Assembly: GCA_949130485.1 (NCBI GenBank)
Contig: OX422201.1
Location: forward strand, 4,004,516-4,068,515
Reading direction: 5' to 3'
Length of the DNA stretch: 64,000 nucleotides
From: Agelas oroides
Lineage: Eukaryota; Porifera; Demospongiae; Agelasida; Agelasidae
Part shown: in pieces, positions 1-64,000 of the stretch
Layout of the letters: each line of letters begins with the position of its first letter
How positions within the stretch are numbered: position 1 is the first letter of the stretch
Notes under the pieces: model-generated
Databases searched by the model: none
Told to the model about the DNA's origin: nothing
Seen by the model: only the letters and a program-made list of their open reading frames with translations
Position numbers and translations under genes: made by a program

Positions 1-182
1 CCTGATATGGCTCATAGAGGCCTTTGACTAATCTAACGTAGACATTTCGAGCGTGTCATTGGTGCACTTTTAATTAATGTGGCCGCCATTTTTTTTCGGG
101 GTCATCCCTACATATGGCGTACTACCGTACGCCATGATACCAATTTTGCATCTCAAATGACGATGTTTTACTCATTACATAG

Positions 183-2298
183 GTGTATGACTTGGAAAAA
201 CGTAATATAAAGAGTCTTGATTCCCTTAATTCCACCACCAAGCATGTGCAGCAGGTGTTGACTATAAGGTACAATAAAACTGAGCAGGTGTGTGCGTTTA
301 ACTGCATGACAATTTCACACCATCTCCTCCCTCTCCCCCCTCCCTTCTCACCCCCCTCCCCCCCTCATCCTCTCCTTCCCCTCCCTTCCCTCCTCTTCTT
401 CCCCTCCCTTCCCTCCTCTTCCTCTCCCCCCTTCCCACCCCAAATATAAAGTCACTTCTTAAACACCCTCTTTGAAGATGAGGGCTTCAGACAGAATGTA
501 TATGAATGGAGAATTAGGCTGGTGAAGGTAAGCACTGTAGAGAATAAAACACAATTGTAGAAATACAATGTGTTTTATTCTCTACAGTGCTTACCTTCAG
601 TGCTTACCTACAGTGCTTACCTTCACCAGCCTTCACCAGCCTAATTCTCCATTCATGCTGGGCTCCTGCTGGGGCAGATCCTGTATGATATTGTTCATTA
701 ATCACACTGGATACACATTGTATTTCTACAATTGTGTTTTATTCTCTACAGTGCTTACCTTCACCAGCCTGCAGTGTTGACTGTGGTGTGTTTGTCTGCA
801 AGGTAAAACGATTTCAATATTGTTATACTAGCTGGGCACAGGCTCAGTGATAAGAATGCAGTTACTGACAGTTTGCAGAGTGTGCAATGATGAAGTTGCC
901 ATTTCACTTTGTGGGAGATGGTGGTAGCCTCAGAAAATGGTTACTGCAGAAACTATTGACAAGGTACACTTATATTTTTACACACCTACATATACATCAG
1001 TGTGAATACTTTCTGTTTATAGCTCGAGTGTTAGTGAATCATTTGTCCCAACTGAGGCTAGGAAAGAACTTGTTGTAGAGTTCAGGGATACACTGAATGT
1101 AAATATAACCACGACTGAAAAGGTATGTTACCTTGTCATGTTTTCTTGCTGGATGCTTATTTGTCCCACTTGCCCCATGCATCTGAAAAGTGAAGAATGT
1201 GTGTCTCCTGTATTTACAGCCCAATTCACCAAAACATAAGCAACAGATAACCCTACACAGCTCAGGTTAGAAACTATAAATATCTTTAGGTGTAATGATC
1301 ACAAACTATATTTACATTTACACTGCCCTTCAGATGATGATGGGACATCTGAGGATGAGCTTACCAGTTCAGAAGATGAACAAGCTTTACCAAATATTGG
1401 TATATCATTATGTGTAAAATACTGGTAGCAGCATAATGTTGATATACTGTACCATGATATCCACAGGTGAGAATGACATGCTTGTTCCTGATTTCTGGCC
1501 AGAAAGCTTAGCTACTCCAGAAGATAGGATTTTGACTTACACCACACCCAAAGAATCATACATAAAGGCATTGAAGAGAATTTTACAGTCATCAGCACTT
1601 GGCATACCTATCAAATAAACCATTTACTGTTTGCTCCTGGCGCTATTCTGTGGTGTGATCCACGCAAGGAATTATTTCTATTGCAAAGCTATCTGTATCA
1701 TTTTTCAGGGATGGAAACATACCTCGGGGTACCATAATTGCAGCCCTGAAAAAGGCTGAGGTAAGTCCATGCCAAACAACAGCTTCAGGGTGGCTATACA
1801 TGTGTTTATTACATTACTACAGGGTCATCTACAGAATGTGGCCAGTAACCCGCATAGAAGTCACTACTATATCAACCTGTCAACATGCAGTTCTAGGAAA
1901 CTGACTGCAATTCCAAATGATACACTGCCCCTTTCAAACCCAATTATTGTAAGCAACTATGGGTATACAAAATGCAGCATTCTTCATTTTCACCTGCTTA
2001 CTTTAGGTGAATGAAGTGCTACACTTTCTTCAAGCCATTGCTCATAATCAAAGAGAAACCAGAAACCACTGTGTTCCTTCTGGTATTCTGACATGGGAGA
2101 TCCTATGGCCCGAGGTAAAGCTATTTATTTGCATTGCAATAATTTACTCACTGTTGGACTAGATTGAAGCCTAATTACCTGCATACACAGTTAGTTTGTT
2201 GCTATAATAATACCTAGTTTACTGACGAACTGATAATCTTCACCATTACACAGGCGATGGCTGCTATCCTTCGCCAACAAACACTACAACAGTCATGA
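183..2298 (+). CDS. Ulp1/SENP-like (peptidase C48) protein, C-terminal exons of a spliced gene, 5' end not found
   Basis: Proposed exons 183-268, 491-527, 752-802, 881-963, 1023-1122, 1220-1265, 1334-1399, 1467-1587, 1709-1760, 1823-1948, 2007-2114, 2254-2298; all phases agree and the reading frame stays open to TGA. The product contains VYDLEKRNIKSLDSL (the Asp strand of Ulp1 proteases) and SVDCGVFVCK (the catalytic Cys loop), followed by a PFHF...LRKW tail typical of C48 enzymes, then an acidic SEDELTSSEDE stretch and a C-terminal region I do not recognise. C48 proteases remove SUMO or related modifiers. The catalytic His exon was not found and probably lies left of the window. The Gln usually six residues before the Cys is a Pro here, so activity is doubtful. 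Donors and acceptors are standard except 1587/1588 (CA|gtcatc), which is weak. A host gene is favoured by its many introns, but transposons also carry Ulp1 domains. Confidence 0.68.
516..770. repeat. Inverted repeat spanning both splice sites of one intron
   Basis: Bases 516-573 and 713-770 are perfect reverse complements (58 bp). The left arm contains the splice donor after 527 and the right arm contains the acceptor before 752. Between them, 574-656 holds a second, scrambled inverted copy of the exon and donor region with small tandem duplications of gtgcttacc. The structure suggests template switching or an introner-like insertion. Confidence 0.9.
1612..1618 (+). promoter_or_regulatory. 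Possible intronic poly(A) signal overlapping a stop codon
   Basis: If the weak donor at 1588 is not used, the exon runs into TAA at 1616-1618, which lies within CAAATAAA, so a stop and an AATAAA hexamer coincide. This could give a shorter protease isoform. It is inference only; no transcript evidence is available. Confidence 0.3.
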
Positions 2299-2308
2299 AG
2301 TCAGCTAT

Positions 2309-2604
2309 GTTCTTTATCCTAGCATCATCATTAATAGTTACAACAGCCCTACATATGTACTCAGATGTGATCACTTATGATAACTTTTTGAATTCTTTCT
2401 GTGATTTTTGAATTTATTGAGTCCAATGTTATAAAAATGACTGAAAAATCAATTGATCTATATATTCTTTATCCTAGCATCAAGTTACAACAGGCCTGCA
2501 TATGTACTCCGATGTGATCATTTACGGCAACTTTTTCTGTGATCTTTGAAACTGTGTCAATTTTATTGAGTCCAGTGTTATAAAATGACTGAAAAAATCA
2601 GTTG
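2309..2604. repeat. Tandem duplication, about 150 bp unit, just 3' of the protease gene
   Basis: 2309-2452 and 2466-2604 are diverged copies of one unit (both begin with tctttatcctagcatca and end with a gtccaRtgttataaaa-like run). It probably lies in or after the 3' UTR. The stretch 2605-3108 shows no gene; it contains one end of the GGCTCGCCCC repeat family near 3050. Confidence 0.75.
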
Positions 2605-3221
2605 TTAATCATTAACTACAGTTAAAAATTTGTAACTGACTCGTTAGTTTAGCCTTATGATAAAAGTGTAAGCCAGATTACAGTCTCTTCCAAATTTTTG
2701 TACAATAACAGCTGCACAATCCAGACTATGCGTATTGCAGCAACTTCGGGATACCCGAATAGTGAATATCACTCTCTACCAGCATCTGACTGCATGTACA
2801 ACGTACAAAAATCGCGCGCATGCGTGCGTTTTAAATCGTATTCATTTTGGTTGCCCTAACGTGCATGTGCCCTAATGGGGCCGCTACACAACACTGCCTT
2901 TGTCATTTATACACTCGGATGAGGCACAGTAAACAAACAGCAACTTCTAAACGCCACGCCAACTTCGACACCTCGACAAGAAGTGCGAAAAGGCACGCGT
3001 GTATACGAACTGCGCATGCGCAATTGTAGTCCTTGGCATACTGCTTGCTCAGGCTCGCCCCACAATGCCCTGCATTCGTCTAGTAGTAATCATTTTGGAA
3101 TTACATCATTGTGAAGGCTCGAACATGATCGAGCAAAACGACCGCCAAGAAGACTGCAGTTGGAAAGAGCGAGGGGTCCGTCACGAAAGAAATCTCGTAC
3201 ACTGTCGGCAGAAATTCAATT

Positions 3222-3400
3222 GAAATCCAGAAATCCAAACTGAAATCCAGAATCCACTCTGAAATCCAGAAATCCACTGTGAAATCCAGAAATCCAAACT
3301 GAAATCCAGAAATCCACTGTGAAATCCAGAAATCCAATCTGAAATCCAGAAATCCACTCTGAAATCCGGAAATTCACTCTAAAATCCGGAAATCCAATTC
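3222..3400. repeat. Tandem array of an about 20-bp GAAATCCAGAAATCCA unit
   Basis: About nine imperfect units with short variants. The same unit recurs at 3824-3905. Antisense translation gives a meaningless DFWIS-type repeat. Confidence 0.9.
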
Positions 3401-3559
3401 TGGAATTCTATTTAAATACTCTGCAAATATCCGTATACTTTAACATTACCGGATTTACGCAGACGTGCACGTGCACCGATTTTCTTTGACGTCACCACGA
3501 CGAATGACCTTTGTACCCGGCCGACCTTCGGTCGGGTGCAAAGGTCATTCTTCCAAGGT

Positions 3560-3700
3560 GATGTAATTGCAATTGTCAGATGTATTATGTATGACAATGA
3601 TGTCAACGAACACGCATATGCGTATGAATATGTATGAAAATCAACGAACACGCAGTATGCGCATGTATATGTATGACAATCAACGAACACGCTGCCTACA
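3560..3700. repeat. Three tandem copies of an about 46-bp unit with AACGAACACGC
   Basis: Each unit carries tatgtatgacaatga- or tatgtatgaaaatca-like sequence followed by acgaacacgc. It lies between the two GAAATCCAG arrays. Confidence 0.75.
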
Positions 3701-3823
3701 TGTATGCGCTGGTAGTGGTGAAGTGCCTGTGACATTGTATTCTGTTAGCATCTTGGCTGAGAGGAATGTGGTTCATTGATTGTTCATGCCGAGTATAATT
3801 TTAGCTGAATAAAATGAAATCCA

Positions 3824-3905
3824 GAAATCCGCTTTGAAATCCAGAAATCCACTTTGAAATCCAGAAATCCATTCTGAAATCCAAAATCCACATGAAATCC
3901 ATCGA
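3824..3905. repeat. Second GAAATCCAGAAATCC array
   Basis: Four units of the same satellite as at 3222-3400, in the same orientation, just inside the inner inverted pair. Confidence 0.85.
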
Positions 3906-4011
3906 AATCTCGTATGCCGAGGCGCGCTGTGGCGGACCCCTCAGGAAAGAGAACTCTTCCTCAGGTGTTTTTTTTAACAACAAAGAACCTATATAACTAC
4001 AAATTATGTAC

Positions 4012-5870
4012 TTTCAGTGAACTGTGAGCAAGACTGGGAAGTATCTTGGCCACTGTTCAATTTTGTTGTCTCCTAGCTCTAAAGACAATCATGATAGTAC
4101 GTCATATAATCTATTCTAGCCAGTAAGAAATTCCAGTAACCTGGAACTCTCAGGGAATGTTGTCCCAGGAATGGGCAGCAATTAGAACTATTTTGCGTTT
4201 ACCTCCAGACATTCACATGGATTGAGACTTTATTCTGTGGGGTGTTGAAGCAGTGTTTTACCTGGTTGATGAGTGCAGGGAATAACTGATATAACGGGGC
4301 TAATGACCTCAAACAGTCATGACTTTATAGGATGCAAAAAAAACAACTTCCAAGGACGTCAGTGATGATCGTTACAAGGACTAATGTGTTTATTCGTAGG
4401 TGTAGCTAATGATTAAGGTCATACCATTTGTGTTGCTCAGACCTGACCGACCCAAATACTGGCAGATGCTACTCAAAATGGCGTGTGCATGGATCTGCAA
4501 GCTGACTTTCTCGGATTGGCGTCATCTTTTGGGTGGACAATTACAAGCATAATCACCAAAATAGGGCCTGAAGATCAAACAAAAGGCCAAGATCGTCAAC
4601 TGAAGATGGGCTGACTCTTTTGGAGAGCTGTTAGTGTATGTTAGTGGATGTTTTGCAGATCACGTGACTATTATCATTTTTAAGCCTAACTACCAACCCT
4701 CTTTGAAAAGTCATCTACTGGTACATAAAATTAGATTGGTATGGCCTAAGACAACCTTCTTCAACGGTTACTCTAGTGTTGTTCCCAAGCTGGACAATGA
4801 GAAGGCCTGCATGTGAATGAGGATTTTGTAACACATTACTAAAATCGCATTATTTTTTACTGAATTGTAGCAACATGAAAGTAATTAACATAGTTGTCAT
4901 TTGCACATAATATAACAGTGTCTTGTGCCATGGTTGGAGCATATAGTTCAAGTGTACTAATTGCTTCAGTTTCTTCATCATCTAATGCATGTAGTACCAC
5001 CACAATGGCTTGTACCCACAAACTACTCACTAGTCCATGATGCCATGAGTTAAAGTTGTATGCCATTGAAGAGCATGGTCTTGTCTGCATCTGCTTAGAC
5101 AGACTCCCGTTAGCTTTGATTTCCTACAAGGTCACTGTTTCAATGTCCACCACCAGACAAGTCTCACTGCTTCAACCTTGCATATTAAACATGAGCTCAA
5201 TAGACAGTTAGGTATGGATCTCTGGCTACCCGTCAGGACAACATAAGCTTGTTCTAATTGCTGCCCATTCCTGGGACAACTTTCCCTGAGAGTTTCCAGG
5301 AAACATCATTGTGCTGTCAAATTATGACATATTGAGATAACAGAAATTGAACGGTAGCAGATACTTTCCAGTCTTGTTCACAGTTTACTGATAGTGCATT
5401 TTAGCTATAGGCTGAAGCTTTTGATGTTAAAGGTCACCAGAAGGATAGCCAATTGCCATCTTCACAGTATCGTTTGGCTCGATCATGTTCAGTCAACATG
5501 ACGACAGACTCTCACACCATTCCCAGCCACCCCACAGAATAGCAGTTTAATAGACGGCTCAGTGTGTCTCTGGGTCTTTTCTGTTACCCATCAGGTAAAT
5601 GAAAAGATAGTTCTGATTAGTTTGGTTCCCAGACCCTTCCTGTATACAGGAAGGGTCTGGGAACCAAACAAAGTTCTGTTGCTTCTGTTCCTGGGACAAT
5701 GTTCCCTGAGAGTTTCCATGTTGCTGGAATGCCTTACTGGCTAGAATAGACTATATAACACACTATCATGATTCTCTTTGGCAAATTATTTCTAGAGGAG
5801 ACAACAGAGATAATTTGAACAGTGGCGAGACACTTTCCAGTCTTGTTCACAGTTTACTGAAAGTACATAA
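4012..5870. repeat. Three diverged copies of a 130-180 bp segment in mixed orientation
   Basis: Copies at about 4012-4180, 5265-5400 and 5690-5870 share the inverted cores CTGGGACAA..TTCCCTGAGAGTTTCC and TTTCCAGTCTTGTTCACAG. The first copy is inverted relative to the other two. The interval between shows no supported gene. Confidence 0.7.
5618..5671. mobile_element. 54-bp palindromic element with 9-bp target duplication
   Basis: Bases 5618-5671 form a near-perfect palindrome centred on TGTATACA with arms TTTGGTTCCCAGACCCTTCC. It is flanked by AGTTCTGAT (5609-5617) and AGTTCTGTT (5672-5680), eight of nine identical. It sits inside the 2.9-kb element. Confidence 0.7.
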
Positions 5871-5987
5871 CTTGTAGTTATAGGTTGAAGTTCTTGTTGT
5901 TATTAAAAATCACCTGAGGAATAGTTCTCTTTTCAACTGCTGTCTTCTTGGCGGTCGTTTTGCTTGATCATGTTCGAGCCTTCACAA

Positions 5988-7520
5988 AATTATAATTATA
6001 TGATGTAGGCCTAATAGGCTAATTCCAAAATTACGTAAAATCAATAACTACGCAGCCGTTCTGCTAACGGTCAAAAATCCGTTTATTTCTCGAGACATAT
6101 TTGCACACGCCCGCGCGCGTTCGCACATCGCGGATCATGGCGGCACCTACTCAATTTTCACCTCTGTTTGTACAGCTGAAGTTTGGGCGCACTCGTTTCC
6201 AGTTAAACCCCAGATTTTAAAGATAGACCATTGTGAACCAGTGCTCAATCGATTTACAAAGTGTTGTAGACCGGGCGATCTTTCTGTAAACGCCTTCGCG
6301 CAGGACAACCGCCAACGTTGTGTAAACAATGGGCAATACAAACTTAGCGCGGAAAACTTGTTCATCCAGCCTAGCTTCAAAACACTACATGCAACACAAA
6401 GAGGAAAAGGAAATCAAATTTCACATCAGAACAAAGTTTAAGCTTTCCTCTTTGTGTTGCATGTAGTGTTTTGAAGCTAGGATGGATGAACAAGTAAAGG
6501 ACCAGGATTTGTGATGGCATGCAATACCTTTTCAGCTCAGAGAAAACGTGAAAATTATAGCTGTTCCTCAAACAATATATAGTACAAGCCAAAGGACACC
6601 AATAACAATGCAGAAAATCTCTCTTTCGACACCAACTTCATTCCTGTGAAGGGTATAAAAAAGCAAGTAGTAGATATTTGGGCAGTGACAAGCATCAAAT
6701 ATTACTATAGCATAAGTCATGTGACATCAAACGTTAACATTGGATTGGTCAGCCTTGTTTTCAGGCCACACCCACTATGACACTCCATTCAGTACTGAGT
6801 GAGATTTGCTGTGCATTCAGCACTTGAATGTTTTGGCTCATTCTCGTTTTTAGCTATGCATGTGTAAGGAACATTGAGAAATTGTCTTGTGCCAATAGTC
6901 TGGGAATGAGACTAATTGAGGGTATGAGGCGGGTGCAGTTGGATACATCATATCTGACCAGGATCCTCAGTCTATAAGACCCACCCAACAAACAAAATCA
7001 ATACAGCCAACTTGACAAGAAGCATAACGAACAAAGCTCAACTGCACAAGACGTTATGAATAATGAAGCACTAGGTGGGCATGCCAAAGGCATGTGGGCA
7101 GGGATGAGAAACTAATAATCTAGTACTGTCTAGATTAAGGTGTACCCACTGACTTACTCCTAAAATCAGGAAGTTTGCCACTTCTTTCAGTAGCATCTGA
7201 TGCTTTGATGGTTAGGGAATGTCGCTGACTACTTCAAAGTAATGACAGCAAATAGAGAACTGCATGGTCTGCAATCTAGGCACAATAATTATGCTTTGCC
7301 AGACATACTGTCATGACAAGAAATTCAAATCAAGCCACCAGACAATTCTCTGCCAGGGGGCATGGACAGCTGAGCATGAGACATATATGCTAGCATGCCA
7401 ATTAGCAACACAATAATTCAACTTAAAGCATACCCCCCAACTAGTAATACAAAGCTGCCTGGCAACATAAAGCAGCTTGTGCTACTAGTCTACCCTTGTT
7501 CCTAGCCCTCCCCCTCATAC
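5988..7520. other. Intergenic stretch with one inverted repeat
   Basis: No gene could be supported. An inverted repeat lies at about 6360-6405 and 6443-6493 (core CTTCAAAACACTACATGCAA), which would fold into a stem with a short loop. The rest looks unique and non-coding. Confidence 0.6.
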
Positions 7521-7741
7521 CAGAGGAGGTTGGATATGGTTGACCTTTTCTCGTTAGGTTGCTAACGAGGGTATACCCTTCGAGGGGCCCTAATTACATT
7601 CCTGCAGAGCTACTCCTAACCACGTGAACTACAGGTCACGTGACGAGTTGGTCATGTGCCAGGAATGTAATTAGGGCCTCTCAAAGGGTACCCTTGTTAG
7701 CGACCTAACGAGCAAAGGTTAACCGTGTCCGACCTCCTCTG
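7521..7741. mobile_element. 221-bp MITE with about 85-bp inverted repeats
   Basis: Both ends read CAGAGGAGGTYGGAYAYGGT inward and the arms share CTCGTTAGGT, then GGGTA, then CCTAATTACATTCCTG. The flanks CCCTCATAC and CCCCCACAC differ by two T/C changes and may be a decayed 9-bp target duplication. Confidence 0.75.
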
Positions 7742-9651
7742 CCCCCACACAGCTTCTTCTTACTACTGCAAGTGCCAGCAAGCTTGGCGGGCCACAAGCC
7801 GACAGGAAGCTTGGTTGAGGCCTGCAAATACTTGCTGTCCTATCTTGTGTGCTCCAAGGCCACTGGGACAACCAGCAGCAGTCAAGCAATGCTTTACAAT
7901 ATTCATCATTGTGTTTTTATTAGGATCATAAGCTATCAAACCTCACTTTTAGTTCTCAATCACTTTAACTTCATGCATCAGGCTAAGAAATTTGGCGCGG
8001 AAATTTTGTTCATACCTTATTTCAGTCCATTCGGCCCACCATCACATTCTCCATGCCTCCTGGTGTCTGCAGTCACCGTAACCTTTCTGTTAGAGCCTCC
8101 TGCGCAGAATGAGAGCTCCTCAAGTGGGCCACCCTCGGGCAATACAAATCACCTTTCCATGAACTCTTCACAAAATCCTTCGTTACAGCTTTGATATTGA
8201 CAGGTAGCACCTGGTTGCATGTTTTTGTACGTTCATACAGTATCCGAAAAAGCCTCATTTACTCGAAATAGGCAACAACTATCAACTCCAGAGACGAAAA
8301 CACAACCGGTACACAAGCAGCTGAAAAGTCGCCATCTTGCTGCATTTTAGGTCGTTACGTCATTTCCGCTCTGCAAATAAAATTTGCAATTTTTGACCAT
8401 CAGCGGAACGACTGTACGGGATACACAGCCGAACCGCCAGCGACCGGAAGTCCCCATATTGCACGTACAAGGATAATTTAGTATGCATTACGCATTACGT
8501 CATTAACGTGGCCCGCAACAAAACTGACATTTTATTGCGATATGTTCACGCTCATTTTTCTCAGCAGCCGTTCAATATTTTTGCATGGGACTTTTTTTGA
8601 GAGAAAGTTCATGGACTTGGGAATGGGCCTGTTCAAGTTGCATTTTCGTATCTGGTACAGAAATGACATTACATCCCAAAACACGTGACCATTTCCAGAC
8701 GGGATTGTGAAACGGTATGTACAAACGATGTCCGAACAGCAGTTCTCATTGATTCTGAGGTCTGCTGAGCTAGAATCAAGCAGAAAGAAGGTGAATGCAG
8801 CTGAAATCAAAAATTGTAAGTTGTTCCCATGTGTAGTCTGGAAGATATAGTTGTCTGAATTCTGATTAATTTTAACAATTGTAAACGACATTGTACATCA
8901 CCTGTCAAGTTCTACACCAATACTTTTGCCACTGATGTCAGTATTATTGTCTCTGTGAGCTTCTGGGTCTCACTGCTCAACAGCACAGTCATAACTACTA
9001 ACACTTTTAGTCAAAATCTTGGTCTTTTTCAAGGTACGGAATCCATGTTGAGTCTCATCCACTTCAATGTGTTCATCATGTCTGGACCTTTTTTTTTGCA
9101 GGCAAGATTGCAACATCTAGGGGATTTGTATCCTTTGTGAGCTGAAAGGTGCCTGTATTGCAACCTGACTCCTTGGTGTTGCTTCTCGAGTCAATTTGAA
9201 GACGAGTGTTGGAGTCTACCTGTTTCCGTCCACCGCCATCCAAAGGTGGGTAAATTATGTCTCAACACTTACATGCAGCCCTTTTTTTTTAGACAACAGA
9301 AAGCTAGGGGAGAGGGGAGAGGGAAGAGGGGGGACTGGGAACAAGGCCACACAATTCATGCTTCATTGCTTGGCTCAAAAGAATTTTCTCAACTGTGACA
9401 TAGCAGAACTGCACCTGGTTATTGGTTTTGTGATGTAAAAGTACTGTATTGGAATAATATTATTGCCCTGTGATGTAACAGAACTGTGTCTGGATACTAC
9501 CCTGTGACGTAACAGAACTGTATCCGGCTTTTGGTCTGTGACATCAGTGAACTTATCTGGATACTGGCCTATGACATGACAGGACGGTATCTGGAGGGTT
9601 GCTGGTGGTGTTGACCTGGTGGTTAAACCGCTAGAATGTGAAAGTTTCCTG
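7742..9651. other. Intergenic stretch; one weak minus-strand ORF (8532-8891)
   Basis: The only long ORF is 119 codons on the minus strand at 8532-8891. It begins MSFTIVKINQN, resembles no family I know, and has no clear splice context, so it is not called as a gene. Purine-rich and T-rich runs occur at 9085-9350. Confidence 0.5.
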
Positions 9652-9660
9652 GTTCCAGCC

Positions 9661-10364
9661 CTGTCTCATAAGCCAAACTCACTTCCGCAAAAAAGGGAAG
9701 GGTCTGGTTAGTCTCGTCCCCAGACCCCACCCTCTCACGAGGAGAAACGGTCTGGTGAACCAAGTTGAATTTCTTGGGCTAGCCCCACTCTTTTGCGACA
9801 ATGTAACCTAGCAACGATCAAAACATTTTGCGGCCAACCCACTCAAAAAAGGTATGGATACTCGAATGGAGATGAACAAATTTCACTGTTGTAAGGGGAC
9901 TAATTACGGATCTCGCTATCTCATTGGTCATTACCACTTTTGGGTAATAAGCCCAAGAAGTTCGATTTCGTTCACCAGACCGTTTCTCGCCAGAAGGCGT
10001 GCATGGGCAGGGCACGAGACTAGGGTCTGGTGAACTGTGAATATAAGCTATGTCCCACCGGAATGCAATTAGCTAGATGTAACCAGACTTCAAGTAATGC
10101 ACTCTTGAAATACCAGTTGCAAAGTGCGCCCACCTCCGAGAAGTATAGTTGAAGTGTGTTTGTAGGTCCTGTAGTAGCAGAAAAGATGTCCTAGCTCTCT
10201 GTCGCGATTTTCAAGACCATTATTGCTACTCAAACGGTGATGTGATGTGTCATGTGACGTAACGTGATTGGACCACACCGTATGGTGCGGTGGGACATGG
10301 CTACTATACACAGTTCACCAGACCCTTCCTTTTTTTGCGGAAGTAGATCTGGCTTGTGAGACTA
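9661..10364. mobile_element. Outer palindromic element of the TAGTCTC family, interrupted by a nested copy
   Basis: The left end (ctgtctcataagcc, then acttccgcaaaaaaggga) matches the reverse complement of the right end (tagtctcacaagcc, then acttccgcaaaaaaagga). Homology continues across the nested insertion through GGTCTGGTGAACTGTG and ATGTCCCACC. Flanks GTTCCAGCC (9652-9660) and GTTTCAGTC (10365-10373) match at seven of nine positions with only C/T changes. Confidence 0.65.
9709..10022. mobile_element. 314-bp TAGTCTCG element nested in the outer one, perfect 9-bp target duplication
   Basis: Terminal repeats begin TAGTCTCGT and share GAGAAACGGTCTGGTGAAC further in. It is flanked on both sides by GGGTCTGGT (9700-9708 and 10023-10031). 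Removing it and one copy of the duplication restores the outer element's left arm. Confidence 0.85.
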
Positions 10365-10373
10365 GTTTCAGTC

Positions 10374-11847
10374 CCACTTGCAGCAGAGATTTATTTCTTT
10401 TTCGGGTGCACTCAGAAGTGAGTAGAGGGCTTTCCTTTGCATCCTTGGGAACTGCTTAGTGTGTGGGAAGAAAAAATTATCTAGATATTGTGGACGTCAC
10501 TGAACTGTAGACTATCTGGATATTGCCCTGTGACATCTGTCTTGATCTACATCTAGGCATAGAGGTTTTATATTTCTTATAAGTAGTGACTTAAATGCAA
10601 TGGGTCTGTTTGCTTTTACAGAACACAAATAGAAGACAATAATTTTTTCCTCACCAGCCCACAGACTAAGTTGTAAAAATGAGATTGGAAGTCAAAAGTC
10701 CATAGCGGCGACTTGGAAGCTCAACCCCCTATATTTTCAGTAGTAGTTGAAACAATCTCAATCTGCATCCTAACTGATTTGTTTACATGTTTTATGTACT
10801 TTCCTATGCAGGCATGAAGTAGCTATCGTGAATCTCATGACCTGGTCAACCCCCTTCAAGTCACTGACTGGCCTGTGATTCACATATTTTGTTGTGTCTT
10901 GCATTTTATCAAGTTTATAATGAACCAGGAAGTGTAAAATAACTTTGTCAGCATAGGATAGGTACCAGATACTCCAGTGTAAGCCTTGGATCACCTGGAT
11001 GTGGAACCTAGCACACCTATGCAATCATGCATACCAGGTTGTAATAAAACAGCCAGTATTGTGTAGCGATTAAAGTGGAACAAGACCAATTTTTGTATGC
11101 AGTAAGAACAACCATTAAACTAAATGTATACCGAAGTGGAGGCTGTTTGGGTGATGAGAACTGCTATTCGGACGGTAAACGTATAGGCGGTTTATAGCGG
11201 TCTGATTTGGATGATGGTACTGGAACAGCACTGCAGCAGCTTCGGGCACGGTCAACTGGCCCCTTTTTGGTACCATTTTGTTCAGAAGGGGTGGAAGAAC
11301 ACGGTCTGCAAGCTTTAAAGTAATAGCTATAGTACTTTTAAAGATATCGTCTTGCAAAGACAAGGCACAAAAATTGCTCGAGACCGGAAACGTGATTTTA
11401 CAAGACGGTATTAAACACATCCGGTTCATAATTAAAATTGTACGCTGGCGGTTCGGCTGTACACATTGTGCAAAAGACATCGCTCCGCAGACGTCCGCGT
11501 TTGCGTTGCCAAAAATGGCCGGTGTCGGAGTGATCCCCGCTCAATGATTGACCCCTGCAGGCTGCAGGACTCAGTGACTCCCCTCGCAATCTCAGCGTGC
11601 ATGCGTCAACAACCATTGCGGTACCGTAAGCACATCTGCAGCCGTCACAAGGTATAGTCATAGCTAATGGAGATTTGCTGGTCAGCATGATGCCAATCTA
11701 GTCTCGCAAGCCGGACCCACATCTGGCTTGCGAGACTATAAGTGCCATTCCAACTGCAGAATGCTCGGTGCGACTGTGGAATGTTCAAGTATGGCATTTG
11801 CCTACCATGCTGCTGGAGACAGATATGTTATTATTAATTAAATGAAG
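10374..11847. other. Intergenic stretch with one 40-bp palindrome
   Basis: No supported gene. At 11699-11738 a 40-bp palindrome, TAGTCTCGCAAGCC...GGCTTGCGAGACTA, belongs to the same family as the 9-bp-duplication elements, but its flanks show no clean duplication. The minus ORF at 11115-11480 has no recognisable features. Confidence 0.55.
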
Positions 11848-12729
11848 CATAAGGTAAATCGGGGTAATTTCGGTCACTTGGTATTTCCGGTCACTTAGTA
11901 GAGAAGGACTTCTCTATTCTAACAGCTATGCTCTCAGCCAAAACTACAGTGCTGTACATATAGTGGCAACACTTAGCTACAATATACCTGTCAGCAAAGT
12001 CGAGACCTTACTTCCTTTGCGCAGATCTGGCGTCACTTGTAGTTGCTGTAAGTGCAATAGCGCCAGTTTGACCTGTCAAAACTTCAGAACTCCTTTCCTT
12101 ACTCTTACGCCCAGTCAAAACTGTGCAGACATAAACATCAACTATTATCAAAAGCGACAGTACACTATGCCGTGAGGCGCTAACTCCTTTCATGGCCTAC
12201 TTGCATGGGTGGCGGATGAAAAACGTGTAAGTGATTCAAACATTGCAACATTGCCCAAGGCAATTCCTGGCGGGAGTTTTTGCAAAGCTAACTGTAGCGC
12301 AATGCTCCGGGGCAAGAAAAAAGTTAACCCTGGCCCTAACCTAACCCTAAACTTCGCGTGAGTATACCCCCGGGTAATTTCGTGGTGCCGTTAATCCGAC
12401 TTGACCGCTCAGCTATCCCCAGGGATGCCTTATACTTGCAAACATCGTAAAGACGACAACGAGCACCGCTATCATACTTTTCACCGTGTTCAGCATGACT
12501 ATCAAAGGTGACCGGAAATACCCCATTAATTGTATTTTCTCATATTTAGAACACAACTTTTAAAAAAATACTTTTCTCATGTAGTGAACCACCGATTGAA
12601 GCGAGTTGTTTGCAGCAAGTAGTACATACTTAGTAGTGTCAGCGACCACTGTTGTGTACTTTCGGCACTGTGTTCAAGTAAACTTGTAAGAGTCAAAGAG
12701 TGACCGGAATTACCCCGTTTTACCTTATG
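11848..12729. mobile_element. 882-bp element with 31-bp inverted repeats CATAAGGTAAA...GGTCACT
   Basis: The left end at 11848 and right end at 12729 share CATAAGGTAAAWCGGGGTAA, continuing TTYCGGTCACT, as inverted copies. Further GGTCACT motifs occur inside, at 11889 and 12510. No transposase is visible and the target duplication is unclear. It is a non-autonomous DNA transposon. Confidence 0.65.
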
Positions 12730-12811
12730 ATAGGCATATAACCCAGTGTGACAGATGCAGTGATAGGCATAAACCATCACATTTTGAGTCGTATATGTAG
12801 TTGACTTAGTT

Positions 12812-13329
12812 GGGGCGAGCCTGAGCGAGCCCCACACTAGCGTGACTGCATTGCACACGTGTGTGTGTATGTATCTAGCTAGCTATGGACCGACCACTTA
12901 CCGTAAGTTTCAAATGAGCGCATTCAAATATTTCAAGATTAATATCGTGCGCGTGAAGCATGTGAAAGGCGACTGAAGCTGAAGTACGCGTGGCACTGGT
13001 TTGTGCTTCTACCAACGACGCGAGGCAGCTCACAGGCAGTACAAACTTAAAGTTAAATATGGACGGTGGTGGACTAGGTCGCTTTACGGCACTCACAAAC
13101 GCCAGAAATTTAGCTCATGATTTCAGTGTAAAGCTTAGTCCATGTATGTGTAGCCACGTTAGCTGCCCTGGCTGGTGAAATGACTGGCATATGTGATACT
13201 TATATTTATCTCTGGTGAGGACTTAGCTACTTATATGCGTTATTTTATAACAGTCGACAGTGACAAATCCTGCTGTGTGCCATGACAAAGTAGTAAATCA
13301 GCAGTTTGCTGCTTGCTCAGGCTCGCCCC
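12812..13329. mobile_element. MITE of the GGGGCGAGCCTGAGC family
   Basis: The ends are GGGGCGAGCCTGAGCGAGCC on the left and TTGCTCAGGCTCGCCCC on the right, inverted. The same termini appear near 3050, 21367, 21960, 29711, 37857 and 58275, so this is a dispersed family. No coding capacity is evident. Confidence 0.65.
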
Positions 13330-13539
13330 ATGATGATGAATCATATTTATTGCTGTATATATATACGTGTTGCTCCTTTTATTTTCGTCGTAGTTCTAAA
13401 CCTTTCCTTTTTTATCCTGTTGTAATTATTTTGCACCATTAGCACTGTCTGGGTGAATTGTTATTTGCCAACCAATGTTTCTGTGTACATACTGACATAG
13501 CATGATACTGTATCCATTTTTACTTGAAAGTCACTAGCT

Positions 13540-13740
13540 GGATCCTGGAGGGGGTCACTGTATCCGCTTTTATTTGGAGGAGTCACTGGATCCTGGATCC
13601 TGGGGGGAGTCCTTGTATCCTAGGACTCATTGACCTGGGGGGTCAGTGATTCAGTGACCAAGAGTCAATCAATCCTAGGACTGAGCGATTGGGGGGGGGG
13701 GGGGGGGGGGGGGGAGGTCACTGAAACCTATGACACCTGT
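13540..13740. repeat. Purine-rich short repeats ending in a 24-G homopolymer
   Basis: GGATCCTGG, TCACTG and CCTAGGACT motifs recur, followed by G24 at 13691-13714. The G tract could fold as a quadruplex, and its assembled length is probably unreliable. Confidence 0.8.
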
Positions 13741-16408
13741 GATGATGAAGGTAGCCCGAGTGCAGACACTTGTTTTGACACGGAGCGACACGCTTGCTCT
13801 CAGCCTATTGCTTTCCCGATCCCTTTCAGTCAACGTACATGTAAAATGCCTTCTACTTTTAATAAACCAGTATTACTTCGTAAGTTTTGCGAACTTGACG
13901 GAGAGTTGTCATGAGTTATCATAAGGCTTTTGAGTTTGAGAGTCAAAAAAAGAGTCTTCACAAGATCAGGGGACAACATAGACAACATGCAGAGCCAGGA
14001 CAAACACAGAGGCTGGCTGGGAATAAGCCAGAAAGTATACTCTCATAAGCCAGGCCCAGTACAGGACGCTTACTATAGGCCTTTGGAGAATTATGTCAGC
14101 AATGCAGCCTAAATCTGAGCATAATACATGCGTGTATAAATACACTCCTATGCTGCATGCATGCATGTGCATAACACAATGTTGTCAGCAACTATCGCTT
14201 TGTGATTGTGGTGTCCATTTTTGATATTCACAAGCATCACAAACTTGATGTAACAATATTACCGCAGACATGTACACAACTTCATAATTACTTCCAATCC
14301 AGCTAGTTCCACTGATCACATTTGTAGTGAACTCAGTTCCTTGGGTCAGAGGTCATTAATTACCACAGAAATTTGGACTTGCATAATCAAAGAACATTTT
14401 TGTTCAAAGCACAAGTATCTTTCCATGAATAGGAGGGAGAGAATAAAGAAACAACAAAGCACTAATACAAAAAGCTTGGATAGAGTGTGCAATGGGGTGA
14501 CAGTTTGATAATAATATATTATGTGGATGGGAATAAGCACACATTTATCAAAGTCTGCTCAGTTGATTAAAATTCACTTTTCCCATTAGTGATAAGTACA
14601 GCCAGTACAGCACAAGGAACACATGCAGTAGTTGCTTCATACCTGCAGGGTACATGGGAAATATAAGGTGAATTGTCCAGTTAGTGGGGGGTGTATTTTG
14701 TGGCTGATGCAGAAATCGTATGAGAAGCTATGGTGGCTATAGTCACTGGAAGACACCCTAGTGAGTGATTCCATGGAGATAATAGTGTCCTTTTCCACTC
14801 CAAACATCTAATTGTATAATCCGAAAGCAGGTTGAATCATTCATAATGCACACACACACATGCACGTCCCTGTACTAGCCTTGTTCCCATGCCTGAAGAG
14901 GAGGAGGAGAAAGGGCCTGGTTTCAGCCATTCGGGCATACACCTAATTATTACTGACCCTGTTCATCAGTGGCAGAGTGCTAATGATGCCGTAAAGTCAC
15001 AGGACCGATTATATGACATCATGTTTACTGTCGAACTAGGTGAAGTGACTATGGTACCTACCAATAGTGAGCATGAATAACTTCTCAAGCAGCTGCAAAA
15101 GCTGAGTTACCGTCATCTAGTGAGTCAATTCTTGTTAATCCAATTATCTACAGTCCCGGAGTAGGTTTTCTAAGACCTATTGTGATTGGTCAGAAGGGAT
15201 GATGTTATTATGATGAGTTAATAATCATAGAAACAAGAAGCAAGAGTCACAGAAACACAAGAAACACGAGTCTAATCTTGGGGAAGAAGTTCGGTTCCTG
15301 TGAATATAATCTAGTGGAGGCCAGATTTGAAATTATTTTGTCTACTGAATAATGATGGTAGCTGTAGCTATGTACTGCAAGTCAGTGCAAGTCTAAACTT
15401 TGGTTAGTATTGTTGTGCACATAGGACAGGCTGTCCTTTGATTGCTTTTCTACACTTGGGGTGTGGCTACCAGAAAAATCGAGTCATTACTCCAGTCCAA
15501 TATAGTCAAGTCATTATTCAAGAGTCCAAGAGTTTATTACAGCTGGATGTGCAACTGCCACACCCATGCACCATCTGGACAATATCACATAGCAATCAGC
15601 AGTAAATATGCTAAGCTGTGAAAGCACAGCAGCAGAGAGGCAGGGTTTTGCCACAGCTAATACACACTATAGTACCTAGAATTGCTTCACGTTAAGTACT
15701 TGCTAAGCATTCACTGCTGATGACCTATATAGCTACATCATACCCTCCAGCTAGATGGTGGGGTGTAGAAACCCTATGGGAGTTGCACACTTGTACTCAA
15801 ATGAGACTTGTTGGGCATTAGGGCTAATAAGTATTGGCAGCTAATAAAGTTGGTTGACTCTATTTAATAGCGGGAAATTTGCAGTGGTCATAAGCTTGCA
15901 GCGTGTGCACTTAAAGATCTGGTAGCTGCTAGCTACTCTTGGAGGAATTCGGCTGGCTGTTATGTTGGAAGGTTCTATTTTCAGTCACTGTTTGTGGACC
16001 TCTCTACCACTTGAGCATGCTGACAAAAGTACACTCAAAGGTTGTTCAAAGGTAAGATGTGATGCATGAGGTTCACAAGTAAAGTATAGTAATGTGTATG
16101 CAGACATAGCAAAGTTGTCATAGTACTAATTCTGTATAATCCACAGAATGTTTATTCCTGAGAGTTCCAGGTTTATTTGCCTGTGATGGAGGAAAGACAT
16201 TTGGTATTATTGATAACCTCAATGAATATGCAGAGACACAATTTAATAAACCACAGTTTATGGTCCATAAACAGTCATGATCTTTGCACATTGGGCTTAT
16301 GGCCATAAATCCCTGCTAACTTGGTAAATTTGCAATAACGAGCATTCAGTGTGAGTGGTAACAATGGCTCTGATTTTTTTGAGTGGGTAACTTGCCAATT
16401 ATACTCTA
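13741..16408. other. Intergenic stretch without a supported gene
   Basis: Only short unconnected ORFs on both strands. One degraded terminal motif of the CTAGCCTTGTTCCC family occurs at 14876. I see no exon chain, RNA gene or transposon coding region. Confidence 0.5.
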
Positions 16409-19276
16409 TCACTTGGAGTACCATAACATTTTGGAGTACTTCAGCAGTGAACGTACTGACCCTAGCATGGACTTTTCTTCTGTCTTAAGGTGGTGAAGAA
16501 AGACAACAACGGCATGGAAGAGATTGTTTCGTCCCTGAAAGGGTAGATGAAGATACAATAACCAATAGATGATATACAGGCGAAGACTAGGCTCATTAAA
16601 ACGAAGAACCGTTTACAGTGACTGAACTGTTATCTGAAGGAATTAGGTCTGCTGAGATAGGAGCACTCTAAAGATGAAGGTTCTAACACAACACTGCACA
16701 CATTTTGACAAAGACTTACCTGGGGTAGATCAACACAAACGTCTTTGAGAAGGACCTGCATAATGTAAATTTTCCATTTCAATATAGCAAATGGGCCGGC
16801 ATGTTGGAAAGTGCATAGCATATTGCAAGCTGTCCAAGTTCTTTTGAGATTACCTTGTACTGTGGAGGGTTAGGTGATGCCTGGTATATGCACACATCTA
16901 CCTTCTTTGCAGCTGAAAGGGAAACGATGAGCACTGTTAACGCTTGCTATAAACTTGCTGTATATATTACAGATGTCTTCGTTGTACTATCAGGCTAGGG
17001 CCTATGCAGTTGCATACACAACCCAAGCTAGTACTTGCAGAATGGAGGGGACAATGAAGTTTGTTCTCAAGCATGACCGTAAGCTAGTAGTCTAGCCTAT
17101 AACTTCATGCCATGCCAGTGTGCAAGTTGAACTGCAATTTAGCATGCATGGGTGACTTACCCAGTCTAACTGCCTGAAGAAAGAATAATGAACGAGACAA
17201 ATATATAAGCCAGTTAGGCTGTGTGCTCACTGACTGTAGAGATTCTGCTCTTTGGTTCATGTATCATATACCTCCAGCAAGGACAACATATCTTTACAGT
17301 AAAACCTCCGAACAAAGGACACATTGGGGACGGGCCATTTGTCCCTTGTAGAGAGGTTGTCCTCTTCTCGGAGGTTTTCTTTTAAACCTATTGGAAAGTC
17401 CTAAATGACAAATAACTAACACTTAAGTCTTTTTAAAATGATGTATTCTGTCCATATATTTCAATTTTTTTCAATTGCAAGATGGCAAGAGCAAAGAATG
17501 ATTGCAATTATGACAACAGTAACAAAATAAACACTCGATTGTGCGTAACCGCTCATTTGCAAGTACAGTTGAAAGCTGCGTATCCGGAATATCGGGAGGT
17601 ATACGGTATCCGTTATGGGCATTCTGTATACTTCCAGTAGGCGTGGTAACATGTGCTCGGGCTGTTGAACACGATGAGGTCGCATTTTCGGACCTCTTCG
17701 TTGCTGTACCGTGGCGAGAAAGGCTAGCGCAATAAGCAGCAGTGCTAATATAATGGCCGGTCTTTGAATCCAGTGATGGTGGCGCACAATCTTACGAAAG
17801 CCGTCGATCACTGTCCGTTTTCGGAGGTAATTTTGTATTGGCTAAGGTACGTCTGGGGCTCATCAGTGTCTGTTGTTCGGAGTTGAGGTGTCCGCTTCTC
17901 GGAGGTTCGAAATGTAACCTTTGATACTACTCAGTACATAAGGTACAAGGACAACACTGTACTTTGCTCCAGTGATGAATCATATGTCTAGTATATTATG
18001 TTGGTACCGGGTTTGTCAGGGAATTTTAGGAGATACTGGCTGGAGAAGGGTCTACCATCCAGGGGCATATGGCTATCCAGGTAGGTACACAAGAGGTGCA
18101 TCACTATCTGCAAATAATAAGGAAACCCAGGTGATGAGAGTAATACACTCTAGATGCAACTAGTGTGTTGTGTCTTGCTAGCTATAGGCTAAGTGCTTAG
18201 GTATGTGGCCCCTGAAAGGAAGGTATACACAGTCACGGTCCTACAGTTGGTCCTATGTATGCATCTATTATGAAAGGCATCAAGGTATCAATTGACTCAG
18301 GCTCAGTTACATTAGTAACAAGCATAACCACCTTCAGGGATTGGTTGGCATCAACTGAAAACTATTAAAAAAAATTCACAATAAAAGGAGTTTAAATTTC
18401 TCAGCATGAATGCACTACAACGTATTAAAGTACCTGTGAGTCATTTGGTAAGTCCTGATCCCAGGTCCTTCCCTTCCATACCCCTCCAGAGTTCCATCGA
18501 TAAGCACTAATATAGCAACCTTTGGCAAGCTCTATAGACAAACCATTCACACATAATTGGGGATGATGAGACAAGATTCCCATAATGTTTCCGTGGGCCT
18601 TTTTTGAACTAAATACGCCTGCCAATTTTGCTGTAGCTACTAGTCATGCTGCTATGCAAGCCCACCTATAGGCTAAACTAGCTGTCTTCATGCACTCAGG
18701 TAGGCATGCATGAATACTCAATGAACCACGTCTCCCCGAAAGAGGGCCGATCTTAATGTTAGACAATGTCACCCCACTGTGCATAATACATTTCAGCTAA
18801 TATCTGGCCTCATTAGCTGTAGTGGATTGACCATGAAAGAAAGACAGTCAAGCACCTGGCCTGATTCATATATCAGCACACCATATGACTGACACAGATG
18901 ATCTGCAACTAGATAAGATCACCTTTTATTCTTTGCACAAGGTATTCCTGCTTTGCTGAGAGCTCTAAATAAGGAATGACCATCCCCAGAGTGGGCACAT
19001 ACTGCACCTTGGACTTAGACAACTGCCGAAGAGTCCCAAGCCCAGTAGCTGCAAGATAAACAGATTCAAGTACACTTACCTACCAGTACACAACCATTAA
19101 GTAACAAGCAAATCCTCAATACACACACTGAAAGCTCAGAAAGTGCTTGATGTTAGTAGCACTATGACAGCATACCTCCTATTTGTAGGTCAGGGATACC
19201 AATCATGCAGAGTGTTTCATTGGTAATCTCAATTTCTGTTGCCACTGCATGGAACCACCACAGTTTGTGCCAACCA
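16409..19276 (-). CDS. Unrecognised multi-exon gene, 5' part missing
   Basis: Reading down the minus strand, exons 19176-19276, 18923-19048 and 18434-18630 join in phase (1, 1, 0) with good sites. They encode a segment including WFHAVATEIEITNE, GLGTLRQLSKSK, YVPTLGMVIPYLEL and SSKKAHGNIMGILSHHPQ. Three downstream exons also chain together: 16854-16912 (AKKVDVCIYQASPNPPQYK), 16720-16755 (VLLKDVCVDLPQ) and 16409-16534, which ends at TGA (16409-16411). One linking exon between 16912 and 18434 is not identified, so the two groups could belong to different genes. I do not recognise the family; no signal peptide or membrane segment is obvious. A Tigger-like MITE occupies the gap. Confidence 0.52.
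17297..17914. mobile_element. Tigger/pogo-like MITE
   Basis: The left end CAGTAAAACCTCCGAACAAA and the inverted right end carry the CAGT...ACCTCCGA...GGACA pattern typical of pogo/Tigger termini. Both ends are flanked by TA (17295-17296, 17915-17916). The interior holds a 116-codon minus ORF with two hydrophobic stretches and no transposase motifs, probably fortuitous. Confidence 0.6.
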
Positions 19277-20700
19277 CTACAAGATAAGAGAAATGCCACT
19301 GATTATACATTTCATAACAACATCTGTTAAACTATTACTCTTGTTATACCTTAGATCTCTGCTACATGGCCTGCCTGACACAATTTATGTACGTGAAGCA
19401 TGGAGGTGAAAATGGCAAATGTAAAACAACAACAAAAAAGAGGACAGACAGAACTTGTGGGGGGGGAAAAAGCATTAGCTGGTGCACTTAATATTGGTAA
19501 TCCCTGCTAATATCAGACACCCTCGCATACCACACATACATGAAGTTTTCTTTAGTATGCATTTCACAATATTAAGAGATTGAAATGAGAAATGAACCCC
19601 TCTCCCTTGTTTGTTTGCATTACAGTAAAATACTGCAAGTAATAAGAAGCTGGGTGGGGGCCATGGAACAAGGCATTTACCACCTGAGCCATTGACAAAA
19701 GCTGTCACGTCAAATTTAGACTGCTGCTGATAGGCATATTTCAAAGATCATTCCAGGTGACAAGACATTGGCAGACCCCTGGTTGCTGGTCTTCTTTTTG
19801 TAACCAGAGAAGGACATTCATTCACCAAGCCTATGCTAGTAAAAATGCTGCAAACACTAGTGCAGGCTTTGAATCACAAGTTAAAGTCTGCTTACACAAG
19901 AGCTTCTGTTTGAGCCTTGACATGCTGGGACATTGACAAGTACATAGAAGAAGCAGACCCTCAAGTTTAGATTACTTCCTGTTTCCTGACAAGATCAGTG
20001 TCAGAAAGACGAGGAACATGAAGTTCTACACCTTACTAGACAAAGAAGACACAGAGATTCTTTATCCTGTGTGCACTACCTTTTTGCACAGAAGACTGCT
20101 GTTCACAGCCACTCAATATGCTGATGACAGATAGTCAGGGTGGATCAACTCTCGTGATCAGATCATAAGCAGCCTGAGAATCTGTGCTTCACTGGATAAA
20201 CTTACTCAATACAAGGTGAGCAAGGAAAGGTAACCAAATCCTACCACCTTTACTGTTGTACCTGTAACAATGACTTTTGCTTTTGACACAGTTATGTCTG
20301 TGTATTTCAAAGTACCAGCTGGCATGGTATTTCAAATCAAACAACACAACCATTGCCTTCTTCCTAGTAATGGATGCAAAAGTGCTGAAATCAGTGATCT
20401 TCTGAGCCAGGCTAGAGTTTCTCTTGTATCTTGTTGATGTACATTTGGACGCCGTTGCTTTATCATCATCTAAGTGTCTTCATTAGAGACTCTGACAACT
20501 CAATTGGCTGTTGCTGTGGTGGCTGCTCCAATATGAAAGGAATGTTTGTTGAATGATGCATCCCGTGGTTAAGGTTAGCTCATGACTTGATACTGTGTGT
20601 CCTGTTTGTGGTCACATAGTTAGCTTTACTATTTCACAACAGACAGGTTATTTCATGATGATCAGTTTTGGCAGCCAGAGACTGGGTGTGGGAGAGCTTG
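19277..20700. other. Intergenic or intronic stretch
   Basis: It may hold upstream exons of the minus-strand gene: an open segment at about 19680-19744 contains KYAYQQQSKFDVTAFVNGSG before a possible donor, but its phase does not match the next exon. From about 19900 the sequence may be 5' relic of the transposase region that follows. Confidence 0.4.
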
Positions 20701-20719
20701 CCTTGAAACCTTCTGCTGC

Positions 20720-21260
20720 ATGCTGGATATGCCATCCCCTGTTGCTGCTGTTTCGTTTTGTAGTCACGTCACAAGTGTACACAAGTCAATGAAGGCAAAA
20801 TGCTCTGAGAGCCAACAGTACAAAAAGCTTGAGAAATATCTGGGTCAAGCTGAGGAAATTGTTAACACTAGTGTCTCCTGTGATGCTACTTGGCAGCGAA
20901 GGGGATTTGCTTCCTCGTAAGGAGCTGTCTTTGAGCTTACAGGACTAGTACTGGACTACAATACAAATTCCATATCAGGACTTGTCCTAGTGTAGAGTTT
21001 CATTTATTCTGGGAGCAGCATCAACATCAGTGTGAAGCCAACTACACAGGAACTTCACCATCAATGGAAGCACATGGTGCTGTTGCTTTTTGGAAACAAT
21101 CACTCGATTACAATCTCGGCTACCTCACTTTTATTGGAGATGGAGATAGCAAATCTTTCAAAAGCATTAGTGAAGCTGAGCCATATGTGTACCTGAATAC
21201 AAGGTTGTAAAAAGTGACAGTGTTGGTCATGCACAAAAAGCAGTACATTAATATGTCACT
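20720..21260 (+). pseudogene. Broken Mutator-like transposase domain
   Basis: The frame ending at 20920 encodes VNTSVSCDATWQRRGFASS, which matches the D-(A/G)-TWQ(R/K)RG block of animal Mutator-like transposases. After a stop and a frame change, 21001-21210 encodes CEANYTGTSPSMEAHGA and then TFIGDGDSKSF, the characteristic GDGDSKSF catalytic block, followed by a remnant of the VGHAQK motif in yet another frame. Stops and frameshifts show that it is dead. Family assignment is from memory of conserved motifs, not a search; the same block might be filed under Kolobok-like groups. Confidence 0.7.
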
Positions 21261-21366
21261 TTGGCATGGTTGACAAATGAACTTGAATGATGAAATCTCC
21301 AGCAAGAGCACAAACTTGCAAGCTGTTTAACTCATCCAGTGCTCTACTAGAAAATGTACAACATTG

Positions 21367-21961
21367 TGGGGGCGAGCCTGAGCAAGCTAATACAGGAACA
21401 GTGTTATATCACTGATGTAACACATCATGTCAAGCATCCTCCTACATGCACATCCATTCACCATTCACAGTGGGGTTTAAAAGTGCTTTTGTTTTAAAAA
21501 AAAAAAAAGTCAAATGAAAAACCATGCTATGCATATATACACAATCATAATGCATAACAGTGCCAGGGGCGAAGATATGTTCAAATCATGAACTGAGTCT
21601 CCGACGTATATGAGTGCCATTTATGCACGGACCTTACCCGACCGAAATCGGACTTCAACCATCGACATTGTCCATGATTTACACCGTTGTGAGCAGCCTG
21701 CTGTTGAAGGTCTGTAGCTGTACAAACCACACATGATTAAGTTGCCATGCGTGCTTCAACTTCAGTCGTCTTCGCTTCAGGTCGCCGACGCTGCACTCTG
21801 GCTGTACCTTTGCCTTCACTTACCAAGTACACAAGGACGTTCCAAAGCTTCGTAAAATACTTACTGCGTTAATTTAAAATTTACGGTATATGGCCGCAAG
21901 CAAACCGACAGACAGACATACACACGCATTTTTGCAATGCAGTCCCGCTAGGCGAGCCCCA
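21367..21961. mobile_element. Element with GGGGCGAGCCTGAGC-type termini
   Basis: The left terminus GGGGGCGAGCCTGAGCAAGC and right terminus GCAGTCCCGCTAGGCGAGCC (then CC) are inverted. The interior shares TCGCCGACGCTGCACTCTGG and TATGGCCGCAAGCAAAC with 37505-37793. Confidence 0.5.
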
Positions 21962-23290
21962 ATAAAGGACATCAGAGCATGTTGGCCATTGCAGAGTTCA
22001 CAGGTCTTGAGCTCATCACATGCACAACAGGACCATCTCCTGCTTTTGCCTGCCTTGTGCTCACTCATAGTACTCTATTGGCATTATTGGTATTATTATT
22101 ACCCCACATGTGCATGTGTGAAGGGGTTAAGCAATCAATTGAGTCTGTCTGTCTGTCTGTCTGTCAGTCCAGTGAAAATTTTTCCATCAGCGCATTTACT
22201 GGCTTAAACAGTTGCTGTATGTAGCAATAACATGGTGGAAAAATTAACGTATGTGTACCGGATAGAGACCAAAGCTGTTCAATCCTCTGCATTGGCAGTG
22301 TCAACAATTTTGATATGGTCAACAACTTGGAGGTGTGAAAAGAATTTAAGTTAAACCACACTCCAAGACACTGTTAGCCAGAAGGGGGTGTGACAGGTTG
22401 GGTACATGACTAGATGAAATCTTTGTGGAGAATTCATCTTGGCATTTACATGCTAAAACACACTAAACAACACAATAGTTTTTGTTTCATGGGGGCATAT
22501 AGGTAACAAACAATTCAGTTTTGCTAATGTTAAAATAGCATGTTGGGTATGTCTTCTCGACAAACCTCTAGTTAAGCTATCCTTTTCATATTCTGCACAG
22601 ACATCTTTTCTCAGCTTATGCATGCTTTTAGTCCTCAACATCCATGCACATACGTATGTACAAGATTTCCCAACCTGCACAATGAGATTGTTGCCAAGAT
22701 AAAACTTTTGTGTGCTACCAGCTAACAACTGCCCTGCAAGATTGGAAACTCAATCAAACAGAGGTCTTCTTGATGATGGAAAGTTTGGTAGCCATAGCTC
22801 CCATTACTGGGAAAGCATGCCCAGAATAATAAAGTTATGTATTATTCATAATGCATGCTGTTAACACTTTGTGTGAAAATAAAATTGCTTGCAACTGCAT
22901 GACATCTGGTTCTGTTGGCATAATGACTGCTTATACGCTAACAACCAAACACTCACAAGCAGAAAGAAAGTTAATAACTGTCTGTATGAGTACCTCCAGT
23001 ACTTCTGTACGTGCATGCATGCATGCACGCGTTTGTGTATCGATAACATGTGATGATTAAGATCTCTACAATGTTCAAACGAAAGACACTGCACAAAGGA
23101 CAGCTGCACAAGGAGACGATGCCTTCGAAGAGCTTCTACCAACCTTTTGGATAAGGCCAGCCACCTGACTACATTTTTTGCATGAGATAGCAGTCCCCAT
23201 GCTAACCCTTAAAATGTAGGGTGGTGTTCCAGTTCACGAGGGAGGTAGAAACTATCCTCTACTAGTGGATTTACAGAGACATGCCCTCAG
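21962..23290. other. Intergenic stretch; short microsatellite
   Basis: A (CTGT)n tract lies at 22143-22163 and ATGC-rich palindromes at about 23012-23030. No supported gene. Confidence 0.55.
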
Positions 23291-23409
23291 TGGTGTTCAA
23301 AATTTTCTCATCTTGGAGAGACAACAGATTGTTTCCAGGAAGCATCCGGTCTCAACCGTAAGAGTATCCTAGCTGTGCTGCTGTTCTATTCTTCCTCTTC
23401 CAAGGTAAG

Positions 23410-23690
23410 GGCAGCTGCTTTCATCTTCACACCAAGTCCCTCTTCACAGAGTATGATGGCTCTCTCATTCAGTGTCTTTCTGCATTCATCAAGCTTTGTC
23501 CTTGATAATGCTGAATTTCACTCCTGCTTGCCATAGGTGCCTATCCAACACTGATATCATCCTGTGTAGGCTGTTCAGCTTATACTCGCTGCTGTTGAAC
23601 TTGCGAACTTTGGGAATCTCTTCCAGTTTGCGGGGCAGTTCTGGTCATCTTCTCCACACTTCGAACCAATTTACACACATATATTGGTAG
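23410..23690 (-). pseudogene. Crypton/DUF3504-like tyrosine recombinase N-terminal relic
   Basis: Reading minus from about 23680: NWFEVWRR, stop, then PRKLEEIPKVRKFNSSEYKL, NSLHRMISVLDRHLWQAG, KFSIIKD; after a frameshift DECRKTLNERA, then EEGLGVKMKAAALTLEEEE. This order (core-binding helices, IIKD, then a (K/R)xxLxxxG(L/I)G basic block and EEE) matches the N-terminal region of Crypton/KIAA1958-type recombinases. At least two stops and one frameshift make it a relic. The overlapping 121-codon frame at 23580-23945 is then a shadow. Confidence 0.5.
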
Positions 23691-25104
23691 ATTTGGATTC
23701 GCATTGAATTCAAGTTTTTGCATTGAATTTCTGCAGATTGCCAGAATTAACCATTTGGGGCACAGCTTGTTTGAGTGCAGCGTTTTGCTCTCAATTTCCA
23801 CAACAAATGTTTCTGCACCTCCCATAAGCTTCCATAAGTTCTGTGAATTCACTTCCAGTTGGCTCTCTCCAGAATTGAAGAAAACTATGACTAAAAGGTC
23901 ATCCTCACATGCTCCGGTCATGTTGTTCGCTCGTAACTGTCTCACTTTTCAAAAATCATATGTAAACAACTATGTACATAGTGCTTTGTATTGGAGTTTT
24001 TTTTATACTTTTCTGTCAAAAAAGTATAACTAATCTCATTGGTCAATAAGTGTAATTGCCGAGCGCCTTAGCGCGAGGCTACTAATCGTGCAGCGTAGTC
24101 AGCTCGCGTTTGTATGTATGTATATATATATGTATATATATATGTATATCCGTCACATTTTGATTACGTGGGCGCGGTTTCTGTGGTCTCGTCCCCAGAC
24201 TACAAGCCACGTGGTACTGGTCCGACCAGGAGGCGATCGAAAGATTGTGCGCGTGCGAGAGCCGAAATGAAGCAGGGACCACATGGTACTGGTGGGAGCA
24301 GGAGGCGATCGACGTGTGAAAAAGATTGTCCGAGAGCCGAAATGGAGCAGAAGCAGTCAAAGCGTGATCGTGCTAGAGAGCGAAGACGGAAACAAAGGGA
24401 CACTGCATCAGAAGAGAGTAAGGCAAAGGAGAAAGAGTCTGACAGATACTCGCATGACACTACGCTCACTTCCTGAAACTCTTCAGACGACCGCTTTGCC
24501 ATCTTCATCGCTCTATCTCGTCTCCAGCACCTAGCACCTACACGCTACACGTGGTTACAACGGATATCTACTTGGATATTCTTCTGCGCGAGGCATACTC
24601 TGTGCATGCGTATTCCTAGTAACAATACACTTTTGATATACCGGTAGGTACTTTATATAGTAACTGTACTAACTATAGTATTTATATATGGTAAAAATCT
24701 ACCTACAATAAAATACATGCTGAAACAACAACTCGAACATAACAAGTGTATGGAAACTCTTCACTAGGTGAGTGGGTGGGTATATACCACAGACACTGAT
24801 TAATAAGTGCACGCGCTTGTCAGTTTAAGTCAAAATGTCGGCAAAAAGTTTTCTCAATTTCTGTTAGTACAGAGTACCTTTTCATTTATGCAGGAACCAA
24901 CTCAGAAAACGACTACTGGTGTTCTTCTACAAATAGCACTGTGAAGACATTTCAAGTCAGTATGTTATTCTGTTGTGAACTTTAATCAATGAACTGGTCA
25001 GAATTTGGCTGCTCCAGTGTATAACTTGTGTTTGTGTGTTTAGTAGTCCATACAGACATTTGACTGCAGCAAGCTATAATATTATTACTGAGAAACGGTC
25101 CAAG
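23691..25104. other. Intergenic stretch with tandem duplication
   Basis: 24118-24150 is an AT/TG microsatellite. At 24208-24350 two copies of an about 70-bp unit share TGGTACTGGT, AGGAGGCGATCGA and GAGAGCCGAAATG. A single end of the TCTCGTCCCCAGAC family lies at 24186. No gene is supported. Confidence 0.6.
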
Positions 25105-25106
25105 TA

Positions 25107-26238
25107 GAGTAAGTTAGCAATCATCGGACGACAGGTATATTCGGACACTCAAACGCGGAGGGAAAACTGCGTAAACATTCGGCGATACCACAAGACTGTA
25201 GCTGAGATACGTGGTACCTGGTGTACCGAAAATGACGCCCGCGCATTGTTTCCTGTTGGCGCTAGAAGCGATAAAATGGCCGTCCGAAAAACATCAATAT
25301 TCGGAAAAGTGTATGTATTTTCAGACACTGTTGTTTGTGCCTTCTCTGAAGCTGCTTTTGGAGAGATTTTAGCATCGATACGATGCCCCAAGACCTCCCC
25401 AATTCGCAATATATTTTGGTAGCGGTAGCTGCTTTGAACACTCAGGGGCGTAGCTGAACATGGACCAGTCCGATCGATCAATAATCGGACGGTGAAATTT
25501 GTCATTTCTTGCTGTGTTGTCTCCAAACATGTTGAAGTCTCCACCATATTAGCATCAGTAGAATATACAGGCTCTTGGCTACATGCTGGTATTTGTCCGG
25601 TGTTTGTGCGTTGAGTAGTTCTCGAGATATTGCACGATATCGTTTGAACTCACCTATTTATGCTGCACATAAATCAACCAGCGTACTTTATGGAAAGAAA
25701 CATGAAATATATTTATATCTCGAGAACTACTCAACGCACAAACTCCGGACAAGTACCAGCATGTAGCCAAGAGCCTGTATATTCTACTGATGCTAATATT
25801 GTGGAGACTTCAACATGTTTGGAGACAACACAGCAAGAAATGACAAATTTCACCGTCCGATTATTGATCGATCGGACTGGTCCATGTTCAGCTACGCCCC
25901 TGAGTGTTCAAAGCAGCTACCGCTACCAAAATATATTGCGAATTGGGGAGGTCTTGGGGCATCGTATCGATGCTAAAATCTCTCCAAAAGCAGCTTCAGA
26001 GAAGGCACAAACAACAGTGTCTGAAAATACATACACTTTTCCGAATATTGATGTTTTTCGGACGGCCATTTTATCGCTTCTAGCGCCAACAGGAAACAAT
26101 GCGCGGGCGTCATTTTCGGTACACCAGGTACCACGTATCTCAGCTACAGTCTTGTGGTATCGCCGAATGTTTACGCAGTTTTCCCTCCGCGTTTGAGTGT
26201 CCGAATATACCTGTCGTCCGATGATTGCTAACTTACTC
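25107..26238. mobile_element. 1.13-kb fold-back element with about 520-bp inverted arms, flanked by TA
   Basis: The left arm (25107 to about 25633) and right arm (about 25718 to 26238) are nearly identical reverse complements, separated by about 85 bp. Outer ends are GAGTAAGTTAGCAATCATCG inverted, each flanked by TA (25105-25106, 26239-26240), the target preferred by Tc1/mariner-type transposases. Each arm carries the same outward 132-codon ORF (minus 25149-25547; plus within 25660-26196), which resembles no family I know. GTCCGA/TCGGAC motifs recur in the arms. High arm identity suggests recent formation or gene conversion. Confidence 0.8.
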
Positions 26239-26594
26239 TAACTGGCTTTAGTTCGACCACCCCTAAAAATTAACCCCAGTCTACTCTCAAGCCCTCAGTA
26301 GTAGATATATGACGTTAGTCAGGTTAAAAGAAAATAGAATCATCTCTATGTACACATAAGCTACTAGGCATAGGATGTGGGGTATATTGACCACAGCTCA
26401 TGCATTTGGGGTTTCATCAGAAAGAAACAGAACACTACAGAGCAGCACTTTCGCAGTATTACGCATCAGTATGGAAATATAAAGGGGGATTGAAAGCCTA
26501 GGAAATTCAATCACATTCTACAAAATCATTCCTTACATCACAATAAATAAATTTGTATCTTTATTTTATTATAAATGTGTCCCCCCAGGGGGGA

Positions 26595-26779
26595 ATAGGC
26601 CACTCCCAGTGGTACTGCAATACTGGGGCAACCCGTGGGACAGGCGAAGCAAGCTTCACTCCTAGTCCCCCTTGACAAAAATTGGAGTAATGTCAGGGGT
26701 ACGTGACCCCATACGAGACATTACGCTCGTAAGAACAGTTTATTTCTACTTGATCTTAGCCAAGAGGCCGAGAAGCGAT
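26595..26779 (-). ncRNA. U2-like spliceosomal snRNA with altered branch-point recognition region
   Basis: Reading minus from 26779, the RNA starts ATCGCTTCTCGGCC and continues TTGGCTAAGATCAAG, matching the U2 5' end that pairs with U6. Canonical GUGUAGUAUCUGUUCUU is replaced by GUAGAAAUAAACUGUUCUU. Stem IIa is ACGAG/CUCGU, a compensatory change relative to the usual AUCAG/CUGAU, with the loop UAAU kept. GUAAUGUC still pairs perfectly with downstream GACAUUAC (stem IIc). Stem IIb is GGGGU/ACCCC. The Sm site is AAUUUUUG, then the conserved loop GCUUGC, then GUAUUGCAGUACC of stem-loop IV. Length is about 185 nt, close to the usual U2. The exact 3' end is uncertain. It is either a divergent functional U2 variant or a decayed copy; compensatory pairs and a TATA box favour function. 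Confidence 0.85.
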
Positions 26780-26803
26780 GGTTCAGCTCTCTCAGGCTGC
26801 TGC

Positions 26804-26810
26804 TTTTATA
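26804..26810 (-). promoter_or_regulatory. TATA box of the U2-like gene
   Basis: TATAAAA on the minus strand spans -31 to -25 relative to the U2-like start at 26779, the expected spacing. I see no confident proximal sequence element further upstream because the sponge consensus is unknown to me. Confidence 0.6.
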
Positions 26811-27645
26811 CTGAGAAGTAGAACGAACCAAGTATGGGTTTTTGTTTGTAGAATTTTGACTTGTACAACTTGAAATAGCTGCTACATGTACATAATTACA
26901 CAAGAATGAGCTTGCATGTGATTTCTATTTAATAAAGCAGTACAAGTGGCTACTGGACACTCAGACACTTAGTGTAATCACCATAGGCAACAGTAGGCAC
27001 TCAGTGGATATGCTTCACTTTCTCAGCACTTGATCATCAGAATTTCTGTAAACTGTTAACTATCCAAAATTAACACCCCAAGCATGCCAATACAGGCAAG
27101 AGACTCTGATGGCCCTCACGCAGTGTATAATGTATTTACTGGGGATATCCCACAGAAGCATAGCATGGATAGCTAAGGGGCACCAAGTTTTCAGGAACTC
27201 TGAAATGTTTGAATAATTGATCATCATGTTATAGTCAAATGTCCCGGCTACATAGCCTTGTTCCAATGCTCTCTCCGCTAAGAAGGAGGAGAGCCTGGCA
27301 ACAGGACTATCGGCTACACTCAGCAATTGTTGTTGTAACTCTGCCCACTTGTTTATAGCACTTGTAACTAGTATATCCCTCGGACATTGCTTTTGTGGAT
27401 TCCTTGAAAATTGGTTCTTCTCTCCTGTCCATACGTACTTGCAACTGGCAATTGTTAGCTGTTACATTCGGATAACAATAACTATCACTGAACCAGATTC
27501 ATTTGCATAATTATTCTAATATATTAAGGAGCAACTAGGTAAATGAAAAATTTACTGATCGTTCAGCACTATCTAGACAGAATCCTTCAAACGTGCATGC
27601 CTGTGATATAGTCCTGGGTAGAGATTGAAGATTATTTTATTTTCT
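26811..27645. other. Intergenic stretch without supported gene
   Basis: A degraded TAGCCTTGTTCC end lies at 27255. The 88-codon minus ORF at 27060-27326 overlaps it and is not supported. Confidence 0.5.
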
Positions 27646-27649
27646 TTAT

Positions 27650-27860
27650 CAATTGCAATGCCACGCTCGATACGCTGCATCGCTGAACTTCCATTAAGGG
27701 TGGGCTCATACGCACTTCATAGACACATGAGTATCAGAGAACATCAATGTATGGAAGTTCAGCGGTGATGAAATCAATATATGTGACAGAATAATCTACA
27801 TAGGACTGCCACATATATACGTAGCTTAATTGGTTCTCCCACAGGTATATATACATAATT
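27650..27860. repeat. Dispersed direct repeat, first copy
   Basis: Nearly identical to 29498-29712. Shared blocks include TTTCTTTATCAATTGCAATG, CTGAACTTCCATTAAGGGTG and GGTTCTCCCA. Homology stops at ACATAATTGGG in both copies, where different elements begin. Confidence 0.85.
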
Positions 27861-28103
27861 GGGCACTTATATGAGTCTTGCTGATCACAATGGCACTCAA
27901 AGAGGAAGGCTGGGTGCTTAAATGAGCTTGTGGTGAAGTTATACGGCTTTTGCTTAAGTATTGCATATATTGCGCCGTCGGCGCCATCCCTACATAAGCA
28001 AAAGCCATATAACTTCACCACAAACACACTAAAAGCTCATTTAAGTGCCCAGCCTTCATCTTTGAGTGCCATTATGATCAGCAAGACTCATACACAAGTG
28101 CCC
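27861..28103. mobile_element. 243-bp inverted-repeat MITE, GGGCACTT ends
   Basis: Arms 27861-27955 and 27996-28103 are inverted copies (AGACTCAT/ATGAGTCT, GTGGTGAAGTTATA) around a GGCGCCGTCGGCGCC-like centre. No coding potential. No clear target duplication. Confidence 0.75.
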
Positions 28104-28870
28104 ATAAGCCACGCGGAAGACAGCTAAACGCAAAAGTGTGTGGTAGCAAAAGTGCCATTTTCTTATTCTTCTTTGTTCAGACCACTTTGTCAAACAACGA
28201 TAACTCAAAAATGGTTCAAGTACTCACCTTGAGTTTAGCACGAAACTGATGCTCATCACAGCACGAAGCTTCACAATCACTCAGCGTCTTCATAGCTTCA
28301 AATTTGCCGTGGTCAAAAAAGCTGTTCACAGTACTGCCCGGCTATCCGTTGCGTAGGACACTATTTTCTGATCTTGTATGCATGCGCAAATGCAATCTCG
28401 TTCCCAGACCAAAGACCACGGTCATTGGTCTGGGAGCGAGACTATTGCACACGCGAAATCGCGCATGTTGACCTGTAAGCACGGCAGGTACGGTCTCTTC
28501 CCGTGGTAGTGGGAAAGGCTCATGGACACCATGTAGGTAAGGCGCTGAGTTCAGTTGCTTATTCATAGCTACACTAAAAGATACTCATAGCTTTAGTAAA
28601 GCTGGGATGGTCAGTTTTTATGTTCTGTGGGCACAGTTTTTCTGTGCTGGTCAGTTGTCATGTGATCAGGAAATCTGCTTCACAAAGGGCTAACAATCTG
28701 GTATGGGGAGTGGTTGGCTCTACATCGGTTTCCAGCTTGCATATTACATACTACTAAACTGTCAAATTATGGTGTTTCAAGTTCTAGGGTTTTGTGGTTA
28801 CACTTGAAAGAAATATTCTTATGCTTAGGTCTAACTGTAACTGAGATTATGATCAAAAAAGGACAGAAAC
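28104..28870. other. Intergenic stretch with one short palindrome
   Basis: 28396-28442 is a hairpin of the TCTCGTTCCCAGACC family (arms ATCTCGTTCCCAGACCAA and TTGGTCTGGGAGCGAGA). No gene supported. Confidence 0.6.
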
Positions 28871-28876
28871 AAGAAA

Positions 28877-29492
28877 ATAAAAACAATTAAAAATGTAAAA
28901 AGATGTAGGGATGGCATGCCAAAAAGTATGCAAACAAGGTAGGGATGATGCATGAAAGCAAAGGTCAACATATTGGTAAAGCCCCATCCCTACATCTTTT
29001 TCACTACAGTTAGACAGCATGCATGCTTTAATGAGAGCTGAATCTGACCCATCCATGCAGTTATTAATGCTATGCATGAGTACTTGAGTTTTACACACTG
29101 ATTACTAGGACCAGTCTGCAGCCCATGTGGGAGAAGGAAAGTGGCCTGGGGATGAGGTTAAAACCATGCCATGTACTTTACGACACTATCATAGCTACCT
29201 ACAAGGCAAACCGTACTGGATCATAATCATACTAGCCTCGTTCCCAGGCCATGTGGGAGGAGGAAGTGGCCTGAGAACAAGGCTACAGCCATAAACTGCC
29301 AGCAAAAGGTTGTGAACTTGTGGTACGTTTTAGGAAGACCCCTATGCACTGTCTGACTGTAGTGTGAAAAAGATGTAGGGATGGGGCTTTACCAATATGT
29401 TGACCTTTGCTTTCATGCATCATCCCTACCTTGTTTGCATACTTTTTGGCATGCCATCCCTACATCTTTTTACATTTTTAATGCTTTTATTT
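28877..29492. repeat. Inverted repeat pair, arms about 127 bp
   Basis: 28877-29003 and 29366-29492 are inverted copies containing AAAAAGATGTAGGGATGG at both ends of each arm, so each arm also has its own short terminal inverted repeats and may be a small element in two orientations. Between them lie short hairpins of the CCTCGTTCCCAGGCC family at 29236-29288. Confidence 0.8.
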
Positions 29493-29497
29493 TCTTT

Positions 29498-29712
29498 ATC
29501 AATTGCAATGCCATGCTCGATATGCTGCATTGCTGAACTTCCATTAAGGGTGGGCTCATACGCACTTCATAGACACATGAGTATCAGAGAACATCAATGT
29601 ATGGAAGTTCAGCGGTGATGAAATCAAATATGTGACAGAATAATCTACATAGGACTGCCACATATATATGTAGCTTAATTGGTTCTCCCATAGGTATATA
29701 TACATAATTGGG
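29498..29712. repeat. Dispersed direct repeat, second copy
   Basis: Second copy of 27650-27860, followed directly by GGGCGAGCGTAAGCGAGCCC, an end of the GGGGCGAGCC family. Confidence 0.85.
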
Positions 29713-32700
29713 CGAGCGTAAGCGAGCCCCACACTAGTGAGTTGAATCGAGATTTTCATTATTATCTGTCGTATGTCGTTCTGTATGTTTTTGATGCTGA
29801 AATTTAACGCGATAGCTGCGGGACGCATGCGGACCATAAGTAAGATTTTCGTACAACCAGGCAGCCAGCTAGCTCCAAGGTGACTTTGAAAGATGACGAT
29901 TATGAAAGAAAGCCAGGAAAAGCAGCTGGAGCGTGCACACTTATTGAACAAAGGATAGCCTAGAAGTTGTGTTTGCAGCGACATCCAGGATAGGTAGCTG
30001 GAGCATGAGTATTTACTGTATGTATGCAGTTGTGTAGAGAGGCTGAAAGCAGAAAGCGGCAGAGACCCTCCTTCGATCCATGGCTGATGGATGGTGAACC
30101 CCATCTTCTATTTCTAAGAAGCCTCAAGTAAGGACTATGCATGACAAGCCAGGCTGTATTTAGACTTAGCCTACAGTTAGTAGATGCTTAGGTTGCACTA
30201 AGGGCTGCATTGTATGGTACCACCCAATGACAAGCTAGTCTTTGCATACAACAGGCATGCAGAGATTCTTTATACAAAAGTTTAGCAACATGCAAGGCCC
30301 TCAGAGTCTGACCAACTTTTCAAAAAATCTGCTATAGAGACTAATTGATGCTCGGACACTTAAGAAATGTTTCGCACTTGTTGCGCGCACAGAGATCCTG
30401 CAGCCATAACAACTGTAGGATAGGTGGGCTAATGTTTGATAATCAACATACTTGGGATTTAGCAAACGAAATATTACATCTGTTCAAGCACCTATCCTTG
30501 GAAAAAATTCTACTAGCGGACAAGTCTGTAAATCATATCAACCCTAGCTAAATTTGGCAACTGTCGCAGCATGGTATAGGCTCGTAGGCAAGGCCAATGC
30601 AAGGACAAGAACTTTAGTCTTCCTTTTCAGAGGAGGCGGCAAAAAAGTTACGTGTAGTTTTACAATGTATTTTCGGACGTGATTTTCTATCCCCGCGTAC
30701 TACAATAGCTTCGGGTGTCGAAAACTATCCCAGCCCCAGCATGTCTTGTTGCTCTGATTATTTGGCACAGTTGCTACCGTGCTTAGACCTTTGAAGTCTG
30801 AGGTCCGAAAATATATCAGTCTGAGAATAAATTTTGCCTCTACATGAGATTTGCTGTATAACAGGGCAACAATTACAATGATGTTTTACTTGGGCCTATC
30901 ACCCTTGCCCTCGATCCTGTTTCCCACACTAGTCTTAGGGTACGTCACACATGCACCGGTGACTCTCAGTCAGCAGTCTTAAAAAATGACAGCGTCATTT
31001 ACAACATTTTCCATACGCACCTTTGCAGTGCAGCTTTGTCACAAATAGGAAGGCTTCTTCAGAAATTGGATGGCTTCTTCAGAATATTGGAAGCTTTTTC
31101 AGAAGTAGTGGAAGGCTTCCTTCAAAAAGCAGAAGGTCTCATTCATGCACAAACACCTTTCCATAAAAGATTTAAAGGTTTCTGGAGTTTCGTCTAAGAT
31201 TTCTGAAGCTCTGCTTATGCATTCCAGAGCTGTGTTTGCAGCACAGTAATGGTAGCCTCGTTCTAGCAAATAGTCTGAGGTAGGTAGTGTACCCCTGAGG
31301 GGAGGCCTTGGAATGAGGCTACAGTCATGGTGCATTAGTGGAAATGGTGCAGTGTCATTTTCTAAAGACACATACCATAAGAGGCAGTGCCACATAACCA
31401 GCATCTATGGTAGTTTCCATGTAAGGTCTGGACAGTACCCACCTGCTTGGAGTGGGAGTATGACTGTTAACAAAAGAGATGGACTGGGGAGTGCTCTGTA
31501 CAGAGGAGTGGGCAGATCCCTGCAAAATACAATTTCAAGGAATGCTTATCAGTTGGAAAGGAAACCAAGTAACTTTATTGCAAAAGTGTACATAGGTAGG
31601 TATTCCAGTCATTTCTAGGGCAAATAACAAAGATAAGAAAAGGTAAAAGTAAGGACTCAATATTAGATTCTGTCGCTGGCCTTCTTCCTGTTTACAAAAC
31701 AATGGGTGTTGGGAATTACTACTTGTAGGACTTGCTACAGGCTCTAGTCACAACATTCATTTCACCTACTCTCACTTGTCTACTAAAAACCAATTTGCAT
31801 CATTTTGGTGATTTCACCTATACTCAACAACCATTACACATTTGGTATTTGGAAAGCTTAGTAACACGTATGGATACTGAACTCTTTAGTAACCAATAAT
31901 TCAACAGATCACAAGGACTTAAAGTACAAACGTGAGTCATCCAGACAGATTGAATAATTGAAAAACTGAAGCAGAAGTCCAAATCAAACTTAATTCCAAC
32001 AACAAGCACCTTCTCAGTGTATCTGCACAAACAAATCTCTAACAAACACATTTATTGTGTATTTGTTGAGTACATTTGCCTGACCCTGTCCTGATTAAAT
32101 GCTCTCTAACAAACTGAAGGTTGTTATCATGATGTGTTGACTAGGAGAAATTCACTGGCAGTGAGATACATAGCTTGTGGGTAGGCTTGGCAAAAAATTA
32201 CCTTTTGCATCACAATATAAAACATACTGTGGGTGAAAGGTAGTATAGTGGAGGGGTGTGAAAGGTGGACTGGGGTGTGGAGGGAAGGGGGGAGCCAAAC
32301 GGGAGGGGTCATGCCACAGTACGGAATCCACCATCTGCAAGAGAGATCAAAATGAGCTGGTCAACCACCACTACTGCACACCCTACCCACTACTAATACT
32401 GTTTTTTTTTTTTGTCAAACTGGATGGTGTCATATATATTTACTGAAGCTATTCAGACATTGCACATAGTGCAGTATATATCCATTCATGCAAGCCTAAT
32501 AAAATTTTGACTTGCTTAGTTAACACATAGATAGTAGAGTAGAAGGATTTGGATTGGAAACACAATGATTTCATGTTCCATTTGTGTTACGCATTACATC
32601 ATTTTAGAATAGACGAGTGATGCTACCAAAATTGATGAAAACCACTTCTACGAGTTGTTCTTCGACCCAGGAGGTCTCACATGACTCAAATTAATAAAGC

Positions 32701-33491
32701 GAGCATAGTAGCAGTAAGTTCGATCTGCAGCCATATCTTTGCTGGATTTGTTTGAAAGCTACTACTGAAAGCCACTGTTCCACCCCCAACTTGACCCACT
32801 GCATATTGCTAATGCCACATTGCAACACAGTGAGCCCAGTACAAATTATACCTCTGATATGAAACCTTGGAACACTACTGTTACTGACTTGTAGTCCCAC
32901 AAACACTTGTACTGCATACCGTCTACAAAGCTGGATTTCTCCCGTCTTACACTCCAGTATTTTTTTGCCAATACCAACATTGCAATACAGCAGCTCCAGT
33001 ACAAATTATATTTCTGAAATAGAACTTTAAGAAGTTACTGTTACTGACTTGCAGTCCCACAAAGACTTGTTTGTTTTTGTTGTTGTTTTACATGTAAAAG
33101 GCTGGATTTCTCCCATCTTATGCTGGTTACAGTGACTTGTTTTTTGCATGACAAGTTGCATGATTCCATCACCTAGGCTCTGAAATATGTTGCTTGGTAT
33201 AATAGATATGTCCCACAAAGGTACCGCATACTTGTGATTTTCAAAGCGAAACACATAACACGGATAAGATCAAAGGGCATTCCGCATTCAGTATGGGCAT
33301 TAATTCTGGTTAAGGTAGATCGAGACATATAGTCGTGTGTCTAACTTGTCAGCCATAGCTACTGGTAGCTTTGACTTAATTTCAGAACAACAGAAGACCC
33401 TCTATTTCCATATTTATACAGTTAGGGCAAAAAAATTTACACACCCTAGAATGGCGAAGTTTAACTCAATTTTCTCATGTGTACAATTTAC
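29713..33491. other. Long stretch without supported gene; small repeats
   Basis: 30663-30845 is an inverted copy of a dispersed repeat also at 48258-48435. Near 31040-31110 GGAAGGCTTCTTCAGAA-like motifs repeat. 32840-32930 and 32985-33075 are diverged tandem copies (TACAAATTATA..., ACTGTTACTGACTT). ORFs here are short and unconnected. Confidence 0.5.
31253..31321. mobile_element. 69-bp palindromic element with 9-bp target duplication
   Basis: The left end TAGCCTCGTTC and right end GAATGAGGCTA are inverted, with further pairing CCCCTGAGGGG. It is flanked by CAGTAATGG (31244-31252) and CAGTCATGG (31322-31330), eight of nine identical. Confidence 0.7.
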
Positions 33492-34021
33492 ATGTAGTGG
33501 TTACATGGTAGTCCAAACAATGCCATCTCTGCTGTTGGATCACTGTATTCCGACATCACGAGGAATACTGCACACGACACACAGATATATATGCATACCA
33601 CAGAAGTGCCTAATAGTATACAGCACATGTGCGTGTAACACCAGGATCTACAGTAACAAGGCTACAGCAGATATGTGGTTGGTACAAGTGATTAGTGTGC
33701 ATATAAGTAAACAACACTGCAAGGCTTCACAGTAAAGTATATACCAGTTAGATACTTGATGTCTTGAAATGTGAGTGACGGGACATCGTATGTGCAAGTA
33801 CCAGGTCTCTCCTCCATAAATATACAGATATAAGGAGGCCTAGACTCTCTATCATCTAGAGAATAGCATGGGAAAGTGGGTATACAATGTTGCAGTACAT
33901 GCTCACCCTGTACTGCTAACACCAAGAAGTCTCTTTTGAGCGGGTGTAAGTTGAATCTTCCTGGTTGAGAGGTGAGTGCTGGTATACAGTGTAAGGTCAT
34001 ACAAGGCACATAGCAGGAGCA
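33492..34021 (-). CDS. Two phase-matched exons of an unrecognised protein
   Basis: Minus exon 33745-34021 follows the acceptor CTACTTGCAG and encodes a segment containing HCIPALTSQPGRFNLHPLKR, DFLVLAVQGEHVLQ and TYDVPSLTFQDIKYL. Its donor leaves phase 1, matching exon 33492-33567 after GTGTGCAG, which reads VFLVMSEYSDPTAEMALFGL and then PCNHY, with a GTAAAT donor. The combined frame is open for 116 codons, more than chance would give between two good splice sites. Cysteine-rich content might indicate an extracellular domain. Further exons were not firmly placed and I do not recognise the family. Confidence 0.42.
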
Positions 34022-36780
34022 CTGCAAGTAGAGCCAGCTCTGGAAGAGAGGTACGTAAAGTAACTGACTTCAAAATAAACAAACCTCAGCCATATGGTAC
34101 GGGTCATGATGGCTAGGGCTCTCTCACAGTCTTACACCATATCATACTTAGTTGTTGTGTGACAAAGACATATATAAAAACAGTTACAAATTTTCTCACA
34201 CTTTTTACCTCTACATAAACTAGCATACAAACTGGCATGCACAAATGCATGAGGTAGCCTCATTGAGTGGAAGGGATGAATGGCTTGGAATGTAAATGCG
34301 GAAAGTGAATGTATGTATCACCAGGCTAGACTGGCTCCTGGTAGGTGCTCCATCATCTCCCTACTACATTGTCTATGACCACAATAATAATAATAATACA
34401 AGCAAAATGAAGCTACGTACATATATAGAAGTAAAAAGTGCTGAAATGGGCACATTAACTAGTGTCCTGACCGTGACAAGGTGCATAAAATCAAAAATAC
34501 TTTTGGGTTTCAATACGTAGCTCTACATACTTGCATACTGTACTGCAGGATGTTGAGACTGAAAATACACACAGATAAGTTGTGCTAGCAATTAAGTGTT
34601 GGTTGCAACAGTTCACGAGCAGAATACTGTAGTTAGCCTTGTTCCCAGGCCCACACCCAGCAAAATCCTGAAAAACTGGGCAGGGGCCATGGGAACACTG
34701 CATGTCTTTTTGGCCACACATGCACTAAGGGTACTGCAACTTGTACTTAGTCCTTTGCCCACATCCTTCTGGATCATCCCTATTTATGAACATCCCATGT
34801 GATGGACATGGGCAGAAGCAGCACACTTGGCTTATGGTGGTAACTTCATGAAGGTACATACATAAGATTTTTTGTTTATATCCAGCATTGATGTACTCAT
34901 TCATATAAATATAAGTGGCAGATGTAAATGGTATCGTTATGAAACTTTTACACTGATGTCCACCAATACCACCCTGGCTTGTGCAATATCTCAAGTACAA
35001 TGGCAGTAAGCAGATTTCTCAGCTGAAACAAGGAGTGCCTGTAGAGGTTGAGCTGCTACATTACATAGGGTTGGACTTGGCTATAGCTACTTATACGTAC
35101 CTATGTGAACAGAACCAAAACAAGTATACACATGCTTGTTTATATATGCATACCCTCCCAGCCCACTGCTTGGAGATTTGTATGAAAGGAAACCAATCGG
35201 TCTTATCAATTGAACGATATGACACTTGAATGTGAACAAGGTGTTCTCTAGTGGCTTCTGCAATCACATGAAAAAAGCTGTCACAATCACATGAAAAAAG
35301 CTGTCACAAAAAGAGAACTAGATTGGCTGACTTCTCGTGGTTCCCCTTTACGTGATACAAATTCATAAGACATGAATTCATAAAAAATATGCATCTTGGA
35401 TTACACGACAACATATGGGTTTGTTTTTACTGGCAATAACTTGTTTTTATTGCTAATCATGTTACTAAAGTACCCCTTCCCCCTTCTCCCCACATAGAGT
35501 GAATACCAGAACCCCAAACAGAAGTATTAACTTGGAATGAGAGCTATTTGGTATGCTTTCACAGGTTTCAAGAGTTCGGTCAAGGTCAAAGGTCAACAGT
35601 ACAGGGACAGGTCATTCAGTTTTCATAAATATGTAGCTGTTTTAGCTTCAAAACAATGAAACCACATGAATCCAATGGCACAATCTGGGAATGTCCCCTC
35701 CTCCCAGCTTCTGGACAAATGACTAGCCTAGATTACGTAAACATAGTTTTCATTCTTCACTAAAACTCAGCAAAGGATCACAGATTGCTGCACCCTTAGT
35801 ATAGTAAATTGCAAAATAAAAGGACAAATGTAAGGAGCTTCCCAAATATTTGAGACATGTCCCCAGCTCCCCCTGCATGCTACACCAGGCTAGCCTCATT
35901 CCCAGGCCTTGCGCATTCGTCGATTGCAATATGAAATTCGTGCAGCAGGCCTGGTACACTTTATCACGTGTGCCGCAGACATATTTTTTTACGTCCCTCC
36001 CAGCAGGTAGATATAGAGCAAATATCGTCGTGTTGCAGAGGTAAGAACAATGGAGTTGGAAGAACCTGAAACAGGTCATGCACATACGATAGACTATAAT
36101 AGCAAACTTGAGCTGAAGAAGACGACAAGCTGGAACCCAAGTTCGACCTAGTAACACAATGGGGCCAAGGTATCTGAATTTGAATGTCTATTTGCCAGCT
36201 AAATATGGCAGCTTGTGCTCTTTTGCTGCCAAAATTTTTAGCACATAGGTAAGTTCACACATAAAGGTCATTTGCATGTCACCTGTAGAAGCATTTGCAA
36301 CCAGGATCAAGATTTTTGATTGTCAAAAAGTGTGCTTGATTGCTTGATCATTCATCTCTCGATCGCTTGATATTTTAATGGATCAAAGGTCAAATTGTAG
36401 CAGTGTGTTCTTGATCTGTTGATTTTCGCAGTTCAGAGGTCACCTTGATCCCTTGATCGGCTCACAAAAAGGGCTTTGATCGCTTGATTCAATTTCATCC
36501 CGTTCACAAACGCTCATACATGTGACTACTTGACACAGCATGAGTATCTGACTTACAAGTCCAACCCATGTGTAGTAGCTGCAAGCATGCTGACTGCTCC
36601 CCATCCCAGGGAGGAAGAGGCCTTAGCTTCACCCTGTTTCCTGGTTATGGTGGTAGTAACCACTGGGCTCTGCGTAGCACTAAACCTCCGCCTCACAGTC
36701 GCCATGTTAATGTTGCTACCAGCGGTGCGGTCATACTTATGTCGTCATGAAGTCCAACTTCCGGTCCGCGCGCGTTGGTG
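34022..36780. other. Stretch without supported gene
   Basis: An (AAT)n tract lies at 34382-34397. One-sided ends of the TAGCCTTGTTCCCAGGC family lie at 34637 and 35890. An open minus segment at 34725-35000 has no matching splice partner. 36290-36490 is rich in TTGATC. Confidence 0.5.
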
Positions 36781-36787
36781 TATAAAT
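36781..36787 (+). promoter_or_regulatory. TATA-like motif upstream of the dispanin gene
   Basis: TATAAAT lies 71 bp before the ATG, in a CpG-containing stretch (CCGGTCCGCGCGCG). It could direct initiation about 40 bp before the start codon. Confidence 0.4.
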
Positions 36788-36851
36788 GATAACGTGCGCT
36801 CTTCCTATCATCATTCATGCCTTGCGATTGGATTTAGAAAAAAACGCCACC

Positions 36852-39800
36852 ATGGATTCAAAGCTTCCCGAGTACCAGCCAGTATCAACCGAACTACAAA
36901 CACAGCCTCCGGATCCTGCAATCGTTGTACCGGTGAGTACTTTAGAAATTTTCCTCTCGCGACAGAGGCTATTTCTTCACCATGTATGGATGTACCGTAC
37001 CAAATTGGGTACTTGCCTAAATTAGGTACTTTTCTACAATCACTTATAAGATATGCAAATATTGTGCAAAATAAAAAAATCTGCACTGCAGCACAGTAAC
37101 TCCTATTGCTCAAGCTATTCAGAAAATCGAAATGCTACGTAAGCACAGACGCACTAACCGGACGGCGGCGCAGGGCCGAGCGGAAGCATGTGTGACGGCT
37201 CAGTATAATGTTGCCAGCATAAATTATCAGACGCATTCAATGATGATACAGGCGGCTTATATTGGGAAGTATCAGGTGATACAGAAATATGGCAGGTGAT
37301 AGAGTAATATAATTATGATTTAATTGCTGTAACTAGTTTGACAATAACAAAGGTACCGGTCAAGGTCATGAGACAATGCATGATAATAGCCAATACAGTA
37401 TAAGACAATGATAGTAACCAGACAGTCAGGGTCGTCAGGATCGTGACACATGACGCGCGTACTATATTATCCATGGCGGAAGCACTCGCCTCTTCAAATT
37501 CGCTCCGGGTCGCCGACGCTGCACTCTGGCGGTAGCCCTCACATGTTTCATGTATACGCATGTACCTTATTAAATGTTTAATACTCACGCACTAAATTTA
37601 GCGATTTTAGCGATCAGAGTCATTATCGCTAAAATAAGTACTCGCAATTAGAGTCACTAAGTGTTTGATATGTTGAATTGATTTTGGTTTTTGTTAAAAA
37701 CAAAAAACGCTAAAATTAATACACGCTAAACGAGGTGTACTCAAGATCGATCTTAGTGAACTATTTGAGTGCGCTCATATGGCCGCAAGCAAACATACAT
37801 ACACATATGCACAATGCAGTCCCGCTAGTATGGGACTCGCTCAGGCTCGCCCCAATAAAGTACAGTGAAATTACCAACCATACGTAGCGATGTCGGGGTG
37901 AAAATCAAAATTCGTTTATCACAACAACAACCTATATTTTTGAAAAGAGCATAATATGGCGATTCCAACGGTACCCATATCAATGGGATTGGGTGAATAC
38001 AGCAAGCGGTACGGTCTTCGAAATGTAACTGGTTTACCAAATTTTTTCTACGTCATTTTAGCGCAATATTCCGGTCACTACCTTTCCGGAAGCCGCTGTA
38101 AGCCCGATCAGAATGAAACTCGCTGTGAAAGATAGTCTGTACCTATTCAGTCCAATGAAGGTTGTGGATTTTAGATATCTAGTATAATCCTTGCACTAGG
38201 CTTGATAAATGCTTAAAAAACGGCATTTTGTGGCCATAAATAGTTGCATTTCCGGGGAAGTTGGAGTAAGATTCCAATCAAAAACCTGTACCATCCCATT
38301 GGGCAACTACTCTAGTATACAGAACTGGTTGTGCTTTGTTGAATATTAAAGTAGCTGTGAGCAGCATTACAAAATGTCTTAATACTTCAACAATTTGCAG
38401 AAAAGTAGCGAGATGTGACAAAAAATTGTGTGCAGCTCTGATCGAGGCGGATATTTTTAACAAAGCTGTACAAGGAAATATACCCAAGCCTCTAAGGAAC
38501 CTCTATACTAAATTTGATGTGAATACATTAAGACTTTGTGGAAAAACGGCCTGGGTAGAAGAGCATTTGCATACTCTTGGAAACTCTGACATCGCTACCA
38601 TACGGTAGCGATGTCGGGGTGAAAATTTTGTTATCACAACAACAACCATCATTTTTGGAAAGAGCATGAAATGGCGATTCCAACAGTACCCATATCAATG
38701 AGACTGAATGAATACAGCAAAACATTTTCTACGTCATTTTAGCGGTCACTACTTTTCCGGAAGCGACTGTAAGCCCGGTCAGAATGAAACTGGCTGTGAA
38801 GGACAGTCTGTACCAATTCAGTCCAATGAAGGTTGCTCTCTAGTATAATACTCGTATTAGGCTTAACCCTTGAACTGCGGATGTCGCATTTATGCGACAA
38901 AGTAGCTAGGTCGCGCTTACCGCGCGAAGCTAAAAAGCTTAGTGAGACTTTGAGGTGAACCCTGACTGTTAAGTCTAGGCCACACCTTTCCACTTACATC
39001 ACTATTCAGGAAAGCCAGGAAGGGGCGGTACTAGTTCGTGAGTGACAGTGGAATTGACAAGGGCTGCCACACACAAAGCTTTCTCTCGAACGAAGGAAGC
39101 AAACGGCCTCCAGTTTTCACTTACAATGAAAGTGTTACCTTCGACTAACTTGAAAATGGGCTCAATTTGTCAAGGCAGTAAGTATCAAGTGGGATAATCG
39201 GTACTGTTTCAAGTCGCTAGAAGCTACGATGTATGGCGGCAGAAAATGACTTCAAACAAGTAGAAAATCGCTTAGTTAGCGGTAGTCAGGTACTTAGGTA
39301 AACTATTCCAGTTACACAGTATTTACACAAATCACGCCACTGTTACTGCCCAAGTCTAGCTAGCAACGCTTGCCACTTGACCTTTTAATAACGCTAATAT
39401 TGAACCACTTCCGCATTAATAAACCATAACTAGTAACTACTTCCGCTTATCAAGGGTTAAAAAACAGCATTTTGTGTCCATAAATAGTTCCAGAGAAGTT
39501 GGAGCAAGATTCCAATAAAAAACCTGTACCATCCCATTGTACAACTACTCGAGTATACAGAACTGGTTGTGCTTTGAAGTAACTGAGAGCAGCATCAGAA
39601 AATGTCTTATACTTCAACAATTTGCAGAAAAGTAAAAAGACAAAAAATTGTGTGTAGTTTTGATCAAGGCAGATATTTTAACAGAGCTGTGCAAACAAAT
39701 ATGCCCAAGCCTCTAAGGAAGACCTAGAGGTGTTTTCTACTAAGTCCTGTTCCATGTTTGTAGCTTTTCTAGAACCAGCAATCAAGCGACCGTTACCAAC

Positions 39801-41528
39801 CCCGCCCACCAACGCAAAGCGTTTGGACTGCCGATACTGCGAGAGGTTTTTGATAATTCCTGGATATGTTTTATTTTCCTAATCTTTGGTTTTTATAGCT
39901 TGCTTACCATCAGAGATAGACAGTGCCGAAAGTTAGCCGCTACGTTCGAAAAGCCGAATCAGCAAATTTACTTCCGTTTGCGCGGTGACGGTGTGAAGTG
40001 AAAATAGGTATCCCCAAATATACGCATCCCTGATGCGTATTTTCACGTAAAAATAGGCATCGGAATCATATTCAGAATTCATATTCGGAATCATAGTGTT
40101 TATTCAGATCAGTTTAGCTGTGCTGTGGCATGCTGTCACCGTGAATCAGTGGCACCAAGTTTCTTGAAGCCACCTGTTAATTTAACTTTCTCCTTCCCGC
40201 GGGCTTTATACAGCTGTCCCATGTAACCTGATAGTGGTATAAAGTGTGTGGGAAGACAGTGCACTACCCTCATTTCCAGAATTGTGATTGTGTGAGGCCC
40301 ATGCAAGCCTGAGAGCCTGAGATTGAGCTAGCTGGGGGATTCCTTCCAAATCTAACAGTCTTGGATTTGGTCAATTGTCTCCACATATATGTGGTAGTTT
40401 TGGGGTATACATGGTGTATACCCATACATTTTGATTAATCATTGAACTTTTCTTGTTTGACTTGACACAGCCTACGCAGGCCCAGACCCAGACTCTTATA
40501 ACAGCAGAACACCAATATGTGGCCAGGCCAAACAACTTCATGGCACTCTCTGCAATTGCCCTCTTCTGCTGTTTTTGCTGGCCAGCATTCATATTTGCAA
40601 TCATATCAATGATATACAGTGCTCAGGTATTAGCTCTATAATGTAATCTAGTGAAATCTTGGAAATAATTTTGATTACAGATTTAACTACAAAGGGTGCT
40701 GAGTTTACCGGTATAAAGATTATATTGCAGATCGGCCTGATTCTGACTCAAGAATAGTTAATGATGCCACATGACCATGATGGTGCTATTAAGATTCATT
40801 GGGTTGTTACATTTTTGTAATGGAGGCAACCGGAATGAACAAGAGGGGCTTGTCCCTTTGATGTGATGTGCGACCCATTGTAGTGGCCTGGCGGCACTTT
40901 CATGTGGCTGGGCGGAACCAAAAATTCACTAAGAAGATTTTTTAGCTCGTTGAATGTGAGAGCCTTGGAGAGGGTAGCTACAAATTTATAAATTAGCTGA
41001 GGAACTGAAAATTGAATTTTTCTGACTAGCAAGGCACCTTCAGCACTGCAACCCCCCTCTTCCAAACTGTTATAATCTTGGCCATAGAGCATTTCCTATT
41101 CTCATAATGACAGTTTTTCTGACCCTTGGAAAGTTCGTTAATGCACACATGCACATATGTGACCATGTTGCATGGCCTCCTCCAGTACTGCCACAATGTA
41201 ACTGAACAGTAAAATATCCTCTGTGCAGAAACAATTGTACAGCCAGTGGTAAATGTCGGGTACTTCTTACAAACATGCAATGATTGTTCACAGTTACAAC
41301 GATTCAATACCTTTCAGTAGTGACCTTAGCTGCATAGGGTATAACTTTATTATCATCCTTTTCATGTAGGTTGATTTGGCGTGGGAGCTTGGTCATCGTG
41401 AGGGGGCTAAGAGAGCATCGGCATATTCCAGGAATCTGGGAATTTTAGCTATTATCACTGGAGTACTGACACTGTTGTTCACAATTGTTTTGAATCTGGT
41501 ACTCATTTATGGAATTCGGTATCAGTAG
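36852..41528 (+). CDS. CD225/dispanin (IFITM-like) two-pass membrane protein, complete, three exons
   Basis: Exons 36852-36932, 40471-40626 and 41370-41528 (TAG) join in phase 0 with GT-AG introns of 3538 and 743 bp, giving 131 residues. The ATG lies in GCCACCATGG, an ideal start context. Residues 1-45 form a Pro/Gln-rich cytoplasmic tail. Residues 50-77 are hydrophobic (FMALSAIALFCCFCWPAFIF), then a polar loop with AWELGHREGAKRASAYSR, then a second hydrophobic segment (NLGILAIITGVLTLLF) and a short C-terminus. This intramembrane segment, cysteines, (G)AxxxSxxAR-like loop and transmembrane order define CD225/dispanin proteins, which act at plasma or endosomal membranes; vertebrate relatives include IFITM and PRRT proteins. 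The exact cellular role here is unknown. Intron 1 contains several mobile elements. Confidence 0.88.
37300..37857. mobile_element. GGGGCGAGCC-family element, right end clear
   Basis: Ends with GACTCGCTCAGGCTCGCCCC at 37857 and shares TCGCCGACGCTGCACTCTGG and ATGGCCGCAAGCAAAC with 21770-21905. The left boundary is not defined. It lies in dispanin intron 1. Confidence 0.5.
37881..38600. repeat. 720-bp repeat with TAGCGATGTC inverted ends, first of two tandem copies
   Basis: Begins TACGTAGCGATGTCGGGGTG and ends with TGACATCGCTACCA. A second copy starts at 38601 in the same orientation. The 90-codon ORF at 38336-38608 lies inside; it has no recognisable domain and is degraded in copy two. Confidence 0.75.
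38601..39716. repeat. Second copy of the TAGCGATGTC repeat, interrupted and truncated
   Basis: Homology to 37881-38490 resumes after 39459 and ends near ATGCCCAAGCCTCTAAGGAA. The interruption is the TTAA-flanked element. Confidence 0.75.
38867..39455. mobile_element. 589-bp piggyBac-like MITE, TTAA target duplication
   Basis: Starts CCCTTGAACTGCGGATGTCG, ends TCAAGGG, flanked on both sides by TTAA (38863-38866 and 39456-39459). The CCCTTGA terminus, the TTAA target and the nearby GTCGCATTTATGCGAC palindrome are hallmarks of piggyBac-group elements. No ORF. Its absence from the sister tandem copy proves insertion. Confidence 0.85.
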
Positions 41529-42435
41529 TGCTGTTTTCTCATTTGTTTCGGTGAGACTATCACCAATCAGTAACATGTCTATAATTGACTGCAACACTTT
41601 ATACATTGTTTCTGGCCTTTTATACCCAGAGAGTATACAAACAAGGTAGAGTTGATATGAAAATCTTGTACTATACTTTTCATGCTATACAACATCCACT
41701 GTGGTGGATCTGCATGGTTGTGTTTTATTATGCCAACAACTCACTGCCAAAAAAGTTAATGCTGATTTAGAACAACCCATGGGTGGTTACTCAAGTTTCA
41801 CTGTACTCACTATACAAGGTATCTGAGAATGAGGCTATGGACCAGTGTGTGCAAACCTTTGCTACCAATGCTGTGGCTCCTGAAGCACAATTACAGAACT
41901 TAGCGACAATACGAACTATCCTCGAGAGGAGCCTGGGTACAGCTGATGTGCTTCAGGGGCCACCACATCCGGCATCGCACACCCCCGTCCATACCTTGTT
42001 CGGAGCGTTCTCCGCCCGCAGCACGAAATTCGCTTACTACAAGCGACGAAGGCTTCGGAAGCTCAGCAACGACGCTACGAGTCGGTCCGCTTTCTAGCAC
42101 GATACAGCTTTCTCCACCGTCGGGCTGGCCTCAACGAAGCACGGGCGAAGCGACGATGCAGGTCGATTTGGTACACCCATAGATAATGAGCTAACTTCGC
42201 ATCCGGGGTGGGCGCTTGCGCGGGGATAGTTGAACCATTTAAGCACCTCCTCCATGTAATCGCCCACCCCCAATTTTTGGTGCTTGAGTTGCGAGCGCCC
42301 ATAGGCGCTTGCCCGGGACATATACGGTAAGTGAAATAATCACAGGGCGAAGAATGTAATTTCCCATCTGTCGAAATTTGACATTTCATTGACCGTTTTC
42401 CACCAATCCTGTAGAGGACAGAGCCAAATGTTGGA
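41529..42435. other. 3' flank of the dispanin gene; GC-rich open segment
   Basis: 41780-42100 is open in several frames and CpG-richer than its surroundings. It contains no motif I recognise and is probably transposon-derived. No gene supported. Confidence 0.45.
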
Positions 42436-43220
42436 TATCAATCAATCAATCAATCCTTATTGTCACCTGCAGGAGCGCAGCCAGCCCATGAGGGCTTATG
42501 AGACACTGTAGCTACTAAGTATGATACATAAAAGTATACAGAAATGAAAAATGGAGTTCACTAAAGAGTGTTCATTATCAAAATAGACATGAAGGAGTGA
42601 GAGAGGAAAATGTCTTCTTCTTCTTCTTTTATTTTTATTTTTATTTTTTATTTTTTATTTGGCACTAGAGCCTGGGGATCCAACCACACATGATAAAAGG
42701 TACAAAAATGTAAATTATAGGAGGATGCTGTTTTGATTGTTCAAGCATATGTAGTTCGGAAGAAAGTACAGCCATCTGATTGTTCAGTTACATCAAATTG
42801 TATCAGAGAGTTGGTACTTTTCAGCTTGTAGGAGTCAAGACAATGTTCTCTACATTGCCATGAAGACTGGTGTACAGTGGTTGCTGTCCAGTGTAAAGAG
42901 ATCCTTGGAGCCGACTAGCACCAATTGTCAAAGTCACTCCAACTTGATGATGGATTTGGCTTTCTGTTGCAACTTTTCCTCTATTGTATAGTGTAGCCCC
43001 AGTCGACTGGGGGTAATAGGTGAGGGTGGAGTTAAAGAGGTTCAAAGGGTGAGGGGAAAGATTTGGAGGGCGAACCAGTGACAGAATAATGTAATGGCAG
43101 GGCTAAAGATAAGGATTGCAGTAGAAATATGATTCAAAAGAACATAAAAGAGCATAAGAACGTACAGAACATGCAAGGAACATAAAAAGTGTGGGACCCA
43201 GGATAGTGCTGGCCTTTTAT

Positions 43221-43252
<32 letters not shown>

Positions 43253-45723
43253 GTTATGAAAGCAGAAGGACAGAGTCGACAAAGAGAAGTGAAGTGGGGA
43301 GGGGGGAAGAAGTAGAGTGGATGCATAGTCCAAGGGAGTACATAAACAAAATGAAGTGCAGGAGTGCTAAGTACATAGTAACTAGTGTACAGCTCTTATC
43401 TTAGAGGGAGTCCAGCAAATTATACGATCTCCACCGTTTGGAAACATACCTAAGTAAGCATCAGAGATGTGTATGTATGTGGGAGAGAGAAGCACTTGCA
43501 AGGACAGGTTAAGTTTTACAAAGTTAGAAGATAGTACAGTAAAGCAAGACAAAAATGAGGATTGAATGGTAGAAAGGTAAAGAGGATATAGACCAAGAAA
43601 CAAAGGCTGTTAAAATACAGTGAAAACAGACCTCATTAGTCAACAATGATTCAGTTGAGGATGTAATACTCTATGAACTGTTGTACAATAAATTTTTTAC
43701 ATATGATAAATTCCATGAGCAATGCAGTGAATGTGCTGTTGTGGATGCAGAAGGTATAGGCATTTGTCTGAAAGGGAGTATGATAAAAAGTCAGAATTGA
43801 GTGTCTGAATGTGGCAAAAGAAGTCGTTTCTCGGTTCAGTCAGAGCACGACAGTGGAACAGGAAATGCTCTTGATCTTCAATGCCATCATTGCAGAGTTT
43901 ACAAATACGCAAATGCAGAGGCGTCTTTGGGGAAGTATAACGCCCTAATTCAATTTGTAGGGGGAGACAGCCAGCCCTCAGTCCGGCCAACACCCTCCGA
44001 ACACCCAATGACAGTGATGCTCTACAATAGGGTTCAGTCTCAGGAAAATGTTTTATTTGCCTATATAGTGCAAGTTTCCCCCCACTCTCAGATGAGGAGG
44101 CCTCCACATTATTAATCGATTGAAACCAGTTATGCAAAAGCTTGTTGGCCAGTGCATCCCACAGGCTGTCATAAAATTTACTGGATTGTAGGCTATTAGG
44201 AGTAGAGACATGTAAATCTAATCCATCTAAAAGATCACTGGTATGTGAGGCCCACGTTACTTTACCTGAATTAGAAAGGCTGCGGCTCCAGAGGAAGGCT
44301 TGTTTGGGAACTCTTTCTGAGGGCATAGAGCATAGCCTAAACCAATATTTCAGCATGGTGAACTGCAGGTGTAGTTGAATGGGAGGCCAGCCTGAATCCC
44401 CAAGTAGTGCTGCTAGAGGGGCAGAAGTACCTAAGCCAAAAAAGAATCTCAACGCATTATTCTGGATTTTACCTAGAGGCTGTTATTTCCTATGAGCCCA
44501 AATATGTGCAGAGTATGTAGCTACATATGGGTATGACACAGGCATCAAACAGACAGCTAAAGACAGACAAAGGGAACCCATGAGCTGTTTTAGCCTTGGC
44601 AATCAGAACTCCTAATGCACGGTTAGCACAATCATATACTCTTTGAATAGACTCATCAGCATCCAGAAATTCATTAAGGAAGTAGCCTAGATAAAAAACA
44701 GAGTCAGATAAAGCTTTCCTCTTGTGTCGGAAGTGTATGACCTTGGTTTTGCTGGGGTTGACTTGGATTTCCCAGGTATAACACCACCTATGAACTACGT
44801 CCAGCATGGCTTGTAAATCCTCTTCCTTATCAGCATTTATTACAATGTCTTCAGCATACAGGAGAGAAGTAAAGAGTATACGTCACATTGTACTCCTTTC
44901 CCCAAAACCTTAATGTCACCCACAAGATCATTGACGAACATTGAAAACAAAGTAGGGGACAGTTTTACTCCACAGTTGATATCAAACCACTCTGAGAATT
45001 TACCATTTATTTTGACACAACTAGAAACTTGAGAGTAAAGGGCTTTAACGAGCTTAAGAAAGGGGCCACGTACACCAAACTGTGTTTGCATTTTGTCCCA
45101 CAAAAACTTTCTACAGATGGAGTCAAATGCTTTTCGAAAGTCTATAAAGCAGGCAAAAGTGGATTTACCAATTGATTTTTTGCCCTCAAGGATGGTGTTT
45201 AGAGTAAAGATATGGTCTTGGCAACTACGACCTCTACGGAAACCGTTTTGCTCTTCAGCTAACAGTTGATTATATTCTAGATTATCTGATAATCACTTAA
45301 ACGGGTGTTGAGGATAGAGCAGAGAATTTTCATTACAGAGGACTGGATTGAAATACATCTATAGTCTCCGGGTTCAAGGGACCTTCCACTGGACTTTGGT
45401 ATAGGTTGAATGATACTTTGTAGCCATTGACTAGGCACTTTCCCATGTTGAAGGCAAGTGTTAAAAAAGGAGAGCATGAACTGAACACAAAGGTCATTCT
45501 TTAAATAGGAAATATTAACGTCATCAGGACCTAATGCAGAATGACAGTTCCTATTGGATAGGGCAGACAGTATTTCTTCCTGAGTGATGGGGTCATTCAG
45601 GAAGGAATTTGTTATGTCACTCACGGCAGGAGTACTGCAGGATGGATCTACAGGGGATGCGTGCCCCCGCAGCCAAAAAATAAATAAAAAATAGCTGGGA
45701 GGTCTCTTCTTAGCTGTGATCAT
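42436..45723 (-). mobile_element. Decayed non-LTR retrotransposon (LINE), reverse transcriptase region
   Basis: Minus frames in order: 45277-45723 (LGPDDVNISYLKNDLC, VPSQWLQSIIQPIPKS: RT blocks 0-2), 44840-45280 (NGFRRGRSCQDH, CFIDFRKAFDSI, GVKLSPTLFSMFVNDL), a frameshift near 44880 with the active site read as YAED instead of YADD, 44490-44807 (VNPSKTKVIHFR), then 43697-44452 (ALLGDSGWPPIQLHLQF and a late CKLCNDGIEDQEHFLFHC zinc motif). Frameshifts and stops make it inactive and 5'-truncated. A minus-strand A24 run at 43229-43252 and an (ATTG)n tail at 42437-42455 are both candidate 3' ends, so the last 0.8 kb may be another repeat. Clade looks CR1/L2/jockey-like; not certain. Confidence 0.8.
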
Positions 45724-46158
45724 CGGCAGTAGGATTCTGATTCACATGGAGTGCTGAATGAGTAGTCTTGTTCCCAGGCTCCCGCCCAGCTGGCAGTACG
45801 TATACTGCAAACGATGGAAAACTGGGGAACGAGGCTAGTCATTTCAGACGGATTCTGCGTCGCGTATGAACTTAGCTGCGCGAACGTGCCGCAGGCAGCA
45901 CGGGCTTCGTCACAGTAAAGGAATGGCCGTCGAGTAAAAATCCTAACACAACGTTGCCTTTTTGTCAGTGAAATTTGTACGATGATGGGCAGCCGTTTTC
46001 CAAGACGTGTATTCAAAGTGCGCATGCATGTGCGCGTTTAGTCTGCGAAAAAGTGGTCGGGCCAAAACCCGACCAGCCCGACCGCTTGCTACGGCATATG
46101 ATCAGCTACATGGTCAGGGAAGTTGAACGTTGATGTTTTTCACCTCTTGTCTTTTCAG
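45724..46158. other. Short spacer with one family hairpin
   Basis: 45760-45838 is an imperfect palindrome with ends TAGTCTTGTTCCCAGG and GGGAACGAGGCTA. The flanks show no 9-bp duplication. Confidence 0.55.
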
Positions 46159-46458
46159 TATCTGGTGGTAGCTATGGGCCCCACTGCCAAAGTTGTTTAC
46201 AAGAAGTTGGCCTCAATGATTGTGATCAAGCACACTCAGACCTATAAAGTCAAACTGTCAACTGGCTACAATTTTCATCTGCTTCCCTCATCCATCATGT
46301 GCATAAGGGGGTCATGCTCCTCAGCAAAACATCCTGCGGCAACCCTCAAATTCCCAAAGATGCCATCAACTGTGCCCTCTGCGATAGCAGGGTGGCTGCT
46401 ATCTAAAACTCGTCAGTACATTCCAGTGGACACATTTGAACACATTTTAAACCTTTAA
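46159..46458 (+). pseudogene. Transposon ORF C-terminal fragment
   Basis: Following a TTTTCAG, the frame encodes AMGPTAKVVYKKLASMI, then HTQTYK and SIMCIRGSCSSAKH. This (G)x(A/S)xxxYKRLAS...IMCIRG-(S/A)RSS pattern is one I associate with the C-terminal tail of repetitive transposon proteins in marine invertebrates. The middle looks frameshifted relative to that pattern. Assignment is from memory only. Confidence 0.4.
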
Positions 46459-48257
46459 GCTTATACGATATGTTTGTTTTTTATCGTACACAGTTTTATT
46501 TCATTTAAGGTGGCGGGGGAAGTCTTTCGGCGGAGGTTAACGAAAACATAAACTTGGGTTACAGTCAGGACCAGGGTTACTCCTAGTTTCAGGGTTAGGG
46601 TTTGCTTTAGGGCAATCTTGCTTTGCCTAATTTTAAAAAGGGTTTTAGTGGCTCATTAATATATTCATGAACCAAAAATTGCCACTCGATGGGCGCATCT
46701 ACACACTCACTCTAGGTAGCGTCCTATCCACCAATGTATCTCAAATCAATCTGTGCCAGCTTTTGTTCAGAGCTACTCTCAAAGTCAGGCTAGACTCATG
46801 TTTGTCACTACTCTTGGAATGGACAACTTTGACTGCACCAAAATGAACGCACATTTCAAAAAATTCACAGCTTGTCTACGGGAGTGGCTCATTCACGAGT
46901 GGAAGCAAGCATTACTAGCCCCACCTCTCCCCCTTATGTCGCTAAACAACTCACGGTTCTGTTCCACACACAACTCCTCTGGAGCTTTCTTCTCTACGGC
47001 AGCATGGTACCAACGATATATTGCGCATTCTAGTTAAAGCCCAGCCCGGCACTCGGAGCACCAGGCCACGGTCACCTACTAGGCTTGGCATACGATCGCA
47101 AGACCTGGGCCTACCCAGTGAGTCCAGTCTTGGCCACTGTAGCCTTTCTGCTGCTTCTAGACACAAGCTAGCTTTCACAAGCAGGCATTACACACTACTC
47201 ACAGCTACTGACACTACAGCACTCTACTAAAACTCCTCTGTTTTTTTTTTTTTTTTTTTTTTTAAGTCGATCTAAGCTTATCTTCAAAGTTCCGACCACC
47301 ACATGAGGGGTTCCGCCAGGCCACATCTTAACTAACTTAATTAAAAACTGATTATTGGATGTCAATGCCGACAGGAAATGGGGAAAATCCCCAATTTTAC
47401 GGACAGTGAACGGATGAAGACTCCCAAAACGAACTGTGCGCTAAATGTTTACAAAGACAAAGAATTCTATCAGCTTGGATTCCAGGTTTGTTGACCTTGA
47501 AAATGCAGGGTTTCCTGCCACCTTAATAGCATGGGGCTATTCATGATCACCTCTACTGCGGCCGCTTTCTGCTTTACGGTTATGGGATACGTAATGGGGC
47601 GCGGTCAACGGTTACTAACCGCGAAGCAAGCTGGGGCACACTGGGGCACGTGCCCCAGCAACTAGGGGCCGTGCCCCACCATGGAATCTACAGTCTTGCT
47701 CATGAGAAAAAAATTACGGGTTTACCCCAAATTTAGATTTTAACCCTCTATTTACGAGATTTAACTTCACCGAATTTCTGCATACAAGCAATGAAGCAGG
47801 CACGTCAAGGGAAAAGAGAACAAGTAAGCATGGTATCAGTATAGTATTAAAACTAGTCAGTATTGAATATCAGAGAAGGTATGCATTTCTGGCAGCTGTG
47901 TAGCTAGGAGGAAACAGACTGACATCACAGACCAGTGCACCTTCACAGCATATCATGCATATTAATCAAGGTGATCAGTATGGAGGCCTAAGTTTTGTGT
48001 CTCATGGGCAGCAACAAATCTTGAATTGTATTTTCTATTTCTATCCATGATCCTTAACTGATCAGCACTCTTGTGTTTGGTGCATAATTAGCAAACCTGC
48101 TGTGCAATGCTGTGGTGTGCATCTGTGCACTATGTTGCTGTACACTGCAATCTAACTATGCACCAAGGGTCAAACATTGTTGAAATTGTCGACGCTGTGT
48201 GTTGAAATCAGGCTTAAAAATGAACTATTTTATGTCTGTTCAATGTGTTCATGTTCC
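46459..48257. other. Stretch with poly-T and no supported gene
   Basis: 46753-47036 is an open plus segment (FVTTLGMDNFDC...) without family resemblance, ending in a T-rich tract at 47240-47263. The region 46700-47263 may be one retroelement-derived unit. Confidence 0.45.
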
Positions 48258-48435
48258 TATGCTAGAGGCAAAAATTCTCGGGCTGATATATTTTCAGACC
48301 TCAGACTTCTAAGGTCTAAGCACGGTAGCAACTGTGTCAGATCATCAGAGCAACAAGACATGCTGGGGCTGGGATAGTTTTCGATACCCGAAACTATTGT
48401 AGTACGTGGGGTTAGAAAATCATGTCTGAAAATAC
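48258..48435. repeat. Dispersed repeat, inverted relative to 30663-30845
   Basis: Shared blocks include CTAAGCACGGTAGCAACTGT (reverse complement at 30770), AGCAACAAGACATGCTGGGG and TACCCGAAACTATTGTAGTA. Copies are about 17.5 kb apart. Confidence 0.8.
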
Positions 48436-48857
48436 ATATCCATGAACCATCCATGAATGGCCACTTTGACTACTTACTCACTTACTCTGACCATCCATGA
48501 ACCATCCATGGGTGGACACCTTGCCTGAATATCTATGGATGCCACAGTTACTGTGTCCATCCATGGATGGACACCTTGACTACTCACTTACCCTACTCTG
48601 ACCATCCATGGACCATCCATGGATGGACACCTTGCCTGAATATCTATGGATGCTACAGTTACTGTGTCCATCCATGGACCATCCATGAACCATCCATGAA
48701 CCATCCATGGATGGACACCTTGACTACTCACTTACTCTACCCTGACCATCCATGGACCATCCATGGATGGACACCTTGCCTGAATATCTATGGATGCTAC
48801 AGTTACTGTGTCCATCCATGGACCATCCATGGATCACCCATGGATGGACACCTTGCC
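48436..48857. repeat. Minisatellite built on CCATCCATGGATGGACACC
   Basis: Units alternate TGAATATCTATGGATGCYAC and TACTCACTTAC spacers with runs of ACCATCCATGG. It is open in one frame but clearly low-complexity. An oppositely oriented array lies at 51345-51650. Confidence 0.9.
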
Positions 48858-50193
48858 TAATGTACTTTTTTATGTCAGAGTATCTGTGAATACCAAAGAC
48901 TTTAAGTCAATGATGATACATAGTAGAATGACACTTATCACAACATCTTACATATGCATTTAAAGCTGTAAGTGATTGTACATTTATGTTAAGTAAAAGA
49001 GAAAGTGATACAAGTGATGCAAGTGTACTTAGGCAATCATGATAATAGCTTCCCACAGATTTCTGTGTCAACATGCATTTGAAAGGTACCTCTTGCCATT
49101 TATATGTTGTAGTAAAGTAATCATTAAACTTTTTATCAACCACAAAAAAAGTGTGCAAAGAGAAGGAATTCAATTTGTTACAAATTCTAATAAGAGACTG
49201 TGGTGGAAAACAGCATTACTGGTTGGTAAAGACTTAACACTCTACTAGTGTCATTTCCTTTATTGGACTAAACTTTTCCCACTGCTTATGCACAAAACTA
49301 ACTGCTAGCAAACAGAAAGCCAAAACATGCAGCACGCGAAAGCCTTCCTCAGATTCAGTACCATCTATAAAGCTGGTATGACAACACAAAAACTCCAACA
49401 ATAGTAAGTATGAATATATGTACAAGTCCAGTCAAGCTCACTAAAAGAATGCATCACAGTTCTGATGACACCATTGGTCTGTGTGGCCCTTAAAATAAGT
49501 CTTGTCAATTACTATGTTTAGTGTGGCAAAGTGTACAATGGTTAATGTTTGGCTGGCATGTCCGGATTGCTGACATACTTCATGAACTCTATCTGTGACA
49601 TTCTGTATTGCGTAGTTCATACTATGGGAGTGATGAAGTGGCTATATGAAGTATGCAGTCATAAATACATTCCTCCATGAGAACAAAGAAGCAACAAGCC
49701 ACATTCATAAGTTTGTGTTAATTGTATCATAAACAATTGTGGAACCTGGTGTGGATAGAAATGGGCATATGAAGTTCAAGCAGAAATTCTTATGCTAAAT
49801 GTAATAGGGGTCTTAACCTAGAGCCATTAATTCACATGCCCATTTATAGTAAAACCTGCGATTTAGACTACGCACCAAACAGCTAATGATCATCACCATT
49901 GTCCCACAAGGCCATACAACTCAAGTGATATTATGTATGATTTGTTATTTTATACACCATTTCTGATGCTGCCATAACTGATGTAGCTTGCTTGGATTAG
50001 GACCATCTAAGAGCTAGAGTAAGCCGTAACTACCATGTACGATGGAACATTCCTACATAAAGCCAAAGCCATGAAAGGACTCACCTATATATCAAAAAAA
50101 GTACCGATCATTTAGCCAGTGCCAAGATATCTGAAGCCCAATGTCCTTAATTCTACTCTACATCTGATCCTGCTTTTCATCACCACAGCTCTC
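48858..50193. other. Stretch without supported gene
   Basis: AT-rich; only short ORFs, no splice-consistent chain, no repeat recognised. Confidence 0.5.
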
Positions 50194-50197
50194 TTAA

Positions 50198-50991
50198 GGT
50201 AGGAAAACCTTGAATCATGTGGACGGATGAATGGGTAAAGTCAAAGTGTACAAAAAAGTTTGCACCAAACTACCTGATAATGAAAAAAAAAAAAACTCAC
50301 CATCTGCTAAAACAAAATTTGCACCTTCTCCAAGGCTCCAGCATATCATCAACACACAAACACAGCAACTCAGGGCAACTCAGGGCAATTAAGGCATGGG
50401 ATTTAATTTTCACGTAATTGCAACCTAAAGCTCACGTGACTAACAGAAGTGGGCGTAACTGTAAAATGTGAGCGAGATATTGTGACTTTCTACCTGTGTA
50501 TCTAGTGTAAAAATGACAGTCCCGTGCCTTTCTTCGCCTGAGAATTTGGCTATATTGGCTTTAAAGAAAAATTCAACACCCCCACTCAAACCAACCACAA
50601 CTGAGCCCACTTTCAGAAAGCTCAACTCACACCCTACAAAACTAGGTATGCTTTTACCCGCTCACCCTTCAGGGAGTTATTTCCAAAAACCTACCCCCTG
50701 TCATTGACCCTAGAATGGAGCCAAGTTACACACATTTCCGCTAGCATAAAAACAGGCGGGGCCTACAAGCCCAAAAAGTCAGCTTTCTACAGTACCTTTT
50801 CCAGACAACTGTGTGATGACACATGTCTTCCAGGATGGCTCTCTGGCCTTCCAACACACTCACGAACATTCAAGCACAACTCCAGCAAGCTTTACACACA
50901 CAAATAGTGAACCATCACATCCAATGAGCTAGAAAATCTTTCTAGTGTTTCCTTTTTTTTTTTTTTCGAGGCGATTCAAGGTTTTCCTACC
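50198..50991. mobile_element. 794-bp element with 19-bp inverted ends and TTAA target duplication
   Basis: Ends GGTAGGAAAACCTTGAATC and its exact reverse complement are flanked by TTAA (50194-50197, 50992-50995). The interior carries A- and T-tracts (50283-50295, 50951-50966) and a 64-codon Pro-rich ORF without family resemblance. The termini differ from piggyBac CCC ends; Kolobok-group elements also use TTAA. Confidence 0.85.
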
Positions 50992-50995
50992 TTAA

Positions 50996-52540
50996 ATGCT
51001 AAGGAACATTGCTGATGTCATCCAGGTAAATTCCCCAAGAATCATTTTGCCATTTTGCTAATCAAAAGGGATATCTGCTGAATCTGCATGTTGTCCACAA
51101 CTGATACAATCTCTGTACCTGTACATTGCATGGTTTTCAAGATAGAGCTGTTCTGCCTGCTTACTTCAGTAACTATCAGTGTACTTCATCACTGTATTAG
51201 CTGAAGGGTGTCAGGGAAAGCAGCTGTACCTCTACTAATTAGCACATACAAACCTAACAATACTTGCTGTATGGTGCTTCACCTGCTGTATGGTGCTTGA
51301 CTCGAGAACCTCATACCATAGACAGGAAGGGGGTGGGGGTGGAGGCAAGGTGTCCACACATGGATGGTCCATGGATGGACATAGTAACTGCATGTAGTAT
51401 CAACAGATACTTAGACAGAGGGGTGGAAGCAAGGTGCACATCCATGGATCATCCATCAATACTTAGACAGTTGGGGGGTAGGCAAGGTGTCCATCCATGG
51501 ATGGTCCATGGATGGATACAGTAACCGTGGCATCTATTGATACTTAGACAGAGGGGGGACAGGAAAGGTGTCCATCCATTGATAGTACAATGTAGCTATA
51601 TGGATGGTCAGAGTGAGTAGTCAAGGTGGTGGCCATTCATGAGATGGTCCATGGATAAGCCCATTGGCAACATACTTTGACATTATGGATGATATGGGAT
51701 TGTCCATGGCAGCACCTAAAAAACCCTCAATAAAAGTTATAAAGTAGATCTAATGATAACTTGAAGTTACCATTAGAACTCTGTTATCCTTGGTCCCAGG
51801 CTACTCCCAGATTATTAATGTCTGTGAATGGTGAGTTTATCTGAGTTATAGCTTTGTTTCTAGGTTACTCACAGCCATGTGTAATAATAGCATTTTCAAA
51901 GAAGCTGGATCAAATTTCCGATACCACCATATTGAGTAACTTAAGTGATGAATTATTGCAAGTCGTTGTCAATTAATTCTCTTAGTACTTCCCAACTTGG
52001 CAGAACTGATGAAAAATGCTCATGCCCAGCTGTCCATGCTCCCCAATGGAAACATCTGCTGATCTGTTGGCTTCATTAATATTCCTTGCCAAAAGGCATG
52101 TCTAGCAAAATAATCCAGGTAAGAATCGAGCACTTGTGCATCAAGTTCTCTCTTCATCACTAAACAAGGAATGGCAGCCATTGCACTTTGGTTGTGTATA
52201 ATGTCCTTTAGTTACACACTCTATAACTGTGTAAGCCATTCGACATTCCAGATGTAAACATGCTAGCGACAGGAATATTAAATCAAACCACCAGAGGTTA
52301 GACATTGAGGAGAAGCATACTTCTGGATGGAAGTGTCATTACTACTTGTAGTAACATTGCTGAAATTGAAAACAAGCCTTGTGCTTTCAGTGACACGTGA
52401 CTTCCGGTGCAGCTTCCGTGGCCAAGTATCACTTTTGCCTAGCCTCACCTTTGGTCTCTCGCTGCATAGGAGACTATTGCTGCATGGAGCTAGATAGCTG
52501 ACTTCTTGTGACTTTATAGTACATGACATTTGTATACACT
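50996..52540. other. Stretch with inverted minisatellite array
   Basis: 51345-51650 repeats AAGGTGTCCATCCATGGATG and ATACTTAGACAGAGGGG, the reverse orientation of the array at 48436-48857. No supported gene elsewhere; the small minus ORF at 52278-52529 is unremarkable. Confidence 0.7.
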
Positions 52541-52544
52541 GTTA

Positions 52545-52648
52545 AAAATGGGGTTCTTCATTACATCCCTGGAACACTACATGTTCCCAGTTATTTAAAT
52601 GAAGTTTTTTACTAACTGGGAATGTGGTGTAATGAAGCTCCCCATTGT
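52545..52648. repeat. Imperfect palindrome, about 100 bp
   Basis: AATGGGGTTCTTCATTACAT is inverted against TGTAATGAAGCTCCCCATT, with CTGGGAAC-type inner arms. It immediately precedes the RT fragment. Confidence 0.65.
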
Positions 52649-52649
52649 A

Positions 52650-53290
52650 TACTTACACTATGTTTGTTTGATTTATTTGTAAATGACTTACCTACATGTA
52701 AGCACTATGAAGATTGTGAACTCAGAGTTAGGTGTCATAATTATGGTTTTTCAGTACCTACACTGGTATGTGCAGATGATATTGTACTTATGGCTTCATA
52801 TCCCAATTAAGAACCTACAAAAACTACTGCATCGTGCTCTGAGAACAATTTACTCATTGATGCTGAAAACAAAAATAATGCACATTAGGCTCTCATACCA
52901 CTTTTACTAGAATGACCAAGTCTTGATTAGTGTCGAGTAGAGATTATGTGCTGAGAATCCACCACTTTCCTTTGACTTAGCTATAACGCTTCCCGGTGAT
53001 CTCCTAGCTGCTGTGCTACCTCATCTATACTGATATGTGCTCATTAATCCAATAACCCAGGTATTATACTCACTGCAGTAATCCATGCCAGTAATAGAAT
53101 ATAGTAAGTTGCTTAATTCCTTAGAATCCATACAAGGAAATGCTATGCGATAGTTTCTAGGAGTAGGGAGAAATTTTCCTATATATTGCTGCCCTTTATG
53201 GGGATGTGGAATGGATTCCTGTTTGGGCTTTTGCTGTGATAAAATGGTGGTTTAGACCAAGATTTACTGAGCGGTTTTGAATGAACATAG
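52650..53290 (+). pseudogene. LINE reverse transcriptase relic
   Basis: The frame encodes LFDLFVNDLPTC, then VPTLVCADDIVLMAS (the RT active-site block, CADD for YADD), then, frameshifted, SLMLKTKIMHIR (the KTK block). Near 53195-53270 a GDVEWIPVWA segment resembles the conserved tail downstream of RT. Multiple stops. It is distinct in sequence from the LINE at 42-46 kb. Confidence 0.65.
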
Positions 53291-54021
53291 CTACATAACC
53301 CCTGGCAAATTAAACCTGTTACCTGTACTTTATGCCCAGAAGATAGAATTTACAAGGCTTTATCCAAAAGTGAGTGCACTGTATTACATAGCACCACATA
53401 GTAGTGGGCTAGAAAGGAAAATATAACGTATAATTACACACATGTGCAAACAGTGAGTACCAGGCCTCTCTTTGGGGGGAGAGAGGGGCTTGGGAAGAGG
53501 CTAATGAAGTTCTTGCCTTATTGCAGCCATTACAAAAAGATAAGATTTAAACTGTTTACTTTTGTTGTCTGAAAGTTGACAGTATCAATTAAATTTCAGA
53601 ATTAATGTTGTCACATGACAATTGTAAGTTCAATTGTGTTATACATGCATCACAGTACGTTCACTTGGTGGCGTGAGCTGAGTGAGTAAGGACCATGTAC
53701 AATGTAGTTAGTAAATACTTCAGCAAATATATGATTTCCCCTGCTCAAAATGTAAATACAGCTAGCATATAGTTGAGTGAAGATTACACTGAACTTGCAT
53801 TAATGTACTAGGCACTAAAGTTATTTGCTATGGCATCAGTTGATGTGACTGCCAAACAACCAAGTTTAGTTTCCCTTGAATTTCTGGCTGTATGATATAT
53901 ATGACAATCTACATTAATATTGGAAGCATTGTCTGTGGATAAATCTATTATGACCTGCAAGGTGTATTAATTATGCTCATACTAGGGTGATACTTTAGCT
54001 AATAACAGCTCATCCCTACAG
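53291..54021. other. Upstream region of the next gene, nothing recognised
   Basis: Probably intron or 5' region of the gene starting by 54022; upstream exons were not found. Confidence 0.4.
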
Positions 54022-55210
54022 GTGGCTAGCTACCCAGGAAGAACCTACTTACCTGGCTACACCACTTGATCTATATCTCAGAGAGAATGACCAGGTGGTA
54101 GGTTAACGTTGTGTTTACCTTGGTCAGGGATGTTTAAGCAAGGTAGAGCTTCAATCTTAGACATTGATTCTTATTGTGTACAGTTAGTGTGCTGGTATTA
54201 ATGTGTTCTGTTTCCATTCTCTTCCACAACAGCTGTTCCCTGTATTCCTCTTCATTTTCCAACTTTAGTTCCAAGATCTGTGCATACTATGGCTAATTTT
54301 TCATCCAAGAATGTGGAATCTAGTGACGCCAATTATTTTTCTCTTAGCAACTGGAAGCAGATGTCCGTGGAGCTGTTTTAAGCTTTGCTGCCTTTTGTCC
54401 CAGAAGGGAGGTGGCTGTTGTCCTGGAGTATGGTAAAGCTTCAAAGTGTGTACCACTTGCACTTGCTAGAGCTTTCAGAAAGGTTAAAAAAATACAAGGT
54501 GTGTTGCTACTATAGCTAACAGAAATAAGGTGATACCTTATTTTCCTGGCACAGGTCATTCTGGTAAACTTCCAATACAGATACAAAAGCCATGGCAGAT
54601 GTGTTACAACATGGTGGTAAATTATACAGAAATGACCCTCCATCCTTATGCTGTCCTCGACCAGGATCCTGACCAGGTGAAACTTAACTACAGTGTGCAC
54701 AATTGTGTGGGTTTTAATGTACGTATTTCCTATATACAGTACAAGGAATTTACTGATGAGATAAAGTACATTTGGAAAGGGCAAGCTCCGCTTCCTGCAA
54801 CCAGTGGTCTGAAGGTGTCAATGGAGTTTGACCCAACCACTGTTAAGCTCCAGGATGACGTCAAGGTGGAAGTCAGTGGAGCAGCTCCACCCACTGGACA
54901 AGCTACATCACCAGGACCAGCTCTGCCCATTGGACAAGCTACATCACCAGAACCAGCTCTGCCCACTGGCCAAGCTACATCACCAGGACCAGCTCTGCCC
55001 ACTGGACAAGCTACATCACCAGGACCAGCTCTGCCCACTGGACAAGCTACATCACCAGGACCAGCTCTGCCCACTGGACAAGCTACACCACCAGGAGCAG
55101 CTCCAACCACTAGACAAGTTACACCCTCTAGAAAAGCTTCACCTCCAGATATATGCTGTAACAATATAGAGTATTGTTGTCTTACGGCACATAAGTATAC
55201 TACGCATTAG
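54022..55210 (+). CDS. Unrecognised protein ending in 12-residue tandem repeats (3' exons)
   Basis: Exons 54022-54094, 54348-54498 and 54555-55210 (TAG) chain in phase with good GT-AG sites. The product reads WLATQEEPTYLATPLDLYLR, then EADVRGAVLSFAAFCPRREV, then GHSGKLPIQIQKPW, then a probable beta-rich segment (LNYSVHNCVGFNVRISY), then about six GQATSPGPALPT repeats and a Cys-containing tail (DICCNNIEYCC). The repeats are Pro/Ala/Thr/Ser-rich, like linker or mucin-like segments. Upstream exons are missing. No family is recognised; phase agreement across two introns and a 218-codon final exon support a real gene. Confidence 0.58.
54890..55110 (+). repeat. 36-bp coding minisatellite, about six units
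   Basis: Unit CCCACTGGACAAGCTACATC followed by ACCAGGACCAGCTCTG. It is open in the coding frame, in a second plus frame (LDKLHHQDQLCP) and on the minus strand (VGRAGPGDVACP), as expected of a 3n-length repeat without stops. Confidence 0.9.
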
Positions 55211-55792
55211 TAACCAACAAGTGGGAACTGTAAGATTGTTAGCCTGAGTAAGGCATGTAGTCTCATGGCTCATACACACAATCATGAGAATACTCAGGCT
55301 GGGCATCTACTGGTAGATCAAGTACCATATAGCTCTCTGTTCTAAGCCTAGAGAAATAAGTGTGCGGTCTTGATGCAGACTGAAATCCACTAACACGTGA
55401 CATACAGTGCTTACCAAACTTGAATTGACCATTTGATTGAGGGTTATGAGGAGTATATGTACATTGATGATGGCTAACCTAGTAGATTTGTTGCTTTTAT
55501 ACCTCAGACTATATTCGTGAATGGCACACTTACTCGTAATGAGCTAATTGTTAAAGCAGTTTTCTCACCCAGCTAAAGTATTCTCTTCACACCTGGACTT
55601 GCTACACTAGTGGCCACAGAGCTCAGTGATTATTGCTATGAACACATGTATAGTTCACATACTTTGTGCCATTAGCATGGCAGCCATCTAACATCAACAG
55701 CAAAAGTATATTATATCAACCAAACATGCAATAATGCACTGTACCTACAGATTGTTACATAGTTTCCTCCTGGACATGTTTCACCCCTTCAG
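55211..55792. other. Spacer between two exon groups
   Basis: A short hairpin of TAGTCTCATGG...-like type lies at 55258-55300. Nothing else recognised. Confidence 0.4.
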
Positions 55793-57136
55793 GAGAAAAG
55801 AGTGATTTCATTGTTGTCTGTCCGATCGAAAGGGAAAAGAAATATGAAGTGTCTGCTAGTAAGTCATGGTTCTTAAATGTCCTTGTATTTAAGGCAGCAT
55901 ATGGCTGTATGCAACACACCCAGGCTAAGGAAGAGGAACTGTTCTTGTAGATCCTAATATGTGGCAACTGCAACCTGTAGTGATTAGCTTCACACTAAGA
56001 AGGACCTCAGAATCAGTTAATCAGTTAAAAAATTTGCAAAGAATATTTGCTGAGCCAGGTATAATATAGGCTTCTGTATCCTAGTCACTGTAGCCACTGC
56101 ATGACAAACTTCATTGGTTGTACATTTTTATGTACAAATCAGTTCAGTAGTTTAGTGGTTTACTCACCTCCAGCCTACAACCATTGATGAATAAACCACC
56201 GAACTAGTGAGTTGTGGTGTAAATTGACTACAATGATATTCCGTTCCCCCACAGCTACCCTGTTCTTGGACTACTTGGGCAAGGAAGGATGTCTTTCAGA
56301 TCAAGCATTGCTACTTTCAGTCAACCCACGGACAGTTGGTGGGCAAAATGTCCAGAACAAGTTCTCTGAGTATAAGCCACCTGATCAACAGAAGGGAGTG
56401 GGGTAGGTCAGAAGAGTTCTCACTCCCAGACTCAATCCAGTGTCTGGGAATGAGACTGGTCACAAGTCTGTATGCATAGTGAATTTACCTGTCATTCTTA
56501 CAGTTTTTTCTTCATTTGTCACAATGACATAAATGAAATTAAATACGTAAAAAGATGTTAGGCATGCTGAAGTATACAAAGTTGGGAGGGATGATACCAG
56601 TGGAGTGTAGAACATTGTGGGGTTAATGAACTGTGGTGATTATCTGTATAAGGATATCTTGACATCTTCCTTGATCTACGTTCTGACCAGAATGACCTGG
56701 GCGGGCGTCTATACAGAGAATTCTTAGTGAGACCGGTTTGCACAGGTTCTTACATTTTTATAAATGAATAGAGATTCAAGCTGCTTTTATTTCTGAATTT
56801 CAGCTGATTTTATTCCAATTGCATGTTAGCATCCCAGATCTCTTGGCTGTAAGCTCCTTGTACTACAATACAAATTTTCTATTTCCTATATACTAGCAAT
56901 TGTAACTTTGTGTTGGCCAGTTGTCCCTTTCAATATGTGGATAACATAATCATTCATGGTAAGCAAATTCAAACTAACTGCACTAGACAACTTTTTTGTT
57001 AGTGAGTTATCTTGTTTCTCTGTTCACACATACACACAGCTTCCAGTTTCAACGTTGTGAATGCCAGCATAAGGTCACTTATACTGACACAACCAGACAG
57101 GGTTTATCCAAAACCTCCTATATTAATCTTGATGAG
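55793..57136 (+). CDS. Three phase-matched exons of an unrecognised protein
   Basis: Exons 55793-55858, 56255-56402 and 57040-57136 join (phases 1 and 2) into EKSDFIVVCPIEREKKYEVS, then TTLFLDYLGKEGCLSDQALL, SVNPRTVGGQNVQNKF and FQFQRCECQHKVTYTDTTRQ with a GTGTGT donor after INLDE. Neither the start nor the end is placed. It may be a separate gene or a continuation of the gene at 54.0-55.2 kb, whose last exon has its own stop. The donor of the second exon lies 12 bp before a 43-bp palindromic insertion. I do not recognise the family. Confidence 0.48.
56415..56457. mobile_element. 43-bp palindromic element with 9-bp target duplication
   Basis: AGTTCTCACTCCCAGAC inverted against GTCTGGGAATGAGACT, flanked by GGTCAGAAG (56406-56414) and GGTCACAAG (56458-56466), eight of nine identical. 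The left duplication overlaps the splice donor of the preceding exon (GTAGGT at 56403-56408). Confidence 0.7.
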
Positions 57137-57690
57137 GTGTGTGCATTATTGTTTGTTTTTCTTTTAGAAAGGGTGGTGGTCAGAGGTGAAGCTTTATTCC
57201 CATTCCTCCACTTGCATGCAGACTTTGTAGTATCATTCATTACGTGTTGCTGTAGATCTCACAACAGACCTCCACCTAACTTTCACTTGTAGTATACAGT
57301 ATGAGATGTGCAACCGATTTGATACGCGCTACAGTAGACCTACATCAACAGTGGCCATCCTGTTGTTCACTGGCTCTGCACTCTATGGGCTAGATTTAAA
57401 GTTCACCTTTTGTGTCCCAATTGCACTTGATGTCCTATTTATAATATGTGATCATGAATGCTTCTTCTAGTGCTGCAAGTCTAATCAACATCCTGAATAG
57501 TGCAGTCACAACCTTCTTCTGCAGTGTGGGAAAGTCCCCTGTGAGTTTAATTTCAGTCTCTATGAGAGGTGTGAGCCTGAAGAGATGGCAAGCTGTGTAA
57601 GCAGGATACAATTCAAGCCGGAAATTACCTGCGTTAAACTGGCATTGTGGGCAGGATATGACCAGACATGAACCCAAGGAATTGAGACTG
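57137..57690. other. Stretch without supported gene
   Basis: Open fragments only. The minus ORF at 57435-57677 is not supported. Confidence 0.4.
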
Positions 57691-57693
57691 AAA

Positions 57694-57797
57694 TGACTGA
57701 AAGTGAGACTGAGAGGCCAAGCCCAAATTGCATTTTCAGCACCTTTCAGAGGAAGACCAGGCTAATTTTGATGAAGCAACTAAGGCCTTGAAGGAGT
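57694..57797 (+). pseudogene. Possible LTR-retrotransposon gag fragment
   Basis: LKVRLRGQAQIAF followed, one frame over, by EEDQANFDEATKALKE resembles the capsid segment of Ty3-type gag proteins (LxxxLxGxAxxxF ... L). It is very short, frameshifted and without neighbouring pol, so the call is tentative. Confidence 0.35.
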
Positions 57798-58316
57798 GAT
57801 TGAGCCAGCCAGCAGAAAGCACTGGTAGGAAGCTGAACTCCAGCCAAGAAGGAGGAAGAAGGGAGAAAACAGTAGTCACAGTACCCTGCATCTATAAGCC
57901 CACCCACCTCCCCCTATCCCACCCTTCTTCTAGCACAGAAGCTATCTCCAGAGTCATGCAGTACATTGCGCCTATAGCTAGCGACATTTCACTACACAAA
58001 CCTCTGACTTATCTAAGTGTATGTTGGTGTTGCTTCAGTTGGACTGTGTAGGGCCAATCTGCAGTTTCTACCCCACTCTACCCTACTCTACAATGTCCCT
58101 ACCTGATTCTACTGGATTCTACCTGACCCACCCCACTCTACCAAACTCTACAATGCCTCTACTTTATTCTATATGCAAGCTAGCTGTACCCCACTACTGA
58201 AAACTTTAGTAGGTATACTGGCTACCTTTGCTATTACATATACTTGGTACATAAGCTATGAGGTCAGCACACATACTTTGCTCAGGCTCACCCTAATGAA
58301 TGATCATAATTATGTC
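57798..58316. other. Spacer with CTACCCCACTCTA repeats
   Basis: 58065-58165 repeats CTACCCCACTCTACC- and CTACAATGCC-like motifs. A GCTCAGGCTCACCC family end lies at 58270. Confidence 0.6.
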
Positions 58317-58325
58317 TAGTAATAC

Positions 58326-59062
58326 TAGCCTCGTACCCAGGCTCCTCCCCTGCAGAAAGACGGGGAGAGAGCCTGGAAGATCTGATCACGTGCCCCGTGA
58401 CGTACTATGCGTGGTTTTGATAATCGAATTATTGCCCACGCAGTCCGTACTCAGTGCTGACACGGCCGTTGTTGTATGTCGCTGAGACTACAGATCGGCA
58501 CTGAAAGACTATTTTTCTAGCTAGACCCAAGCTCCTAGTATGGTATAGCTTCTACTGCAGCGCCAAATTTTACGCTGCCACGACGTTGTTTCGTTCAAAC
58601 GGCGCAGGAGGCAGTCGCCTTATCGACGTTGACAGCGTTGGCTGTCGCTCACTATGTCAGCAAGGAGTCTTTGGAATGCCTCTGTGAACAGCTGTGAGTT
58701 CTGAATACTCCTGGCGTGCTGTCATAGTGAGCGGTAGCCAGCGGTGTGAACGTCGCTAAAGCGACTATCTTCTAGCGCCGTTTGGGCGGAATAGCGATGT
58801 GTACAGTAGAAGCTACACTGCTTACCAGCTAGCTAGATAACAGTGAAACAGCCTTCCAGTGCCCATCTGTAGTCTCAGCGACATCCACTGATCCAGAACT
58901 CCAATAACAGCACGAGTACCGCTTAGTACGAACTGCGTGGGCAATAATTCGATTATCAAAACCACGCATAAAACCACGCATAGTACGTCACGGGGCACGT
59001 GATCAGATCTTCCAGGCTCTCTCCCCGTCTTTCTGCAGGGGAGGAGCCTGGGTACGAGGCTA
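58326..59062. mobile_element. 737-bp inverted-repeat element with perfect 9-bp target duplication
   Basis: Ends TAGCCTCGTACCCAGGCTCC inverted. Outer arms of about 170 bp are nearly identical (58326-58490 and 58890-59062) and inner arms around 58550-58660 and 58720-58820 also pair (GCGCCGTTTG, GTCGCTCACTATG). Flanked by TAGTAATAC at 58317-58325 and 59063-59071. No ORF. It is the longest member of the family that includes the 43-69 bp palindromes. Confidence 0.85.
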
Positions 59063-59071
59063 TAGTAATAC

Positions 59072-59290
59072 TTAACATCTGCATTCGCTAAACTACACAT
59101 GCACCAGTGACTAGCTAAGACAACCCACCAACATCCATGTCCAGTATTTGCCGGGAGGTAGCTGTTGACAGGACTATGCCCCTGCTTCCACCACTAATCA
59201 CCAGGGGCATACCCTCAGGCCCCGCTTGGGGGACAATGCTGGGAGCCTAGTTCTTGTTACTCCCCCTCAGGCTATCCAGCATCCCACCAA
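59072..59290 (-). repeat. Ngaro terminal direct repeat B2
   Basis: 219 bp, starting TTAACATCTGCATTCGCTAA and ending ATCCAGCATCCCACCAA on the plus strand. Identical to 59551-59769. It begins directly after the 9-bp duplication of the preceding palindromic element. Confidence 0.9.
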
Positions 59291-59550
59291 CCTTAACTTC
59301 GTCCTGTCAGAGCCACCCGTCACACTGGGCTATAAAGCCCAGCAGAGATTATATAGTAGATGTGGCCAGTTCATGCACCTGCCATAGGGGGGGGAGGGTG
59401 GGTGGGAGGGAACTCCAACCTTCACCAGCTGTCACTCGGTTTTCCCGCCAGTGAAGTTAATGATGCACGTGCACTGATTGTGGACCTAACCCCACCCCCA
59501 ATCCTGCTCATTTATGTTAACTTGGTTTAACCCTTCCGGTTAAACTGCAT
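59291..59550 (-). repeat. Ngaro inner repeat A2 (predicted partner A1 outside the window)
   Basis: 260 bp between the two B copies. Assigned only from the layout of the element group; the matching A1 copy cannot be seen here. Contains a G-rich run at 59390-59408. Confidence 0.6.
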
Positions 59551-59769
59551 TTAACATCTGCATTCGCTAAACTACACATGCACCAGTGACTAGCTAAGAC
59601 AACCCACCAACATCCATGTCCAGTATTTGCCGGGAGGTAGCTGTTGACAGGACTATGCCCCTGCTTCCACCACTAATCACCAGGGGCATACCCTCAGGCC
59701 CCGCTTGGGGGACAATGCTGGGAGCCTAGTTCTTGTTACTCCCCCTCAGGCTATCCAGCATCCCACCAA
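59551..59769 (-). repeat. Ngaro direct repeat B1
   Basis: 219 bp identical to B2. Followed on the ORF side by about 270 bp of apparent 3' untranslated sequence before the recombinase stop codon. Confidence 0.9.
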
Positions 59770-60038
59770 AGGAAGAATGCCATTCTTCCTCCCCCAAGCC
59801 CCTACCATAATTAACTACCACCCCGGCAACATATACCCTCCCTAGTTAACCATAATATGAACTAATTACATCAACACCTGTACAACAAACGAGCCACAAT
59901 GGTCAACAACTGAGTGGTTAGCACTGCCCACCACTGATAGACTGTGGAACCACACACACAATAATACAATCCCAAACTAGTACAACAATGAGATCACACC
60001 AAGAAACAGTACACAATACTCTGGAACAGTTATCGCCA
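59770..60038. other. 3' untranslated part of the Ngaro element
   Basis: Non-coding; lies between the recombinase stop and repeat B1. No further structure recognised. Confidence 0.5.
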
Positions 60039-61076
60039 TCACTGTTCAGCCAAGCTTGACAACTGTTTTGATAGCCCTGCCAGCCTGTCCCGTGGCACCC
60101 TGACGTACGAGAGGTACGCTGTACTCTCCCACCTGCCCAATGTCTTGATCAGCGAATCCTCAATCCCCACTGCAGCCGCTGTGGTGGCTGCCCCAATTCT
60201 GAAGCTATGGCCTGAGTACTGTGTGATATCCACACCAGACGGCTGCAGTGCCTCCCTCATCCGCTTCACTAACATTTCTCTTGAGAGAGGCGCCCCCGAA
60301 GCCAACCGAAAGAATGGACCAGGGGACTCACCCCTCACTGCAAGGTATGCTGTCACTGCCCCCACTGGACATAGAATGTTGTCTGTCCTCCCAAGGTAGA
60401 CCATCACCCCCTTCCTGAATGGATCAGTCTTCGATGCTTTTATGTGTATTTGCACTACCTTTGGAGATGCCAAACTATCCAAGGTCACATCGCCTGCACT
60501 GAGGTGACAGCCCGGATCATAACTCTTCATGGATGGCACTGTGACCTCTCCGGACCGTAGAAAACCAAAAAAGCAGGTGCAGCAAGCTGCCCACAACATG
60601 ATATTGTCAGCATTGTGCCTGTCCCTCTCCCAGGATCTCCTCAAGTGCCTCAGCATGTTGGGAGTAATGGGTAGTCTGGACTTTGAGCGGGTAGCCGCGC
60701 TCTTTGCCTGCCTTAGCTTGATGCCCTTCAGGGTGCATTCTAACAGGGGCCAGGAGGCCACAAAAGGATCTCCTAACCCCTGCACTATCTGTAGCCGCCG
60801 TATAGCTGACAAGTACCCTTTAATTGAGGTATGCTTGAGGCCTTCATCAGCTAAGTGAGCAACAAACAAGCACAGACGACTCTCTGTCAGTGGTAAGGGT
60901 GGTGAATTTGAGTTATTACAGAACATTAGGTACCTCCTTTGGCCAGACGCATACACCCTTGCTGTAGACGGGGCTATTGAGGCTTCGATAAAGCCCTTAA
61001 CCAGCCCCTCCAGTCGTCCGATGTCCAGTTTTTCTGCACCACCAGCTGTTCCACAAGGTCTTTTGGGACCTGACAT
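60039..61076 (-). CDS. Tyrosine recombinase of the Ngaro element
   Basis: 345 residues. It would join circular element cDNA to genomic DNA. Residues 20-120 look like the core-binding helical domain (ASIAPSTARVYASGQRRYL, then LADEGLKHTSIKGYLSAIRR). The catalytic domain shows the first Arg in FFGFLRSGEVTV, a probable Lys in HIKASKTDPFRKG, the H-x-x-R box as GHSFRIGAATTAA, LGRW in place of the second His, and the nucleophile in STAYLSYVR. The set R-K-H-R-(W)-Y is complete. The ORF overlaps the end of the RT ORF by about 100 bp in another frame, so expression probably needs frameshifting, reinitiation or a separate message. The start at 61076 is the first Met; the true N-terminus could be within the overlap. 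Confidence 0.88.
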   Translation of the reverse strand: MSGPKRPCGTAGGAEKLDIGRLEGLVKGFIEASIAPSTARVYASGQRRYLMFCNNSNSPPLPLTESRLCLFVAHLADEGLKHTSIKGYLSAIRRLQIVQGLGDPFVASWPLLECTLKGIKLRQAKSAATRSKSRLPITPNMLRHLRRSWERDRHNADNIMLWAACCTCFFGFLRSGEVTVPSMKSYDPGCHLSAGDVTLDSLASPKVVQIHIKASKTDPFRKGVMVYLGRTDNILCPVGAVTAYLAVRGESPGPFFRLASGAPLSREMLVKRMREALQPSGVDITQYSGHSFRIGAATTAAAVGIEDSLIKTLGRWESTAYLSYVRVPRDRLAGLSKQLSSLAEQ

Positions 61077-62767
61077 GCTGTCCGTGGAGCCTGAGGAACG
61101 AGATCAAAGAAAACTTCTAGCTTGTTTCTGGAGATAGCATCAGCAGCCCCATTGTCCACCCCTGCAAGGTGAATTGCCGTTAGTGTTATGTCAAACTTTG
61201 CCTCTAAGAAAAATAAGCAACGTAACATGTGGGCCATTGCTGGGTCCTTACAATAACCTCCCTTTATTGCCACTACCACTGACTGGTTATCACAGTGACA
61301 CAGAACGGTTGATCCTTCCCAACCTGATCCCCAAATTGCCGTGGCTACAATGATAGGCAATAATTCCTTGGCTGCAATCGATGTGGTGGCAAATCCAGGC
61401 CACTCACACCATGCTACCTGAAACCACTGCGTGCCCCACAGGGCTCCACAACCCCATGAGCCGGAGGCATCACTCCAAATCTCAACTCCTGGTGTCTGCC
61501 AACTCTCCTTCAACATCATGGAAATACCATTCCACGAACCTACGAATGTGTTCCACCATTCCAAATCTGCTCTGAATGCTGCATTCAGTCTGATCATGTG
61601 ATCCTGCCTTCCAAACTGTGAAATCAGACCAAAAATCCCCCTGAGAAACCTCCTCCCTGGCCTTACAACCTTGCACGCATGGTTCAAGTGCCCTGCCAAT
61701 GACTGTAGTTCTCTCTTTGAGCAGCCCTTGCGCTTCCTCCAACTACCCACCAGCTGTCTCAGTTTCTCTAGCTTCTCAGGCGGAAGTCTTAGTTGTAGCC
61801 CCTCAGAATCCAGCTCTATTCCCAGCAGCGGGAGCAGAGTTGAGGGACCCATTGTCTTCTCCTCTGCCACCGGCATACCAACCTCCCCACACGTCTCCAA
61901 TGCCACCTTAAGGTCTCTGCTGCACTCGTCTGACTTTGGGGGACCAAGCACCACAAAATCGTCCAAGTAGTGATCCAACCATCCTACACCCTTCTGCTTA
62001 ATGATAAATGCCAGAGCGTCCGCCACTGCATTGAAGATCATGGGGGCAGATCGTAGGCCAAATGGCAAGGCTGCATCCACAAACAACTGATCCTCCCATA
62101 CCATACCTAGTAGCCACCGGTCATCTGGGTGAACTGGGACATTCCTATAGGCTGCCTTTAAGTCAAACTTTGCCATGAGTGCTCCCTTACCCAATTGCAC
62201 TACCCTTGCTGCAACCTCGTCAACTGACATGTACGACAGTGAGCAGAGCTCCTTGGTGATACCATCGTTCACACTGCCTCCCTCTGGGGACGACAAATCC
62301 AGTATCAGCCGCCATTTTCCTGGTCCGCTCTTGGGGATCACTCCCAGGGGGCTCACATGCACTTCAGGCATCTTGACTCTCTGGAATGGGCCCAGTAACC
62401 TCCCTGCTCCTCTCTCTCCTTGAATGTACTTTGCCACCACTTCCTTCTGGTCTTTAACCGACTTGAAATTGCCTGATGCTTGTCGGCAATGGGCACTTCT
62501 GTAGTTAAAACCCACTCGGAATCCCTCCCTGATCCCCTTGCACACATACTCTGCAAACCCCCTATCTGGGTGACATAGTAATCCCTTCTCCCATGCGGAG
62601 ATCCGGAGTGGGGAGGTGATGGTTTCCCACTCCCTTCCATGCACCTGTGCTGTCAATGGAGTGCACCGCGCAAGTGCCATCAATGAACTTGAATCCGGGT
62701 GCATCTCCCTTGAGCCACCTGCAATGCGAAGACTACACTTTATAAGGGCCCCTTCCCCCTTTAACAC
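60974..62767 (-). CDS. Reverse transcriptase and RNase H of the Ngaro element
   Basis: 597 residues. It would copy element RNA into DNA. RT motifs: KWRLILDLSSPEGGSVNDGI, LMAKFDLKAAYRNVPVHPDD (first catalytic Asp), LPFGLRSAPMIFN, then HYLDDFVVLG (LDD active site) and LLGIELDSEGLQL. RNase H follows from about residue 430: EIWSDASGSWGCGAL, AAKELLPI, LCHCDNQSVV and a final DAISR carry the D-E-D-D set. The order RT then RNase H, and the YLDDF/FDLKAAY style, are typical of DIRS-group elements. No methyltransferase domain is seen, which fits Ngaro rather than DIRS1. No stop or frameshift interrupts the domains. Initiation at 62767 is the first Met; about 300 bp separate it from the gag ORF. Confidence 0.9.
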   Translation of the reverse strand: MLKGEGALIKCSLRIAGGSREMHPDSSSLMALARCTPLTAQVHGREWETITSPLRISAWEKGLLCHPDRGFAEYVCKGIREGFRVGFNYRSAHCRQASGNFKSVKDQKEVVAKYIQGERGAGRLLGPFQRVKMPEVHVSPLGVIPKSGPGKWRLILDLSSPEGGSVNDGITKELCSLSYMSVDEVAARVVQLGKGALMAKFDLKAAYRNVPVHPDDRWLLGMVWEDQLFVDAALPFGLRSAPMIFNAVADALAFIIKQKGVGWLDHYLDDFVVLGPPKSDECSRDLKVALETCGEVGMPVAEEKTMGPSTLLPLLGIELDSEGLQLRLPPEKLEKLRQLVGSWRKRKGCSKRELQSLAGHLNHACKVVRPGRRFLRGIFGLISQFGRQDHMIRLNAAFRADLEWWNTFVGSWNGISMMLKESWQTPGVEIWSDASGSWGCGALWGTQWFQVAWCEWPGFATTSIAAKELLPIIVATAIWGSGWEGSTVLCHCDNQSVVVAIKGGYCKDPAMAHMLRCLFFLEAKFDITLTAIHLAGVDNGAADAISRNKLEVFFDLVPQAPRTACQVPKDLVEQLVVQKNWTSDDWRGWLRALSKPQ

Positions 62768-63069
62768 CCTGTTCCTAATGACCTTCTGGACTGACTCACT
62801 GCTGAATGGTTTGGAGTCACACTTGACCTGGCAAGTGGAGCAGCAGGATCAGCCCATCGGGTACGGAGACTACGGACCTACAAGGCTCTTCCCCCCCCCC
62901 CGAAATTACCTAACTTGTATACCTATACCCCAATTCCCTGATGTTGTTCATGGGAGCCTGCTTGCCTAAGGTGATACAGATAAACCTCCAGAATCTTGAC
63001 ACAGATAGTATACCAGATGCAACCTAGACTTAATAGTCCATCACACATGCGGGGTAATGATGTTCACAG

Positions 63070-63909
63070 TCATATCCGCTTCTGGCGCTTTCCCCATCCT
63101 ATCCCACTGGGGCATTGTGACTTTGGATGACTGCCCCGACACACTTCACACACGTGGGGGAATCTGCACGTTCTGCCATAGCTGCATGACCCCTCGTTAA
63201 ATTGCCAGCACACTGCTGGCCTCTTTGTGCCCCCCGGCAGCCCAACTCGCTTTCCGTCCCCCTGGGGCAACCCAACCGTCTTCCGGGGGCGTCCACCACA
63301 CACTTCCTGGTAAACCAAGACATCCATACCTGGCCACAACTTCATTCCAGTCGATGCCATTTTCTCTCGGTATGCTTCATCGTATAGGCGCCATGCCGGA
63401 TCCTCCACCTCCATGTAAGCCTTCAGCACCGTCAGCAGGTGGCTCATAAAGTCGGGTGTGCAGTCCGTAAATTTTGAGGACATCGCTGCCGTGTACCTAG
63501 CAAAACACTGGACCCAGGTGATGATGTTATTTATTGGCTTCTTCCTAGCCTGCGTTACCTCGAAACCTGGGAGGACGACCAGTTTTTCCGTGTCGCCCTC
63601 CATCTCCACTTTGTCCATCAAGGATCTTGGACGGAACTCCCCCAGATCCACAAATTCCCACCTCAACATCTTGTCATAGGTCCGTTTGGACAGTGAACCG
63701 AGTCCTTCCCCCAACCACACTTTCGCTGCTTTGGCTGGGCCTTCCAACATTGTAGACGTGTTGAGGAGTGCCATGAGGGATGAGGCCTGCTTTGCTGCTC
63801 GCACTGCAGGTGGTTCCTCTCCCTCTCCCCCACCTTTTGCCTCCAATGGAAACAGGGGTACCCCCGCGTCTGCTAATGCACCACCATCAGGGACATCCCC
63901 CAGGGACAC
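63070..63909 (-). CDS. Gag-like nucleic-acid-binding protein of the Ngaro element
   Basis: 279 residues. It probably packages element RNA. The N-terminal 60 residues are Gly/Ala-rich and low in complexity; residues 60-190 form a predicted helical region (WVQCFARYTAAMSSKF, MSHLLTVLKAYMEVEDPAWR). The C-terminus has a CCCH finger, CWQFNEGSCSYGRTCRFPH (C-x7-C-x5-C-x3-H), directly followed by a knuckle CEVCRGSHPKSQC (C-x2-C-x3-H-x4-C), then a basic end. This zinc array is common in DIRS-group gag proteins. Start at 63909 is the first Met; an earlier start beyond an upstream stop was not seen. Confidence 0.8.
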   Translation of the reverse strand: MSLGDVPDGGALADAGVPLFPLEAKGGGEGEEPPAVRAAKQASSLMALLNTSTMLEGPAKAAKVWLGEGLGSLSKRTYDKMLRWEFVDLGEFRPRSLMDKVEMEGDTEKLVVLPGFEVTQARKKPINNIITWVQCFARYTAAMSSKFTDCTPDFMSHLLTVLKAYMEVEDPAWRLYDEAYREKMASTGMKLWPGMDVLVYQEVCGGRPRKTVGLPQGDGKRVGLPGGTKRPAVCWQFNEGSCSYGRTCRFPHVCEVCRGSHPKSQCPSGIGWGKRQKRI

Positions 63910-64000
63910 TGTAACACAAAAAGAACAACACCAGTCACTGACCCACTGCGACTACCACTGAACCCACAAGAACTTGTTTGTGGGCCCTTATGTGCACCCA

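Follow-up and report, generated by a model that had tools for sequence, protein, structure and literature searches.

The window, that is, the whole 64 kb stretch of DNA analysed here, carries a full-length U2-like snRNA gene on its minus strand at 26590..26779, with nt 1 at 26779. The first-pass annotation had proposed a U2-like snRNA at this place, leaving the strand unstated, and had suggested a check against the Rfam U2 model; the RF00004 covariance model matches the gene over its full length (model 1–192 of 192, 26779–26590) at 127.2 bits (cut-off 46; E 1.8e-25), which rules out chance similarity to U2. This gene is the only match in the window at the Rfam gathering level, a permissive search of the window (E up to 1) gave 17 matches without any further spliceosomal snRNA, and no second copy of the gene was found in the 64 kb. 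Control genes were obtained with the pattern GGCTAAGATCAAGT-N5..14-CTGTTCTTA, in which the branch segment is unconstrained; it occurred in three stretches of genome contigs and in none of the viral contigs. A U2 model search of the three genomes containing these stretches gave four U2 places, referred to as controls L001–L004, of which two are ended by a contig edge on the 5′ side and one on the 3′ side; L003 lacks letters for stem IIc, and the IIc comparison covers four sequences. For scale, L001 scores 172.1 bits with RF00004 and the 5′-truncated L002 131.6 bits. The features of the gene and its flanks are as follows.

26803..26810, minus strand: TATA box TATAAAAG at −31 to −24
26590..26779, minus strand: U2-like snRNA gene (RF00004); last paired stem IV nucleotide is nt 183 at 26597, and the 3′ end near 26590 is approximate
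26748..26779, minus strand: 5′ U6-pairing region and stem I (nt 1–32), by alignment to L001, one change
26739..26747, minus strand: branch-recognition segment AGAAAUAAA (nt 33–41) replacing GUAGUAU, by alignment with the control U2 genes
26733..26755, minus strand: possible branch-interacting stem-loop (nt 25–47), weakly supported by folding energies
26712..26731, minus strand: stem-loop IIa (nt 49–68), two pairs changed on both sides relative to the controls
26687..26724, minus strand: stem IIc arms, nt 56–63 GUAAUGUC with nt 86–93 GACAUUAC, two pairs changed on both sides relative to the controls
26696..26710, minus strand: stem IIb (nt 70–84), GGGGU/ACCCC
26676..26683, minus strand: Sm site AAUUUUUG (nt 97–104)
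26637..26669, minus strand: stem III (nt 111–143)
26597..26634, minus strand: stem-loop IV (nt 146–183), loop AUUGCAGUACC at 26611–26621
26581..26593, minus strand: GC palindrome CCCCCCTGGGGGG immediately beyond stem IV

The gene resembles canonical U2 (RF00004) in its length, its U6-pairing 5′ region, stems I, IIa/IIc, IIb, III and IV, its Sm site and the loop IV motif. As had been claimed, the U6-pairing 5′ region is kept, with U16C as the single difference from L001 in nt 1–32, while CUGUUCUUA (nt 42–50) shows zero differences from the same control, and the 5′ end AUCGCUUCUCGGCC is presumably the animal form. Two of the features that mark U2 membership, the Sm site and a stem-loop IV with UAUUGCAGUACC, are present and agree with the earlier description of the Sm site and loop motif as kept; a T5 run sits inside the Sm site. 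Unlike canonical U2, the window gene has AGAAAUAAA for GUAGUAU (+2 nt), recoded stems IIa/IIc and a changed stem IIa loop, which had been listed among the kept parts but reads CGUAAUGU here against UUUAAUAU in L001, a change of three of eight letters.

Across eukaryotes, it is through GUAGUA that U2 base-pairs with the branch sites of introns. In all four control genes the flanked segment is AAGT-GTAGTAT-CTG, whereas in the window gene it is AAGT-AGAAATAAA-CTG; read from AAGT onwards, the four controls have GTAGTATCTG and the window gene has AGAAATAAACTG, which is 2 nt longer, so that the replacement of GUAGUA and the lengthening of this region by about 2 nt, both reported in the first pass, are borne out. 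It is because AGAAAUAAA replaces GUAGUA that the gene is called a U2-like variant rather than canonical U2. The flanked segments are separated by an edit distance of 5, and since 49% of random 9-mers need five edits or fewer, no remnant of GUAGUA is detectable; a GUAG tetranucleotide starts at nt 31 instead of nt 33, and this start, two nucleotides early, may be chance. The differences from L001 are clustered: of 14 in the 68 columns compared, 7 (including two gap columns) lie within a 9-column block that was picked post hoc (hypergeometric 1e-4). The five edits in the segment, against one change in the 32 nt before it and none in the 9 nt after it, suggest several steps and not one simple mutation. 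Formation of the branch-interacting stem-loop may still be possible around the branch loop, with folding energies of −1.7 kcal/mol for the 27-nt stretch of the window gene and −0.8 kcal/mol for its canonical counterpart of 25 nt, both very small and obtained with two extra nucleotides on each side; the shorter cores of 21 to 23 nt gave no fold. An A-rich branch-recognition segment is known from U12 snRNA, which is a likeness to the window gene, but none of the window's 17 Rfam matches at E up to 1 is U12, and U12 identity is thereby ruled out.

In contrast to the branch segment, which departs from the controls, the helices can all form: over stems I, IIa, IIb, IIc, IIIa, IIIb and both parts of IV, 50 of 50 pairs are standard and 45 are Watson–Crick, in an assignment made by eye, which favours the count. 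Stem IIa (6/6 pairs) has changed from UAUCAG/CUGAUA to UACGAG/CUCGUA, and the two compensatory pair changes claimed for it are present, one of them possible through a wobble pair: U-A (U-G in L001 and L002) to C-G could have had a wobble intermediate, and C-G to G-C could not. The complementarity claimed for stem IIc is likewise kept (8/8 pairs); here U-A to G-C has no wobble intermediate, and the second double change has one. The comparison across five U2 sequences is less exposed to this bias: 98.3% of the 58 cells of IIa and IIc are paired, a level reached by 1 of 500 shuffles, and four pairs are changed on both sides, as in 8 of 500 shuffles; when the IIa/IIc partner is slid, pairing falls to 29–46%. 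One IIc cell of L002 is unpaired, and one of the two IIc double changes is common in position to L002 and the window gene. Stem IIa is nearly the same in all four controls and IIc in two of the three that have letters there, L002 departing. The chance that all pairs survive four random substitutions is 0.012 for IIa and 0.0096 for IIc, starting from UAUCAG/CUGAUA and UUAAUAU/AUAUUAA, respectively. It has been reported, in the part of the source available, that stems IIa and IIc are mutually exclusive in working U2 (PMC8516221), and the keeping of both although each excludes the other suggests selection on the IIa/IIc switch. Together with the loss of GUAGUA, the earlier argument for selection on structure finds support in the Rfam match, the complete set of standard pairs, the IIa/IIc double changes and the comparison of the branch segment with the controls. 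The folding energy of the RNA is unremarkable (z-score −1.52; 13 of 200 shuffles fold as well), its minimum-energy fold contains IIc and differs from the U2 fold elsewhere, and stems I, IIa, IIb, III and IV are seen together only in the centroid fold.

Judged by its sequence, the gene would best be read as a divergent U2 paralogue in which the fold and the U6- and protein-binding parts have been under structural selection while the branch segment has been replaced, a reading to which we give an even chance of being correct. A recently disabled copy fits the same sequence almost as well: the IIa/IIc changes would have been inherited from the working U2 of the species, a complex local mutation would have hit the branch segment, and the stems would not have decayed; we regard this tentatively as a serious possibility. 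It is in line with the damage being confined to a single short segment of an RNA whose U2 helices can otherwise form, and snRNA pseudogenes occur in all metazoans studied except teleosts and birds, according to the available part of a review (PMC5493778). Against it, the segment needs five edits, which is beyond one simple event unless it was templated, and the near constancy of IIa in four controls and of IIc in two of three makes the two oddities easier to reach through long separate evolution. Should the main U2 of the species carry the same IIa/IIc changes, only the branch segment would be distinctive and the dead copy would become likelier; moreover, from a start such as L001 or L002, one IIa change is a single step off a wobble pair, which weighs against the paralogue. 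RNU2-2 was once annotated as a pseudogene, yet it is expressed and linked to disease (PMC13083260, partial text), so that divergence alone does not mean death.

The flanks bear on the same choice. The TATA box claimed upstream was recovered at 26810–26803, and a 12-nt slot of the window contains TATAAA at a frequency of about 0.003; the TATA box is the sole supported promoter element, which agrees with a dead copy. The human PSE upstream of the gene reached 8 of 12 letters at best, a score equalled by 41% of random windows, the human 3′ box reached 9 of 12 at best (27% of random windows as good), and the octamer is absent from 400 nt at the gene. A plant-type USE promoter was rejected, with a best match of 7 of 11 letters. 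Upstream sequence is available for two of the controls: in L003 a TATAAG lies at about −32, and in L001 TATA is missing from 70 nt. PSE together with TATA in human genes indicates Pol III (PMC5493778, in the portion available), and this, with the T5 run inside the Sm site, counts against the paralogue reading. Past stem IV, the GC palindrome might serve as a 3′ end signal or be fortuitous. An A-rich stretch lies 3′ of the gene; it also speaks for a dead copy and leaves a retroposed origin conceivable. A flanking duplication was not found, as no word of at least 7 nt is shared between 41 nt of 5′ flank and 121 nt of 3′ flank, which counts against the dead copy and for the paralogue, as does for the latter the absence of a second copy from the 64 kb. 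From these results, a SINE or retroposed copy is thought unlikely.

Other elements of the window were surveyed by a six-frame Pfam scan of 1–43.7 kb and, beyond it, of five open frames (43697–44479, 54488–55207, 60039–61100, 60974–62845 and 63070–63948). An inverted repeat at 25105–26240, with 94.8% identity over 1154 aligned positions, stops some 350 bp beyond the 3′ end of the U2-like gene; its two open frames gave no Pfam match, and it looks like a palindromic mobile element. A stretch resembling a Mutator-like transposase lies at 21013–21432 on the plus strand (PF20700, 46.8 bits). Open frames at 43697–45741 on the minus strand are LINE reverse transcriptase-like by eye, and in the single frame that was scanned Pfam found a weak zf-RVT match below cut-off (E 0.023) and nothing else. 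A tandem array at 48447–48859 has a unit based on CCATCCATGGATGG, and the plus-strand open frame at 54488–55210 encodes 240 aa with a 36-bp tandem repeat in 6.8 copies. A DIRS-like retroelement occupies 60039–63951 on the minus strand, with PF00078 reverse transcriptase and PF02899 tyrosine-recombinase N-terminal domains above cut-offs and integrase and CCCH zinc finger matches below them; two identical 219-bp direct repeats (59072–59290 and 59551–59769) adjoin it and are possibly its terminal repeats. The window is eukaryotic in look, and its gene and mobile-element content point to an animal.

The neighbouring gene at 16126–19276 on the minus strand encodes a CytochromB561_N domain (PF09786, 40.5 bits against a cut-off of 27.3) and is, we assume, TMEM209-like; seven GT donors and eight AG acceptors were read in it, in a part without the 5′ exons. 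For the eight acceptors, the best pairing score in 51 nt (−55 to −5) was compared with that of 2000 random windows. The canonical probes gave means of 3.69 against 3.77 (GUAGUA) and 4.19 against 4.27 (GUAGUAU), and the altered probes 3.75 against 3.70 (GUAGAA), 4.50 against 4.14 (GUAGAAA) and 4.19 against 3.74 (AGAAAU in fixed register). At these eight acceptors neither canonical nor altered branch pairing is clearly above random, and the excess of the A-rich probes could be explained by T-rich intron ends alone. A third explanation makes this gene the principal or sole U2 of the species, with a genome-wide shift in branch recognition such as trypanosomatids show. In the part of PMC4950102 available, Leishmania major U2 carries UUAUAA for GUAGUA, and canonical pairing is not favoured over background at the eight acceptors, a number that says little; the ordinary GT-AG introns of the neighbouring gene argue against it, as does Fritillaria borealis, which has non-canonical introns and retains the U2 branch sequence (PMC13326754, partial text). 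Such a change is highly improbable. The Leishmania RNA shares with the window gene the missing GUAGUA, but it is described as lacking stem-loop III and having an altered Sm site (AAUUACA), both of which are standard in the window gene.

The paralogue reading is also weighed down by the minimum-energy fold, by the unsupported PSE, 3′ box and octamer, and by the lack of any sign of a matching branch site at the eight acceptors. GUAGUA is the functional core of U2, which counts against this reading as well. Divergent copies are found among the variant U1/U2 paralogues of human (vU1), Drosophila and planarian, several of them expressed (PMC5493778, PMC4291461, PMC6312358, each available in part), though the Drosophila U2 paralogues are reported to vary at four positions only (PMC4291461). 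In mouse, the deletion of 5 bases in a U2 paralogue is reported to cause neurodegeneration, the site of the deletion being unspecified in the available source. A natural animal U2 without GUAGUA was not found in the literature searched, which was seen in part and consisted mostly of journals outside subscription.

If the paralogue reading is correct, the RNA would be transcribed from its TATA promoter, would bind Sm and U2 proteins to form a 17S-like U2 snRNP, and would pair with U6. The AGAAAUAA stretch might then, in keeping with the specialised variant proposed in the first pass, select other branch sites, namely UUUCUAAC if the shifted GUAG is used or AUUUACU if the register is fixed; alternatively, the AGAAAUAA snRNP might compete with normal U2 and tune splicing. 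That the animal possesses a dedicated second U2 snRNP (AGAAAUAA) for private UUUCUAAC- or AUUUACU-type introns, or a natural U2 competitor, is a bold extension and unlikely. An expressed U2-derived RNA might also act outside branch recognition, as a decoy of U2 proteins or as a splicing regulator in stem cells or the germline. This would suit an RNA that has kept its U6- and protein-binding parts and lost its intron-binding part, and planarian stem-cell removal lowers three U1 variants and one U2 variant; for two U1 variants specific splice-site use or dominant-negative action was suggested by the authors (PMC6312358, in the part available). From sequence, such a role is not separable from altered branch specificity, and we consider it quite improbable.

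If the gene is a pseudogene, it would be an instructive trap, in which helices and covariation are intact while the key site is gone. If the paralogue reading is true, a structurally maintained animal U2 without GUAGUA would be the natural counterpart of the branch-changed U2 RNAs made in the laboratory, and a division of branch-site specificity among U2 variants would become directly testable.
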